Source: Guyanagaster necrorhizus (taxonomy: Eukaryota > Basidiomycota > Agaricomycetes > Agaricales > Physalacriaceae). From it: a DNA stretch of 64,000 nucleotides. The notes under the pieces were generated by a model. The model was not told where the DNA came from. It searched no databases and saw only the letters and a program-made list of their open reading frames with translations. Shown piece after piece: positions 1 to 64,000 of this stretch. The number at the start of each line of letters is the position of its first letter. Within the stretch, counting starts at the first letter, position 1. Location of the stretch: positions 861,317-925,316 of the forward strand of contig NW_025064896.1 in NCBI RefSeq assembly GCF_019112545.1, read 5' to 3'. A program made the translations under genes and the position numbers.

Positions 1-3000
1 TTGGCCTGTGTTGGAAAATATGCCGAGATGTATTATTTTCAATAAATGAACTGACTTCTGATTGCAAAAACATGGAGAGACCAAGAAAAAAGGATCATAT
101 AGAATTGACTTGACCCAGACAGGAGAACATAGTGGAGTAACATCTGCACAAGGAAACAAGCACTGGATGTGCCTGAATAGTAATTTCGAGTCAAGTCACT
201 TCTGTGCATTTCAGGAGTGCTTTTGCTGGTTCCTGCCATCAGAATATAAGCACCAAAGAACTGGATGGGATAGACTGCATAGAAAAACCTTACCTAGCAG
301 TAAGTGTCAAGCATGAGCAGTACCATTACTGTGAGTTGACCATATGCAACTGAATATCACTACTTACTGACCTCATGGGCTGGTAGCATGAAGGACCTGG
401 ATACTATCATATACTGATGGCTAGTAGAGAAAAAAAAATTACCAGTAATAGATAGATAAATCTCAACCTCCAGGTTGTAAGGAGGTTTTCACATGGTAAA
501 CTTGTTCAGCTCCATTGATTCAGAGCTTAAGAAATCATTAAATTTAGATGCCATCAACTGCAATCAAGCCACAAATCCAAGCCTGCCCTGGAAAGAACAT
601 TAGCACTTTTCCAACTTTGAGAGTAGGACATAGAGCACACCTAGCATTATGGATAGGAAAAGGTCTCATAGATGATGCGATCAGGACCACAATAGCCTAG
701 TATGATTGAAAAGTACCATGACAAATCTGAAGCAGTTTGGAATGGGCAGCTCATCCAATGTCAAGTCAATGTTTTGTGCTCCTTCTTGATAAGTTACTCC
801 CCAGTTGTGCAACAGATATTGGCCTACTGGCTGGGTATTTCCAGCAGATGATATGAATCAGGACTAGTTGCAGCAACTGTTGAAGGGACCCAAAATGTCA
901 CTGGAGGGTTGATGCATGACATGATCACTGATCAGAAACAGCAGGATGGCCATGTGTTTGGCATGCCTCCAAGTTTCTCCTTGTTCCCTCATTCACACTC
1001 TGAAGAGTGTGGCTTACAACTACCATCATTCATATATCTGAAGTTGTTGGAATCTGTGAGAGAATTTAAGCAATCTAGCATCCTGGCATGCTGAGTAAGA
1101 AAAGAATCTGAGAGAAATTGAAGGAATTAGATAGAAATTACTAGAAAAGGTGTAGTCTAGTATAAATATGAGAAGTCAATGGAGCAATTCCTCAGGAGTT
1201 TGTAACTCAAAGACTAAAGGTCTTACAAGCATGTACTCTGGATACAGTCCAAATCTCAATAGAAGTGCAGTCAACCAACTATGCTCCCAAAAACCTGGAG
1301 AACCTTGCAATTTCTCTTCTATTCTGTCATGACTTACTACTATCCATATGACTTTGCTACTATCCCTTCTGAGAATACTTACATTTTTGACAAGGATGTC
1401 AGTTGTTGAAAAGCTAGAAGATCTCAGGACACTTGCACTTACCTCAGTTTCATACTTCTGAACTGTCCTCATAGAGCAGGAGAGGCAATTATCAAGAAGA
1501 TCAAGTTCATGAAGTCCATATGGGCCCCAAATCATGAGTTTCTCCTCTTCTACATTAAGGACTGCCATAATATCCCTGGCCAGAAAGCTGTTATTTGGGT
1601 AGAGCAATGACAATCCCAATCAGCCTTCACCAGAACCTCTGAAGTCTGACACCTCAATGCCCTCACTAGAACCCCCTATAAAGAAGAGATGTTTTCTTTC
1701 TTCTGAATCCATTTCTCATGCAAGCTCACACATTTCCCCCTCTTTACTCTGCAGTCCAGCTCTTGACATCTTTTCTGTCTACTGCATGCCAGTTGCCTCA
1801 GCCTGGGATGCCAATATGCTCTCCACTCTGGTGTCCCACTCTGATTCCACTTTCTCAGCTGAGGAGGCCACAGTGATTGCCATAGTCACTAGCAATGCCA
1901 CTGATGAATACATGCCCCTCACTCACCAGTGTTACTGGTATGCTCAGATCATTTTCAACACCATCATTGAGATGCAGGTGGGGAAATACACAAAGACACC
2001 ACACAAGAATGATAAATGTATGGGAAAGCACAGGAGCATGAGGGCAATCAATAATGCCATATTGAATATCTTCATGTCCAGAGCTGCTACCTCAAAAATT
2101 TGATCTAGATGTACTGCACAAAATGGGAAAAGTGGTTGGAGGATATTGAGGTTATGAAAAAGGTGTGCTTTTTCAATTCATCATGGTCTCTCAAGAATTT
2201 CACATATACTGATTCTTGGATTGTAGAAGAAGGAGAGGCCATTGAGAATTGTCAAAAGAGAAAGACAGGCAAAGTAGAGGAGAGAAAGGTGAGGCTGGAG
2301 GCTCAGTGAGAACTTGTGAGGATGCAGAAGGAATTTGACAACTACAAATGGGATCTGCATATGGGTCATTTGCACTCTTCACAGACAAGCACAGTTGGAA
2401 ATTGCTGATTTGCTGCCTCAATTCTCATTGTTTTTTCTGAGGACTTCCATCTATCACTCTGCTACTTCTTTGTATTCTGGTTTCCTCCATTCCTATGCTC
2501 ACACTGTCATTCTGCTGTTTATGCTGCTATCACTTCACTTATAGTTCTTACCATCCACTTCTCATAATGTATATTTTCTGTTATGACAGTATTTGATGCA
2601 AGTAGCAAGGACCTGATACCCTAGTGTACAAGTATCCTCAGTCTTCTCTGCACATTCTGGATGACACCATTCTATCTACTGCAAGCAACAATAGATATTA
2701 AGGATGACTTTACTGGTCCAGGCTCTGGTTGGACATGGCACAGAGATTAGAGCCAATCATGTATTCTAATCTCCTGTTGCCACCAAGCCCTGAGATAAGT
2801 CTACCACAAATTATTTAAGTAGGGGTGTACAGCAACTCTGGCCATCACCATCCATAGTTGTAAAATGAGTATTGCTCTTCCCAGCTTTTGTTCAGTGATC
2901 ATCTTGATCTGTTGTTTCTTGCTGATACAACATGATACAATGGAATACCACATACACTACATCTCATCAGTGTCTGTGAAATCTGGTTAGCACCTGGAAG

Positions 3001-3090
3001 GTCCTTGTGAACAATGCCTGCATATATCAGTCTGATTGTGGTAATATATAGTTATTCATAGGTCATTCCATAGTAATAGAGCTTAATTGT
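1..3090. other. CpG-depleted block with relic reading frames
   Basis: CG dinucleotides are almost absent here, while TG and CA are abundant; CG returns to normal abruptly near 3100. In fungi this pattern is usual for old sequence that was cytosine-methylated and lost C by deamination. Only short reading frames survive. The longest are 1176-1619 on minus (about 147 codons) and 1657-2103 on plus (about 148 codons); the plus one contains the string HQCYWYAQIIF and may descend from an agaricomycete multigene family, but I cannot name it. No terminal repeats, reverse transcriptase or transposase motifs are recognisable. Best read as a silenced, decayed mobile or duplicated segment. Confidence 0.6.
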
Positions 3091-3272
3091 AAAGCAGCCA
3101 CCGATGAAGGTTGATCAAAAGCAACAAAGCAAACTCCTTGGACATCGACCACCACCACCATGACAATAGACAATTAATCTGCTCTCTCTCTCTGCTAGAA
3201 TAATGGAGCTACACAGAGGCACTGTGGCGAGATTCCTAAATGTGCATCATTGACTTGGAGGCATCGCAGTCT

Positions 3273-3599
3273 TCAAATTTTCAGGCTTCCATCAGGGTCG
3301 AGCGTGGGTTTGTTATCTCTGGCGTCAGTGCTGTCCATACGTTTAAGGTGCCGCAGACCCTCGCAAACATCGGAACAAACTTCTCCTGTGAGACCGTTCA
3401 TTTTCTTTCCCGCTAAGATAGTTTCGATTACTTTATCCAGATGTTCAACTTCGTCGCAATGACCTTGGTGTCTGTGATCGGGATATTTGCGTACTTCTCT
3501 GAGTAAGTCTTTCACGATGTTTTGTCGATGGTCATTGAAACGTCTGCTTAAATCCAAGGGCAAGACGCTGGAGGAGATTGCGGTATCATTCGGCGACAA
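3273..3599 (-). CDS. Possible exon of an unknown protein
   Basis: An open frame of about 108 codons on the minus strand ends with a stop at 3273. No ATG lies at its 5' end and an in-frame stop lies just upstream, so it would have to be a 3' exon behind a splice acceptor. The translation is polar, with a His/Asp/Glu-rich stretch (YPDHRHQGHCDEVEHLDKV) and no recognisable domain. It lies downstream of the repeat-protein gene on the same strand. It may be a chance frame. Confidence 0.25.
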   Translation of the reverse strand: MSPNDTAISSSVLPLDLSRRFNDHRQNIVKDLLREVRKYPDHRHQGHCDEVEHLDKVIETILAGKKMNGLTGEVCSDVCEGLRHLKRMDSTDARDNKPTLDPDGSLKI

Positions 3600-3982
3600 A
3601 GTCTTTCATGCTGGGGGCATGTTGAAGGGATCTACATCGTGCAAAATTGAGGACGAATTTGGAAGAAATACCCTGTATTATATTTGTCAGTACTTAAGTA
3701 TATCTATAGTACTTCCCAGGACATTTGTCTGGTCTTAAAACGTTACAATGAACGGGGAACATGTTCACGCTGACGACATCATACCAATAGCATTGCATAA
3801 ATCCATGAAAGATACTTGATAGACAACTTGAACAACTCTTTACATCCTAGAATTATGGTCAATCTCCCAACCCAAATGGAGCGCAGGACTGCAAGTTAAC
3901 CAAAACTACTCATCCTATGGTGATCCATTAGCATTGTTGTATTAGGAATCAAATAGACGTTCCTTGCCTCTTAATTGCGTGC

Positions 3983-5060
3983 TCAATAAGTGTCCGGCCC
4001 ACCACCATACCTGAAACAAAGATCCACTCATGAACCTCAGGGGCGGGTCAAAGGGGACGACTTACGGGACAGCAGTGTCTATTTCACTCTCGCGAGCCTA
4101 TAGATCGTATTATGAACATCGGCAAGACTACTCTGAAAAGCGAGTGCCCCACCTCAACTTTCAAGTCACGAACCCAATAGGAATCAGGACCGTTGTCGTA
4201 CCTTCGGAGAAAGTGATGTTGATGTAGGGTGCAGACGATAACCAGAAGGCCACTTACGGACTAACAGAAGCAATCTCTGGCTGACGAGCCTGCGGGATAG
4301 AGCGCGTAAACTTCCTGGAAACAGACAGTGGTGGAGACAGAGGCTTCCGTACCTTGACATCTCGTACCCAATAAGATTCAGGCCCGCTCGCATAACTTTT
4401 CAAGACACATCAATCCACAATAACCACTTGAAACAGATTACTCACGGGACAGCAGAGTCGACACCTTCCTCACGGGCCTATGAGATTGAAGATTACTTTA
4501 CAAATAGATCGGGGTAGGAGAGATTATTCACCTTAATATCGCGCACCCAATAAGTATCAGGTCCATTATCATAGCTGTTTATTTCATATGGTCAGCTGTT
4601 TGACAGATGCCTTCGTACAGGTATCCTTACGGGCTAGATTCCTGGTGAGCCAAATTAAGAAAACCTTGAGGAACCATAACACGCAGGAGTCAGGAGAGAG
4701 ACGCACTTCGACACCACGGACCCAATACGTGCTTGGTCCATTATCGTAACTGGCAGATGCAGGTATTAGTCATCTACTGCACCTGTTGGGCTCAGAGAGA
4801 ACTCACGGGGCTACGGAGTCAATGTCTTCCTGACGAGCCTATGTTTGGTATTGGTGAGATCGTATGCTTCGTTGCAACTATCATGGAATGTCATTACCAA
4901 AAAAGTGGACGAGTATCGTGGAGCTTACCAGTTGACAGAACAAACCTGGTAGGCTTTCAGACCATTGTCAAATCTTGCGATGTTGTTAGACGACTGCAAA
5001 TGGAGAGAAACATTCAGAATTCACCCTCTGCCAGAGTCAGCTTCGGTACGAGGACGCTAA
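3983..5060 (-). repeat. Tandem exon-pair repeat, period about 187 bp
   Basis: Genomic units of roughly 175-195 bp repeat across this span. Each contains a 32-nt exon, an intron, a 43-nt exon and another intron. Conserved blocks recur near 4066, 4258, 4446, 4631 and 4807 (32-nt exon type) and near 4159, 4353, 4532 and 4707 (43-nt exon type). Exons are well conserved and introns are not, which fits unit duplication followed by selection on the coding part. Confidence 0.8.
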
Positions 5061-5181
5061 ATGAATATTGTAAGCGTAGTCCAGACCATTGGCACGGAAG
5101 ATGTTCGCATACGATAATGATCCCAGCATTGGCCGTCCCAAAGGCAAGGAAAGCAAGAGACACAAAAGCAGAGAACTTCAT
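3983..5181 (-). CDS. Secreted tandem-repeat protein, candidate RiPP-like precursor
   Basis: A 13-exon minus-strand model of 155 codons. Exon 1 (5113-5181) encodes a clear signal peptide, MKFSAFVSLAFLAFGTANA. The rest is exon pairs of 32 and 43 nt, joined in phase, each pair giving one 25-residue repeat. The first half is close to A-R-x-x-x-I-D-S-A-V-P; the second is close to Y-D-N-G-P-D-T-Y-W-V-R-D-I-K. Exons: 5025-5056, 4946-4973, 4807-4838, 4707-4749, 4631-4641, 4532-4574, 4446-4477, 4353-4395, 4258-4289, 4159-4201, 4066-4097, 3983-4010. The first repeat is degenerate, the fourth exon pair begins with only 11 nt, and the last ends early at GPDTY-stop. Dikaritin-type precursors have the same plan (signal peptide plus Tyr-containing repeats), and a UstYa gene lies divergently next door. 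Unlike those precursors there is no KR Kex2 site; a K-A-R junction recurs instead. The function is inferred; a structural repeat protein is the alternative. Confidence 0.7.
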
Positions 5182-6263
5182 GATTCCAAACAAGATGAAT
5201 CGAATGGCGTGGATTCATCGTTGCTTGAGGCCTATTATATAGTGATTGCTAGAGCTTCTGAATCGAGCACGGGGACAAGGTGCTGCAATTTCCCGGAGAT
5301 GGTGTCATACGGTCGAGGTTGTTGGGTTGCTCAATGCCAAAGGTGATATGGATCTCGCAAGACGCACCCCAAAATAAAGGATAGAGACGAGTTGTGTCAA
5401 AGATAGTGCTACCGATCTGTCAGTTGGACTATTCCTGAGTTTGGTATGGATATTAGATTACAAAATCTCCGGTTCCAAAGAGAACAACCGCGGATATGAG
5501 TGGCCTCGCCGCAAGGTGTTGTCCACACAGCAGTCAAGAGACCACGAATGAGGCACGACACTCTTGCACACCATCCACATGACAGGAGCTGAGTAAACAA
5601 GGTTTAGCAGAAAAAAACAACTTTAATTTTTCCTCACTCTTTGCGGGTCTTGAGGCTTGAAGGAATACTAGGGTACTTACAGAATAATAAGCAACTTGAA
5701 TAATGAAAGTTGAAGAGCTGCCGGAATTTACCGAGATACACTCAGCAACAGGTTATTCCGGGCCGGGCTCTTTTCATTCCGACCTCGAATCCTCGAAATC
5801 CAAGATGAGTCGCCCAGCGTATGCAGTCTTAGGACGCCTTATTTCTTCTAGAACGCTTGTCTACGCGCAAAAAAGTATTCACACCATGGTCATGAAGGCA
5901 TGTGCATAATTCATTAGCAAGGAACTAGATGCAGAGTCGGCACATTGCTAGATTTACACTGACAGCTTCTATGGGCACGGGAAGATGTAACTTACGTGCT
6001 GAATGAATGGTCGAGTCACCTCGACCAATGGCATTGTTTACCCTGCAAAAGGGTGGTATAAGACTTGGGGATACGTGAAGTGGCGAATCTGTCAAATCAC
6101 TGGACAGTTCTAATCAAGCACGGACTTTGTTTTACCTCAGGTCAGCTTCTTCTCTTGGACTATCAAGTACATGCTTTCACTAATGCTCTAGAACAATATT
6201 TGGATGCTGGGATACATTACACAGCAGGACCTTTCCCAGTACCCCGCAAAATCCGTTTTCTTC
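5182..6263. promoter_or_regulatory. Divergent promoter region between repeat gene and UstYa gene
   Basis: About 1.1 kb separates the two start codons. A TATATAATA element on the minus strand at 5233-5241 sits about 52 bases before the repeat-gene ATG, and a GTATAAGA-like element near 6056-6063 precedes the UstYa gene. A shared, co-regulated promoter is plausible. The interval also contains a short frame at 5703-5909 (listed separately) and a possible minus-strand exon around 5990-6045 bounded by AG and GTAAGT that I cannot assign. Confidence 0.45.
5703..5909 (+). pseudogene. Possible N-terminal fragment of a second UstYa-like gene
   Basis: A 68-codon frame starts with an ATG. Its beginning (MKVEELPEFTEIHS, then GPGSFHSDLESS) resembles the short acidic cytosolic leader that precedes the membrane anchor in UstYa/DUF3328 proteins. 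The expected hydrophobic anchor is poor and no HxxHC motif follows within the next 300 bases. It could be a decayed paralogue of the UstYa gene 350 bases downstream, or chance. Confidence 0.25.
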
Positions 6264-7230
6264 ATGATGGGCAGCGAGTCGCTGGACTATGTCCCGCTAG
6301 TGTCTCCTGACGATGACCCGTACTCCACACGAAAGATTCGCGGGATTCGTTCGAAATGGCGCGAGAAGATTCACATTGGGATCATCTTATTACAAGCTTG
6401 CGTGCTGGTGTTCTTGCTGTTCATCAACTTGCGTGGAGCCAACTGCCAGCCTATCTATGTGGACCGCCCATTGTTATATTGTAAATATCACATCAGTGGA
6501 AACTATTAGCCTTCTTAATCGTCTCTTGGTTAGCGCCTGCTCAAGAGGCTTTGGAGAACGAGGTGAAAGTGTTCACCGTCGGAAGAGAAGAAAAGACGAT
6601 ATATCAAGGTTTCGACAACGAAGCAGATAGAGCTTGGGGCGATCTTTACAACCGTCAGTGATCTATGTCAATGGCGTTCTTCTTTACGATCTCATAGTTT
6701 CACTACAGACACGCTCTTGAAAATCTCCAGAAACGAGGCCGCTCTTCTTCCAAATAAGACTTACCCTATCTACGGTGAAGGTGGATACTACCTTGCTGGT
6801 TTGGACGTATTCCATCAGCTCCATTGCTTGGTGAGTAGGAGGATACCTTTTGGTACGGTAACTCAAACTTTCGGATAGCATGTCGTCCGCCATGCTCTTT
6901 ATAGCGATCAGTTCGATGATCCACACGCAGATCCTGAACATGTCTCCCATTGCATCGACGCGATCCGCCAGTCTTTGATGTGAGCGAGCCCTGATCTTAA
7001 ATTCAACCCTTTGGCTGATATCATTCCACAGGTGTAATGCAGACATTTCCGTGAATGTCTGGCAATGGAGCCAAGAACTCTCTGCTGTCGTGGGATACAG
7101 CTCGCAGGCGCATTCATGTCGCAACTTTGACAAGCTTCGAGACTGGGCGAGGGAGCGCAGGATTCACGAGTGGATCGACATCCGCCTGTTCGTAGAAGAT
7201 GACCTACCAGATCCTCCTATTATCAGTTAG
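6264..7230 (+). CDS. UstYa/DUF3328 family oxidase
   Basis: Five exons (6264-6480, 6534-6653, 6709-6830, 6879-6979, 7032-7230) splice into an intact frame of 252 residues. Family marks appear in order: an acidic cytosolic leader, one membrane anchor (around HIGIILLQACVLVFLLFINL), the YSPAQ motif, a PNKTYPIYG stretch, and the two signature motifs FHQLHC and HCIDAIRQSLMC, then SCRNFDKLRDWARER near the end. The length is typical. UstYa proteins are proposed copper-dependent oxidases that cyclise or hydroxylate ribosomal or nonribosomal peptides in the secretory pathway. The ATG at 6264 (or 6267) gives a normal N-terminus; the ATG at 6204 is in frame and cannot be excluded. The gene is divergent from the tandem-repeat secreted protein, its likely substrate (inference). 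Confidence 0.88.
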
Positions 7231-7800
7231 AACATCTTTCACGCCTGTGTACAGTAGTTACGATGCGACAAATGGAACTGACAATTCAAACGTGATGACT
7301 GCCGTGACCCAGGCCGGTGGTGCCAATGACACGGAGCACGGTCACGGTCCGTCTGGTACTATCATCCACGGACCACACGAAGTTCATGTTCACACAGCTT
7401 ATGGTCCTGGCTGTCCAACGCATCTAGTTTGCGGAATGATTGAGCAAGCGATGAGAAAACTGGACTGTTTTCAAGTTCTTCAGCAGTGGCGGCAGGGTTG
7501 GCAGCACTCTAGCTATGCTTTGTCGGGTCCAAGCCCGGGCCACGAGGAAGGGTAGTTTGGGCCTCGGGAGCGCAACCAAATCTAGTGAACAATATCCTCT
7601 TGCTCCTTTCCCAGCATCAGGTAGCAATCGCTGTGGCCTGAGGGTCTTTGTTCTCGAATACTCCAGGCTGACATGAACCCCCTATCTTACTTCGACCCAT
7701 CTTACTTAGGTTCATATTCTTCGATCATCTCGTCTCGCCTCTCATTCTGATAAGTTGAGCGGTTCAAACCTTGTTTCTTTGTCCTAACTACCAACCAAAT
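7231..7800. other. Intergenic, with a frame overlapping the UstYa end
   Basis: Downstream of the UstYa stop. A plus frame overlaps the 3' end and runs to 7555; from an ATG at 7292 it is rich in Gly, His and Thr with no recognisable domain. I see no convincing gene, RNA or mobile element here. Confidence 0.4.
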
Positions 7801-7807
7801 CCTCATA

Positions 7808-8149
7808 GTGGCACACCAGAGCGTCCCTTTAATTACGCTCTTCAATCAAAGCTTCAGAGCATCCATTGTCGAACAACGCATCTGTCCTAAATGCCGCCTT
7901 TTCATTCCAGTGGCAGCTCAAGAGCCAGTGAACATTTCTCATAGACTCTGCCATATCAACGCGGATGTTGAGCACATTGAGCTTCTGCTCAATGAAACAT
8001 TTGATCCAGATCCCAAGGATTCCGTCGATATCACCGAAGTGTTTGATGCAGGCCGGGCGTTTGCGTACAGATTGAGGCGCAATCAGCTTCTGAGACAGAA
8101 ACATGTTTTAGAGAACGTTTTACGACAGCCGGGTGCTGACCGTAAATAG
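7808..8149 (+). CDS. Possible 3' exon of an unknown protein
   Basis: An open frame of about 113 codons follows a plausible acceptor (CTCATAG) and ends at 8149. It carries C-x-x-C (ICPKC) near the start and a basic, helical C-terminus (RAFAYRLRRNQLLRQKHVLENVL). It has no ATG of its own at the 5' edge, so upstream exons would be needed and I could not place them. Family unknown. Confidence 0.35.
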   Translation: MAHQSVPLITLFNQSFRASIVEQRICPKCRLFIPVAAQEPVNISHRLCHINADVEHIELLLNETFDPDPKDSVDITEVFDAGRAFAYRLRRNQLLRQKHVLENVLRQPGADRK

Positions 8150-8440
8150 CGTTGATGGTACAAGTTTTGAAGGATTACGTTATATATATATGTTTTTTGT
8201 CCTGTAACATTCAGGAAAGTAATACTGCACGCATGGGATCATGGGCCACTTTGATATGAACCAGTTGAAGACGGCCAGGAGCACTCTGGTCTTTATCGCC
8301 AACCTCGAACACAATGCCATATTCGATGACAATTAACTTAGGTGCTATGAAGTATAGCAACAGAGAAATATCAAAGGTTTCAAAGATAATGTAATATACG
8401 GGCGTAATGATGTCAATGCTTCCAAAATGCTTAGACACGC

Positions 8441-10930
8441 TTATGCTTTCCGACAGTGATGTCGCTCTTTATGAGCCTTCCAGCTTTCTCTCAGATACTC
8501 CTTTCCACAAAAGTACGCGCGCCCACCACAAGATCCTGCAACATGCCTTCAAAACCTCCTCTAGAAAAAAATCTGGAAGAACATACCTCCGCATTTATGT
8601 ATGTATCCTGTCGATGCACAGTTAAAGCACCTCCGCCACGGTCCAGCTCTCACGCTCAACGCCTCCTCCTCAACGTCCACATCCGCGAAATCACCCCCGG
8701 GAGTATCGTGTTGCAATTGCCACAGGTCGTTAAAGGCTTTGACGTACGGTGCCAGGTTCTGCTTGCACATCGGCACAAGCTGCGTGTTGGTGTATCCTCC
8801 GAACATGTATGTCCTGCCATCGTCGGGATCAACAATGAGGTTCGCTTGGCACCTAAGGGAATTTGCTGATCAGCATTAGAAGCATAGACAAACAGGGTCG
8901 AAGTACCTGCATGTCGGGAATCCCCTTGTGAGGACGTGTTTCCACTTAGGCACCTTCATTGTTGGTGTTGCGTCCGGATTACCAGTCACCGGAGACGGAT
9001 CATACATAAAAGTGTCGGCAAATAAGTGAACTTGAAGCTCGCGCCTCCGCCTTCAGGTTCATCTGACATAACAATCGTATCCTGGTCAGTCGAATACCCT
9101 CCAAAGAGCGATAATTTGTTCAGCACCGGGTTCTTGAGGCAAAAATGTAAGAGAAATCAAAGAATGTAAAGAGACACTTACGAAAGCATGAGCAACCTCA
9201 GATCGTGCGGAGGGCGAGTCGCCTGACATATGCTCCCTACGCCACTTCTCGGTGGGTATGTGCCAACGCTACATGTTCTCAAAAATGAAGCTGTCATTGA
9301 CGTGTACTGGGTCCCCTCGCGTCGCCGCTGGGCGATTGGCCTCACCCCCCCAAAACGCACATCCGATCCTGCTCTTTGTTGACCCAGCTCATTGCCGTCT
9401 TGCGTGGATCTGGAGCCAGAGGATCTGCCTTGGGATGGAGGTGTCCGCTGAGACGACGCCACTTTTTCATCTCGAGGTCGAGTTTCACTAAAAGATTGCA
9501 TCCAACTTTGTTGTCGTTGTGCGTCCCACCGGATACGTAGAGTTTACCGTTAGCGATTTCCATGCAAGCGTCATTTAGCATGGTGTGGGGATATAGCCAA
9601 TTCCGACGCGTTTGTCCGCCATGGTGCGCTCGTACGTCGTGTTAATGGATCCCCACAGGCCTTTCTCCAGGCCAAAGTAATTGACTTGCTTTTTACCAGT
9701 GAACAAGTATGCATTGTCCTTGTATACCTTCATCGTCCAGGTTCGCATGATGCATCGGTGTTCGGGCTCGATGACCGGATACTTGGTAAGTTCTTTCTAG
9801 CCGTCGCGGGAAGCGAAGTCCAAACAGCAAATGTCACGGTAATAAAGCCCTATCGTGATGCCTTGAAAGCCTCCAGCTACGTACAGTTTTCCTACGTTTA
9901 TCCAAGTCAGAAACACATCATGATATTAAGTCGAAGAAAAGACTACCTTTCCAGATAGAGCTGGCAAAGTTACTACGAGGCACAATGCCACTCCCCGCCT
10001 TTGTGTGGAGGCGTTTCCATGAACCGCGCATATGCGAGCCTGGGTCTGTTACTTCCAAGGTTGACGTGCGAGAAGGATCTGGATGACGGAGCCGCAGCAG
10101 TTCTGTCAGGGAGTTTATGTTATTGAGGACCTTGATTTCCGGAATGGTGCGGGGCTAACATACTTTGATAGATGGTGAAAGATCTCCAGCGGGTGTACGA
10201 CGCGCGGCCGGTATTTCCGAGATAAATGTGAGCCATTGCTGTTTTGGCGATGGTGTGATGAAAGGGTGCAGAAGGTCGAATGCTGTTGAGAGGAACGATC
10301 CCGACAAGGAGAAACGGCTCCACTATCAGCATTTGCATTTGCTGGCATTGCGTGTGTGTATCCCAGGCTATCACATGCCAAGCTTTGAAGGTCCTCTACT
10401 GATCCTCGTCGTTGTGTTTGATCTAGCTATGTCTGGGTCTTGGGCAACGCTGAACCAATATTGCAAGGTGAGAGAGATCGCTCGGGTTCTAATTACAGGG
10501 TAATCAAAGGGTCCCATAAAGGATAGAGGGGGACGAACAATTAAGGATCCACCGATAATGGTGCGCTCCCACAGCTAATATATGCGTCGTCCGTATCCCA
10601 GCTTCCCATCTACCAGAGATGGACTCTCAGCGCGTCGTACGAGCCCATTGCAACGGTCATCTGGAGCTCAGTGCAGTTGCTCTCCTGCATACCGAAGCAT
10701 CCGAGCACGCCAGCCTGCTGCAGGATGAAGAGAAGGTCGAGAGCAGCTGGGAGGGACTCGGGAGTGAGGGTCATGATGCCGAGAGTGAGGTGCACGCGTT
10801 GAGGGGGTGTACAGTCTGGCGGAGGAAGACGGAGGGTGGCGTGGAAATCTGAGGTCGCCCCATCATCGTTTGCTCGGCTATCGGTCCGAATAGCCGCCGA
10901 ATCTGATGTCTTGTATCGATGGGTTGACAT
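8441..10930 (-). pseudogene. Kelch-repeat/MYND zinc-finger gene, decayed
   Basis: Read on minus, pieces of one family appear in order: a helical N-terminal part (10930-10120); Kelch blades with GKLYVAGGFQG near 9890, KYPVIEPEHR then AYLFTGKKQVNYF near 9700, GKLYVSGGT near 9530, LFGGYS near 9100 and TYMFGGYT near 8800; and a C-terminal MYND finger split over two exons (RCFNCASTG near 8650, then GRAYFCGKEYLRESWKAHKE near 8480), ending at 8441. The frame is broken at least three times: an in-frame TAG near 9805 where the family usually has Trp, a frame change near 9570 and another near 9030. MYND-Kelch proteins are common, poorly characterised agaricomycete proteins. Unrecognised introns could explain one break but hardly all three. 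Confidence 0.55.
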
Positions 10931-11467
10931 ACAACAGTCTCCAAAGCAAAGCCACTCTTACCTTCAGCTTGTGAACATGCTATATCTTCTTATCCGTCTA
11001 TGACAAAAGCCCGATGACACATACTATTAGAGCGCAGTGGAAAGGAACTCTGAAACCTGCAAACGACGACAATCACTCGGTGTTACTGAGGTCCTACATC
11101 TACTGAAATCCCAGCTGCGTGGGCAATAGGACACTCTAGCACGCTACACATAATCCAGATGCTCTCTGGCCCTCCCATTGCGTCGGGCCTTCGTGCGCCA
11201 TTTGCAAATACCGGGATAAAGCAAGTTCCTGCCGGTACCCACTGCCGTGGGGTCCCCTTCTTTCCCCACCTTTTCCACAGAAAGGACACGATTTTCGTTT
11301 TTCGTCCAATGAAAGATCCACCATCTAGGTTTGAAGACAATCTGGCTGTCTGACTCTTCAAAATCGCAAACATTCACAAGTGACGTATCGGCTCAAGTTT
11401 CTTGCGTGCATTATTAATAACAGAAGGTTATATAGGAACCGTGCTCTAGCGTAAAATTTTTGCAACC
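10931..11467. promoter_or_regulatory. Intergenic; promoter of the MFS transporter
   Basis: No convincing coding exon. A TATATAG element at 11429-11435 lies 36 bases before the MFS start codon. Several overlapping short frames at 11083-11377 occur on both strands without domains. Confidence 0.4.
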
Positions 11468-13414
11468 ATGGCCCAACAGATTCCCCGCACTCGAACACGA
11501 TCGATCGACGAAAAGACTATCGATGAGCCTCTTGCACGCAAAGACAAGACAAAGGAGGTTAATGACCTTGTGAAGCCGCCCACAGGCTTCGAGGGAGAGT
11601 TTCCCGATGGCGGATTGAGAGCTTGGTTGGTTGTCGGGGGAGTGAGTCGAGTTTTTCTTCATTTTTTTGAACTGAATGCAGAACTGACCATGGCCACTTG
11701 TGGGTTGCCTAGACGATGTGTACTACGTTTTCGACGTGAGCGCTAGTTGTAACTCTTTCTACTGCCATGATGGACTGATGGCCTCAGGTTTGGGTATGTC
11801 AACGCATGGGGGGTGAGTTTATTCGTTCCCAGTCGTTATAGAGACAATAATGAATGTTTTCTTACTACAGGTGTTCCAAGCCTACTACGAAGAGACTTTG
11901 TTAAAGGACTCGGACTCTTCGAAGATGTGAGTCTTTTCCTGGTTGTTGGTATTTGTTGCTCATCCACTCAGTGCATGGATTGGCTCTGTTCAGGTACCAT
12001 TTCACTCTATTCGTTGTGCGCTGACGCCGATCCCGTCGAGTAGTATGCCCTCGTCTTCATGCCGGGTCTAGTAACTGGTCGGATGTTCGACATCGGTTAC
12101 TTCAGACTGCCATTCCTTCTAGCAACCATCCTCCTCATCGTTGCAACATTTCTGGTCGCCCAATGCACCCAATACTGGCATTTCCTGCTCTGCCAAGGTT
12201 TCGCCATTGGGGTTCGTCCGCATTCTCTCCGAATGGTCCTGACAACTTCCTAAATGTACTCTTCTACATATAGCTAGCATGTGGGACGGTATTTGGTCCA
12301 GCCATGGGTATCATCGGACACTGGTTTCGACTCCGACGGGGGCTCGCTCTCGGTATAATGGCTACTGGCTCGTCGATCGGTGGTACCGTCATCCCAATAA
12401 CTGCTCGTAAGCTCATAATCGCCGTAGGGTAAGTGTTCATCCTTCCCCGTAACTTGGCTGTTTCTTAGTAAAGGGTCTCTCTGCAGGTTCCCATGGACGA
12501 TGCGGATCATCGCATTTATCCTGATGTTTACTCTGGGTATCGCCAACTTGACGTTGAAACGCCGGCTTCCGCCTGTGAATGTATCCGGGGGTGTACTCAA
12601 CCTGAAGGCGTTCAAGAGCGCGCCGTATACGATTTGGTGTCTTGCTAATTTCATCGCTTTCCTGGGGCTGTATACAGGTGAGGAATCCCGATTTTTTGTC
12701 CGCCTTTTCTTATTCTCGTTCTCGTGATCCACTAGTCTTGACCTATATCAGCGTTAGCGCCGCAGCCTACGGTGTATCGGCCGATATTTCGTTCTATATG
12801 GTCTCTATTGCTAATGCCAGCTCGGGAATCGGACGGATTGTGGCAGGCATTTGCATCGATCGAATAGGTTCCTCATTTTTCATTCGTGTCCAGAATTGCA
12901 TCTGACGCTTTCGCCCATAGGCGCCGTGAACTACTTCGGACCCATGACAATCATAGCCGCCGCCCTCACGTATGCCTGGCCATTCGCGCGGAGCTTGGCT
13001 TCTATGATCGTCGTAGCCATAATTTATGGGTACCCTCCTCATTTTTTCAAACAAGGCTTTTGCTTATAAGGATGTACGATCCCAGATTCTCTAGCGGAGC
13101 ATACGTTTCTTCGTTCCTGACTCCCATCTTCGAGCTAGGCGAGATCGGTGATCTTGGGCGACGGACAGGGATGGCGATGTCGATAGCCGCCATCGGCGCA
13201 CTTGCGGGTCCGCCGATCTCCGGGGCGATCAATACAGCTACGGGTGGGTTCGAGGCCGTGGGGTATTATGCAGGCAAGAGTTTTCCCCTGCCCGACTGAT
13301 TGTTTATGGTCTTTTGCTGATGGCCGAAAAATAGGTAGCGCCATCATGCTCGCGGTGGTACTGATGTATGTTGTTCGGCATCTTGTTCTGGGAACGTTGA
13401 GAGGAAAATTTTAA
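11468..13414 (+). CDS. MFS transporter, monocarboxylate (MCT/MCH) type
   Basis: About ten exons with clean GT..AG junctions give a full 12-helix protein. Landmarks: the N-terminal PDGGLRAWLVVGG before helix 1, FGYVNAWGVFQAYY, WIGSVQYALVFMPGLVTGRMFD, HWFRLRRGLALGIMATGSS, the long central loop followed by PYTIWCLANFIAFLGLY, DRIGAVNYFGPMTI and, near the end, GMAMSIAAIGALAGPPISGA. The PDGG motif before helix 1 and the RRGLALGI motif mark the monocarboxylate-transporter-like fungal group. Such plasma-membrane carriers move monocarboxylates or, in clusters, secondary metabolites. The start ATG is 36 bases after a TATA-like element. I see no disruption. Position between the UstYa locus and the C2H2 regulator could mean export of a local product, but that is inference. 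Confidence 0.88.
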
Positions 13415-13559
13415 ACGTGATTCCATATTACGACTGGATTTAGACTTACGCCCGTGTACTACTGCTTCGTTGATCAACTCAAGAAATTGAAGATACTATT
13501 GCCTATGCAGAAAATGGTCTAATCAGATTGGGCATCAGAAAGTGTACATGGTTTCATAG

Positions 13560-14370
13560 GTATTTAATCGATCTTCCTGCAGCGCCACGTCCAGTATTTT
13601 GAACATATCTTTTCTATCAGTTAATAACAGAGCCAGGGACTTTTCAGTTTATAAGGGCCAGCTTCAGTGTCTGTAATATCATGTTATGGATCTTCTTATG
13701 GCTGGCAGAGTTCATATTTTCCATTGAATCATCATGTCAACAGTATGATGTGAGCATGCACTATAGATGACACAAGAACAGAAAAATGGCTGAAAATACT
13801 GACCAGCTGTACTTTGATGATCAACAGAGTCTCTGTCATCAGCCCTGCAACATTTCCCCCTCAGAGCTCATGGGTATGAATTAGCTGCTGAAAAAGATGC
13901 TGTATTTGAGGATAGTTGAAAAGCAGTTCTCTGACTCAAACAGAGTATGTTTACTTTATGTTCAATAGTAAAATCCAGATATCCAAATCTCTGTATCCAT
14001 TTAAATTTATGTGAACTTCAAAGGAGAGTACAAGTAGGTGCTTCAGGCTTTCAGAGAGTCCAGGTTCTAGATCAGTAAGAACTCAAGGAGTGAAAGATTA
14101 TTTGACCAGGATATGCAGTGCATAATGTGCATCCATTATTGCAGTCACCATTGAGCCTGAGTCTGGAGCTAAATTAAGATAATAATGGGATCTGGGTCAT
14201 AATGGCTCCTTTGTGTTGAGTTTCACATCCAAGAATAGTACATATAATCGCTGTTGGAAACCTTCCTGAAAAGGTGATAGTGGCTCATTCTGGATCGGCA
14301 CTCACATAAACTTAGTCAAACAGCAAAGTAACATTTAGTTCCAAAGATAGCAGCAAATAAAAATAAAGTA
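13560..14370. other. Second CpG-depleted relic block
   Basis: CG is nearly absent from about 13600 to 14240, with TG/CA enrichment as in 1-3090, then normal composition returns before the zinc-finger gene. No open frame of note, no terminal repeats seen. It probably is old methylated repeat DNA inserted between the MFS gene and the regulator. Confidence 0.5.
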
Positions 14371-14976
14371 AATCTCGATCATGATGGAGCAGAGGGTCGG
14401 GAACGCGAACTTGAGAAAGAATATCTTGGGCGCGTCAGATAAGTACTCAATTTGTCAGACGTGATCGCGCAATAACCGCGTTGAGGCCACGTGAATTATG
14501 ATCTTTGGTTGCCGGCAATGGCACGTAACCCGAAACCGGTCAAGACGCCACCGTCCTATCTTTCTTCTGCACCATATCAAGATCATATGCGTTTCATTAG
14601 TCTTGTTTGATGGTCTTGGAAAAACAAAGAAATCTCTCACCATGAATTTTCTATTCAACGTTGGATCCGCAGTACTTATCAATACTTGCTAGGCCAAGAA
14701 AGGGAAGAATCAACATCGGGTATTGAAAATTCGCCACCACACTGGCACTTCCCGTGAATCGCTAGAAAAATTCCAGACAATGTGTGACTGACATTTCCAG
14801 GAATTTCACTATTGAGCGCGGTTGCCATCATCCAACTCGGTGCTACGTTAGCTAGCTTCGATGACGCCGAAAATCAGGGTGCAAGTTTACATCGATGGAA
14901 AAGTCAAATTTTAGTCGAGCTTCGACATCAACCAGGACAAAGAAAGGGCTGAGGGACTATTTAATCCCGCGACTGG
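14371..14976. promoter_or_regulatory. Promoter region of the zinc-finger gene
   Basis: CG content is normal. An AT-rich CTATTTAATCC element around 14957-14967 lies directly before the start codon. No exon recognised. Confidence 0.35.
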
Positions 14977-16104
14977 ATGCCTCAGTATTCCAAGACACCT
15001 CTCCCCGTTTGCCTGCCACATTCGTTTGATACGACCTACCCAATGGCTCTCTTCGCATCCGAACCCCAGCATGTCCTGTCTTCTACGGAGGACTACAACT
15101 CACTCTATGAGCTAGTTTCCTTTCCCTTCAGCAGCTCCGAATCTCTTGACATCTTTCTCCCTGAGCCGGTACTTGGGTTAGATCAGAACGGGTTCCTGTC
15201 GATGGTCAACTACCAGTCCGACTTCGTCTACGCGCCTGACCCGACACCAATCCACGATGCATTTCCACCCCAATTCCTTTTTCAGAGGCCAGCCACGACT
15301 CCGACGGACGTAGCGCCCGTAATGTCAACCCCTTCTTTTGGACCCGATGTCCAACCGACTGATCCCAACGACGAGGACGCCGATTATGACCTCGATCCTG
15401 ATTTCATCAACGACTCCGCGAAGGATCCTCTCCCCTTCGCTCGATGTTACAGTCCAGCGCCACCTTCACCATTGACATCCCTTCCCGACACCGATGACGA
15501 AGACTCTGATTCCGAAGAGCCTCAGTACGATGACTCCGAGTACGAGGAGCTCGAGTCCTTGTCAGGAAGACGCAAACGTGGGCGAGCCTGCGAGTTGGTG
15601 AAGATCACCATATACCGCACCGATGTTTTGCAAACCCGTAGCCGAAGGGGAGACTTCAAAAACTCCTTTGAGCGCTATGTATTCCACGACGACCCACAGC
15701 ATGTGCGCTGTATGAAGCCAGGGTGCCCGAAGGAATTTGACTGTGTCAATGCCGCCATTGACCACATGTATTTCGCCCATCCCACCAACGAGGAGGAGAA
15801 GAAGAAGAAGAAGAAGGCCCACCCCCGCAACAAGAAGAAGGCACAGACCCGTAAAAAAAAGAAGTCCGTTCCTACTCGATGTGTGTTTTTTGACTGCGAC
15901 AAGCTTGCGGAGAACACGGGGAATATGCGAAGGCACTTGATATCGCGTAAGCATCAGAAGACACCGAGGTTTAGGTGTGGAGACTGTAGAAGGTTGTTCC
16001 AGCGACCAGATCCCGTCAGGAGACACCAGGACAGATATAAAGGCAGGTGCAAGGGCAGGTTCGCCGAGGACAGACCAGTTTGCCAAAAGGCTAGAAAGGC
16101 ATAA
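14977..16104 (+). CDS. C2H2-like zinc-finger transcription factor
   Basis: A single exon of 375 codons. The first half is acidic and Ser/Pro/Asp-rich (runs of DPNDEDADYDLDPD and DDEDSDSEEPQYDDSEYEE), typical of an activation region. The C-terminal third has three finger-like units: C-x4-C...H-x3-H around VRCMKPGCPKEFDC, another around TRCVFFDCDKLAEN with RRHLISRKH, and a third FRCGDCRRLFQRPDPVRRH followed by C. A lysine-rich linker, encoded by a GAA/AAG run, separates fingers 1 and 2 and may serve nuclear import. Likely a DNA-binding regulator; target genes unknown, though its place between two transporters and near the A-T-R gene would suit a pathway regulator. A broken relative lies at 30390-30870. 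Confidence 0.75.
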   Translation: MPQYSKTPLPVCLPHSFDTTYPMALFASEPQHVLSSTEDYNSLYELVSFPFSSSESLDIFLPEPVLGLDQNGFLSMVNYQSDFVYAPDPTPIHDAFPPQFLFQRPATTPTDVAPVMSTPSFGPDVQPTDPNDEDADYDLDPDFINDSAKDPLPFARCYSPAPPSPLTSLPDTDDEDSDSEEPQYDDSEYEELESLSGRRKRGRACELVKITIYRTDVLQTRSRRGDFKNSFERYVFHDDPQHVRCMKPGCPKEFDCVNAAIDHMYFAHPTNEEEKKKKKKAHPRNKKKAQTRKKKKSVPTRCVFFDCDKLAENTGNMRRHLISRKHQKTPRFRCGDCRRLFQRPDPVRRHQDRYKGRCKGRFAEDRPVCQKARKA

Positions 16105-17424
16105 TGCGTTATGGATGAGTTTTTTTTATCACTCCTTGGGATTTATCGTTCCATTCATTACCCTACCACTCTTTAAGGTATACCTAGCTGCTATATCAGC
16201 AATGGACCATTAAATAGAATACTTTCTACATACCACGTATCTTGCCTGTACTCTGTAATCACAATTGACGCAAAGGTACTGGATACCGGGCAGCATTATA
16301 TTCACTACTGGGTGCATGTCAGAATATGGGATTCCTCTCCCTTTGCGATGGCGCAGAAGCGAAGGTGAGCAAGGACAAAAGATGCAGAGGAGAGTTATTC
16401 ATGTTGGACCACTTCTTGTGACTCAGAATAGTTCATAATGATTCCTGCAGTGATGTTGTGTCATGCAACGCGTTACGGCCACCAGAAATAGGGATTTACA
16501 CTATATAATTATTGGTTTCTCAACCACTGTTTCGACGGTGGGCGTAGTGATTTTGAACAATAGGCTCAGGGAAGACTAAACCGAATCCAGAAAGAGTTTC
16601 AGCGAGAGGGATGAGCTGGTCCAAGCAACTGAACATTTCTGGTTCGGCCTTGAACACAACGGTGAGTTGGAAGACCACGTGGAAGTGGTCCGGCAACTAC
16701 CTACCACAATTCACACGGCTGGCAATGGTCAACGAATTCCTGTGGTCACTGCTCTGTATCAGTCAAGTCGTTCCCGTTTATGATCAGCTGTCTAATGACC
16801 TTGTATGCGCTCACAGTGGCTTCATCTCTGTACTGTAGAGTAATGCTGTTCTCCATGTCCTCCAGCTCGGAGCTTGCATGGAAATTTACACTGACAGGTC
16901 GCAGCACCTCTCGCTGGCCTACGGCTTCAATGTTTCATTGTTCATTGTCCAAGTGGTCAGTTGTATCTATGGTTGTCTGGGGTTCAATATTTCTGCTACA
17001 AGATGACACGCCTTCTAGTTTGTCCCGAATCTCAAACAGGCTCCAAAACCCGAGTTAGAACATCACTTCTCTGATAAGTCTTTGTTTCATCGAAGAGAAA
17101 ACTCGATGTTCTACTCAGTGGGATGCGCTAGCACGACTTCGTGGTTTGATTTTGGCCCGGCATTTGGACTCGCTGGTTAGAAAGCTACCAGAGGCCTCGC
17201 CTGAATCCTACAAATTCTCAAACCCCTTTGATACAGATCGCCTGTCTCCTTATTGATGTCCGTCATTTGTATCGAGAGAAGGTGATATCACAGGGCGGTC
17301 CCTTTCTGTATCGAAGTCAAAGCGAATTTTTATTGAACGAGATGGTGCACATCTCACGTATCAACTTTCTATCGTACAGCGGTAAAGTTCACTGCGAGCG
17401 TCGCCTCCCCTTTTAATGGTGTAA
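16105..17424. other. Gene-poor stretch with decayed coding traces
   Basis: No intact gene. On plus, a frame around 16570-16770 reads RIQKEFQREGDELVQATEHF and continues plausibly to about 16770 before stops appear; another piece near 17130-17230 reads ARLRGLILARHLDSLVRKL. These may be exons of one decayed protein of unknown family. Confidence 0.35.
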
Positions 17425-19935
17425 TCAGAAGAGAAAAGGAAAACTTACAGCGACGTATCGGAAGGCCGGGTTCTTCCAGTCAGTGATATCCTCCAAACTG
17501 GTGAGATTGGAATCGTATTCGACTCGTCCCTCTGCTGCAGCACGGTCCCGTCGTCGGTTAGAAATTACGAATATCGCCCGGAGGATGAGGATGATGACAA
17601 TCTGCACAATGAGCATGTGCAAAACAGAACAAGAAGATCGGTCATCGCTGACTCACCTCAAGTGCCCGAGAAACCATACAGCCAACAACACCCGTCAGAT
17701 ATCCAGGTGCTTCTGAGTCCTTAAATAGAAACGGACCAACAATGTTCCTAAACCATTTGTCATGTTACTTCCAGAAGTCCAGTAGCCCGGGCTTTACTGT
17801 AACGTACCCAGAGGCGACGCCTAAAAATATAGCAGCGCTGGCGATTGAACGTTTAGTCTGGCCACCGACGTTTCCAGAAAGAAGAGATAGGCCAAGGACA
17901 AAGGTAGCATTCGAAGCGCCGGTCATCCCTATTAATGCGTGTCAATGAGGAAGGCACGCTCTAAAGAAGAAAGCCTACAGTATCCGATGAGTCGTGGTGC
18001 TTTGCCTTTGCACCAGGCAATCATCGCGAACCCAACAACTGTCGGAACGTTAGTTGCGGCCATAAGCCATGTTCTGTTTCCTTTAGGCAGCTTGGAGTTT
18101 ATGAATATCGCGATAAGTATGCTAAAAAAAAAAGACCGGTGTAAATGATAAGAGTGAGAAAAAGAAGGCGCGACATACATCGAGGCTATGATAATGCCAT
18201 AAGGAATCTGCATGAGTGTTGTTTGAAGAGTGTCGAACCCAAATCTAGGAGGGAAATATTACAACTTGAATGCGTTTGTCAACCGAGAAACGCGTACCCT
18301 TCGACAATCAAAGTGCCAAAATTAGATGTACCTCCCTAAAATTATACGTCAGGTCGGAGAATCAGCTTCGTGGTAATCTACACACGTTAGGAACATTCGC
18401 CGTAAATCCAAACAAAAAGAAAAGATAAATTTTCGGGTCGATGATGGCCTCCAACACCTGATTGGGCTTCCATCTGACGCGCAGTTACGGAGAACATCTT
18501 CGGGTAGAGGATGAACGGCTAAGCGGGACTTACTGTCGATTATCAGTCAAATTCTGGTCGTCACGTTTACGACTGACTATCATCAGACGCTCCATGCGGG
18601 TAAACCAATGTGAGTGGTATGGCGAGTCAGGGACAAATATCCACAAAACTATAGCCCACAACGAACAGATTGCGCCAATAATAATGAATTCAAACTTCCA
18701 AGAAGGTAGAGACCCTGTTGCGAATATATCAGATGATTAGCTCCTAAGTATCGAGCACCTGAGTCAGGTGCCCCCACCTTTGATCTGGAGAGATTCAACG
18801 TTAGGGTCAATTTTCGTGAAGAGTCATAATTTCGTACCTGGCCGATGCCATACCCAAAGAGACCACCCAAGGCAATACCTAGACCGTTGGCCCTGCAGAA
18901 AAGTCAGAGACCAAGAGGGGTGTCAGAGGCGCAAACGGCTGCGTACAGATACCAGTAACCGATGCGAGTCGGCTGCTGTTTCCGGGTATACCAAGTCGCG
19001 GTGATAAGGACGAACGACGGGTCGGCAGTGGCTTCGAATGCACCGGACAAAATCCGTAGCACCGCCAGGTCTGTGAAGTTCCGACTAGCCGCTTGAGCCA
19101 TAAGAAGAACACCCCACATGAATATCTGCGAGGCAGTTCTTAAGATAAAAGGAACTGGCGTCGAGCAGGAACAGATCCTTACATTGGCTGCGAGGTACTT
19201 GTTGAGAGGAAACTTTTGCATCAACAAATTGGCCGGTAGGGCCCAGGCAAGCCATCCAACTGCGGCGTGGAATGTGAAGAGCAGCGAAAATGCATAAATA
19301 TACCTACACACAGTAGAAAATACTGGAGAGCCAGCTCTGTAGAGTAGGATAAAGGAGGTTTCGGCGTCATCAAGCAAAACAAACCTACGTATTCTGATTT
19401 GGCCAGATATAAGTCAGTGCGGACTGTTGGAGAGATAAATTAGCAGCTTTATATATAGAAAACTATTAGACACTTACTTCCGAAAATAGCCGCATACGAA
19501 AGAGTCGTTTTGTCGCTAAATGAGTAGAGGAATGAGAACATGTGAAGAGGGACAGATTTGCCTGCTCACATGTAATAGAACTGGAAAAGAGAAGATGAGC
19601 AGATCCGAAACAACCGATAGCCAGAAACTTACCATATAACACGTAGCCAGAGCAGGGATAATAAGCAAATCGATCTTGCGTTCCAAGCGTCTGATGACCT
19701 TGGGATCAAGTTCCATGGTGTTCATCCTCGCAACGTCGGCAATGAACGCTGCTGAAGGATTCTTCTTGAGGAAACGACCAAAAAATCCAGGCGATACATC
19801 CTCGTCGACTTGGGCCTGTTCTGCCCACGAGAAATCATACTTCGCCCCTTCGATCTCCTGGATATACTGCTTCTCGTCATCCAATGGAGTGCTCCCATGC
19901 TCGTTGGGAATGGTATGTACTGTTGTGATGGTCAT
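17425..19935 (-). CDS. MFS transporter, allantoate permease (DAL5/anion:cation symporter) family
   Basis: Multi-exon minus-strand gene. It begins MTITTVHTIPNEHGS with a long cytosolic leader, then RRLERKIDLLIIPALATCYM entering helix 1, AVGWLAWALPANLLMQKFPLNKYL, the MFS loop motif region RILSGAFEATADPSF, PTRIGYWYLY, VLEAIIDPKIYLFFLFGF, GTLIVEGFGFDTLQTTLMQI, NKLPKGNRTWLM-like central part, GGQTKRSIASAAIFLGVASG, and a C-terminal tail ending near NPAFRYVA. These match the DAL5-like group that imports allantoate, vitamins, nicotinate or other carboxylates at the plasma membrane. A TATAAATA box on minus at 20012-20019 precedes the ATG by about 77 bases. The exact 3' end is uncertain because a donor-like GTAAGT lies eight codons before the stop used. 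Confidence 0.85.
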
Positions 19936-20011
19936 GGCGCTAAGATAAGGTAGCCGCGGGACGTCACAAAAAGGTGAAGCGAACCTAGGAAGACAAGGAC
20001 TTCGAAGAGAC

Positions 20012-20019
20012 TATTTATA
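20012..20019 (-). promoter_or_regulatory. TATA box of the DAL5-like transporter
   Basis: TATAAATA on the minus strand, about 77 bases upstream of the start codon at 19935. Confidence 0.5.
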
Positions 20020-20368
20020 CGTCGTTTCGCATGTATCTCCTTTTTCCTTTTTGCTTCTGAACGGTGCTGAAGCAACCCGGCCCGAAATGTGGAGCATAGG
20101 TGGGCATATGACCAAGAACAATGTGGGGAAGCTGGGGAAGACTAGATCGCTATGTGGCTGTGCTTGTCATCATGCGATCATCTCTCCTACCGTGTTTTAT
20201 ATTTGGATCATGGCCATCCTTACTCCGACTCCAAATGAGAGGACAAGTGAGACGGTAAACGATCCGAACGCGGACCGCTACTGGCCGGATTCCCTTGCGT
20301 AGAACCCTCGTCAGTATTTGAAGCAGCCTTCTACTCAGGCTGTGGTATCCATCTCCCTTGTTACCATT
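20020..20368. promoter_or_regulatory. Divergent promoter of DAL5-like and A-T-R genes
   Basis: The two genes are transcribed away from each other from this 430-base gap (19936-20368). The gap holds no exon that I recognise. A shared promoter could co-regulate uptake and reduction of a carboxylate, which is inference. Confidence 0.4.
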
Positions 20369-23300
20369 ATGCCTGCAGTAACCTTCAAAGCCAAATCCAT
20401 CACAGAACTTGTCGCAATCCGTGCGCGAGACCAGCCGAATGATCCTGCTATCTATACGGGGTCACCTGAGGATGGTTTCGCCGTAGTACTGCGCTCGCTC
20501 ACGTACCTTTTGAATTTCTTTCTCCGTTGAATCGCGCTAACTCTCGTGTAGCTTTTCCCAAATCCAGTCCGCCGTCGACCGTCTTGCATGGCATTACTAC
20601 ACCGTCGGCCTCGCGTCAAAGACAGCCCCAGGCGAAGTACCTCCCGCGCAGACCATTGCAGTCTTGACAAGTACAGCGATCGACGAATCCCTCCTAGAGA
20701 TGGCCCTCGCAAAGCTTGGTCTGACCGCCCTTCTTCTTTCAGTGAACAACTCTGTTCCGGCAGTAGCGCATCTCACCAAGCTCACCAACGCCACTCACCT
20801 CATCTATGGCACGAAATTCATCCAAGAAGCGCACGACGCGCAGAGACTCCTTCGTAACCAAGGATACTCTGTAGAGCTCGTCGAAGATAAGCGCTTCCCT
20901 TTATGGGGTTCCGAGGGCGTTGAGAGCACCAAGATCAAACCGTTCCCAGCCGTTCTGACACCAGAACAGGAAACCAAACGACCTGCCGTCATCCTTCACT
21001 CTTCTGGCTCAGTGAGTCCTCTCCTATCGTTTGCCCGACTTGACCCCTTATTTGCAGACTGGATTCCCAAAACCAGTTCGCATCACCCACTACGGTCTCA
21101 TCGCGAATGTCGCGTTGAACCAGAACAAGCCAGGATTCAGTACATTGCCAGTATTCCATGGATACGGTCATTTTGCTGTGTCGGTTTCTTACTTTTTGTT
21201 CCATCGGAGAAAAAAGCTGACTTGCCGATGCCTAGATTCCGATGCATCTACCCTGGTCAACCGCTGACGCTCTTCCCGCCTCATCTACCCCTAACATCCA
21301 GCAACATATGTGCCGTACTCGCTGCATCACCGCCTATCCGACAATGTTATGCGGTACCATACGTTATCAAGGTGCTTTCTTTTCCATTCACGTTCCTGTA
21401 GGGCTTGCACTCATGGAAATCTTTGTAGCTTCTCGCGGAAACACCTGAAGGCGTCAACGCCCTAGCCAGTTTCGATATTGTCGGATATGCAGGTGCCCCT
21501 CTGCCCGTAAGATCATCATTTGTCCCTTCTGCTTCCCTTTCGTTATCATCTTTACAACCAGGATGATCTTGGTGACAGACTCGTCCAAGCAGGAGTGAAC
21601 TTACTCAGCATCTACGGAACAACAGAGGTAAAGAATAGTGTTCAACGTTCCTCCCATTGATAAACCTGACTCACCTAATGCAGACCGGATCTCTGATGAA
21701 TTCTAACCGTGACTTCTCGACGGACAAACTCTGGAACTGGACTCGCCCTCTCCTCGGTTCAGCCAACTATCTCGTTTGGGAACCACAAGGCGGCGATACC
21801 TTTGAAGTTATCGTCAAGGACGGGTATCCTCCAAAGGTATGTCAGTCCATTCCCCAAATATTTGGGTGTGCAATCTCAGGCCTTCTTAGATCGAGACTAA
21901 CCGCCCCGACGGATCCTACGCGACCAAGGATCTCTTCCTCCGACATCCTGAGCGCAAAGACTTGTATAAGTACATCGGACGTCTCGACGACACGCTTGTA
22001 CATATCCTCGGGGAGAAGACCAACCCCGGTAAGCATCCTCCTAGGCGTTCTACTCCAGCTGACGAGCGACAGTCCCCATGGAACTCTGTATCCGAGGAAA
22101 CAGCCCATACGTCGCAGAAGGTAGTACCAATATCCCTCATAGCGTTTTATCTATTAATGTCTTCCCAGCCATCGTCTTCGGGGCCGGGAAACCCCAAACG
22201 GGGTGCCTGATCCTCCCTTCCGACCTCGCTAATGAAGAAGGCCTCTCCCAGGATGAGCTCATGTCCAAAGTCTGGCCCGTCATCGAACAAGCCAACGCTG
22301 AAGCACCAACCCATTCGCGGTTGCTACCCGAGATGGTTGAGTTCTTGCCGTACGTCCATATACCGTGTTCGAGACGAAAACTGATGGAAAGAACACAGGT
22401 ATGATACAGCTATCCCGGTAGCCACCAAGATGAGTATACTCCGATCGGCGTGTTATTCGAAGTTCAAGGACCTCATAGGTATGGCCCTCGCTTCGATACC
22501 GGCCCATGCGTCATGGATTTACTGGTTTTCAGAAAACATCTACGCTCGGTTCGACCAAACTGACTTCGAGGTGGAGAAGAAGACACTACCACGAGAGGAG
22601 CTGGAGGCATACATCTTTGATACCATTGCCAAAGCTCTTGGCCCCAATCGGTCAGCGAAGCTTGATAGAAAAGTAGATCTCTTCGCATTTGGAGTAGACT
22701 CGTTACAGGCGACGAGGATTCGGAATAGCTTTCAGAAGGAGCTGGAATTGGAGACTCATAACCTTAGACAAACAGGTAAGAGAGGCCATTCTGCTTCCAG
22801 ACGAATGAAAGACTCTCAACTGCTTCGTTAGTGGTGTATGAGCATCCGTCGGTGGAGAAGTGCGTCCATTTTTCATCCTTGAACTGTGGGACTGACCTCG
22901 ATGCTTTTCCAGACTTGCGGATTACATCCTGCGACTACAAAGCGGTGTTACTCAAGTAGACAATGGGTGCGAAGCCGTGATGCTAGCACTGCTCGATAAA
23001 TGGGGTGCCAAGGTTGGCACACATACGGCCAGAGCTAATGCTCCACCAAAGCCTACCGACAGACGTGTAATCGTAAGCCCAGATTCCTTGCACCTCAAAA
23101 TAAAGACTCACTCTACTCACGCATAGCTCCTCACCGGCGCAACGGGATCCCTCGGTGCACACATTCTTTCTCAGTTAACAGCATCCTTTTCCGTTGGAAA
23201 GGTCGTCTGTCTGTCTCGCGCCAAGTCTCACGCGGAATCTCTGGAGCGTGTCAGAGCGTCGGTCGCTGCCCGGAAAGTTTCCGTCGACGAAACCAAGGTC

Positions 23301-24378
23301 ACGTCGTACGGAGCAAACGCCAACGAACCTCTCCTCGGGTTGACAGCAGAAGAGTACGGCGCACTACGAGATGAGGTGACGGACGTTATCCACGTACGTT
23401 ACAACCTCATCCTCCTTCCGTGTCGTGGTATTTACCGTGGACTGAAAACAGAACGCCTGGCCTGTGAATTTCGTGCTCAACATCGAGTCCTATGACACGC
23501 ATATCGGAGGCGCGGTGAATCTCATCAACTTGTGCCTTGAGTCTCCCTTCTCCGAGCCTGCCTCGTTCGCGTTCAGCTCGTCCGTCAGCTGTAGGCAAGG
23601 GTCCCAGGACGAGACATGTTCGGAGGGCTTTTCTCCTGCACCGTCGACGGCTGCAGGAACGGGTTACGCGCAGAGCAAGTGGGTCGTGGAGAAGCTGTGT
23701 GAGCGCGCAACGGAGAAGAGTAGGGTGCCCGTGTCGGTTCTGCGGATAGGCCAGATGGTCGGGGATTCTGTGCAGTAGGTGGTCTCGTCCTTGAGAGAAG
23801 AGCATATGTTGATTTCTTCCTTTTTAAGTGGCGTGTGGAACGAAACGGAGGCATGGCCATTGATGTTCAAGAGTGCGAATACTGTGGGCGCGCTTCCTGT
23901 GGTTGACGAACACCCTTCGTGGCTCCCTGTAGATTTCGCAGGGAAAAGTATAGCAGAGGTCGTATTGAGTACGACGAAGCCTGCCACGGCTGTGTACCAC
24001 ATCGTGAATCCCAACACGTCGGCTCATTGGAAGGATATTCTCGCTGGACTGGAAGCTTCTGGTGTGAGCTTCGAGCGTGTGGATAAGAACGAGTGGGTGG
24101 AGAGGCTAGCCAAGTCTGATGCGGATGGGAAGAAGAATCCGGTTATCAAGCTGTTGGTGAGTACCGTTGTTGGTGAGTGGTGACAGGTTGGTTGCTCACA
24201 AATTGTGCGGCAGCCTTTCTTCCGAATGAGATATGGACCATCCCATAGAGCGCCGATGGTGTTCTTGACAGAGATAACGACCAAAATCACACCTACTTTG
24301 AAACAGGCACCGGTCGTTGATAGAGAGCTTGTGGCAAAATGGGTGGCACACTGGCGAACCACCGGATTTATCAACTAA
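20369..24378 (+). CDS. NRPS-like carboxylate reductase (adenylation-thiolation-reductase)
   Basis: About 14 exons give one continuous protein. Adenylation domain: the phosphate-binding loop LHSSGST-GFPKP near 21000, HGYGH, LPLTSSNICAVL, GYAGAPLP, SIYGTTE near 21620, GRLDDTLVH and RGNSPYVAEA-IVFGAG. Thiolation domain: DLFAFGVDSLQATRIRNSF near 22680-22735, with the Ser of DSL for phosphopantetheine. Reductase domain: the NADP loop LLTGATGSLGAHI near 23130-23165, a short-chain-dehydrogenase catalytic YAQSK near 23665, RIGQMVGDSV, and a normal C-terminus (WRTTGFIN). Enzymes of this plan activate a carboxylic acid and release it as an aldehyde or alcohol; the substrate cannot be read by eye. The start ATG at 20369 precedes the conserved SITELV region; the first intron follows VLRSLT. 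No break seen. Flanked by a divergent DAL5-like carrier. Confidence 0.88.
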
Positions 24379-25372
24379 TTCTAAAGAAAAGAGAGCAAGA
24401 ATGTGTAAGATATAGAGAAGCTCTCTGTAGAGAATTGAGTATGTACCTCGTTTTGAGCTGCTCCTTCCATAGAGTGAAAATAGGTTCTCTCAACGAAGTG
24501 GAAATGCAGATCCGTCATCTTCCGATGAAGATTGCAGCGTCCGTAGTGATCCAAGCCTGAGAGACATGAAAAAGGATCACTGACAATGATGTTCCAAACA
24601 GCGAGCTAGAGACCGCACCGAGGAACGGCGTTTCTATAGCCAATTATTTGGGAGCAGTACTACCAAGGCACCAGCATATCAAAGCTAAGGATAGATAGCT
24701 CGCGAAAATGGTTCTGTGTTCAATTACCGGATAAGGATCTCTTCTGTCTTCTAAAAGGCCTCCCTGATGCGATACCAGTCCCGAACATACAGATTGAACG
24801 CATGTCTGTATATTCTTTCTTCGGCGATATATTCTTCGTCTCGATGAAATTGAGTGTTGTGGTTATCTGACGAGAGTTGAAGACGAGGTATCTACATAAC
24901 GCGAGGCAGTGGAACGAGAGCTGGAAAGACATGCAACGGCGGAGGCATTTAGATTGACTGATCCTAACGGATACCGATGAGAAGTATCTCTCGATAACTA
25001 CAGTAATACACTCACCAGCAACCTGGGACCATATGAGACTCTCAAGCTCTTACTGAGTAACTCCACAACCTCAGCATGTTCGTTATCCTCAAGCTCCTCA
25101 CGACACGTAAACTTGATTTTCATAATACCTTAGACGCGTCGGACTGGGACCACACAACGACGCTTGAACGTCTTTGGGGTCTTCGCTCTTGGAAAGATGA
25201 TGACGGCATGCATAGATGGTAGCTGAGCCAAATCCATACTGATATCGACTTGGGGTGAAATCGGGATCGGTTGGTCGAGGAGGAGGATAAAGGCTTGGCA
25301 TACATCGAAAGAAGTGCAAAATAGATAACTGATGATGAGGAATAACATGATAATAAATTAAGTGACATCAAC
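24379..25372. other. Intergenic with coding traces
   Basis: No intact gene. On plus, short stretches such as FCVQLPDKDLFCLLKGLPDA near 24715-24775 and ERELERHATAEAFRLTD near 24912-24960 look protein-like but stand in different frames with stops between them. Possibly a decayed gene of unknown family. Confidence 0.35.
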
Positions 25373-25463
25373 GGCACTATAGCCAAGTGGTTAAGGCGAC
25401 AGATTAGAATTTACATTCATCTGTTACTCTCTGAGTGCGCAGGTTCAAATCCTGCTGGTGTCG
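25373..25463 (+). tRNA. tRNA-Ser(AGA) with a 9-nt intron
   Basis: A seven-pair acceptor stem (GGCACTA with TGGTGTC) and discriminator G, D-arm GCCAAGTGGTTAAGGC, anticodon stem ACAGA/TCTGT, a long variable arm (ACTC-TCT-GAGT) as in class II tRNAs, and T-arm GCAGG-TTCAAAT-CCTGC. The anticodon AGA is at 25406-25408. A 9-nt intron, about 25410-25418, lies one base after the anticodon. tRNA-Leu is the other class II option, but the anticodon and G discriminator indicate Ser. Confidence 0.88.
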
Positions 25464-26557
25464 TTGAATGCGATATGTTAACTTTCTTTTTCCAGCTTAA
25501 ATTGTCTGAAATCCGGATTGAAGATTCCGAGCCTTCATGAACTGAAAACTGTAGGCCAACTCATAGGTCACAGTTAATGTTTCAGTGATTAGCAAATATG
25601 GAAGCTTCCTTCTTTTTGTTTTACCAATCATAGTCGTCCTTAATCGATGATCTCGAACGCTCTTCGCAACACTGGTTCTTTCATTATGTTATCCTATGAA
25701 AGTACTTAGCATTGTAGATGTGATTACTAGATGATGTCTTTTGTCAAATCCGTCTGCTTATGTTTCATATAATGTTTTTAAGATTGCTGGCAACCGACAC
25801 GACAACGTGAATACTGACATCCATCACCAACTTTGTGTCTTGCTTTTGGTCCTGACGCTGCGAGTTAGTCGACACTTACAGTCATAGAGACAAAGGATAT
25901 TGTTCAAATCAACATATATGATATAAGTTTGCTCTGAAATTTGCCTAAGCCTGCAAGGAAATTCAGAACGAAGGAAAATCGGTGTCAGAGTGAAAGAACC
26001 AATGTTCGGGCCTGTCTCAGTGATAGCAGCAACTGGACAATCATTGACCTTATTGCGCAAATAAACGGGAAGGGCATCGGTGCTAGGGACCCTGGCTCCA
26101 AGATGGACCGAGATGCAGGCGAGGGAGCACGGCCAGAGTGCAGGATATCAATAATATGGCCAATCGACTCCTCGGGTGATAAAAAAATGAATCCCGGTTC
26201 TGAACCCAAGAAAACATGCACCTTCAGACGATAGCCCCGCAGTCTCGGTAACTGCAGCATTAGGCATTATTCAAGGTAAACCTGATTCAAGTCATTGCCG
26301 AGAATAAGCGTATTGAAGAGGACTTAAACAGGGGAACCCTCGAGAAGTGATAGCGGTTTCATTTCAGAGCGCACTTCACTACACAGCGCAGCGTTCCCTC
26401 CAATGATACACGCATGTTAGTCAATGATACGCGCCAGAGGTCCACCGTGCATACAGGCTAATGCACATGGGAAAAGAGACAACTAGAAGGTACAGATGGG
26501 AAGCAAGATGTCCACAAAAAACGTGTTTCGGGGTACGGATCGTGCATATAATGAGAT
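25464..26557. other. Intergenic left of FunK1 copy A
   Basis: No gene recognised; short frames on both strands between 25824 and 26705 lack domains. The sequence shared with the inverted copy starts near 26558. Confidence 0.4.
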
Positions 26558-29225
26558 CAATATCTTCCAAGGACAAGTCTTCGTTAACCGAACAAACGTC
26601 AGAAAAGGAAGAACAATGGGCCGCGGTACTCAGTAATTCCAAGTCGAATTGCCTATGGAATTTGATACAGCCGTGAACAACAAAAAAAGAACCAGAAGAA
26701 CGCAATTCAACGCCACACGGTCATAACATATACACCGAAATTTGTAGAAGAGATCTCATTTCATTGGTCGATGTGCCGATGATGAACAGCGTTGAAAAGA
26801 CAAGGCCAGAAAATTTTCTACAGTCTTACCTCTGCTCAACAAATTATGGACGTATCTTGGGCAGCACTGTGATCGTAACAAGTATCTGATTCATCGTTCA
26901 ATGTTTGGAGGCGAAATACCAACGGAAGAAGACATTGCAAATTGCACCGCCAAAGAAGGACGCGGGCGTGTGTTGCCACACGACCACGTGCCTTCGACAG
27001 GTTCACTTTGATCGACCATTGTCCTTTTCTGCACAGATAAATACTGCGTCAAAATGGTTGTCGCTGCATTCTTTCTCGGTGCTATGTCAGTTTCTGACCT
27101 TACTGGTGCTCGTTCTCCGTCTCTGGATGACCCTAACCCCTCGTCTAATGTCCCCTTCACGCCCAAGAATGGTGCACCATCCACTTCTGCTAACGACCAC
27201 GAAACCAAACCAAAGACGACCCCGTACAATTTCGGCGCTGGGAGCCACCGCGCTTTCCATATGAAGTACGAGCGAAAGGACTACGACAACTTCATCAGGG
27301 AGGACCTTGAATCCCGCGTATTCATTCCCTCCGATGACTTTCTTCGTGTCATCCTTCACCTTCCCCGGGATTGGAGACAGGATTCCACCATTTCTGCTCT
27401 CATTAATAAGGTGAAAGCAGATGAACAGTGGAAGGCACTGTGGAATGACTACAAGGCCGAATGCAGGACCAAGGACGAAACGAATTTGTATCACCCGCAC
27501 AACAGTTTGTGCAATAGGGCGCTCGCTTTGATCAAGGACAGCACACGCTCGGGCCCTGATATTGGTTTCTACCGACAGGACCCTCAGCCTGTCAAAGGGA
27601 GCAACGCCGACCTTAAACCGGATGCGATTACTCTCCTGCTGTCTCTATTCAACAGCTCCCAGAACAACATCGAAGACATCAAAACCGGAGGCCCGAAGAA
27701 CAATATCGGGTGGCCGCAGCTTTTGCAGTGGCTTGAATTCAAATTAAGCTTTACTACCCTGGATAATGGTCGATACGCCACTCGAGTCCTCACAGCAGGT
27801 AAGTTTTTGTGCTCTTTGATGTATATAATTTTGCTGACGCGTTACTTATCAGACAAGAAGGATCCGATGGGAAAGCCTTCTCGTCAGAAGCCATATATGC
27901 TCCCTGGAGATCCGGAGGGTGTCGGTGTGGTGGCGGGACAGAAACGTAAATCCGACGTAGCCCCGCGAGACTCGCGATCTGGAAAAAAGGTTTCCCGGGC
28001 ATCGAAGAAGCAAGATGCTGCTGCAAGGAGCCGAATGCAGGAGGAGACCGAGTCTGAGCGTCTGCGCGAAATATGGAAAGGCAAGGACGATAAGAACAAG
28101 GAGGACCCCCGACTACAGTGTGCGCGCTACGCGATGGAGGTGTTGTCTAGTGCTGGGTTCAGGACGCACAGCATCGGTGCCTTGATTGGCGGTACTCACC
28201 TTCAGATGCTCTACTATGATCGCTCCTCAATCATCGTATCGCAAGAAATCGACATGGATAATGATCCAGATTCTTTCATTGCTATGCTGATCGGATTGCA
28301 CGGGCTCACACTCGAAAAGAACGGCATCCACAGTATCATTGAAGACCCGTTCCTTAGCGACTACGCAGAATACACAAAGGAGCATCAGGACGACACCGCG
28401 ACGCTGTTCGAAGGGAGGAAGCTGACGCTAAAGAAGTCAGACGGTACTCCCGTGGTCTTGACGCTTGGAAAGATCATCTTCCGACAGCCTGGGATTATTG
28501 GCCGGGATACGTGCGTCGTCGAGGCGACGGCTGAGGGTTACGAAGAGTGGAAGGGGATGGAGACGATCGTCAAAATTAGCTGGCAAGCTAAATCGCGTCC
28601 CTCGGAGAAGGATTTCATGAACGACGTGAAGAACGCGGTGGACAAGATGTCCAAAGACGGTGCACCACATCATTGGGTCGCCAACCATCTTCCCAATATT
28701 CTATTGTCCCAGGACTTCGAGATGGCGGAAGATTCGCCACAGGCGAGACTCAAGGAGTACTTTGACGCTGTCAGCTATGCAGATGGAGGTTCATTTAATT
28801 ATGAGGAGCGGGTGTGCCGTATCATGGTGCAGGAGAGGCTTTATTCAATTACGAGTCTCCGCGAGCCTCGCCAGTATGCTCAAGGAATATTTGATATATT
28901 ACAAGGTCTGTCTTTCCTACCATCTGATATCATCCAGCTCGTTAAACTCGACATGCTTGTAGTCCACAAATGGGTATATGACCACGCGAAAATCATCCAC
29001 CGGGATATCAGCATGACGAACCTTATGTGGCGGAAGAGGAACGGCGTCATTTGCGGGGTGTTGAACGACTTCGATTTGTCTTCCTACCGTGATCGTGAAA
29101 GTGCGTCGGCTCTACGTCGTACGGGAACGGGACCGTACTATGCATGCGATCTCCTCGAAGACAATCCTCCCGTTCATATTTATCGCCACGACGTTGAATC
29201 TATGTTCAACGTCCTTGTCCTTCTT
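26558..29225 (+). repeat. Long inverted repeat, left copy (FunK1 A)
   Basis: Nearly identical, in opposite orientation, to about 45355-47983. Shared sequence begins about 500 bases before the FunK1 start codon and continues through roughly 720 codons, with only scattered substitutions. After about 29225 the copies are still related but clearly less similar. Confidence 0.85.
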
Positions 29226-29702
29226 TTCTGCCGTTACAAGATTCAGGAGACTCCAGCTCTAGAAGGCAAAGACCAGCTTGTGCATGTACACGTCCTTCCG
29301 TTCGAGAGCTGGTATGATATGTCGTACTCACAACTTTACAAGGAGAAGTTTCAATTCTTCAATGCGCCGACGAAAAACCTCGACAAGCTTCTCCCAGTTT
29401 CTATCAGCTTCTCTGATTTCAAACCCTGGCTCAGTATGTGCTATCATCTGATCAAGCAAGGCTTTTCCGACAGAAACCATTACCTCTCGCCTGGGTACAG
29501 CAGTCCAAATGATCTGTTTGCTCAATTCAAATCTCCCAGAATATCAGAATCAGCAGCCACGGTCCCCAAAAAGTTCGACGACGCAACCCTAGGAGGTTTT
29601 GTTGACTATTCGACATTCTTTACGGTGATGCGCACATTTGCGGCCCAACCTCTAATCATCAAATATGATCCAAATGTGACGAAAGCAGAGTCTCAGATTT
29701 GA
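27054..29702 (+). CDS. FunK1-type protein kinase, copy A
   Basis: One long frame of 882 codons that probably contains two in-frame introns: 27800-27853 (GTAAGT...TATCAG, 54 nt) and 28905-28961 (GTCTGT...TTGTAG, 57 nt), so the real protein would be shorter. The C-terminal half is a FunK1 kinase domain: a regulatory strand region (GRKLTLKKSDGTPVVLTLG), ATP-lobe lysine near ETIVKISWQAKSRP, catalytic HRDISMTN near 29000, DFDLSS (in the place of DFG) near 29070, RTGTGPYYACDLL and the YRHDVES motif. These kinases are greatly expanded in mushroom-forming fungi, and their roles are mostly unknown. The N-terminus starts with a short hydrophobic stretch. The last 160 codons differ from copy B. Confidence 0.85.
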   Translation: MVVAAFFLGAMSVSDLTGARSPSLDDPNPSSNVPFTPKNGAPSTSANDHETKPKTTPYNFGAGSHRAFHMKYERKDYDNFIREDLESRVFIPSDDFLRVILHLPRDWRQDSTISALINKVKADEQWKALWNDYKAECRTKDETNLYHPHNSLCNRALALIKDSTRSGPDIGFYRQDPQPVKGSNADLKPDAITLLLSLFNSSQNNIEDIKTGGPKNNIGWPQLLQWLEFKLSFTTLDNGRYATRVLTAGKFLCSLMYIILLTRYLSDKKDPMGKPSRQKPYMLPGDPEGVGVVAGQKRKSDVAPRDSRSGKKVSRASKKQDAAARSRMQEETESERLREIWKGKDDKNKEDPRLQCARYAMEVLSSAGFRTHSIGALIGGTHLQMLYYDRSSIIVSQEIDMDNDPDSFIAMLIGLHGLTLEKNGIHSIIEDPFLSDYAEYTKEHQDDTATLFEGRKLTLKKSDGTPVVLTLGKIIFRQPGIIGRDTCVVEATAEGYEEWKGMETIVKISWQAKSRPSEKDFMNDVKNAVDKMSKDGAPHHWVANHLPNILLSQDFEMAEDSPQARLKEYFDAVSYADGGSFNYEERVCRIMVQERLYSITSLREPRQYAQGIFDILQGLSFLPSDIIQLVKLDMLVVHKWVYDHAKIIHRDISMTNLMWRKRNGVICGVLNDFDLSSYRDRESASALRRTGTGPYYACDLLEDNPPVHIYRHDVESMFNVLVLLFCRYKIQETPALEGKDQLVHVHVLPFESWYDMSYSQLYKEKFQFFNAPTKNLDKLLPVSISFSDFKPWLSMCYHLIKQGFSDRNHYLSPGYSSPNDLFAQFKSPRISESAATVPKKFDDATLGGFVDYSTFFTVMRTFAAQPLIIKYDPNVTKAESQI

Positions 29703-30389
29703 CGCTGCGAGGGATCTTGAAGAGAAGATGTAGGATTTTGGTCGCGACGAGCAGCAAGTGGCAAGTGCTAACTAGTACAGTGTTATGTATAATAATGTCT
29801 CCCCAGTCAGACCAGGGCAACCAGTAGTAACAATTTGAAAGAATCCCACACCAAAGGAAGAAGTAAAAGCTGCAGATGATAGGAGCTGTTTCGATTGCCA
29901 ACCAACTTCACCTCGTTAGGCCATGATGCCACTTAGAGATCCTGCTACTCCTGTTGAACCATCCTTTAAAGCGAAAGAAGTGCTTGAGCGGCCAAGAGTA
30001 CGAATGCATTTTGTCCATTTACACTCATCTCTAATGCATCCATAGAGATGGACTGGTTCTGGGAAGAAGACGAATGCTTTAAAAACACTTCCAAGTAAAT
30101 ACGTAGTCACTGATCTGACCTGCTACCCGCCTCTCTTCCAATACGGGTTTGGCCCCACTTATCAGCGGCTCCTCGACTATGCGCTTCAGCACAACCTCGT
30201 GGAGGTACCAGAAAACCGGGAGAATGAAGATCCTCAAGACATCAGAGGGGGACTCATTATATACGCCTTAATTGGTGTAATGCAATATTTCCAACGTGTC
30301 TGTCGCCTACCACTCACATTCCTGAATCCTATCCTGCTGGACTACACTGCTACCTGAGGACATGTATGATTTATCGTATCTAAACACGA
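29703..30389. other. Intergenic
   Basis: 3' flank of FunK1 A, including a stretch around 29765-29785 (GTGCTAACTAGTACAGTG) that recurs near 36845 after the FunK1 fragment, so it is family 3'-flanking sequence. No gene seen. Confidence 0.4.
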
Positions 30390-30870
30390 TTGCCACATCC
30401 ACATCTTCACGCATTCACTGGTCAATCTCCCAAATTGACACCGCCCGCCAGTCAAATCATGTTGGAAAATACAGCAAAGCACAGTTCGGAGCGATCTTCC
30501 AGAAATTGGAGTCAACCGTTCTTCCCTCAGTATCTCTCACCCGACGTTCCCAAAGTCCGCATACGATGCATGCACCCCGACTGCGACGCCGAGCTAGACT
30601 CTCTCAATGCTACCCAGAAACCACTGCGTCCCCATGCCGCCTTTTGTTTGGTGCCCTTGCTTTGGATGCGATGTAGTCACGCAGATGCCTGACTATCTGA
30701 GAATGCACTTTAAGGAGACAGAGCATCTCCCTGAGATGACATTCCAGTGTAATCAGTGTGGGGGAGACGCGATTAGTTGAACAAGCATGCGATGAAAGGG
30801 AAATGTAGTAGAGATGACAAAGGCTCGTTCAAGGAGGAAGAGGAGTTTTAAGACTGTGATTATTCTGCCA
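30390..30870 (+). pseudogene. C2H2 zinc-finger gene fragment, broken
   Basis: Traces of three fingers in the same order as the intact regulator at 14977-16104: IRCMHPDCDAELDSLNA near 30560-30610, a second unit PCFGCDVVTQMPDYLRMHF near 30655-30712, and a third FQCNQCGGDAIS near 30742-30778 that continues in another frame as LNKHAMKGKC. At least two frame changes and an internal stop separate the units, and the acidic N-terminal half is missing. A decayed duplicate. Confidence 0.55.
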
Positions 30871-31700
30871 TGGACCGTTGAACTTTGTAAAATGTTGCTA
30901 TTCTCCGGTGGGTGTGAAAAACAACATGAAACTGACACTTGTTTCGTCAAAGTGAAGCTGTCCAATGGCCTATCGTCAGCGCCTCCACTCCTGCCTGAAG
31001 ATCCTAGAATGAGCCGGTTTTCATCCTGTATCTCCATGCATGCGGGTCGGCCATCTCTGGCAAGTGATGAGGGAGCAGGGGAACAGATTTGCATCAGAGC
31101 AGGAGCCATTGGAACGAAAGTTAATGACAATGTTTACGCCTAAAAGAGAGGAAACAGACACTAGGTATCATTACGAGCTTCGCAAAAGCATTTTGAAGAC
31201 GTTTCTGGCTCAAATAGCGGGCGCACAATCGTCTTCATAAAGTCAGTCTCGCATTCATGTTAGTTAGTGCTCTACAAGATACGCAATACATCCTTTAACC
31301 GAGTGTCATGCTACGCCATTGGCCAGTCCATAAATGCGCCCTGCATGAATCAAAAGAAACTTATGTTTCCTGAATCCACTGCAGCGACGACTACGGTTTT
31401 CTTCCCTGCCCTAAGCGTGACAAAGAGATTTAGTCGGCGCGCAGGTGGTCCCAGGTTGTGATGTAGGAAGGGCAGAACTGCTCGCCACCAGGAGAGGGGT
31501 AGGTGCTGGACGAGATGGAGGTGACCTTTTTGGCAAAGGTATAGGCAATTCGGGTTATCATCCATGCTGAGGAGAGGCTGAAAAAAAAACAAACCATAAT
31601 TTTTATCATGATAGAGCCAACGGCTTATACCAGAGGTTTCCACCAGTTGAAGGTAGATGTGAAGAGTTTGAGTATCCAGCTGGAGAGAGTTGACCGGATT
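30871..31700. other. Intergenic, no gene recognised
   Basis: Short frames without domains occur on both strands (for example 30753-31130 minus and 31350-31643 minus). I cannot support a gene. Confidence 0.35.
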
Positions 31701-31942
31701 TGCTCAAAAATAGAAGATCTTGGCTGTCCAAGTTGGCCCATCTTCACAAAAGGTGCTGCCGCCGGATATTCTGACGTAGGTGGTACGGTCCTAGTGACAA
31801 CGTATCCCAGTTGCCTGAGGTAGGAGTAAACCTACGATAGATCAGATCAGACAATAGGGCAGAATCAGTTTATGGACCTGATATTTCTCCAGGGTAACAT
31901 CCTCTGTCCCAATCATTTCAGCGTATGCCTAATGGACACTCA

Positions 31943-32548
31943 TTAGGGCTCCAGAAACGTCTTCCATTCCAGACAGGTCAATGTCAATCTCCTTCCAGCA
32001 GAAAAGGGAACCCGCTCAATCAGATAAATAGCCTCTTCTGAGAGTAACTCCATACGTTTTTGTAGGCCTTTCTTTGCCATCCACCGGACGTGACGCAGAA
32101 TGACCCATACTTGAAAAGTGGGTTCCTCGGGCAACATGTACGGAGACACGTGCCAGGGATGGATGCCAAATCCTATAGCTTACTGTGAGAATGGTCAGCC
32201 AAGGAGATGGACAGAAAAATGTGTGACTCACCTGGAGATCGTCCGGGTCGCTCAACGCATCAAACATCGCATTTCGTGACCATTGCAAAATATGTTGCTG
32301 TAACCCACTCTCACCACCGGCAGCAGGTTCATGTTCTTTTTCACCGCGCTCGGGGATGACGGGGCGAGAAATTCCTGTCCTTGGATGCCGTTCAGCACAG
32401 ACACTGTGTTACTGAGAATGAAGATGATGGACTTCAACTTGGTCCAGTCGAGGCCTTCATCCTCGTCTTCAGATGACTGTTCATGGGGATTATCATCGAG
32501 CTTTGGTGGAGGAGCTTCAGAACTAGGTTGCTCGAGTATGTCATCCAT
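31943..32548 (-). CDS. Possible unknown protein, several exons
   Basis: Minus-strand pieces look coding: an acidic start MDDILEQPSSEAPPPKLDD with SSEDEDEGLDWTKLK at 32548-32400, a stretch reading GESGLQQHILQWSRNAM then FDALSDPDDLQ before a GTGAGT donor near 32230, and a third exon with WVILRHVRWMAKKGLQKRM around 32000-32130. The first two lie in different frames, so either an intron or a frameshift separates them. The family is unknown; it may be a decayed gene. Confidence 0.35.
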
Positions 32549-32989
32549 TACACAAAGCAGTTGACACTATGTAAAAGAGTTAATTCTAATGACCTCTCTT
32601 CATGTGGATCATTGGGTCTGGTTTACAAGACTAGTTATTCATTAACATCATCTACTTATCATGTCGACGTAAACTACAAATCGAATACATACCCTCTGTT
32701 TTTTAAAAAAAATTGGGACAGAAATCCTCTAAGAAAGTGATGCAAATTCATAGGACCTAATAGTATACACAGTTAGCTATCTCGTAGACTATAGGTATCA
32801 ATCAGTAAGGTAAACGTAGTAGCATAGGCAAATACTCACCCTCACACAGCGTATCAATAAGTGGAAACGTGGTGAGGGTGCTCGATAGTTCGTATTCAAT
32901 ATATAATGTCCACCCCGACATAAAAGGGTATTGAGCTCGGCCGGCGGGATACGACGGAGCTCCTGCTTGGTAATCTAACAAAATCCCTC
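32549..32989. other. Intergenic
   Basis: AT-rich, no gene seen. It holds the 3' flank of the nucleoside transporter and the 5' flank of the uncertain gene at 31943-32548. Confidence 0.4.
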
Positions 32990-35307
32990 TCATACAAGCA
33001 TTCCGCTAGAGTGACCATCAGTACTCGAACCATATGGACAGTGGACAGCACATACGCAATACTAGCTGTCTGGAGTGTAGAGAAAAATCCACAAATCATC
33101 GCTGAGACTGCAATGCGAGCAATAACCTTGTTCTTAGAAGGTGCCAGTGCGCCGAGCACACCAATCTGGATACCGAGAGAGCCAAGATTGGCAAACCCAC
33201 AAAGCGCGTACGAAGCAATTGTATATCCTCGCTGCGAAAGTGCATTATCACTAGCCATCAATGTTTGGAGCTTCTCGTATGCAGAGAACTCATTTGCGAC
33301 CAATTTTGTCGCAAGCAACTGGGAAACTTGAAGGATCTCGTCGCGGGGAACACCCAAGAAGAATGTGACAGGGTAGAATATGTAACCAATAATGAGTTGG
33401 AGAGTCAATTGGTCGATTCCAAATCCGTGACCGATCCACGTGAGAAGGCCGTTGATACTACAAGAGTGGACATGTTTAGGACGCCATATATATAATGTAG
33501 ATTGTAGACGTACGCAGATACCAGAGATAGGACGGTAAGAACGTTAGTCCTTGGAGAAAGCCGTCAGGATATGTCTTTCTCGATAAGAAGATCTAGATGA
33601 AGAAGCTCACAGAATCTGGCCGGCGACTATGAGACCGAAAACAGCGCCCTGACTAAATGCATGAAGGGCGTTGCTCTGTGACACGATGAGCACAAACCAA
33701 GCAGATGTCATAATACATACCGGCGCATTCTCCTGGCTTTCGCCGCGATCAATGACAATGTTACCGCGAGTAACGGGCTCCTCGTGCTCCGGCATTCGAA
33801 TCTTACTTATGGCAATGGATGCTGGGATACTCATCACAGAAGACGTCACTAAATTCTCCGGTGGGACCCCCAAGAAGATGTAAGCGGACATAACAGACCC
33901 AGCAATCGTTGCGAATCCAGAAGTCATTGTCAAGTCTGTTTCAGCATAGGATCAACGCGGGGAAAGAAGGAGAAAGTAAAGGACTCACGCAGCTCCGAAT
34001 CCGTCATGACTAGATAGATATACGAAAATACGTTAGACAGACCAGACGATCTGCAATTAATCACGTACGGTCAACGTATGGTCTAACCAAACAAGCAGAC
34101 TCCCCCTGACCAATCCATGGAGATGAAGCGGCCACAACTGCCTCAGCACCGGACACGTCCAATAATTTGAAGAAGAACCAGGCGCTGAGTAGAGAAGTGG
34201 AGTAGTTAGATTGACTGAAAGTAAAGACAAAGACACGATACATACAAGTTTTTAAGTATCCATTGCATTACCCCAAGGTAGTACATCATTTGCACAAATG
34301 CAACGAAAAAGATAATCGCGGCGAGCTGAACGTTAGATGAGTCAAAAACAACGTGAACTTGGACAACTTGGTCGTACGGTGTTCACGAAGAACCAACTTT
34401 TCGCTACAGTGTCAGCATCAAAGAAGAAGGTTGCACCAGCTTTGGATTGGCTGAGAAAATCAGCAGCCAGAGTCGCGATCCAGTTGAAGATCGAGAATCC
34501 GGCTCCACTCTTGAGCACAAAGAGAGCGATAGCCTGTTGCATGAACAAACCAACGATAACGGTAGGCCTGCACAGTAATGTAAGTAAAAGATATATATAA
34601 TGACCCAGCACCTACCAGGGAATTGTGGAACGCGACTTTGACGAAAGCACAAAGCCGCATTGGAAGATGAACAATCCGAGGACAGAAATTGCACGATCGC
34701 CATAGTTGGAACCCTGGATTTTTCGTCAATGACCAATATACTGAAGGCCGGCTTAATCTCACATTCTCGAGTTTGAAACCAAAAGCAGAACCGAAGACAA
34801 TGCCGAGGAGACACAACCAACCGATTGTCAGTCGTAAACCGCGGTTCAACCCGTACCATGGTTCTTGGATGAATGGCATCCATATTGCGCCGACAGGCTT
34901 CGATACAACACGGTTGGGAATAAACCGGAAAGCGATGACGAAGAGAAAGAACCAAGCAAAGAGTGTTTGGACAATCCTAAGCCCGGTCTCTAAAGAAACT
35001 GGATATTAAAGAGGGGAAGCACTTACCAGCGATGGCGTGTGGCTTCCAACACCGTAGCACTTATCCACCACCCCAAGATGACAATTGCAACCGCTCCTAG
35101 GATGGATGGGCGGAACCTCTGATAGAGAGTGGTAGTCTCATCTTCCTCCTTCTCCTTGGACATGGCAACCTCAGGATCTTTAGCAGCATGAAGCTTTTTC
35201 TCGTCGGAGGACATAGACGAGCTCGTTGTGTTGCGTATGGGGGTCTGATCTGAAGTGATCAAGGATGATTCATAGGGATGGACCTCGGTCGTCTGAGTGT
35301 CGGCCAT
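32990..35307 (-). CDS. Concentrative nucleoside transporter (CNT family)
   Basis: About ten exons on minus. After a hydrophilic leader (start MADTQTTEV; a second in-frame ATG at 35340 would add 11 residues) come many hydrophobic segments: [38 protein letters not shown], the pore-region stretch [20 protein letters not shown] and [21 protein letters not shown] part, [90 protein letters not shown] and a terminus TASIAGMLV. The [15 protein letters not shown] and ATKLVANEF motifs are diagnostic of CNT carriers, which import nucleosides with H+ or Na+ at the plasma membrane. The frame looks intact. It lies between FunK1 A and the FunK1 fragment. Confidence 0.87.
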
Positions 35308-36302
35308 TACAGAAAATGGCGAAGGGCGTCGCAGGGACAAGAAGCAAGCCCTATCCTCTTACAGCCATTTAAAGGAAGAAGTAGATTAGGGGCAGTTATT
35401 CAGCCGATATCTGACTCACACCTGTCTGCGGCTTCCTCAATGGATTCTCCAGAGGTATCTTGGCATTTGTACCCATAATCGTGCATTTTTCCGGCGACTT
35501 TGCTAAGATAGCTATTGGCCGATAAGAGTCAGATGGTTGAGACTGCTGTTTCTCCTCTAGCTCAAGTTCTGTGGATATCCCTCATAGCTAGAAAGTTGAG
35601 GCATCAGAGACATCCAGCATCCAAAATGAAATCGCTCACTATTTCACGGACTTGGTAAGGTCAACGCATTTGAAAGAAAAAGTCGACGTACCGCAGCCAT
35701 CAGATTTTCTTGCTCCATCTCACCGCTCGTTTGCTTGAGGTCCTTTGTTTGGTATCCAATATCGCTGCAAGAGCCCACTTCGTAATGGGAAAAATCGTAT
35801 TAATATCGAGCGAAAAGGGCGATGTACAGCCACATCAAGGCTCTCACCGCAATTATTCCTATTATTGTCTACAAAGTTGTCTTCAATTTCTAGGTGTCAC
35901 CTGAATGAGTCCTTGTTTCAGCAGCTAGAGAATTGGATTGTGAATGACTGTCTACCTTGTTGCTAAATCTGAGACACATTCTCAGTTGGACTCATGACTG
36001 GAACATCTGGTTTCTGTTGAGGATGGTGGTTTCACAGCCACTGGGCCGACGGCTACTCCGTCGTTTGTTTCACATTATTTAAATTTTTGTATCGATCGTT
36101 ACTGCTTTTTGGCTTTGTACCACCACCACCTATGTATCAGTTCACGAATATATGTTTGTTCAGCTATACCCACCACGTTCTTTATGCCTGCTGACATCTA
36201 TTCCCAACAGTTTCTTTACACCGTCTCTACCTCTCAGTGACCTCATGCTAAACGAAATGTTCCCAGAGCTGCATGAATCCCAGAAATGGAATGTAACACT
36301 CT
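35308..36302. other. Intergenic, promoter side of the nucleoside transporter
   Basis: Several short frames (35710-35966 plus) without domains. No RNA gene or mobile element seen. Confidence 0.4.
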
Positions 36303-36329
36303 TCAAGATTGGAATTCAACCCAACAAAA

Positions 36330-36723
36330 GTTTCAGGAGACTCCAGCTCCAGAAGGCAAAGGCCAGCTTGGCATGTACACATCTTTTCATTCAAGAGCTA
36401 GTACGATATGTCGTACTCACAACTTTACAAGGAGAGGTTTCAATGCGCCGCCGAAAAACCTCGACAAACTTCTCCCAGTTTCTATCAGCTTCTCTGATTT
36501 CAAACCCTGGCGCATGGTCTGCTACAGTCTGATTAGTGAAGGCCTTTTCGCTGCAATCAGATACGAACGGAACCAATCAAATGGTCCGATTGCTCGAACA
36601 TTGTTCCCTTCCGTAACGTCAAACTCAGAGGCCGCGTTCTCCGAAAAGTTCGACGACGCGACACTAGGAGGTTTTGTAGACTATCAAAGGTTCTTTAAGG
36701 TCATGTGCAAGTTTGCTGGCTAA
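36330..36723 (+). pseudogene. FunK1 kinase 3'-end fragment
   Basis: A fragment corresponding to about the last 130 codons of the FunK1 genes. The first part (to about 36500; ETPAPEGKGQL, LDKLLPVSISFSDFKPW) is closer to copy A, the rest (MVCYSLISEGLFAAIRYER, FDDATLGGFVDY) to copy B, and a TAA truncates it after MCKFAG. No kinase core precedes it. The following 760 bases match the 3' flank of copy B. Confidence 0.75.
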
Positions 36724-37488
36724 GATCTAACCGTCAAATATAATCCAAATGGGAACCCATATAGTCCGCTTTGAATTCACAATGGCGAGGGCGGGTGGCT
36801 ATCAGCGAGGATGTATTCTGGTCGTGACGGACAGGATGTAGCAGGTGCTAACTAGTACAGTGATATATGTATCTGAGAAGATATTGTCTCTAGAGAATTC
36901 CATAAAGGTCAACATGATTAAAAGACCTTTGAAAATCACACGCCTGATGATAAGGAAGTCCGGGTTTCAATCTGACTCTTGCATGACGCAGTCATGTCTA
37001 TCTACAGCATCATCGGAATAGAGACTTTGTCGTGGCGATTTCTTCCAAAGTCTTGTCTTTGGTCTTATAGATGGTTGAGGGAGGTTAGTGTCTGTCGATA
37101 GGTCCAGGCTCGAGGGTCTTGCTCGGGTAATTAAATAAATGCACCAACTGCTGCCACGAAGGTCGTAACGACGAAGTGTGGATTGTGAGAAGCTCTTACA
37201 ATACAAGTTTGCTCCGATGCTTGTGAAAGCCTGCGAATCCGACATCAAGGTAAAAAGAACCAACGCTCGGGGCTGCCCCAGTAATAGAAACACTATAGGT
37301 ATATTGAAATGCCGATGCCAGTGCCATACTATCGGTCGATGGAAAGTCATAATCAATGAGACACTAGAGTAAGCGGACGAACACACATCTTATTGCGCAA
37401 ATGAACAGGGAGAACCACGGTGCTGTACACCCATATTGTGCTGTTCACAATGAAGTCTTACGCAATTCGTCCGAGTAGAGACACAAAC
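36510..37488 (+). repeat. Inverted repeat arm, left, outer part
   Basis: Near-identical to the reverse strand of about 44190-45150. One small difference: the right copy carries about 30 extra bases near 44465-44495. Confidence 0.8.
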
Positions 37489-38100
37489 GGTAGGGGAGAG
37501 ACTGACGAAAGATGACATACATATACAGCCCAAAGACCGTCATTCCCTTGCCGATGTTGTTATCTGAGCTAGAGAAATAGCGGATCATCAAAGCACAATA
37601 GGCCAGGCCCATGCACAATACGGCCAGGCCCAACTTCAGAAGCTTGACGCGGCCAAATCTATCCAAAAGATACAACTATAAATAAATTAGAATGATTGAT
37701 TGCAGAACAGACGAAATGTTACTAGTTACTGCTAACAGAAGGTAAATTTGCGATGAGACCCACAGTCCCAAAGACGCCCGCTAACGGCGAGTACCGTTTG
37801 GCCATTCATACCCAACTGGTAGGGATCCGCACCGCATCCGTATCCATATACGACCGTTAAAAGCTTACGGGTCTCCCCGTACTGTATGGAGCATCAGTTG
37901 ATAGTAGTCTCAAATTTCGTATTATCGCCTAGAAACACTGACACAAGGAAGAAGCCTCCGGCAAACCCACTAATATTAATATTGATTCCAGAAAGTGCAA
38001 CCATAATTTGCACTGCGAACAATGAGAAGATAAGCGGTCAGTCGATAACTCCCATCGCAGCATTGCACTTTAGACCTCAATCAGGCTCCGTTGTCCTATA
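37445..38100 (-). pseudogene. MFS sugar transporter fragment
   Basis: On minus, stretches such as YLLDRFGRVKLLKLGLAVL (the conserved D-R-x-G-R loop of sugar porters), GVFGTVGLIANLPSVS and SGFAGGFFLVSVFLG occur in shifting frames with stops between. No complete gene can be assembled. In the right arm nearly all of this is missing, leaving only the last codons (LCLYSDELR). Confidence 0.45.
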
Positions 38101-38279
38101 GAACCTGCGTCAGCCAATATAGGTACATATATCTGGGACTAATGCCAGTCATTTCAGCTAAGAGCCTTCATCCCCGGTGTCGGCTTTTGGGGTCCAAGTC
38201 AGCCTCGCAATCTGTCGATCCGAAACTGAGTTAGGACAATCTATGAAAATCGAAATATTTGCTCACAATAGTAGTTACA

Positions 38280-38698
38280 TAGGCTCTGATACTCTTGACA
38301 CAAAGGGCCCTCCATGTCGTCAGACTATACCCTTTATTTTCGACACATAAAGAGCATGTAGGCGGAAGCGCAGAAGGAGAATTTAATGGGTTCACGCATT
38401 AACGCTGACAGCAATAGATTTCTATGTTTAGTAGCATCGTGAAGACTGCAATCAGAAGACCGCTACAGAATCTCCGCCGCTTGCGAGCTTGTTAATGGGT
38501 GGTCGACCAGACGTAGTGCCACGTTAGCGGCGATGGTGCGATGTCGAGGCACGAAAGGTGCCATTGAATCGATATGTATTTACTTGAAGGGAAATGTGAC
38601 GGCACCCGGTTCAGTATGGCCAGCCGACAGCTGAGTTACTCTAAAAGAGACCATCGCTATCTTTGACATACGAAGCCATGTCAAGCCTTTATGGATCC
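38280..38698 (+). repeat. Inverted repeat arm, left, inner part
   Basis: Almost identical to the reverse strand of 43725-44143. This pair marks the inner ends of a large inverted duplication; the unique sequence between them is 38699-43724. Confidence 0.9.
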
Positions 38699-39624
38699 CG
38701 GAGCATGCTGATTATTTTTCCTTGGCACCGTCCTTCAGGTGCGTGTTCATCGTTCGCCGAGTCCCTTTATCTCCTGCTTGCGCCGATGATGCCCCCGGAA
38801 GGCTGGCAGCGCTTGGAACTCGTGTTTCCCAACTGGCAGGCCTTTGCTTCCGGCTTCATTGATCCTATGATGTTGGGACTATCTCCGATGCTCACCAACG
38901 GGCCTGATGGCCACAAGCCTGCGTTACATCACCGTGCACGCATGATTGCGTTTGCGCATTTCTTCAGTTATAATGCACCCATGAAGACCGGCTGTTTTTT
39001 GTAGAATCTGGGTCGTCAGACTTTTCTCAAACCTCGTGTCATGCCATCGGAAATTAAAGCATTGTTGCATAAAAGAACATGTGCATTTCGCTCCAAGCAG
39101 TAGCTTCTGAAAATTCATCATGTCGTGCACTTAAGAATCCAATATTCAGCTCCGCGAACTTTTGCTTACAACTAATAATAGAAACAACGATTTTTGAATG
39201 ATGAGAATGGCCACGAGGCGTTAATATAAATTATTTTGTCTTATTATGGAGTTATTGCGTCCTAAGATGGAAGGACTAGATTCTCACGCCATAAATCCCA
39301 CATAATCACACCCTCGACGACTACCCTCAAACAATCCCTCCCAATTTCCCGGCAGATTCTCTGTGTCCATTTGACGGACGGCTGAGAACAAGCTTCATTT
39401 ATCTACATTTTATCGTCGTTATTGGTGCCCTTCGAGACAAATAAGTAAGCCATCAGTTTCCAGCAGTTTTTCAAACAATTTTACCTCCTATTTCCCAATT
39501 TTCCTCGGCTGTTCTTGAGGATATCTTATTGATTTACTTTCGATTTACCTCCCGAATATATTCTTTCCTATCTCTGTGTCTTCGTTTCCACGGATGTTCA
39601 CCATGACATTGCAGGCAGTAGTCG
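38699..39624. other. Intergenic inside the inverted-repeat loop
   Basis: A 113-codon plus frame at 38663-39004 crosses the repeat boundary and has no recognisable domain. The rest is the 5' flank of the AT-hook gene. Confidence 0.35.
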
Positions 39625-41436
39625 ATGGATTCGGTGGCAGGCACTTCTGGTCACCAGCAGGTCATCTTCCAGAACGAGAACATAACCGCAGCGGCAGAAA
39701 ACCAAAACCAGGGCTCCTCGTCGGCGCCTGTGCAGGAGAAGCGTAGGCCCGGACGCCCAAAGGGTAGTGGGAAGAAGTACCCGGACGGCGCTCCTCCAAA
39801 GATCAAGCGCCCTGTAGGACGGCCTCGTAAAGATGGCTTTCCGGCGGGCTCTGTGAATCCACCGCGACCGTCTCGCAAGCCTCCCCAGAACGATCCTGCG
39901 GTACTGGCACTGATTGCCAGCGGGGTGCGTGCGGTGCTCCTCCTTTTTGTGCACGGACCTTGACTCCCTTCTGTAGAGTGCTTATTTTCCTGGCCAGGAT
40001 GTAAAACGACCCATGTTCCCAAATCTTCAAGACCCTAACTTTGACGGCGAGGATTGGATGGAGCTTTCGCGCACCAAGCCCGGCGTCTTCATCGACACTC
40101 TTATTGGTTTTCTCGCAGAGCCGAACCCCGTCTCGCCTGCCGGTACCGTAGAGGATGCCTTCAAGACTCACCTGGGTTCCCTTGTGTCTCCAAGGAACCA
40201 GAACCAGAGCTTGCCATCCTTGTATTCGCTACTGAGGACCTTCTGGCTCCCCACGTCCCCCACGTACTTTTGCTTGACTGGTGCTAATGCCAGTCGTCCC
40301 CTGCTGGAATTCAGGTTCTTGTACTGGGATCCCCAGCCCCTCGTATTCAACGGTATATCCTGCCCCAGCTGTTCGACTCCTCTCATCAATAAGGGACGTA
40401 TCACTTCCGGTCCAGTCAAGATATACGACTTGGAACGACCGTTCTTCATCATCGGGTGCGAGTACGTCTGTAGCAGTCCGTCTTGCATCTCGGCTTGCCC
40501 CGAGGGCCGCAAATTCGCCAGCACCGATCCTGTCATTTTTCGTTCTCTTCCCAATACCCTGGCCGAAGAGTTCCCAGCTCGGCTGCGACAGTTCGATCGT
40601 GATCTGGGAAGCGGTCCCGAGGTGTGGAATTGGCAAGCCGTAGGCGTTTCCAAGGCACTCTGGAATATGGTCCAGGGATCTTTACGATCCGGTGTCAGGA
40701 AAGAAGTTATTCTACAGATTATCTCTTCCATTCAGCATAGCGTTCCGGAGCCAACAACTCTTGTAGCAGAAGAAGAAGAGGAAGAGGAGCCCCAAGAGCA
40801 AAACCAAATGATTGAGGACACTGTGCAGCACCCGCCGATGGCACAGGGGGTGAGTGCCTTACCCTCGTTTTCATGCCAATCTTAGAGATGATGATGGGAC
40901 GCTAGACCCCTGCTGAATATGCTGAGGCTTGGAAAGCTCATGCGGGGCACTCTGCTTCTGCAGAACCCGATACGCCTTCAGTAGCAGGTTCATCCGCAGG
41001 TCCAGGGCCAGCCTACATGTATCCTCAACCACAGCCTCAGCCACAGCCCCAAGGAGGACATTTCTCCTCTGCTTTCCGCGTACCATATTTCGCACCCAGC
41101 GCGAAAGTAGGTCAATCTTCATCCTCCGCGGTTGCGAACTCTGTCACTACTACTGGCCCCAGTAATCCGAACCCTATATCGCCGCCGCCGTTGGGGAATG
41201 AACCGCCAAATCCCCCGGCCAAGCGAGCGTATCCTTTCTTGGACGAAGAGTCAGGTTCCGGTGATAGCCCACGGAAACGGAACCCGAGACATTGTTCAAA
41301 ATGCGGTTCGGCGGATTGTAAAGGCAAGGGCGGAAGGTCTTTCTGTTTGAATGCTTGCAGAGATTGCGGAAAGGTTGATTGCTACGGAAGAACGAATCGG
41401 CGGAATGTGTGCGCGAACAGAGGGTGGGGTACGTGA
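39625..41436 (+). CDS. AT-hook and DUF6729 protein with C-terminal Cys-rich tail
   Basis: Three exons (39625-39924, 39977-40849, 40906-41436) give 567 residues. The N-terminus has two AT-hooks with the GRP core (RRPGRPKGSGKK and RPVGRPRKDG), which bind the minor groove of AT-rich DNA. The middle matches the DUF6729 pattern: FRFLYWDPQPLVFNGISCP with C-x2-C, then YVCSSPSC. A Glu-rich run, a Pro/Gln repeat and a C-terminal Cys cluster (HCSKCGSADCKGKGG, CRDCGKVDCYGR) follow. DUF6729 proteins occur in many copies in agaricomycetes, often in repetitive regions; the function is not established. It fills most of the unique loop between inverted repeat arms. Confidence 0.75.
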
Positions 41437-41867
41437 TTAACAATATGTTTGTTTTGAGATTATTTTTTCAGGCACACCGGGAACGTAAACATTTAGGTGT
41501 AGTACTTGTACACAAAATTTCGGTATAAATTAAGATTTTACCTATATTTGTTAGTTCAGGTGTGCTGGTCTACTGTTTACAGAGCAGATACAGATAAAAT
41601 TTTATTTTATACTATACTATAATTTTATGTACAGGTACTATCTATTTCTAATATTTTATATTTCCGGTGTGAGGTGTACTATATTTATTAGGGACATTAT
41701 TAGTGATTTCACTTAATGACTTTCTATTAATCCAACTGACATGTGGAGATATGATTCGCAAAGCGGTGCTAAGCCCTGATGCGGTTTGATGGTCATGACA
41801 TCTTTTATTTATTTTCTTCTATCACTTCCACTCCCCTGACCACCCCGCACCGTTCCCACCATCCACG
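41437..41867. other. AT-rich intergenic
   Basis: Very AT-rich, with many short TATA-like runs at 41580-41700. It ends in a C-rich leader directly before the DUF4112 gene. No gene. Confidence 0.5.
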
Positions 41868-42786
41868 ATGACGACCAAATTATTCGAGAAAACTGGCAAG
41901 AACCTGTTTGCGAAGCACCTGGAGCAGTACGCGCCTGTGGACCCCCTGTACGAACATTACACGGACGGCCAGGGCAAGCAGCGCAGGAAAAAGGTGCGGA
42001 TTTACGTTTTTTTGAAGACGAAGTGATGCTGAGCTGGATTTCTAGCGCGAGCTACCCCTAGGCCTATCAAAACGCGACATGAAGATTCTACGATCCGTAA
42101 AGCACCGTGCGCATTACCTCGACAAGGGCTTCTCTATCTGCGGTTTCAGGTTTGGGTGGACTTTTTTCATCGGAATTATTCCAGGTGCTGGTGACGCGGC
42201 CAACGTAGCTCTGAACTATCTCCTCGTCGTACGGAAAGCGCGCCAAGCAGAAATACCCGGTTGGTTGCTGCGACGCATGCTGATGAATAACGCCGTCAGT
42301 GCCGCCGTCGGTTTCGTTCCTATCGTCGGCGATGTCGTTGTCGCCATGTGGAAAGCCAATTCACGAAACGCGGCTCTCTTGGAAGAGTTCCTGCGCGTCC
42401 GGGGAGACGAGTTCTTGAAGATGCAGGCGGAGGCTCAAGCAGCAGCCAAAGAAGGCTCAGTCACGCTGAAGAAGGAGGTCAAGAAGTCTGATTCTGCACA
42501 GGTCAAGCCTGGCGCAGGCAGGGCTGACGGGGAGGCGATAACCACAGGTGGGAGCACCACTCCATTGGCTCTGGACCCCGGTAAGGCTGGTGGGGAGTCC
42601 CCAGGTCTTCCGAGCGCCGGATCGTCAGGGAACGATACTACGGTTAGTGCTATGAGCACCGGAAGAAGGAGCTTCAAGTCTTGGATGAAGCGGAAGGCAC
42701 CTGCGGCTGGAGAGAGAGGCCGCTTCGTGGAGAACGTCGACAGCACGTTCAACGCGTCGGAAGGGAGCAAGATACCGAAGAACTGA
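41868..42786 (+). CDS. DUF4112 family membrane protein
   Basis: Two exons (41868-41993, 42046-42786) give 288 residues. The conserved core follows a basic N-terminal part: hydrophobic stretches around FGWTFFIGIIPGAGDAANVA and AVSAAVGFVPIVGDVVVAMW, each with the G-x-G-D motif typical of DUF4112, then NSRNAALLEEFLRVRG. The C-terminal third is Ser/Gly/Ala-rich and probably disordered. The family is widespread in fungi and bacteria; its function is unknown. The gene lies in the inverted-repeat loop and looks intact. Confidence 0.85.
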
Positions 42787-43724
42787 CTTTGGATTCTCAT
42801 ACCCTTGATTTATTCCTACATCTCAGGGACATTTGATGGGTGTCTACATGCATGCATACACGCTGATACCCCCATCTCTTATGCTACTTCATCATACACG
42901 CGAAACCATGACATTCACGACAGATATCCCTTATGTACCTTTATATCGGACGGAAAGCTACAGTATAGTAATTTAATTATCGTGTACCTTTATCTTATGC
43001 TATACTACATCGAGTCATGAAAGAGGACACTCCGTCGGAACAAAGAATATTACAGAAGAAGATACAGACCAGATTTTCTTTATTTAAATTCCATACAACA
43101 GGTCCTAAAGTGGGAGATTTACAAGGATCGCCCAACGACGATGAATCTCAATACGTTGCTCAACGTGACAGCTTGAAGGTAGCATCTCGTCGCGTATAAT
43201 TGTCATTAGCTGCTAAGCGCTTGTAATACAAAGGCATTCGTTTTCGTTTGTTTCGCCTTCATATCTCACTCATATGCAAACTAGTGATTGTGTGATAACT
43301 CAGGATGACAGAAATGGAACGAGACTTGTCATCGCGCTCAGACATTGTCATTCTCTTGAATGGAGACACGTCGTCCGTCTTTCCATCGATCTTCCTGATA
43401 TCGATAAAAACGAAAATTTATGGATCATGGAACGCCTGCGTCACGTTTTCTCTCTTCTCTCCGACACTATGTCTCCTGAATGGGACAAACAGTCGCTACT
43501 GTAAACTGCGGAAATGGGTTTCCTCATTATAGTTGAACACATCGACAGCCAGAGGAGCATATTATTGCTCGAAATGTCCCGTTCTCTACGCGTTCAAGAC
43601 ATCCGAGTGCTTGGAATACCAAGCAAAGCCCGTATATAGGGACTGGAAGAGCCATGGAAGGGCACACATGGCAGTCTTTCTGCGTAACCAGCCTGCCTAC
43701 ATCCTGTAAACCCTCGCTCATTCA
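42787..43724. other. Intergenic inside the inverted-repeat loop
   Basis: Short frames at 43274-43532 (plus) and 43527-43721 (minus) lack domains. No gene supported. Confidence 0.4.
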
Positions 43725-44143
43725 TCCATAAAGGCTTGATATAGCTTCGTATGTCAAAGATAGCGATGGTCTCTTTTAGAGTAACTCAGCTGTCGGCTGG
43801 CCATACTGAACCGGGTGCCGTCACATTTCCCTTCAAGTAAATACATATCGATTCAATGGCACCTTTCGTGCCTCGACATCGCACCATCGCCGCTAACGTG
43901 GTACTACGTCTGGTCGACCACCCATTAACAAGCTCGCAAGCGGCGGAGATTCTGTAGCGGTCTTCTGATTGCAGTCTTCACGATGCTACTAAACATAGAA
44001 ATCTATTGCTGTCAGCGTTAATGCGTGAACCCATTAAATTCTCCTTCTGCGCTTCCGCCTACATGCTCTTTATGTGTCGAAAATAAAGGGTATAGTCTGG
44101 CGACATGGAGGGCCCTTTGTGTCAAGAGTATCAGAGCCTATGC
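43725..44143 (-). repeat. Inverted repeat arm, right, inner part
   Basis: Partner of 38280-38698, almost identical in reverse complement. Confidence 0.9.
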
Positions 44144-44189
44144 AGCTTTTGTGTCTCTACTCGGACGAATTGCGTAAGACTTCATTGTG

Positions 44190-45150
44190 AACAGCACAAT
44201 ATAGGTGTACAGCACCGTGGTTCTCCCTGTTCATTTGCGCAATAAGATGTGTGTTCGTCCGCTTGCTCCAGTGTCTCATTGATTTATGACTTTCCATCGA
44301 CCGATAGTATGGCACTGGCATCGGCATTTCAATATACCTGTAGTGTTTCTATTACTGGGGCAGCCCCGAGCGTTGGTTCTTTTTACCTTGATGTCGGATT
44401 CGCAGGCTTTCACAAGCATTGGAGCAAACTTGTATTGTAAGAGCTTCTCACAATCCACACACAGTCGATCTCAACGACATGTTAGACACTTTGTCGTTAC
44501 AACCTTCGTGGCAGCAGTTGGTGCATTTATTTAATTATCCGAGCAAGACCCTCGAGCCTGGACCTATCGACGGACACCAACCTCCCTCAACCATCTATAA
44601 GACCAAAGACAAGACTTTGGAAGAAATCGCCACGACAAATTCTCTATTCCGATGATGCAGATAGACATGCCTGCGTCATGCAAGAGTCAGAATGAAGCCC
44701 GGACTTCCTTATCATCAGGCGTGTGATTTTCAAAGGTCTTTTAATCATGTTGACCTTTATGGAATTCTCTAGAGACAATATCTTCTCAGATACATATATC
44801 ACTGTACTAGTTAGCACCTGCCACATCCTGTCCGTCACGACCAAAATACATCCTCGCTGATAGCCACCCGCCCTCGCCATTGTGAATTCAAAACGGACCA
44901 TATGGGTTCTCATTTGGATTATATTTGACGGTTAGATCTTGGCCAGCAAACTTGCACATGACCTTAAAGAACCTCGGATAGTCTACAAAACCTCCTAGTG
45001 TCGCGTCGTCGAACTTTTCAGAGAACGCGGGCTCTGAGTTTGACGTTATGGAAGAGAACAATGTTCGAGCAATCGGACCATTTGATTGGTTACGTTCGTA
45101 TCTGATTGCAGCGAAAAGGCCTTCACTAATCAGACTGTAGCAGAACATGA
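44190..45150 (-). repeat. Inverted repeat arm, right, outer part
   Basis: Partner of about 36510-37488. Between it and the inner part only a few bases remain, where the left arm has about 790 bases of sugar-transporter remnant, so one copy gained or lost that block. Confidence 0.8.
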
Positions 45151-47524
45151 GCCATGGTTTGAAATCGGAGAAGCTGATAGAAGCTGGGAGAAGTTTGTCG
45201 GGGTCTTGGGCCATGATGAAGAATTTAAACTTCTTGTCGTGAAGCTGTAAGTATGACATATCGTACCAACTTTCGAATGGAAGGGCCGGTACATGCACAA
45301 GCTGGTCTTTGCCTTCTGGAGCGGGAGTCGCTTGGATCTCATAGCGACAGCAAAGAAGGACAAGGACGTTAAAGATAGACTCAACGTCATGTCGATAGAT
45401 ATGGACAGGCGGATCCTCCTTAAGGAGATCGCACGCGTAGTACGGTCCCGTTCCTGTGCGACGTAGAGCCGACGCACTTTCACGATCACGGTAGGAAGAC
45501 AAATCGAAGTCGTTCAACACCCCACAAATGACGCCGTTCCTCTTCCGCCACATAAGGTTCGTCATGCTGATATCCCGGTGGATGATTTTTGCGTGGTCAT
45601 ATACCCATTTGTGGACTACAACCATATCGAATTTAACAAGCTGGATGATATCAGATGGTAGGAAAGACAGACCTTGTAATATATCAAATATTCCTTGAGC
45701 ATACTGGCGAGGCTCGCGGAGACTCGTAATTGAATAAAGCCTCTCCTGCACCATGACACGGCACACCCGCTCCTCATAATTAAATGAACCTCCATCTGCA
45801 TAGCTGACAGCGTCAAAGTACTCCTTGAGTCTCGCCTGTGGCGAATCTTCCGCCATCTCGAAGTCCTGTGACAGTAGAATATTGGGAAGATGGTCCGCGA
45901 CCCAATGATGTGATGCACCGTCCTTGGACATCTTGTCCACCGCGGTCTTCACGTCGTTCATGAAATCCTTCTCCGAGGGACGCGATTTAGCTTGCCAGCT
46001 AATTTTGACGATCGTCTCCATCCCCTTCCACTCTTCGTAACCCTCAGCCGTCGCCTCGACGACGCACGTATCCCGACCAATAATCCCAGGCTGTCGGAAG
46101 ATGATCTTTCCAAGCGTCAAGACCACGGGAGTACCGTCTGACTTCTTTAGCGTCAGCTTCCTCCCTTCGAACAGCGTCGCGGTGTCGTCCTGATGCTCCT
46201 TTGTGTATTCTCCATAGTCACTAAGGAACGGGTCTTCAATGATACTGTGGATGCCGTGCTTCTCGAGCGTGAGACCGTGCAATCCGATCAGCATAGCAAT
46301 GAAAGAATCTGGATCATTATCCATGTCGATTTCTTGCGATACGATGATTGAGGAGCGATCATAGTAGAGCATCTGAAGGTGAGTACCGCCAATCAAGGCA
46401 CCGATGCTGTGCGTCCTGAACCCAGCACTAGACAACACCTCCATCGCGTAGCGCGCACACTGTAGTCGGGGATCCTCCTTGTTCTTATCGTCCTTGCCTT
46501 TCCATATTTCGCGCAGACGCTCAGACTCAGCCTCCTCCTGCATTCGGCTCCTTGCAGCAGCATCTTGCTTCTTCGATGCCCGGGAAACCTTTTTTCCAGA
46601 TCGCGAGTCTCGCGGGGCTACGTCGGATTTACGTTTCTGTCCCGCCACCACACCGACACCCTCCGGATCTCCAGGGAGCATATATGGCTTCTGACGAGAA
46701 GGCTTTCCCATCGGATCCTTCTTGTCTGATAAGTAACGCGTCAGCAAAATTATATACATCAAAGAGCACAAAAACTTACCTGCTGTGAGGACTCGAGTGG
46801 CGTATCGACCATTATCCAGGGTAGTAAAGCTTAATTTGAATTCAAGCCACTGCAAAAGCTGCGGCCACCCGATATTGTTCTTCGGGCCTCCGGTTTTGAT
46901 GTCTTCGATGTTGTTCTGGGAGCTGTTGAATAGAGACAGCAGGAGAGTAATCGCATCCGGTTTAAGGTCGACGTTGCTCCCTTTGACAGGCTGAGGGTCC
47001 TGTCGGTAGAAACCAATATCAGGCCCCGAGCGTGTGCCGTCCTTGATCAAAGCGAGCGCCCTATTGCACAAACTGTTGTGCGGGTGATATAAATTCGTTT
47101 CGTCCGTGGTCTTGCATTCGGCCTTGTAGTCGTCCCACAGTGCCTTCCACTGTTCATCTGCTTTCACCTTTTTAATGAGAGCAGAAATGGTGGAATCCTG
47201 TCTCCAATCCCGGGGAAGGTGAAGGATGACACGAAGAAAGTCATCGGAGGGAATGAATACGCGTGATTCAAGGTCCTCCCTGATGAAGTTGTCGTAGTCC
47301 TTTCGCTCGTACTTCATATGGAAAGCGCGGTGGCTCGCAGCGCCGAAATTGTACGGGGTCGTCTTCGGATTGGTCTCGTCGTCGTTAGCAGAAGTGGATG
47401 GTGCACCATTCTTGGGCGTGAAGGGGACATTAGACGAGGGGTTAGGGTCATCCAGAGACGGAGAACGAGCACCAGTAAGGTCAGAAACTGACATAGCACC
47501 GAGAAAGAATGCAGCGACAACCAT
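44888..47524 (-). CDS. FunK1-type protein kinase, copy B
   Basis: One long frame of 878 codons on minus with the same two probable in-frame introns as copy A. Kinase motifs are intact: ETIVKISWQAKSRP, HRDISMTN, DFDLSS, RTGTGPYYACDLL, YRHDVES. Nearly identical to copy A for about 720 codons, then distinct, with a C-terminus (FCYSLISEGLFAAIRYER, ending PYGPF) matching the isolated fragment at 36510-36723 instead. It is therefore a mosaic relative to the other copies. Its role is unknown; FunK1 kinases are an agaricomycete-expanded family. The two copies face opposite directions about 15 kb apart. Confidence 0.85.
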   Translation of the reverse strand: MVVAAFFLGAMSVSDLTGARSPSLDDPNPSSNVPFTPKNGAPSTSANDDETNPKTTPYNFGAASHRAFHMKYERKDYDNFIREDLESRVFIPSDDFLRVILHLPRDWRQDSTISALIKKVKADEQWKALWDDYKAECKTTDETNLYHPHNSLCNRALALIKDGTRSGPDIGFYRQDPQPVKGSNVDLKPDAITLLLSLFNSSQNNIEDIKTGGPKNNIGWPQLLQWLEFKLSFTTLDNGRYATRVLTAGKFLCSLMYIILLTRYLSDKKDPMGKPSRQKPYMLPGDPEGVGVVAGQKRKSDVAPRDSRSGKKVSRASKKQDAAARSRMQEEAESERLREIWKGKDDKNKEDPRLQCARYAMEVLSSAGFRTHSIGALIGGTHLQMLYYDRSSIIVSQEIDMDNDPDSFIAMLIGLHGLTLEKHGIHSIIEDPFLSDYGEYTKEHQDDTATLFEGRKLTLKKSDGTPVVLTLGKIIFRQPGIIGRDTCVVEATAEGYEEWKGMETIVKISWQAKSRPSEKDFMNDVKTAVDKMSKDGASHHWVADHLPNILLSQDFEMAEDSPQARLKEYFDAVSYADGGSFNYEERVCRVMVQERLYSITSLREPRQYAQGIFDILQGLSFLPSDIIQLVKFDMVVVHKWVYDHAKIIHRDISMTNLMWRKRNGVICGVLNDFDLSSYRDRESASALRRTGTGPYYACDLLKEDPPVHIYRHDVESIFNVLVLLCCRYEIQATPAPEGKDQLVHVPALPFESWYDMSYLQLHDKKFKFFIMAQDPDKLLPASISFSDFKPWLMFCYSLISEGLFAAIRYERNQSNGPIARTLFSSITSNSEPAFSEKFDDATLGGFVDYPRFFKVMCKFAGQDLTVKYNPNENPYGPF

Positions 47525-47983
47525 TTTGGCGCAGTATTTATCTGTGCAGAAAAGGACAATGGTCGATCAAAGTGAACCTGTCGAAGGCACGTGGTCGTGT
47601 GGCAACACACGCCCGCGTCCTCTTTTGGCGGTGCAGTTTGCAATGTCTTCTTCCGTTGGTATTTCGCCCCCAAACATTGAACGATGAATCAGATACTTGT
47701 TACGATCACAGCGCTGCAAGATACGACCATAATTTGTTGAGCAGAGGTAAGACTGTAGAAAATTTTCTGGCATTGTGTTTTCAACGCTGTTCATCATCGG
47801 CACATCCTCCAATATGACTGTGTGGCGTTGAATTGCGTTCTTCTGGTTCTTTTCTTGTTGTTCACGGTTGTATCAAATTCCATAGACAATTCGACTTGGA
47901 ATTACTAATTACTGCGGCCCATTGTTCTTCCTTTTCTGACGTTTGTTCGGTTAACAAAGACTTGGCCTTGGAAGATATTAATC
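45355..47983 (-). repeat. Long inverted repeat, right copy (FunK1 B)
   Basis: Partner of 26558-29225, covering the FunK1 5' flank and about 720 codons. Confidence 0.85.
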
Positions 47984-48274
47984 TCGGAAAGTGATCAGTC
48001 GAGTGTGTGCATGCTATTTCCTCCCCCAAGACATTGGCCAGCATAAATAATGCCTTTTTGACCAGTGAGTGATGCATCCAGCCACGGAGAAGGAATGGAA
48101 TCAACATTGGGACTTGCATAGCATATGCATTAACATAGTTCTCGATCTCTGAACGAAAAGGAGAAATGAAGAGAGAAAACAGATTCCAATAGTTTGGTTA
48201 AGGATGTTGATGTAGGCAGTTGTCGTCGATAAAGAATAGTCCCATAATGACGAAACACATTATTATCCATCTCT
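47525..48274. other. 5' flank of FunK1 B
   Basis: It holds a minus frame at 47567-47812 (81 codons, from MEDVPMMNS) directly upstream of the kinase start; the same frame is broken by a stop in the copy A flank, so it probably is leader sequence rather than a gene. The rest shows nothing. Confidence 0.4.
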
Positions 48275-50364
48275 TCAACCAGATTTCTTCTTCAATTCAT
48301 CGTATCCAGCAGCCTTGAGGTCGGCATTGATTTCATCGAGATGAGCAATAAAGTCTGGTGGGAAAGACAATGGTTCGGATTCTGAGATCATAAAAATGAG
48401 TGCCACGTTCTGAATAGCCATGAAGCGCAAGCATGTACCAGTAACCGTTCCAGCCCGATTCATGGCATAATCAGTCATCGACAACACCATCGGAGTCTCA
48501 AACGCAATAGCTATTGCTTGTGAGCAATGCAATCGTTTTAAATAACGTCTACGTGTGCACTCACCCATCCTGTCTTTGCTTATTCGCTCTGGTTTGAGTT
48601 CTGCTATACTCGCAGCCTTGTGCACGTCAGGAGGTGCTAGAAAAACATTCGAAACCGCTCCTCTACAAAGCAAATGATCAACTCACGTCCATGAGGACAG
48701 AACACGGTTTGTAAGGTGATGCCCCCAGGTACGAATCGATCACCAGGTTTACCAAATACTGGAGCCAAAATCTCAGTGGCGTTGTTCCGATGATAATACT
48801 ACGGGACATCAGTGAACAAGGGCTCAGATGGACGCCGCCGGTACGTACAGGTGGTCGGAAACTGTCAGTCGCGACATCCCACCTCTCAGAGACGACGAGA
48901 ACCTCGACGAGTGGAATCCCGGCGGCCTTGGACTTGGAAGTCAACACCGTGAAAACCGAAGGGTCCATATGGTCCTTGAACAAGCTCCCCACAAAAATGA
49001 ACTTCTCCAACGGGTACTTATACGGGACATAGCTATAGGTACATTCAAATATTAGTAGCAGAGACCAGAAAAATGTTACTCACTTTCCCTGCCACGCCAC
49101 GACGTCAAAAGGGGTATGGTCTTGCGCAGCAGAGAAAAGTTGTCCTCCGATCCTAGCAGTTTGTCGGTCATGGATGGACCTCTGACATCGAAAGACTCAC
49201 TTGTAGACGACTTGAAAGACGTTAGTACAATCAATCTGCAGAGCTACGTCATCACTCACTCTCCCAGGACGTTTCGTCAACCTCAAAACTCGCCAAAGGC
49301 ACCTCGAAATCCCTCGGATTAGCCATTCCGTGTCCACCAATGGGTCCGAGATCTGGAAGCTCGAAGTGCGAACCAAAGATTTCCTGTACATCTGTGTCGA
49401 CGAGTTTCAGTAAAGATAAATTTTACCAATTATGCATGGCTCACATCCTCTGGACGGTCCATCGGGTAACGACACCTTGAATTTCATACCCTTCTGGATA
49501 ACCATCAACTCCCCGGGTCGCACCATCATTCTACCAAGGAAATTTAAAACAAGTAACACCGGCAGACGAGAGCACTCACCTCCCAAACTCGGTCTGTACA
49601 TCCAACCTCCCCTGCTGTGGCACCACCAGCATATCCCCATCGCTGTTGCAAAACGCTTTATTCTTCATGTCCGCATTCGCCGAGTAGAAATGCAGTGCTA
49701 GGCCCTCCCTGGACGTCGGCTCGCCGTTCCCCCCAATCGTCTTCAAACCTGCGATGAAGTCCACTTCATCCGACGACGAGGGGAGGACAGGAGGAGCCCA
49801 ATTTAGCTGCGTGGGACTGATGCGCACCTTCGGATTGATGGGAAGGAAGTTGGATTCCATCTTAAATACGGTCATCAGTTTTCAGCCTAGTACTACGGCT
49901 CGCACGGACATCTGGGTTATCAGGGAGCCTAACAAACTTCTTGTGGTCCAGAGATGGCCGGATCCGATACATGAACCTGTGCACGCTGATGTTAGTATCA
50001 ACACGGTAGCAGAGAACGTACGGCGCACGCACGCATGAAGATTTTGATGCCGGGGTGCGATGAACGGGGAGCCCGTCATCTACGACGCGACGTGAACGCA
50101 AGCACCCAATCTTCTTCTCAGTCACACATACCCCTTCCATGTACAAACCATACTTATTCTTCTGCGGGTGATTCTGCCCTTGGGGAAGGGTACCAGGGCT
50201 GTTGGTTCATCGTCATCGTCATCATTTCCAGCTGAAAGTCATACAACAAATACTCACATAGCTTCGCTAGCGAAACGGTTTCCAAACCCTACCTGATATT
50301 TGTACGGGTCTCCGGACGGCGAAGATACGTAGCTTGCCGGTGCGCTGTATGTGTGGGACTGCAT
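48275..50364 (-). CDS. Homogentisate 1,2-dioxygenase paralogue 1 (divergent)
   Basis: About ten exons on minus. Family stretches appear in order: [140 protein letters not shown] and FCPHG, then [16 protein letters not shown] tail. The iron ligands expected from the human enzyme (His335, Glu341, His371) are all present, but the loop between Glu and the last His is three residues shorter than in paralogue 2 and has a different sequence. The enzyme opens the homogentisate ring in Tyr/Phe breakdown. The altered loop may mean another substrate or reduced activity. Confidence 0.85.
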
Positions 50365-50972
50365 TTGAGGATGAGAACGGCGCTGGTACTGCCAGGCTTT
50401 TTATTCACTTCATCACTCGATTATACGCCGGATTTTTGTCACAGAGCGCTGGTCAGCAGTACCTATATCTTCTGTCCTTTGTAATCAGACTGTCTTGAGA
50501 CTATTCCAGTGGGAATAAATACACACTTTCGTCAATTCAACCTCGTCAGCATGATGTGTAAACTCACCTCGCCGTCTATTCTTTGTCATCAAATTGAGTC
50601 TTGGGACCGGCTTTGTGGGAAAGAAGTGCAGCAAGCACCTGTATTTTCATGGTCGTACGGTGCGATGATCGAAAGTTGGACTAATGCGCAGATTGTCATT
50701 CACCAGTTACTACGACCTCATCAGTAAAACGAAGATGTACGAGACCTCCGTTTTCTCGTTACCTAGAATATGGTTCAGTGAGGAAAACACACAGAAAAGC
50801 AGGATGAAAAGGTCTATTTTGGCTGTCCATACATGCATCCTGTTCAGCTCTCTATTTCTCAAATCTTACACACTCGTTATCTACGACGCCGTCTATTGGA
50901 CTAAGAGCGCAATCTTTGCGGCAATCGCTAATGTTCGAGGTCAGTCTTTGAGCGGTGATCGAAAATCTCGAG
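50365..50972. other. Intergenic between HGD1 and transketolase
   Basis: Short frame at 50684-51292 on plus is antisense to the transketolase 3' end and is not considered a gene. No other feature seen. Confidence 0.4.
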
Positions 50973-53362
50973 TCACGTACACTCCGAATCAAGACCCTGG
51001 TAGGGAATTTGCTCCCAAAGACCACCGCAACCTAGGCAATCGTCAACCGCAGAACATTCATTGTAAAATCGAAACTCACCCTCTTTGGTCGTTCCCAGGT
51101 AGGCATACTTGGGCGCCAGCCCACGTTCGAGAAGCCACGTTCCAAACTTGGACCCAAGCTATTTCCGAGTCAGTCACGGATATTAAAACCCGAGTCAAAA
51201 TTAATCTCACCCCAGTTTTCTGGTTGAAGGATTCTACAACGAGTACGAACGGACTCGATCCAACCTTCTTGATGACCTGCGTAGCGTTGTAAACAAACAT
51301 CGAGCAACTATCTTCTCTTACTCACTTCTTCATCCACTGAGCTAAGAGTGGGTTTATTGATCAAACCTACATCAATACCCCGCTGCCGGCAGCGCAGCAC
51401 GGCGTCGTAGGATCGGTAGAGCATCTCACCAAACGAGACGACGTATCCGGCTTTACCTTCGATGATGACTTCGTCCTTTCCCGGGACGAATTCGTAGCTG
51501 TCGCCGAAGTACTTGGTCTTGCCATCCTCTTTGAGGATATACGGAACTTTGGACCGAGTGGAGAAGATGAATCGAAGACCGCGCTCGAAGAAGACGCGCT
51601 TCACGACAGCGATCATCTGTGCCGGGTCTGCGGGGAAGTAAAGGAAGGATTCGACATCTGATAAGCCGTTGTCAGCGAAGAGGGAGTTAATTCCAAAGTG
51701 GCACGTGTTGTCAGCCTTTAATTTAAGTGAGCAAATAGAATACTCTGAAAGCAGAAATTTACCATTTCATCGACACCAGAGTGGGAGAAATGACACAGAA
51801 CATTGCAGTGGTTCAGCCGAGCCATGGTAATTTCAGAGACCAGCATCTCGAGGAACGCTGAGAAGGTCGAAAAGACGCCAAATTTATCATGGTCGAATCC
51901 AAACCCGGCAGCAGCAGAGAAGTTCCCGCGTTCCATGATACCGGATGGGATGAAGACCTCGGGGTGCTTCTGGTGGATAACCTTCAAGCCAGTTGATCCC
52001 TCCAAGTCGCCTGCAGAACGATGAGACAGAAATCCATGAGAACTCAACGAAACATACTGTCAATGACCATGACTTTCTTCGCTGCCTCCTCCTTGCTAAG
52101 ACCATCGAGAACAAGATTGACAGCGTCACCAAAAATGGCTCGGTTGGCACCAGTCTCCTTCGTCGACCCAATGTAAGAAAATGGCTGAGGAACACCCTTG
52201 ATGTTGAGTAGGATGTCACCAAAGGTGGTGTATCCCCTGGACTCGAGGTACTTGATAGCACTTTTGACGGGAATGACGTCGTGTCCATGGCTGCTGCCTT
52301 CGATGTCGGCAATACCTGGAGCCATGACGCGCTTAGAGATGACAGCGGCGGGTCCAGGAGTGGTGACGATGGAGCTGATCGCGCTCCACAAAGAATCAAT
52401 GTCTTCCCCTTGAACAGTAATTACCTTGAGACCGTGCCCCTCGAGCACCTTGGTAACGTCGTAGCCTTTAAGATAATCGGAGGGGTGACCGGCGATAGTG
52501 ACGTCGTTGTCATCAATGAGCAGCTTGACATTCAAGCCTTGAGCAACGGCAAGTCGGGCAGCCTCTGCGTCGTTGCCTTCTTGCTGCGAACCATCAGAAC
52601 CCAAACAGAAAACGGTCTTGTCCTTGTTCGCGAGAGCAACACCGTTGACGAGAGGCCTTGAAGAACGTTCGTCAGAAATGATCGCGAAGCATGATGAAGG
52701 TCTATATTGGTGACCCACAAAACGCCTCGTTACGGACGAAGACGTTGCATAGCGAAGCATGAAGTACCGTTACTCACCACATGTGGCCCAGACGTCCTGA
52801 AGAGAACTTTACTCCCGGAGTGAGGCCGAGCTCAGGGTGACCGGGGAGCTTGGAGTTGGCTTCTCGGTAATGTAGAAGCTGCTCAGCTGGCAATGCACCC
52901 TCCAAGACTGAGAGAATGTATTGAGTAGCAACACGGTGGCCTTATCGTAGAAGATCAGTTACAGCAAGTTTTGAGCACCAGTATACACACCCGCCTCGTC
53001 GAATACTATAGGGACATAGGTGTCCGAACGGTTGAATAACGCGAGGAGAATGCAGACCTCCGGGACGGTATCGTAGGCGCCACCTGTTCATTATGTTGAG
53101 GACAGGTGTTCAATGAATGGCCTTTACGCACCTGTGTGTCCGCTAACGCCACGAGCTGCACCAGTGGCCGTAAAGAGTACGATAGCATCGCGTAGCAATT
53201 GAATGTTAGACTTCAACGCCGCCTTCTCATCTTCAGAAAGCTGGGGCTTGGACGGGTCCAAAGCGATTCTGTGAAGAAGACTTAGCGACCACGCAAGTCA
53301 AGGCGGATACTGAACTACTACCTGTTGAATTTGGTGAGGTCAATAGGAAAAGAGGAGGCCAT
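50973..53362 (-). CDS. Transketolase family enzyme
   Basis: About ten exons on minus, starting MASSFPIDLTKFNR. Landmarks: ARGVSGHTGGAYDTVPE, PELGLTPGVKFSSGRLGHMW, the thiamine-diphosphate motif GSDGSQQEGNDAEAARLAVA with LLIDDNDVTIAGHPSDY, SRGYTTFGDILL, then the pyrimidine-binding domain with IMERGNFSAAAGFGFDHDKF and HCNVLCHFSHSGVDEM, and the C-terminal domain with YEFVPGKDEVIIEGKAG, LLERGLAPKYAYLG and CGGLWEQIPYQGL. The cofactor motif reads GSDGSQQEGN where most transketolases have GDGxxxEG..N. It transfers two-carbon units between sugar phosphates or related aldehydes in the cytosol. A specialised fungal subgroup rather than the housekeeping enzyme is possible. The last exon is set by the stop at 50973. 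Confidence 0.85.
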
Positions 53363-55026
53363 GATGATAGTGGTGGTGAGGAAGGAAAAGAGTGGGATGG
53401 ATCAGATTGGAAATGGCGGGGCCCTTTTAACCGCACGAAATGTATTCATGATAATGCCGGACCGCCTTCATCCGTGCCGTGTAATGAGAAGTACAAAATT
53501 AGGCGCATTCGAGAGAAGTGATTTCTTGAATGGTCATTGACGATGGTTTAATGATCGCGGTATTTGTTCGCATAGAGAATTCATTGAGATAACTAACATA
53601 ACGGACCACGGTACCGAGTAGCCTGCAGCGAAACAGGCCTGGTACCCAAAAATTGAACCGCAATAGACAGGGACTCGAACTTGAAGCTTTTGATTGAGCA
53701 CACTTCTCTGGCAGATATTTATACAATGACCTACAATGAATTTTGTCAGAAAAGTGTTTGAGAGCAACAATGGAGAAGGGGAGAAGTAAAAAAGTAGTAT
53801 CAGAGAACCGGGACTCGACAAATCCTGCTCCCAGTAGGAGAGATTCAGACGGCACTTCCTAATTGCATTCGGTTTGAATCGTCACGTGTACCAGAGTAGT
53901 ACCAAAGAAAAGGAAAGTGTGGCTTACCGTGGAATCCACCAACAACGATTTTGAAGGGAGGTACAGTAAAAAAAAAATTTGCGGTCACCTGTTTTTAAAT
54001 ACCGATTGATGCTCCGACCGAATATGGGAATCTCCGGCCCTGCCACGCCCTGGAGTTAGAAAGGTTGGCTCAGGCCTCCATTGATGGCGTTTTAAGTCTT
54101 GATATCATCTTTTCAACCTGACTTTATCTCTCGTCATCATGACCACTATACCTTTTCAGTTTTCCTTTTATCAATACCTTGCTGAAGGTGGGACCGACTC
54201 GCTGGCACTAGACCAGGTCGAGCAGCCACGGTGTAAGGACCAACGTTAGCGACTCTCGAAGACCACTTCTTAACAAAGATCTGCCTCTTCGATGTCTGGG
54301 AAATGGGCTTTGCTCTTTAGGGCCCCGAAATATACAATCCTTTCGCTTTACCTTGGGAAGAATTTCGTCGACCTAATATAATCACGGCGAGTCGGGACTA
54401 TATCTACGAAACTCGGAAACCGTTAAAACCGCATAATCTATCATCCAGCAGACAGTCGGGGATGACTTCCATTTTCAGGTTGAGCAAATCTAGACTAGAA
54501 CGAGTTGTGCGACAAAACGTCCACGCAAGGTATAATATATAATGACCCGTGAGCTTCTGTCTCTTGATTGCTCATCTGAAATTTAGGGCTGTCCGTTCAG
54601 CCGTACGTTGGCACTTCGTGCGCTACATCGGCATTTAGCTTTGTCTGAAAAAAACAGAAAACGTTACTTGATGTACGAATGATACGCCAATAATGGCGCC
54701 TCTTGTGCGCCTTTTGGTACCACAAAGAGACTCCCTATCAAAAATTCCTTAATTCCAATATACCGGTGTGCTACAATACTGCCCTATTCGGTCGCCGGTG
54801 TGTCTCCCCGTCATCTGATAAGGCTCTAGTTCTCTACAGTTAACTTTTGTAGTTGTATTAGTTGGGCGGCCCCCTTCGAACGGCCATTCCACAGCTTGAA
54901 GGAGAATGATATTCTCACGACAATTGCTCGTCACTGGACCAAGTGTCATAACTGGTCCGCATCTCGTACACATATATAAGTGTACTAGTGCTCAAGGATT
55001 CTCTATCACCCACCACCTACTCCTCT
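53363..55026. other. Intergenic with HGD2 promoter
   Basis: No gene recognised in 1.6 kb. TATATAAG at 54973-54980 lies 47 bases before the HGD2 start. Two tRNA T-arm-like strings on minus near 53670-53690 and 53805-53825 have no supporting acceptor or anticodon stems. Confidence 0.45.
54973..54980 (+). promoter_or_regulatory. TATA box of HGD paralogue 2
   Basis: TATATAAG, 47 bases upstream of the start codon at 55027. Confidence 0.5.
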
Positions 55027-57147
55027 ATGGCCACTGCCTCAGCAACCTTCTCTACGGCCCCCAGCCAAGCGGACCCGTACAAATACCAAGTCGGCTTCGG
55101 CAATAACTTTGCCAGTGAAGCTATGTAGGTGTCTAAGTTAATGATACGCTACGGTGCATTTCACTTTACACTCTCCCGCTAGTCCAGGTACCCTCCCGCA
55201 TGCTCAGAACCACCCGCAGAAATGCAAATATGAGCTGTACAATGAAGGCGTGCGTTGATCGCGACTCATGCGCAGCTTTATGATCTAAGTATGAATAGAT
55301 AACCGGCAATCCCTTCGTTGGCACTCGACCAAACATTCTCAATGCGTAAGTGTCTGGTCCCCAGGTATCATCAGTTATATTAACAATCTATATGTAGATT
55401 TCTCTACCGCATTCGCCCATCTGTTGCACACCAAGGGTTCACCCCGCTGTCTTCCAACCCTGATGTGAGCCTAGGCCTCCATCCTCCTGACCATCATCTC
55501 ACGAACAACCTCGCTAGCTCGAATCCACCTTCCTCCCAATCAATCCCCGCGTGCACCTAAGCCCTACCCAGCTCGCATGGCGCCCGCTCGACATCCCTCC
55601 CAACTCCACCGAGGTGGATTTCATCGACGGTATAAAGACCATGGCGGGAAACGGTGACCCTACATTGCACGAAGGCCTCGCTGTCCATATCTATGTTGCA
55701 AACGCATCCATGCAGAAAAGGGCATTCTGTAATAATGATGGTGACATGCTGATGATGCCCCAACAAGGGCGGTTGGATATACAAACCGAGTTTGGAAAGT
55801 AGGTTGCTCTTATATCTCTTAGACATCTGACCTTTATTAATGCTTCTACCAGGCTGATGGTGAGGCCCGGCGAGCTTGTGGTTATTCAACGGGGAATTAA
55901 GTTCAAGGTGTTACTACCTGATGGGCCCTCACGCGGATGTAAGTAAACAACGGTTGTATCCAGGCAATCGTGAATGATGCATATATATAGACATTGAGGA
56001 AATTTATGGTTCTCACTACGAGCTCCCCGACCTGGGTCCAGTTGGAGGCCACGGTCTGGCCAATCCTCGCGACTTCGAATTCCCAGTAGCAAGTTTCGAT
56101 CTCGACCAGTCCCCGTGGAAAAGTATGCCTGTCCCAGTTTCTCCTTTTCGATCCTTGCTGATTCGTTTGGCGTTCTCGCTGCAGTCACTTACAAGTCCGC
56201 CAATGAATTTTCTTCGGTATCATCATTCTAATCAAGAGATATACACAGGGTCGGCGGTAAACTGTTTTCTTGCTCCCAGCAGCACACCCCATTCGATGTT
56301 GTCACGTGGCATGGAAAGTGCGTATTTCATCCAGTATTTATATTATACTTCATTCCCATCACCTTCCCCAGTTACGTGCCATATAAATACAACATGGAGA
56401 AATTCATCTTCGTCGGGAGTATTTCCAAAGATCACATCGACCCCTCCATATTCATCATACTCACCGCCAAGTCCAAGTGCCCCGGAGTTCCGCTTACAGA
56501 TGTGCTGCTCTTCTATGAACGGTGGGACGTCGCTTCAGACACCTTCCGGCCACCAGTACGAGCTTTTAGATTTCTTCTTCTTCCATTATTGACTAGGGTT
56601 GGCATAGTTCTACCACCGTAACAATGCTTCGGAGGTCATGGGTCTGATTTATGGTAGTTATGAAGGACGGAGCGATCAGTTCATGCCAGGAAGTTTGAGC
56701 CACGAGACGGTGTTTTGTCCGCATGGAGGTGAGTCGGAACGTTTCGAAATAGAGACGACACGATCAATTTGATGACGATTAGTATCTTACGAGACACAAA
56801 AGGCAGCAAGCGAAGACGAACTCAAGCCGGTCAAAATTCATGAAGGGACTATGGGTGCGTCGGGAGGAACTTGTATCCGCTTGACGTACTAATCTTTCGC
56901 GAAGCTGTCATGTTCGAAACCGCAATGACGCTGACACTCACGGATTATGCCATGAACCGGTCTGGTAAAATTCATGGTAAGTGCTATCTGTTGTTACTGT
57001 TTTTTTTAAAAAAAGAATTCGAGTTGATACCCTTGTGTAGAGCACGACGTTAAGATGTGGGATGGGCTGCAGGCGAGGTTCATGAACCATCTTGACGAAA
57101 TCAATACGGATCTGAAAGCCGCGGGATTGCCAGAACTGCAGAAGTGA
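55027..57147 (+). CDS. Homogentisate 1,2-dioxygenase paralogue 2 (canonical)
   Basis: About twelve exons on plus. Ordered family stretches: [163 protein letters not shown] and a C-terminal [14 protein letters not shown]. The ligand set His-x5-Glu and the later His are present, with the same 30-residue Glu-to-His spacing as the human enzyme. It cleaves homogentisate to maleylacetoacetate in Phe/Tyr catabolism. The product is a close relative of paralogue 1, in inverted orientation, with the transketolase between them. Confidence 0.87.
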
Positions 57148-57277
57148 ATGCGTGGTTTGGTATGCGTGAAAGTACAAAAGTATTTATAGTGGACCCATCG
57201 TGGTCATGACATGTATGAAAACTATGCAATACTATGGAAGAATGTCGGCTCGGACCAGTAAGAGGGAGGGAATTCTC

Positions 57278-58595
57278 TTATGACCTTCTCCTTGAACCCT
57301 GTCCAAAATTTCCATGCTCGTCCGAAGACCGTCTATGCTCGACAAAGTCCTTGAACTCGAAGTTCTGGCCACAGCACATATATCTTCCGTCTGGAGCCTT
57401 GGGAGCTTTTATACCAAGGAATTTCTCCCGATCCCGTGGAGTCCATATATAAAAGGCTTCCGGTACGGCCAAGGAGGATGCGTCAACAGGGCCAGGGGAA
57501 CGAGTAGCACGGTCGGTGGAGTTATGAAACCCGGTACACTCAATAGAACTGTAATCTCCGTAGGAAGGGGGACCGTTGTCACTCTCTAGGGCACTTGCAT
57601 CACTGGAAAGAGACCGATGGTTAGGCAGATTGGTGGTCTCATTGCCATCAAACTACAACGATATCAGCTCAGAGGGCCAATAATCTCCAAGACATAGTTC
57701 TTACCGACTGCTGCAGCTGTTGGCGCCAAGTCTCCAACGCCGCTTCCGGTGCGAAGGGGTCGTCGTCTGGCGACGGTGACCTCGAAAATGGGTGCTGGCT
57801 GCTATAAAGGTCGCGAGGTATATCCTTAAGAAAGAATAAGAGATCGGTCAGTCGAGAAGTCCACATTGAGGTGTTGTCGAATCGTACTCTGTTATCCGAG
57901 TCGTCAAACTCGTTATTGGAAGAGACTTCCAAAATGGTCGGAGAAGGGGGGCAGTACGACCAGAGACCAAAGGTATTGCGCCGGATGTGGGTTCTCAAGT
58001 ATAGCTACATGTACAAAATAGTTTAATGGCCATTCTGTTGGGCATGGGTGATTGAATAATACCTCTTCTTCTTCAATGAGATCTTGCAATCCTGTGATCT
58101 TCTTAAAACAAGGGTTATGTTAATTCGCGGATTGCTTGAATTACTTAGGTATCTGATACCTTGGGTTTGTCTTTCTTCACGAGCCCGTGGGCGACACAAT
58201 AATCGTAAACGTTCTCCTGGGTTACACATGGAGCCAGTAATCCGGAAGCCGCTTTGTCCTTTAAAGACACCTAGATAAAATGCACCAGGTCAGTGACTTG
58301 GACTGCGGGTACACGCCAACAGGATACCTACGTCGGGTTTGGGGGATCCCTGAACCATGTTTAGACTGGCCGGGTGGTTGGAAGGAGAGTAAATTTTCTG
58401 AGAGCTAGCTATGGTGGTTAATAATGTTAGTGAAGCAAGAATGAGACGGCTTTTAAATAGCGAGAGCAAAAGGTGGTAACCATGCATATATGAATTACAT
58501 GTCTTTGTTGGGTCTTCAGACAAGACAATTCCAAGAGCCGCGCTTTGAAGCAAAGCGCGAAAGTTAAATCCATTGTTCGATGGCTGTTGATGCAC
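57278..58595 (-). CDS. Unknown protein with C-terminal Cys/His stretch
   Basis: About five or six exons on minus. Order: start MHQQPSNNGFNFRALLQS; IYSPSNHPASLNMVQGSPKP; KAASGLLAPCVTQENVYDY; ITGLQDLIEEEEVLF; a Ser/Pro/Asp-rich middle (HPFSRSPSPDDDPFAPEAAL); EAFYIWTPRDREKFLGIKAP; and near the end RYMCCGQNFEFKDFVEHRR, which has a C-x..H spacing reminiscent of a degenerate C2H2 finger. The length is about 300 residues. I do not recognise the family. The consistent reading across exons and the short introns support a real gene; exact junctions are uncertain. It lies tail to tail with HGD2. Confidence 0.5.
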
Positions 58596-58702
58596 TGAAG
58601 CTTGATTTTTCGGAGGAAATTGATATTACATTAGACATAAAATACAGGTGGCATGAGGGTCAATAATGTTCATTGTGCAGAAGCCGCCGAGGCTGTGATC
58701 TC

Positions 58703-59995
58703 CTATGTCGCCTGAGAGCGGAAATCTATTATTAGCGGGAAGCTTAGACCTGAACAAAGGGACTCCACGAACCAAGAACGTTTGGATGTGGAACCCGAAT
58801 TGTCGACAACTCTGAGGACTGGCATCAGTGCGGTTGGCGAGGGCGTCGGAAGAGAATCATAAGAGTCTTCAAAGATATCGTCCTGGGAACCATCCAAAAA
58901 GTTATACAGATCGGTGTAAACGGGTGGCGAATAGGTGCCCTCGAACATCTGAAGCCACTTGGATAAGCATTTGAGGGAAAATGAAGATAAGGACCGACGT
59001 TATTCTGTTCCTGATTAAACCAGTAAAACGGTTGCTTGGCCCCATGAGTACAATTCGCGAGGAATGCGAACTGCTTGTTGTTGACGGGATCCGAACCACA
59101 GCGCCTAGGAATCTGTGGCTTGGCGAGGGCAACCGTCGATGTCGAATCCGTGATGTTGCACTTGAAACCGTTCATATAGTCTATGCATCGGGGAAGTCAA
59201 CTGTGGAATCAAAGGGCCTAATGAAGCATGCTTACTCTGCTCGCCTCCGCTATCGGGCTAAGAAATAGGAAGGTCGCAACGATGAGGTCCCATCTATAAC
59301 GCAAAAGCAAGAAGAGAACGTACCGAATGAATCCAAAAGAAAGCACATACACATCCACCATCGGGACAAGGTGGCATTCGCGCCGGCACTTGAAAATCCG
59401 TGAACCGCGTCCACACACAAGTTTGGTTCACACTGAAAACCGTAAAGTCCTCCGGAGTAACCGATCGGGCATCGTTCTTGTATGCGATAGCCAGTGCGCA
59501 TCCCTTCAGGTCGTCAATACCCGTAGTGTGATACTCTTCCATGCCGGATCCCGGACACACGTTGTTCGGGTTGTCTGGTTCCCGTATATCGCCTCCGTCG
59601 GACGAGGCGAAGTAACTAGTGGCGCCCTTGTTACACGCTATCTCAGCGGTTGCAGTCTGACCTGCTGAGAGGTCGAACATATCTCCGTTGTTGGGGGGAT
59701 AGTCGAGGTGGCCATGGAACCACCACTGGTCAAAAGTCATGTTCATTAGAGGAGCGACGGGTCGGTTGTCATAAGGGAACGTATCGCCTGTCACATTAAA
59801 GCCGCTGGGATAGAAATTAGAGAGGATATTGCTTGATATGTGGATGGACATACTACATGCTCGGATGAAATAAAGCTAAAGCGGATGTCAGTCCAGCGCC
59901 ACATATTAAGCACAAAACTGACCTGCATGGCCTGCTGCGAATTGCCCTGCGCTGCATAATGTAGCAATGACTGAAAAAAACTTGAAGAGCGTCAT
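58703..59995 (-). CDS. AA14 family lytic polysaccharide monooxygenase
   Basis: Six exons on minus (59923-59995, 59857-59875, 59324-59804, 59236-59257, 58999-59180, 58703-58948) give an intact 340-residue frame. A signal peptide ([18 protein letters not shown]...) is followed by His-Ala-Ala-Leu-Phe-His, so cleavage leaves the N-terminal His needed for the copper brace. Later come [21 protein letters not shown] (second copper His), [59 protein letters not shown] and [11 protein letters not shown]. This pattern is that of AA14 enzymes, which oxidatively attack xylan on cellulose. A Ser/Pro-rich tail of about 50 residues ends it. Two microexons (19 and 22 nt) carry the mature N-terminus and the S-G-G-E-Q segment. 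The assignment rests on remembered family motifs. Confidence 0.82.
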
Positions 59996-60361
59996 TAATA
60001 ATGTAGAATATCGTAAAAAACAGGCCACCAGGGCAAACGAAAGGAAAGAACAGCATCATCAACATCGTCGGTTGACCTTATATACGAAATACCGCGAGGG
60101 TCGAACAATAGCGTATAGTTCTCAAAACAGAAGGTGGAAGGAACGCGCAATATCCGCGATCACATGATTTTTACGTCGCTTAGCACCGTATTACGGCAAC
60201 CCCGGCAACCGTCGAATTGCCTTTTTGATGTACTCCAACCTTTCGCAGCGACGGTCAAAGCGACACATAGCTAACCTGACATTCTCATTCGTGGAAACGA
60301 TTCATGCCTTGACGGTTATACTTCTTCTTTTTCATCCATCTGATTTGCGATATTCACGTGG
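59996..60361. promoter_or_regulatory. Divergent promoter, AA14 and coiled-coil gene
   Basis: The two genes start 366 bases apart in opposite directions. A TATATAAGG element on minus at 60076-60084 lies about 80 bases before the AA14 start. Confidence 0.5.
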
Positions 60362-62254
60362 ATGATGGACCCGACATCTGACTTGCAACGAGCAGAAAAG
60401 CCTCCGAAACGACGGTGTCTACAGGAAAAAATGACTCCATTGACGATAAATGTATCTCAGGCGAAATGGGGAGGATCTCAGGTGCTAGAGGTGAGTATGG
60501 TATCCAATCCAAGGTAATAGAAAGCCTGACTTCACCAATGAAGGAGAGCACGAATTCGAGCAGCTGGACCTCTGCTTCAAGTTCGTCTTTCATCTAGTGA
60601 GTCGCCCATATTCTTCTACTAAACTTGCTAACTGTCGTTCAGCACTCCCGACCCAGACACCAGCTACACATTTGGCGTACCGAACCCGACGACTGTTAAA
60701 GTAGCCCCCCCTACTCCACCATTGACGACCCCTCTGCGCCGAACGCGAGCCGAGATAGCCCGTCAACGCCGGTATTCTCAGGCAGAAGAGGCTCTCGCCC
60801 TCACTGCCCAGCTGACGCTTCAGGAAACTTCCCAAACGGAGTTGCAGATCCGTACTCTCGAACAAGCTGCTTCTCTGCTCAATTCCCGCTTGGAGGACGC
60901 ACAGGAGCGCTCAGCCAAACTTCGTTCGCTGCTGAATGACCGGGAGACAGATCCTGCAACATTCGAATCACTCAAGCGGGAACGGTGGATGGAAGAACAC
61001 CGGAAGGCTTTGGCGGAGGAGGAATCTCGGGCTATACACGTGCAACTCGCCTCTTTGACCAAAGGCAATAACGCTGTCTACGAGAGCCATGTCGGTTCAT
61101 CGAGACACCAAGCAAACCTTCTCCGTTACCTCCAATCTTCGAATACCAGACGACCCATCCATCCAATACATACCGAGGCCACCACTGTTGGGGAACGTGC
61201 TGCCCGACGGATCACGCTTGGCGAAGCTTCGCCGGCGCGCCTCCGTATGTCCATCGGGTCGAGGCACGCTCGATCCCTGTCCATGGATCAGAAGCCCCGC
61301 GACCGCTCAACTTCGCCGTTGAATTTCAATCCGAAAGTGTTGAAGAACCTCGTCTCAACAGCAGATTCTCCGTCGTTAGACATGCTGACTGAAGACGAAG
61401 ACTGCGATATGTCGAACGAAATTCATTCCTTTTCGACAGCTGCCCCAGTGACACCTCGCCACTCCTCATCGGTTTCACCGCTATCACGCAAACTCAAATC
61501 CACTGTCAGGGAGGCATGTGGCACAGCGACTATCCACACGCCAGTTGCTGTTAAAACACGCACTACCGCCGACATATTGGCCGACCTTCCTCCGGTGGCA
61601 CTCCCTGTGTATGCTGTTGACCTCCTTGGAGATTTTGAGGAGCAAAGAACGCCCACTTTGAAGCTATCGAGAGATCAAGCAATGCGAATGTCCAGAGATA
61701 GCCGACGGTCAAGGGACACTGCGCCACGGCCGTCACTGGCATTTTCAGAATGGGAAGTTCTTTCGACGACTTCCTCCACTATTGTGGATCCCTTTTCAGC
61801 AACATCCTCATCCTCGTACATCGCACCATCTACCCCTCGTCCACTATCAAAGCCGCTTCCTCCCATGATTGAATCATCCATCGGCTCTGAACCTTCCCCA
61901 TGCACAACTCATCAGCCAATCAAAACCCGCCATTCCTCCACAGAACCAATACTCGAGCCTCCTCCTTCACCTACTCCTGCTCCTCGTCATTCCGTAAAGT
62001 CTCTCTCAGACTCAGACAACATCCCCTTACCCGTTCCTCGGCGGTTAGCAAGATCTCGTCTGTCAATAGGCGAGCCTGTCGTCTCGCCAGACGTTTTTAA
62101 TAAGCACATTCGCCGACCCTTTTCGTTCGGTTTTTTCAAGCAAGGGGGAACGACATCTCCCTCACGGCTGTTGTCCGTGATACCTGAATCCGCACCTTCA
62201 ACAACCAAACGCGAATCTTCCCCGTTGAAGAGGAGGCTGAAAATGTTTTTCTGA
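60362..62254 (+). CDS. Coiled-coil, Ser/Pro-rich unknown protein
   Basis: Three exons (60362-60490, 60544-60596, 60643-62254) give 597 residues. A predicted coiled coil of about 90 residues (from EIARQRRYSQAEEALAL through QIRTLEQAASLLNSRLEDA to LAEEESRAIHVQLASL) follows a short N-terminal part. The remainder is low-complexity Ser/Pro/Arg-rich with many SP and TP sites, which suggests a phosphorylated cytoskeletal or scaffold protein. It ends in a basic PLKRRLKMFF. I do not recognise a family. The start ATG (60362) is one of two adjacent in-frame ATGs. Confidence 0.7.
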
Positions 62255-62354
62255 TGCTTTGGACAAAAACACTTTTTTATATACTGGTCCTATTGTACGC
62301 GCATACTTAGATCTTGGTTGTATATATGCTAGAATGCTTTCTAATTCTCTGTGT

Positions 62355-62381
62355 GTGTGCTCTCTCTCTCTCTCTCTCTTT
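62355..62381 (+). repeat. CT microsatellite
   Basis: A short run of CT dinucleotides just after the coiled-coil gene, upstream of tRNA-Arg. Confidence 0.8.
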
Positions 62382-62418
62382 GACACTATCATTATAATCC
62401 CATCAAATTTTATGACAT

Positions 62419-62502
62419 GGCTTCCTGGCGCAATGGTAGCGCGTTTGGCTTCGATTGCTAAATGGTACCAAAAGGTTGCAGGTTCGAGTCCTGCGGTGGT
62501 CA
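62419..62502 (+). tRNA. tRNA-Arg(TCG) with a short intron
   Basis: Acceptor GGCTTCC with GGTGGTC (one mismatch, two G-T pairs), D-arm GCGCAATGGTAGCGC, anticodon stem TTTGG/CCAAA, T-arm GCAGG-TTCGAGT-CCTGC and discriminator A. In the anticodon loop CTTCGA the anticodon TCG lies at 62451-62453, followed by an insertion of about 12 nt (TTGCTAAATGGT) that fits a tRNA intron. The one acceptor mismatch is the only weakness. Confidence 0.82.
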
Positions 62503-62623
62503 TTTCATGAGGTTGTCCTTGTAATGCAATTTCATTGAACATTCATGTGAAATCCTTAGTCCTGTCATACTTTTGTAAAGAAGTTGTAAAATTATATTCA
62601 AAACTCTTGAAGGGATCTATTGT

Positions 62624-64000
62624 TTATGGAGGATAGAGCTGGTCTAAACCACGTCCTATAAATTCCACCTCAATACCATCCTCTGCAATTTCCCTTATAT
62701 GTTCCAGCAGCTCTGGAGTCATCCTCTCTACCTCGAGCGAAGTAAGTGTCAGCCCTCTTAATTGGTTCCTCCGCGCCTCAATTATCGCATGGAACGGTTC
62801 CGCGCATACACCGAAGAATGACGTCTCATTCTCATTCTCAAATCCGTCGCAGATTGACAAATGGCGTAGCTGCGGCATCAATCTAATGTCCCCTAGGAGG
62901 GCGTAGACTTCTACAGATTCCACATATATGTCCAGTCGCGTAAGCGTTATGAACGAAGGCGAACCGAGGATCAATGGTAGAATCTTCGCCACACGACCAT
63001 AGTGCATCAGACGCAGACGACGGAGGTGGCACTTAGATCGCTGCAAGAAGTCTGGAAGCACCTGCATCTTCTCCTCCGTCTCGTGCTGCATATCGTCTTC
63101 ATCCAACGTCAGATGATCCAGTGCAGGAAGTGAGAGGTGTTCTAGCGCCGAGTAGCCTGTATCAAGGCAGCGCAAATTGCTGTGGGTGATCTTCTCAGCC
63201 GCGGACCCAACAAGAGAGGAGGCATAGGCTCCCGAAGGCCAAGCATCCAACGAAACTAAACCCTTCGCCTCCTTCAGTATGACCGCGAGCTGATCATAAG
63301 AGTCTACAAACACCTGGGACAGGACATGCAGTTCCGTAAGCGGGAGCTGGATCTGTTCTGGTACGCGTACTTCCATGAAGCGCACGCTATGTAATTGCAC
63401 CGATTTCATGAACACATCGACACTCGTAGTAAGATCAGCGGGGTGAATATCGACATGCAATTCCAGATGCTGAAGGCGCGGGAATGAGCATGAAAGTGAA
63501 AGTGCCATCAACGTTGGAGCGGGAATGTCGAGCCTCAGCGATACGCAGCGCGGCGCTGCGAGTGTAAGGGATTTTATGACAATCTCTTCACACTCTGGAT
63601 CCTCCAAATCCATGCAAATGCAAAGATCTAGCGGACAATCCTGGGAGCGTGCAAGGGTGGTTTGTATGAGAAACTGCTCCATTTTCGCATACTTTGACGC
63701 GATGTAGATATGCGTCCATAATGGGGGAGAAGCAAGAGACGTGGCATGCCAGAAAGCCGATACGTGACTCAGTACCCATGGCATGTCTCGGGTGTTGGAT
63801 GGACGTGAGGGTAGAGCATAAAATTGATGGCGATTGCTTGGAGGACGCTCCGGAGGAAGAAGAGAGAATATTTCGAGCAAAATTTCGACAGGGAGTCGAC
63901 GGATGGGTGCAAGGATTGATCGTCTAATGTTTAGGGCTTTCTGCTTCTTCACTCGCTCATTGCAGTTGGTGCTTTCCAGCTCCTTTGTTAAGAAAGACAC
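62624..64000 (-). CDS. F-box protein, cut by the window end
   Basis: A 458-codon open frame that runs off the window on its 5' side, so the true start is not visible. The typical agaricomycete F-box begins near the N-terminus (LAPIRRLPVEILLEIFSLLP, then WVLSHVSAFWHATSLASPPLW). A long leucine-rich C-terminal region with LRR-like spacing (LRLDIPAPTLMALSLSCSF, LQHLELHVDI, LRRLRLMHYG) follows. F-box proteins bring substrates to SCF ubiquitin ligases; this group is hugely expanded in mushrooms and the targets are unknown. The stop is at 62624. Confidence 0.75.
   Translation of the reverse strand: MSFLTKELESTNCNERVKKQKALNIRRSILAPIRRLPVEILLEIFSLLPPERPPSNRHQFYALPSRPSNTRDMPWVLSHVSAFWHATSLASPPLWTHIYIASKYAKMEQFLIQTTLARSQDCPLDLCICMDLEDPECEEIVIKSLTLAAPRCVSLRLDIPAPTLMALSLSCSFPRLQHLELHVDIHPADLTTSVDVFMKSVQLHSVRFMEVRVPEQIQLPLTELHVLSQVFVDSYDQLAVILKEAKGLVSLDAWPSGAYASSLVGSAAEKITHSNLRCLDTGYSALEHLSLPALDHLTLDEDDMQHETEEKMQVLPDFLQRSKCHLRRLRLMHYGRVAKILPLILGSPSFITLTRLDIYVESVEVYALLGDIRLMPQLRHLSICDGFENENETSFFGVCAEPFHAIIEARRNQLRGLTLTSLEVERMTPELLEHIREIAEDGIEVEFIGRGLDQLYPP

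Follow-up and report, generated by a model that had tools for sequence, protein, structure and literature searches.

In a 64,000-nucleotide stretch of the genome of Guyanagaster necrorhizus (Physalacriaceae, Agaricales; 53.3-Mb genome), which we refer to as the window, we found a repeat-protein gene on the minus strand (5181..3983) that, with a probability of roughly 0.6, is a dikaritin-type multicore RiPP precursor which would be oxidised by UstYa and release its units after monobasic (K/Q)AR. The gene lies on a contig of 1,135,965 bases and can be modelled as 13 exons separated by GT-AG introns of 50-107 nt, which together yield a 155-aa protein. An intact UstYa-family gene is transcribed divergently from it, about 1 kb away, and this adjacency provides strong circumstantial support for the RiPP-precursor plan that the original prediction had proposed.

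The protein starts with MKFSAFVSLAFLAFGTANAGIII, continues as alternating spacers and cores, and ends in YGGGPDTY followed by the stop, with an N-terminus, MKFSAFVSLAFLAFGTANA-G, that by eye resembles an ER signal peptide. As originally predicted, the core, YDNGPDTYWVRD, is present in six whole or partial copies (3983..5181 minus), namely one degenerate copy at the 5' end, four full cores and one copy shortened by the stop. A full unit of 75 nt, or 25 residues, is laid out on two micro-exons, a 43-nt core and a 32-nt spacer: the four full core exons each measure 43 nt and the partial first and last ones 28 nt, and there are five spacer exons of 32 nt and one of 11 nt. The proposed 25-residue unit length is exact in three units, whereas the first two units are 20 and 18 residues long. 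The intron phase alternates regularly, with phase 0 after cores and phase 2 after spacers. The claim that all repeats splice in frame was confirmed by the 13-exon GT-AG model, with which the NCBI model BT62DRAFT_226825 (P0001, 119 aa) agrees through nine exons (1-9 identical), covering exon 10 partially and ending early (Table 1). The donor of exon 11 is ambiguous by 6 nt, as an alternative, GTGGGG, lies 6 nt further and adds VE. Between exons 2 and 3, a splice reading SSNNIARFDNG was dropped in favour of the NCBI splice, because the latter keeps the alternating phase. A core-like stretch overlapping intron 1 (SYANIFRANGLDYAYN; ~5067-5114 minus, frame +1) could not be spliced in frame in our models and was treated as chance; several of its codons resemble those of exon 3 and of the intron preceding that exon (SSNNIARFDNGLKAYQ), perhaps as a relic copy, perhaps by chance.

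Table 1. Coordinates of the precursor exons, the adjacent UstYa gene and the second precursor (window positions unless a contig is given).
Feature	Position	Strand	Basis
Exon 1: signal peptide MKFSAFVSLAFLAFGTANA-GIII	5113..5181	-	also in P0001; signal peptide by eye
Exon 2: spacer-type RPRTEADSGRG, 32 nt	5025..5056	-	also in P0001
Exon 3: degenerate core FDNGLKAYQ, 28 nt	4946..4973	-	also in P0001
Exon 4: spacer ARQEDIDSVAP	4807..4838	-	also in P0001
Exon 5: core YDNGPSTYWVRGVE	4707..4749	-	also in P0001
Exon 6: short spacer ESSP, 11 nt	4631..4641	-	also in P0001
Exon 7: core YDNGPDTYWVRDIK	4532..4574	-	also in P0001
Exon 8: spacer AREEGVDSAVP	4446..4477	-	also in P0001
Exon 9: core YASGPESYWVRDVK	4353..4395	-	also in P0001
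Exon 10: spacer ARQPEIASVSP	4258..4289	-	partly in P0001, whose end falls inside
Exon 11: core YDNGPDSYWVRDLK, donor GTTGAG	4159..4201	-	splicing and similarity among copies
Exon 12: spacer ARESEIDTAVP	4066..4097	-	splicing
Exon 13: final copy YGGGPDTY, stopped by TGA at the position of the TGG (Trp) codon of the full copies (four)	3983..4010	-	
Intergenic region precursor/UstYa, presumed shared promoter	5182..6203	.	inferred from position only
UstYa-family gene, NCBI BT62DRAFT_951836 (P0002), 272 aa	6204..7230	+	PF11807, E 4.1e-46
Second precursor	C2:1334381-1333638 (L050:5638-6381)	-	own model; start and first intron are a reading

Comparing the copies with each other, we found the core to be the constrained part of the protein. 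The repeat pattern exceeds chance: ungapped comparison of the four full cores gave scores of 64-84 for the six pairings, and Y, G-P and Y-W-V-R are common to all four. Differences among the four full core exons numbered 15, 12 and 54 at codon positions 1, 2 and 3 (of 84 each), i.e., 54 of the 81 pairwise differences concern the third codon base, and the corresponding counts for the four spacers were 18, 20 and 32 (of 60 each). The pooled pS/pN values of 0.93/0.17 for the cores versus 0.61/0.32 for the spacers indicate the stronger constraint on the core. Upon aligning introns of the same type, we found that the highest score among 100 shuffles was matched by one of the 16 pairs and exceeded by none. 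Taken together, the codon-position pattern, the pS/pN values and the lack of intron alignment point to old copies whose introns have drifted and whose core residues were held by selection at the protein level.

The absence of KR Kex2 sites noted in the original prediction is borne out, as the 155 residues contain no KR, RR, KK or RK. The accompanying claim that K-A-R recurs at each junction holds in part: KAR is found at three of the five core-to-spacer junctions (IKAR, VKAR and LKAR), one reads QAR, and the fifth, GVE-ESSP, is without Arg. Both the lack of a dibasic site and the two junctions of five without KAR count against the dikaritin-type reading. In homologues of the K74 killer toxin, LKAR is reported as a monobasic site that is probably cleaved, and the same paper calls the monobasic sites of the killer toxins K1 and K28 confirmed (PMC13211469). 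The precursor units are probably cut at the monobasic KAR, and each predicted released unit would begin behind one KAR and end with the following one, at ~25 residues (e.g., EEGVDSAVPYASGPESYWVRDVKAR and QPEIASVSPYDNGPDSYWVRDLKAR). A kexin-type P-domain has one match in the genome.

The UstYa protein encoded next to the precursor carries two HXXHC motifs, HQLHC and HVSHC, and by eye one transmembrane stretch. Its exons lie at 6204-6480, 6534-6653, 6709-6830, 6879-6980 and 7032-7230, with ends read to fit P0002; a splice reading RHFTTDTLL was wrong, as relatives and NCBI give NHTLLK. Searching with a model that is inferior to P0002 in one wrong splice, we obtained, out of 684 candidates, 186 relatives with E values of at most 1e-10, with matches of 83% in Armillaria and of 51-60% in Gymnopilus, Phlegmacium, Cyathus and Coprinopsis, each over 92% of the query, and two HXXHC motifs in 116 of the best 120 of these 186. 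A search of solved proteins up to E 1 gave no relative. This UstYa gene is the only one on the precursor contig, on which no tyrosinase match was found either. Further away, we found Kelch pieces at 8.6-9.6 kb of the window, a weak MFS match at 12.9 kb, pieces of an adenylate-forming (adenylating) reductase at 20541-24180 plus (AMP-binding and NAD_binding_4) and, upstream of the window, a P450 piece and sugar-transporter pieces. A short stretch at ~3440-3640 plus (GKTLEEIAVSFGD), convergent with the precursor gene, presumably resembles the C-terminus of a sugar transporter. We see no clear cluster beyond the pair of precursor and UstYa.

In the mechanism that we propose by analogy with dikaritins, the precursor would enter the secretory pathway via its putative signal peptide, and the membrane-anchored neighbour UstYa would probably oxidise the Tyr- and Trp-containing cores YDNGPDTYW, either cross-linking or dehydrogenating them. 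A kexin-like protease would free the units after monobasic (K/Q)AR instead of KR. The Tyr and Trp residues of Y..G-P..Y-W would be natural candidates for modification, and, since the second Tyr is the final residue of the last copy, the essential core would be PYxxGPxxY if that copy is functional. From the sequence, we infer that the precursor would be expressed and acted on by UstYa, with these as the putative modified residues and KAR as the putative cleavage site.

To look for comparable genes, we used a repeat finder made for this analysis, which reports at least three similar peptide segments within 800 nt and takes 10-kb slices singly, such that repeats spanning two slices may be missed. 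It returned the precursor gene and one other convincing case, at the C2 locus, as well as one unconvincing three-copy set in each of the loci L042 and L047. Nothing was found in the other six slices of the window (54 kb), and 21 further loci (73 kb) gave no match; the latter serve as a modest control, because only nine three-kb loci among them (~27 kb) and the 10-kb piece upstream of the window lie at a clear distance from other UstYa genes. Genome-wide, we counted at least 22 UstYa exon matches, which group by position into at least ~19 genes in the 53-Mb genome. Scanning eight UstYa loci (12 genes) with flanks of 5-15 kb on each side, we found an exon-split repeat precursor at two, the window locus and C2, and no similar precursor at the other six; the seven UstYa genes of contig C23 were scanned solely as pieces of ~3 kb, in which repeats could be missed.

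Beside the C2 precursor lie two UstYa matches, one on the minus strand (1334946-1335200) and one on the plus strand (1336330-1336596). It combines a signal-like peptide with five repeats of the form [VI]DVPxSMEEL...AF, with a core of the type VDVPASMEELTAASPDTAF that contains no Tyr. Each repeat occupies one exon (four of 66 nt, the last of 62 nt) with phase-1 introns, KR follows repeats 1-4, the stop comes directly after the fifth core, and the pooled pS/pN is 0.63/0.14. This gene may already be among the basidiomycete KEPs of published surveys. Jointly, the window and C2 loci provide two instances in the genome of one repeat per exon beside UstYa; dibasic sites are present in the C2 precursor and absent from that in the window. 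At two other UstYa loci we made separate observations. UstYa matches at C20:370637-371044 minus break at profile position 178, as in the window UstYa, and the surrounding 20 kb held no convincing exon-split repeat precursor. On C9, starting ~1 kb past a UstYa match, there are two similar 15-aa pieces, RRSFLAGEAEPAKED and KRSFLANEAEPSKDE (L046:4986 and 6379 plus), which are 1393 nt apart and 73% alike in DNA and could be duplicated genes near UstYa.

Searches for relatives of the precursor returned nothing beyond the gene itself. A word-based protein search with a 151-aa model (E up to 0.01) gave only P0001 among seven candidates of 83-264 aa, no candidate had three words in common with a two-row alignment of the repeat units, and in the same genome neither the window precursor nor the C2 precursor had a paralogue beyond the gene itself. 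Matches to the core pattern elsewhere in the genome (3/6, then 7/11) had low scores and look like chance: the four full cores scored 45-49 and the best off-locus core 14, and for spacers the values were 31-33 and, off-locus, at best 14. The core-pattern match near a UstYa gene on C43 showed no repeat in three frames. Missed micro-exons or a true lineage restriction may account for the missing homologues. By the original prediction's own account, close homologues of an ordinary structural kind that have no UstYa nearby would speak against it; no homologues were found by these searches, and the intact UstYa lies ~1 kb away.

Several explanations compete with a UstYa-modified precursor. The gene could encode a secreted repeat protein that UstYa leaves untouched, such as a structural surface protein or a source of linear peptides, with the UstYa neighbour as a coincidence. 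Kex2-type repeat precursors of basidiomycetes are indeed mostly reported away from DUF3328 genes (103 of 1680, or 6.1%, beside them versus 30.1% in Ascomycota; PMC7329392), Agaricomycetes precursors of such type are described as giving linear or minimally modified peptides (PMC9769878), and the gene is without KR sites. However, with at least ~19 UstYa genes and an assumed ten thousand genes or so, chance would place a UstYa gene next to the precursor in about a few cases in a thousand, and the sole other convincing exon-split precursor likewise abuts UstYa, albeit in a scan that covered mainly UstYa loci. Nor did the precursor resemble any solved protein at E values up to 1 or match a Pfam family above the cut-off, although both negatives are weak. 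We regard an untouched repeat protein as unlikely, though still a serious alternative. Less probable, in our estimate, is a decaying RiPP locus that once functioned and produces no longer. The degenerate first copy, the spacer cut to four residues and the TGA in place of a Trp codon in the last copy fit such decay, and the constraint between copies would then record history and not the present. Yet GT and AG ends are possible for all 12 introns, no stop precedes the last copy, and the UstYa gene is intact, with a close relative in Armillaria. Moreover, the KR-bearing C2 precursor also stops right after its last core, such that a shortened last copy may be normal.

Finally, UstYa might serve a non-ribosomal or small-molecule pathway, e.g., one involving the adenylating reductase at 20.5-24 kb, with the repeat protein as a separate matter. 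Window ORFs do match NAD_binding_4 (E 7.8e-16) and AMP-binding (E 4.2e-4, below the curated cut-off), but the reductase is ~13 kb off, with Kelch pieces and the weak MFS match in between, whereas the precursor is the immediate neighbour of UstYa; we deem this pathway very improbable. UstYa-family proteins are also reported to act in cyclochlorotine biosynthesis (PMC12048977), which we count against the dikaritin-type reading, as we do the single UstYa gene and missing tyrosinase match on the contig and the six of eight UstYa loci at which no similar precursor was found. Similarly, the wide spread in Agaricales of relatives of this UstYa, with no precursor partner found in the protein searches, for now counts against the pairing of precursor and UstYa.

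The dikaritin-type reading would bear on how mushroom genomes are mined. Reviews present dikaritins as ascomycete products (PMC9233826, PMC12048977), and among the matches listed in our search of titles and abstracts, mostly open-access and with preprints outside it, no characterised basidiomycete UstYa product was found. A search of mostly open-access literature, again with preprints outside it, gave no match joining KEX2-processed repeats to exon/intron layout. Mushrooms are nevertheless rich in UstYa genes, with 16 given for Pleurotus ostreatus (PMC8893723) and at least ~19 in G. necrorhizus. A survey of 1461 fungal assemblies, in which DUF3328 lay beside the above fraction of basidiomycete repeat precursors, asks whether cyclization hardly occurs there (PMC7329392); as described, it builds on annotated proteins and Kex2 sites, so that a KR-free precursor on 43- and 32-nt exons would be missed. 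Tentatively, and at somewhat less than even odds, we suggest that Agaricomycetes possess a class of UstYa-modified RiPPs with exon-cassette precursors, in which each core takes one or two micro-exons in regular phase and some precursors are cut at KAR. If so, such precursors would escape protein-based mining, which could explain why Basidiomycota seem to be short of precursors linked to UstYa. With cassettes of such layout, the set of peptides could be altered by splicing or exon shuffling while the frame stays intact. The precursor probably gives rise to a family of modified peptides which would escape ordinary genome searches, and, if our reading is right, a search rule of exon-split repeats beside UstYa makes mushroom UstYa substrates testable.

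Among known systems, the dikaritins of Ascomycota (ustiloxin, phomopsin, asperipin-2a and victorin) share with the precursor several near-identical Tyr-core repeats and, as judged by eye, a likely signal peptide, and with its locus an adjoining UstYa/DUF3328 gene with two HXXHC motifs, a protein type described as class-defining for dikaritins (PMC12048977). Their known precursors are reported to carry Kex2 dibasic sites (PMC9769878, PMC10512285), whereas our precursor has no KR, RR or KK between repeats, comes from a basidiomycete and places most repeats on two micro-exons. Its locus further differs from that of ustiloxin in having one UstYa gene on the contig, compared to two (PMC10512285), and from dikaritin loci in the lack of a tyrosinase match on the contig; several UstYa genes plus a tyrosinase belong to an older definition of dikaritins, which also names methyltransferase and peptidase genes in the cluster, and the newer one is said not to require several UstYa genes or a tyrosinase (PMC12048977). 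KEPs, which include those of Agaricomycetes, have the same secreted multicopy plan, and the 103 of 1680 basidiomycete KEPs mentioned above have DUF3328 within 15 genes (PMC7329392), but the dibasic Kex2 sites that define KEPs are absent here. The epichloecyclins (GigA) are likewise multicore and are described as having Tyr-Ile cross-links, but they are likely Kex2-processed cyclic nonapeptides from the ascomycete Epichloe (PMC9233826). In the same genome, the C2 precursor shares a signal-like peptide, exon-split repeats, UstYa matches beside it and a last repeat stopped at the core, and differs in its KR after the first four repeats, its core without Tyr, its single-exon unit and its phase-1 introns. 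Since repeats and a UstYa with two HXXHC motifs are present and a signal peptide is likely by eye, while dibasic sites are absent, we file the gene neither as a dikaritin nor as a KEP. Hence, what the comparison supports is a likeness in function, not membership: the precursor most likely works like those of dikaritins and KEPs.
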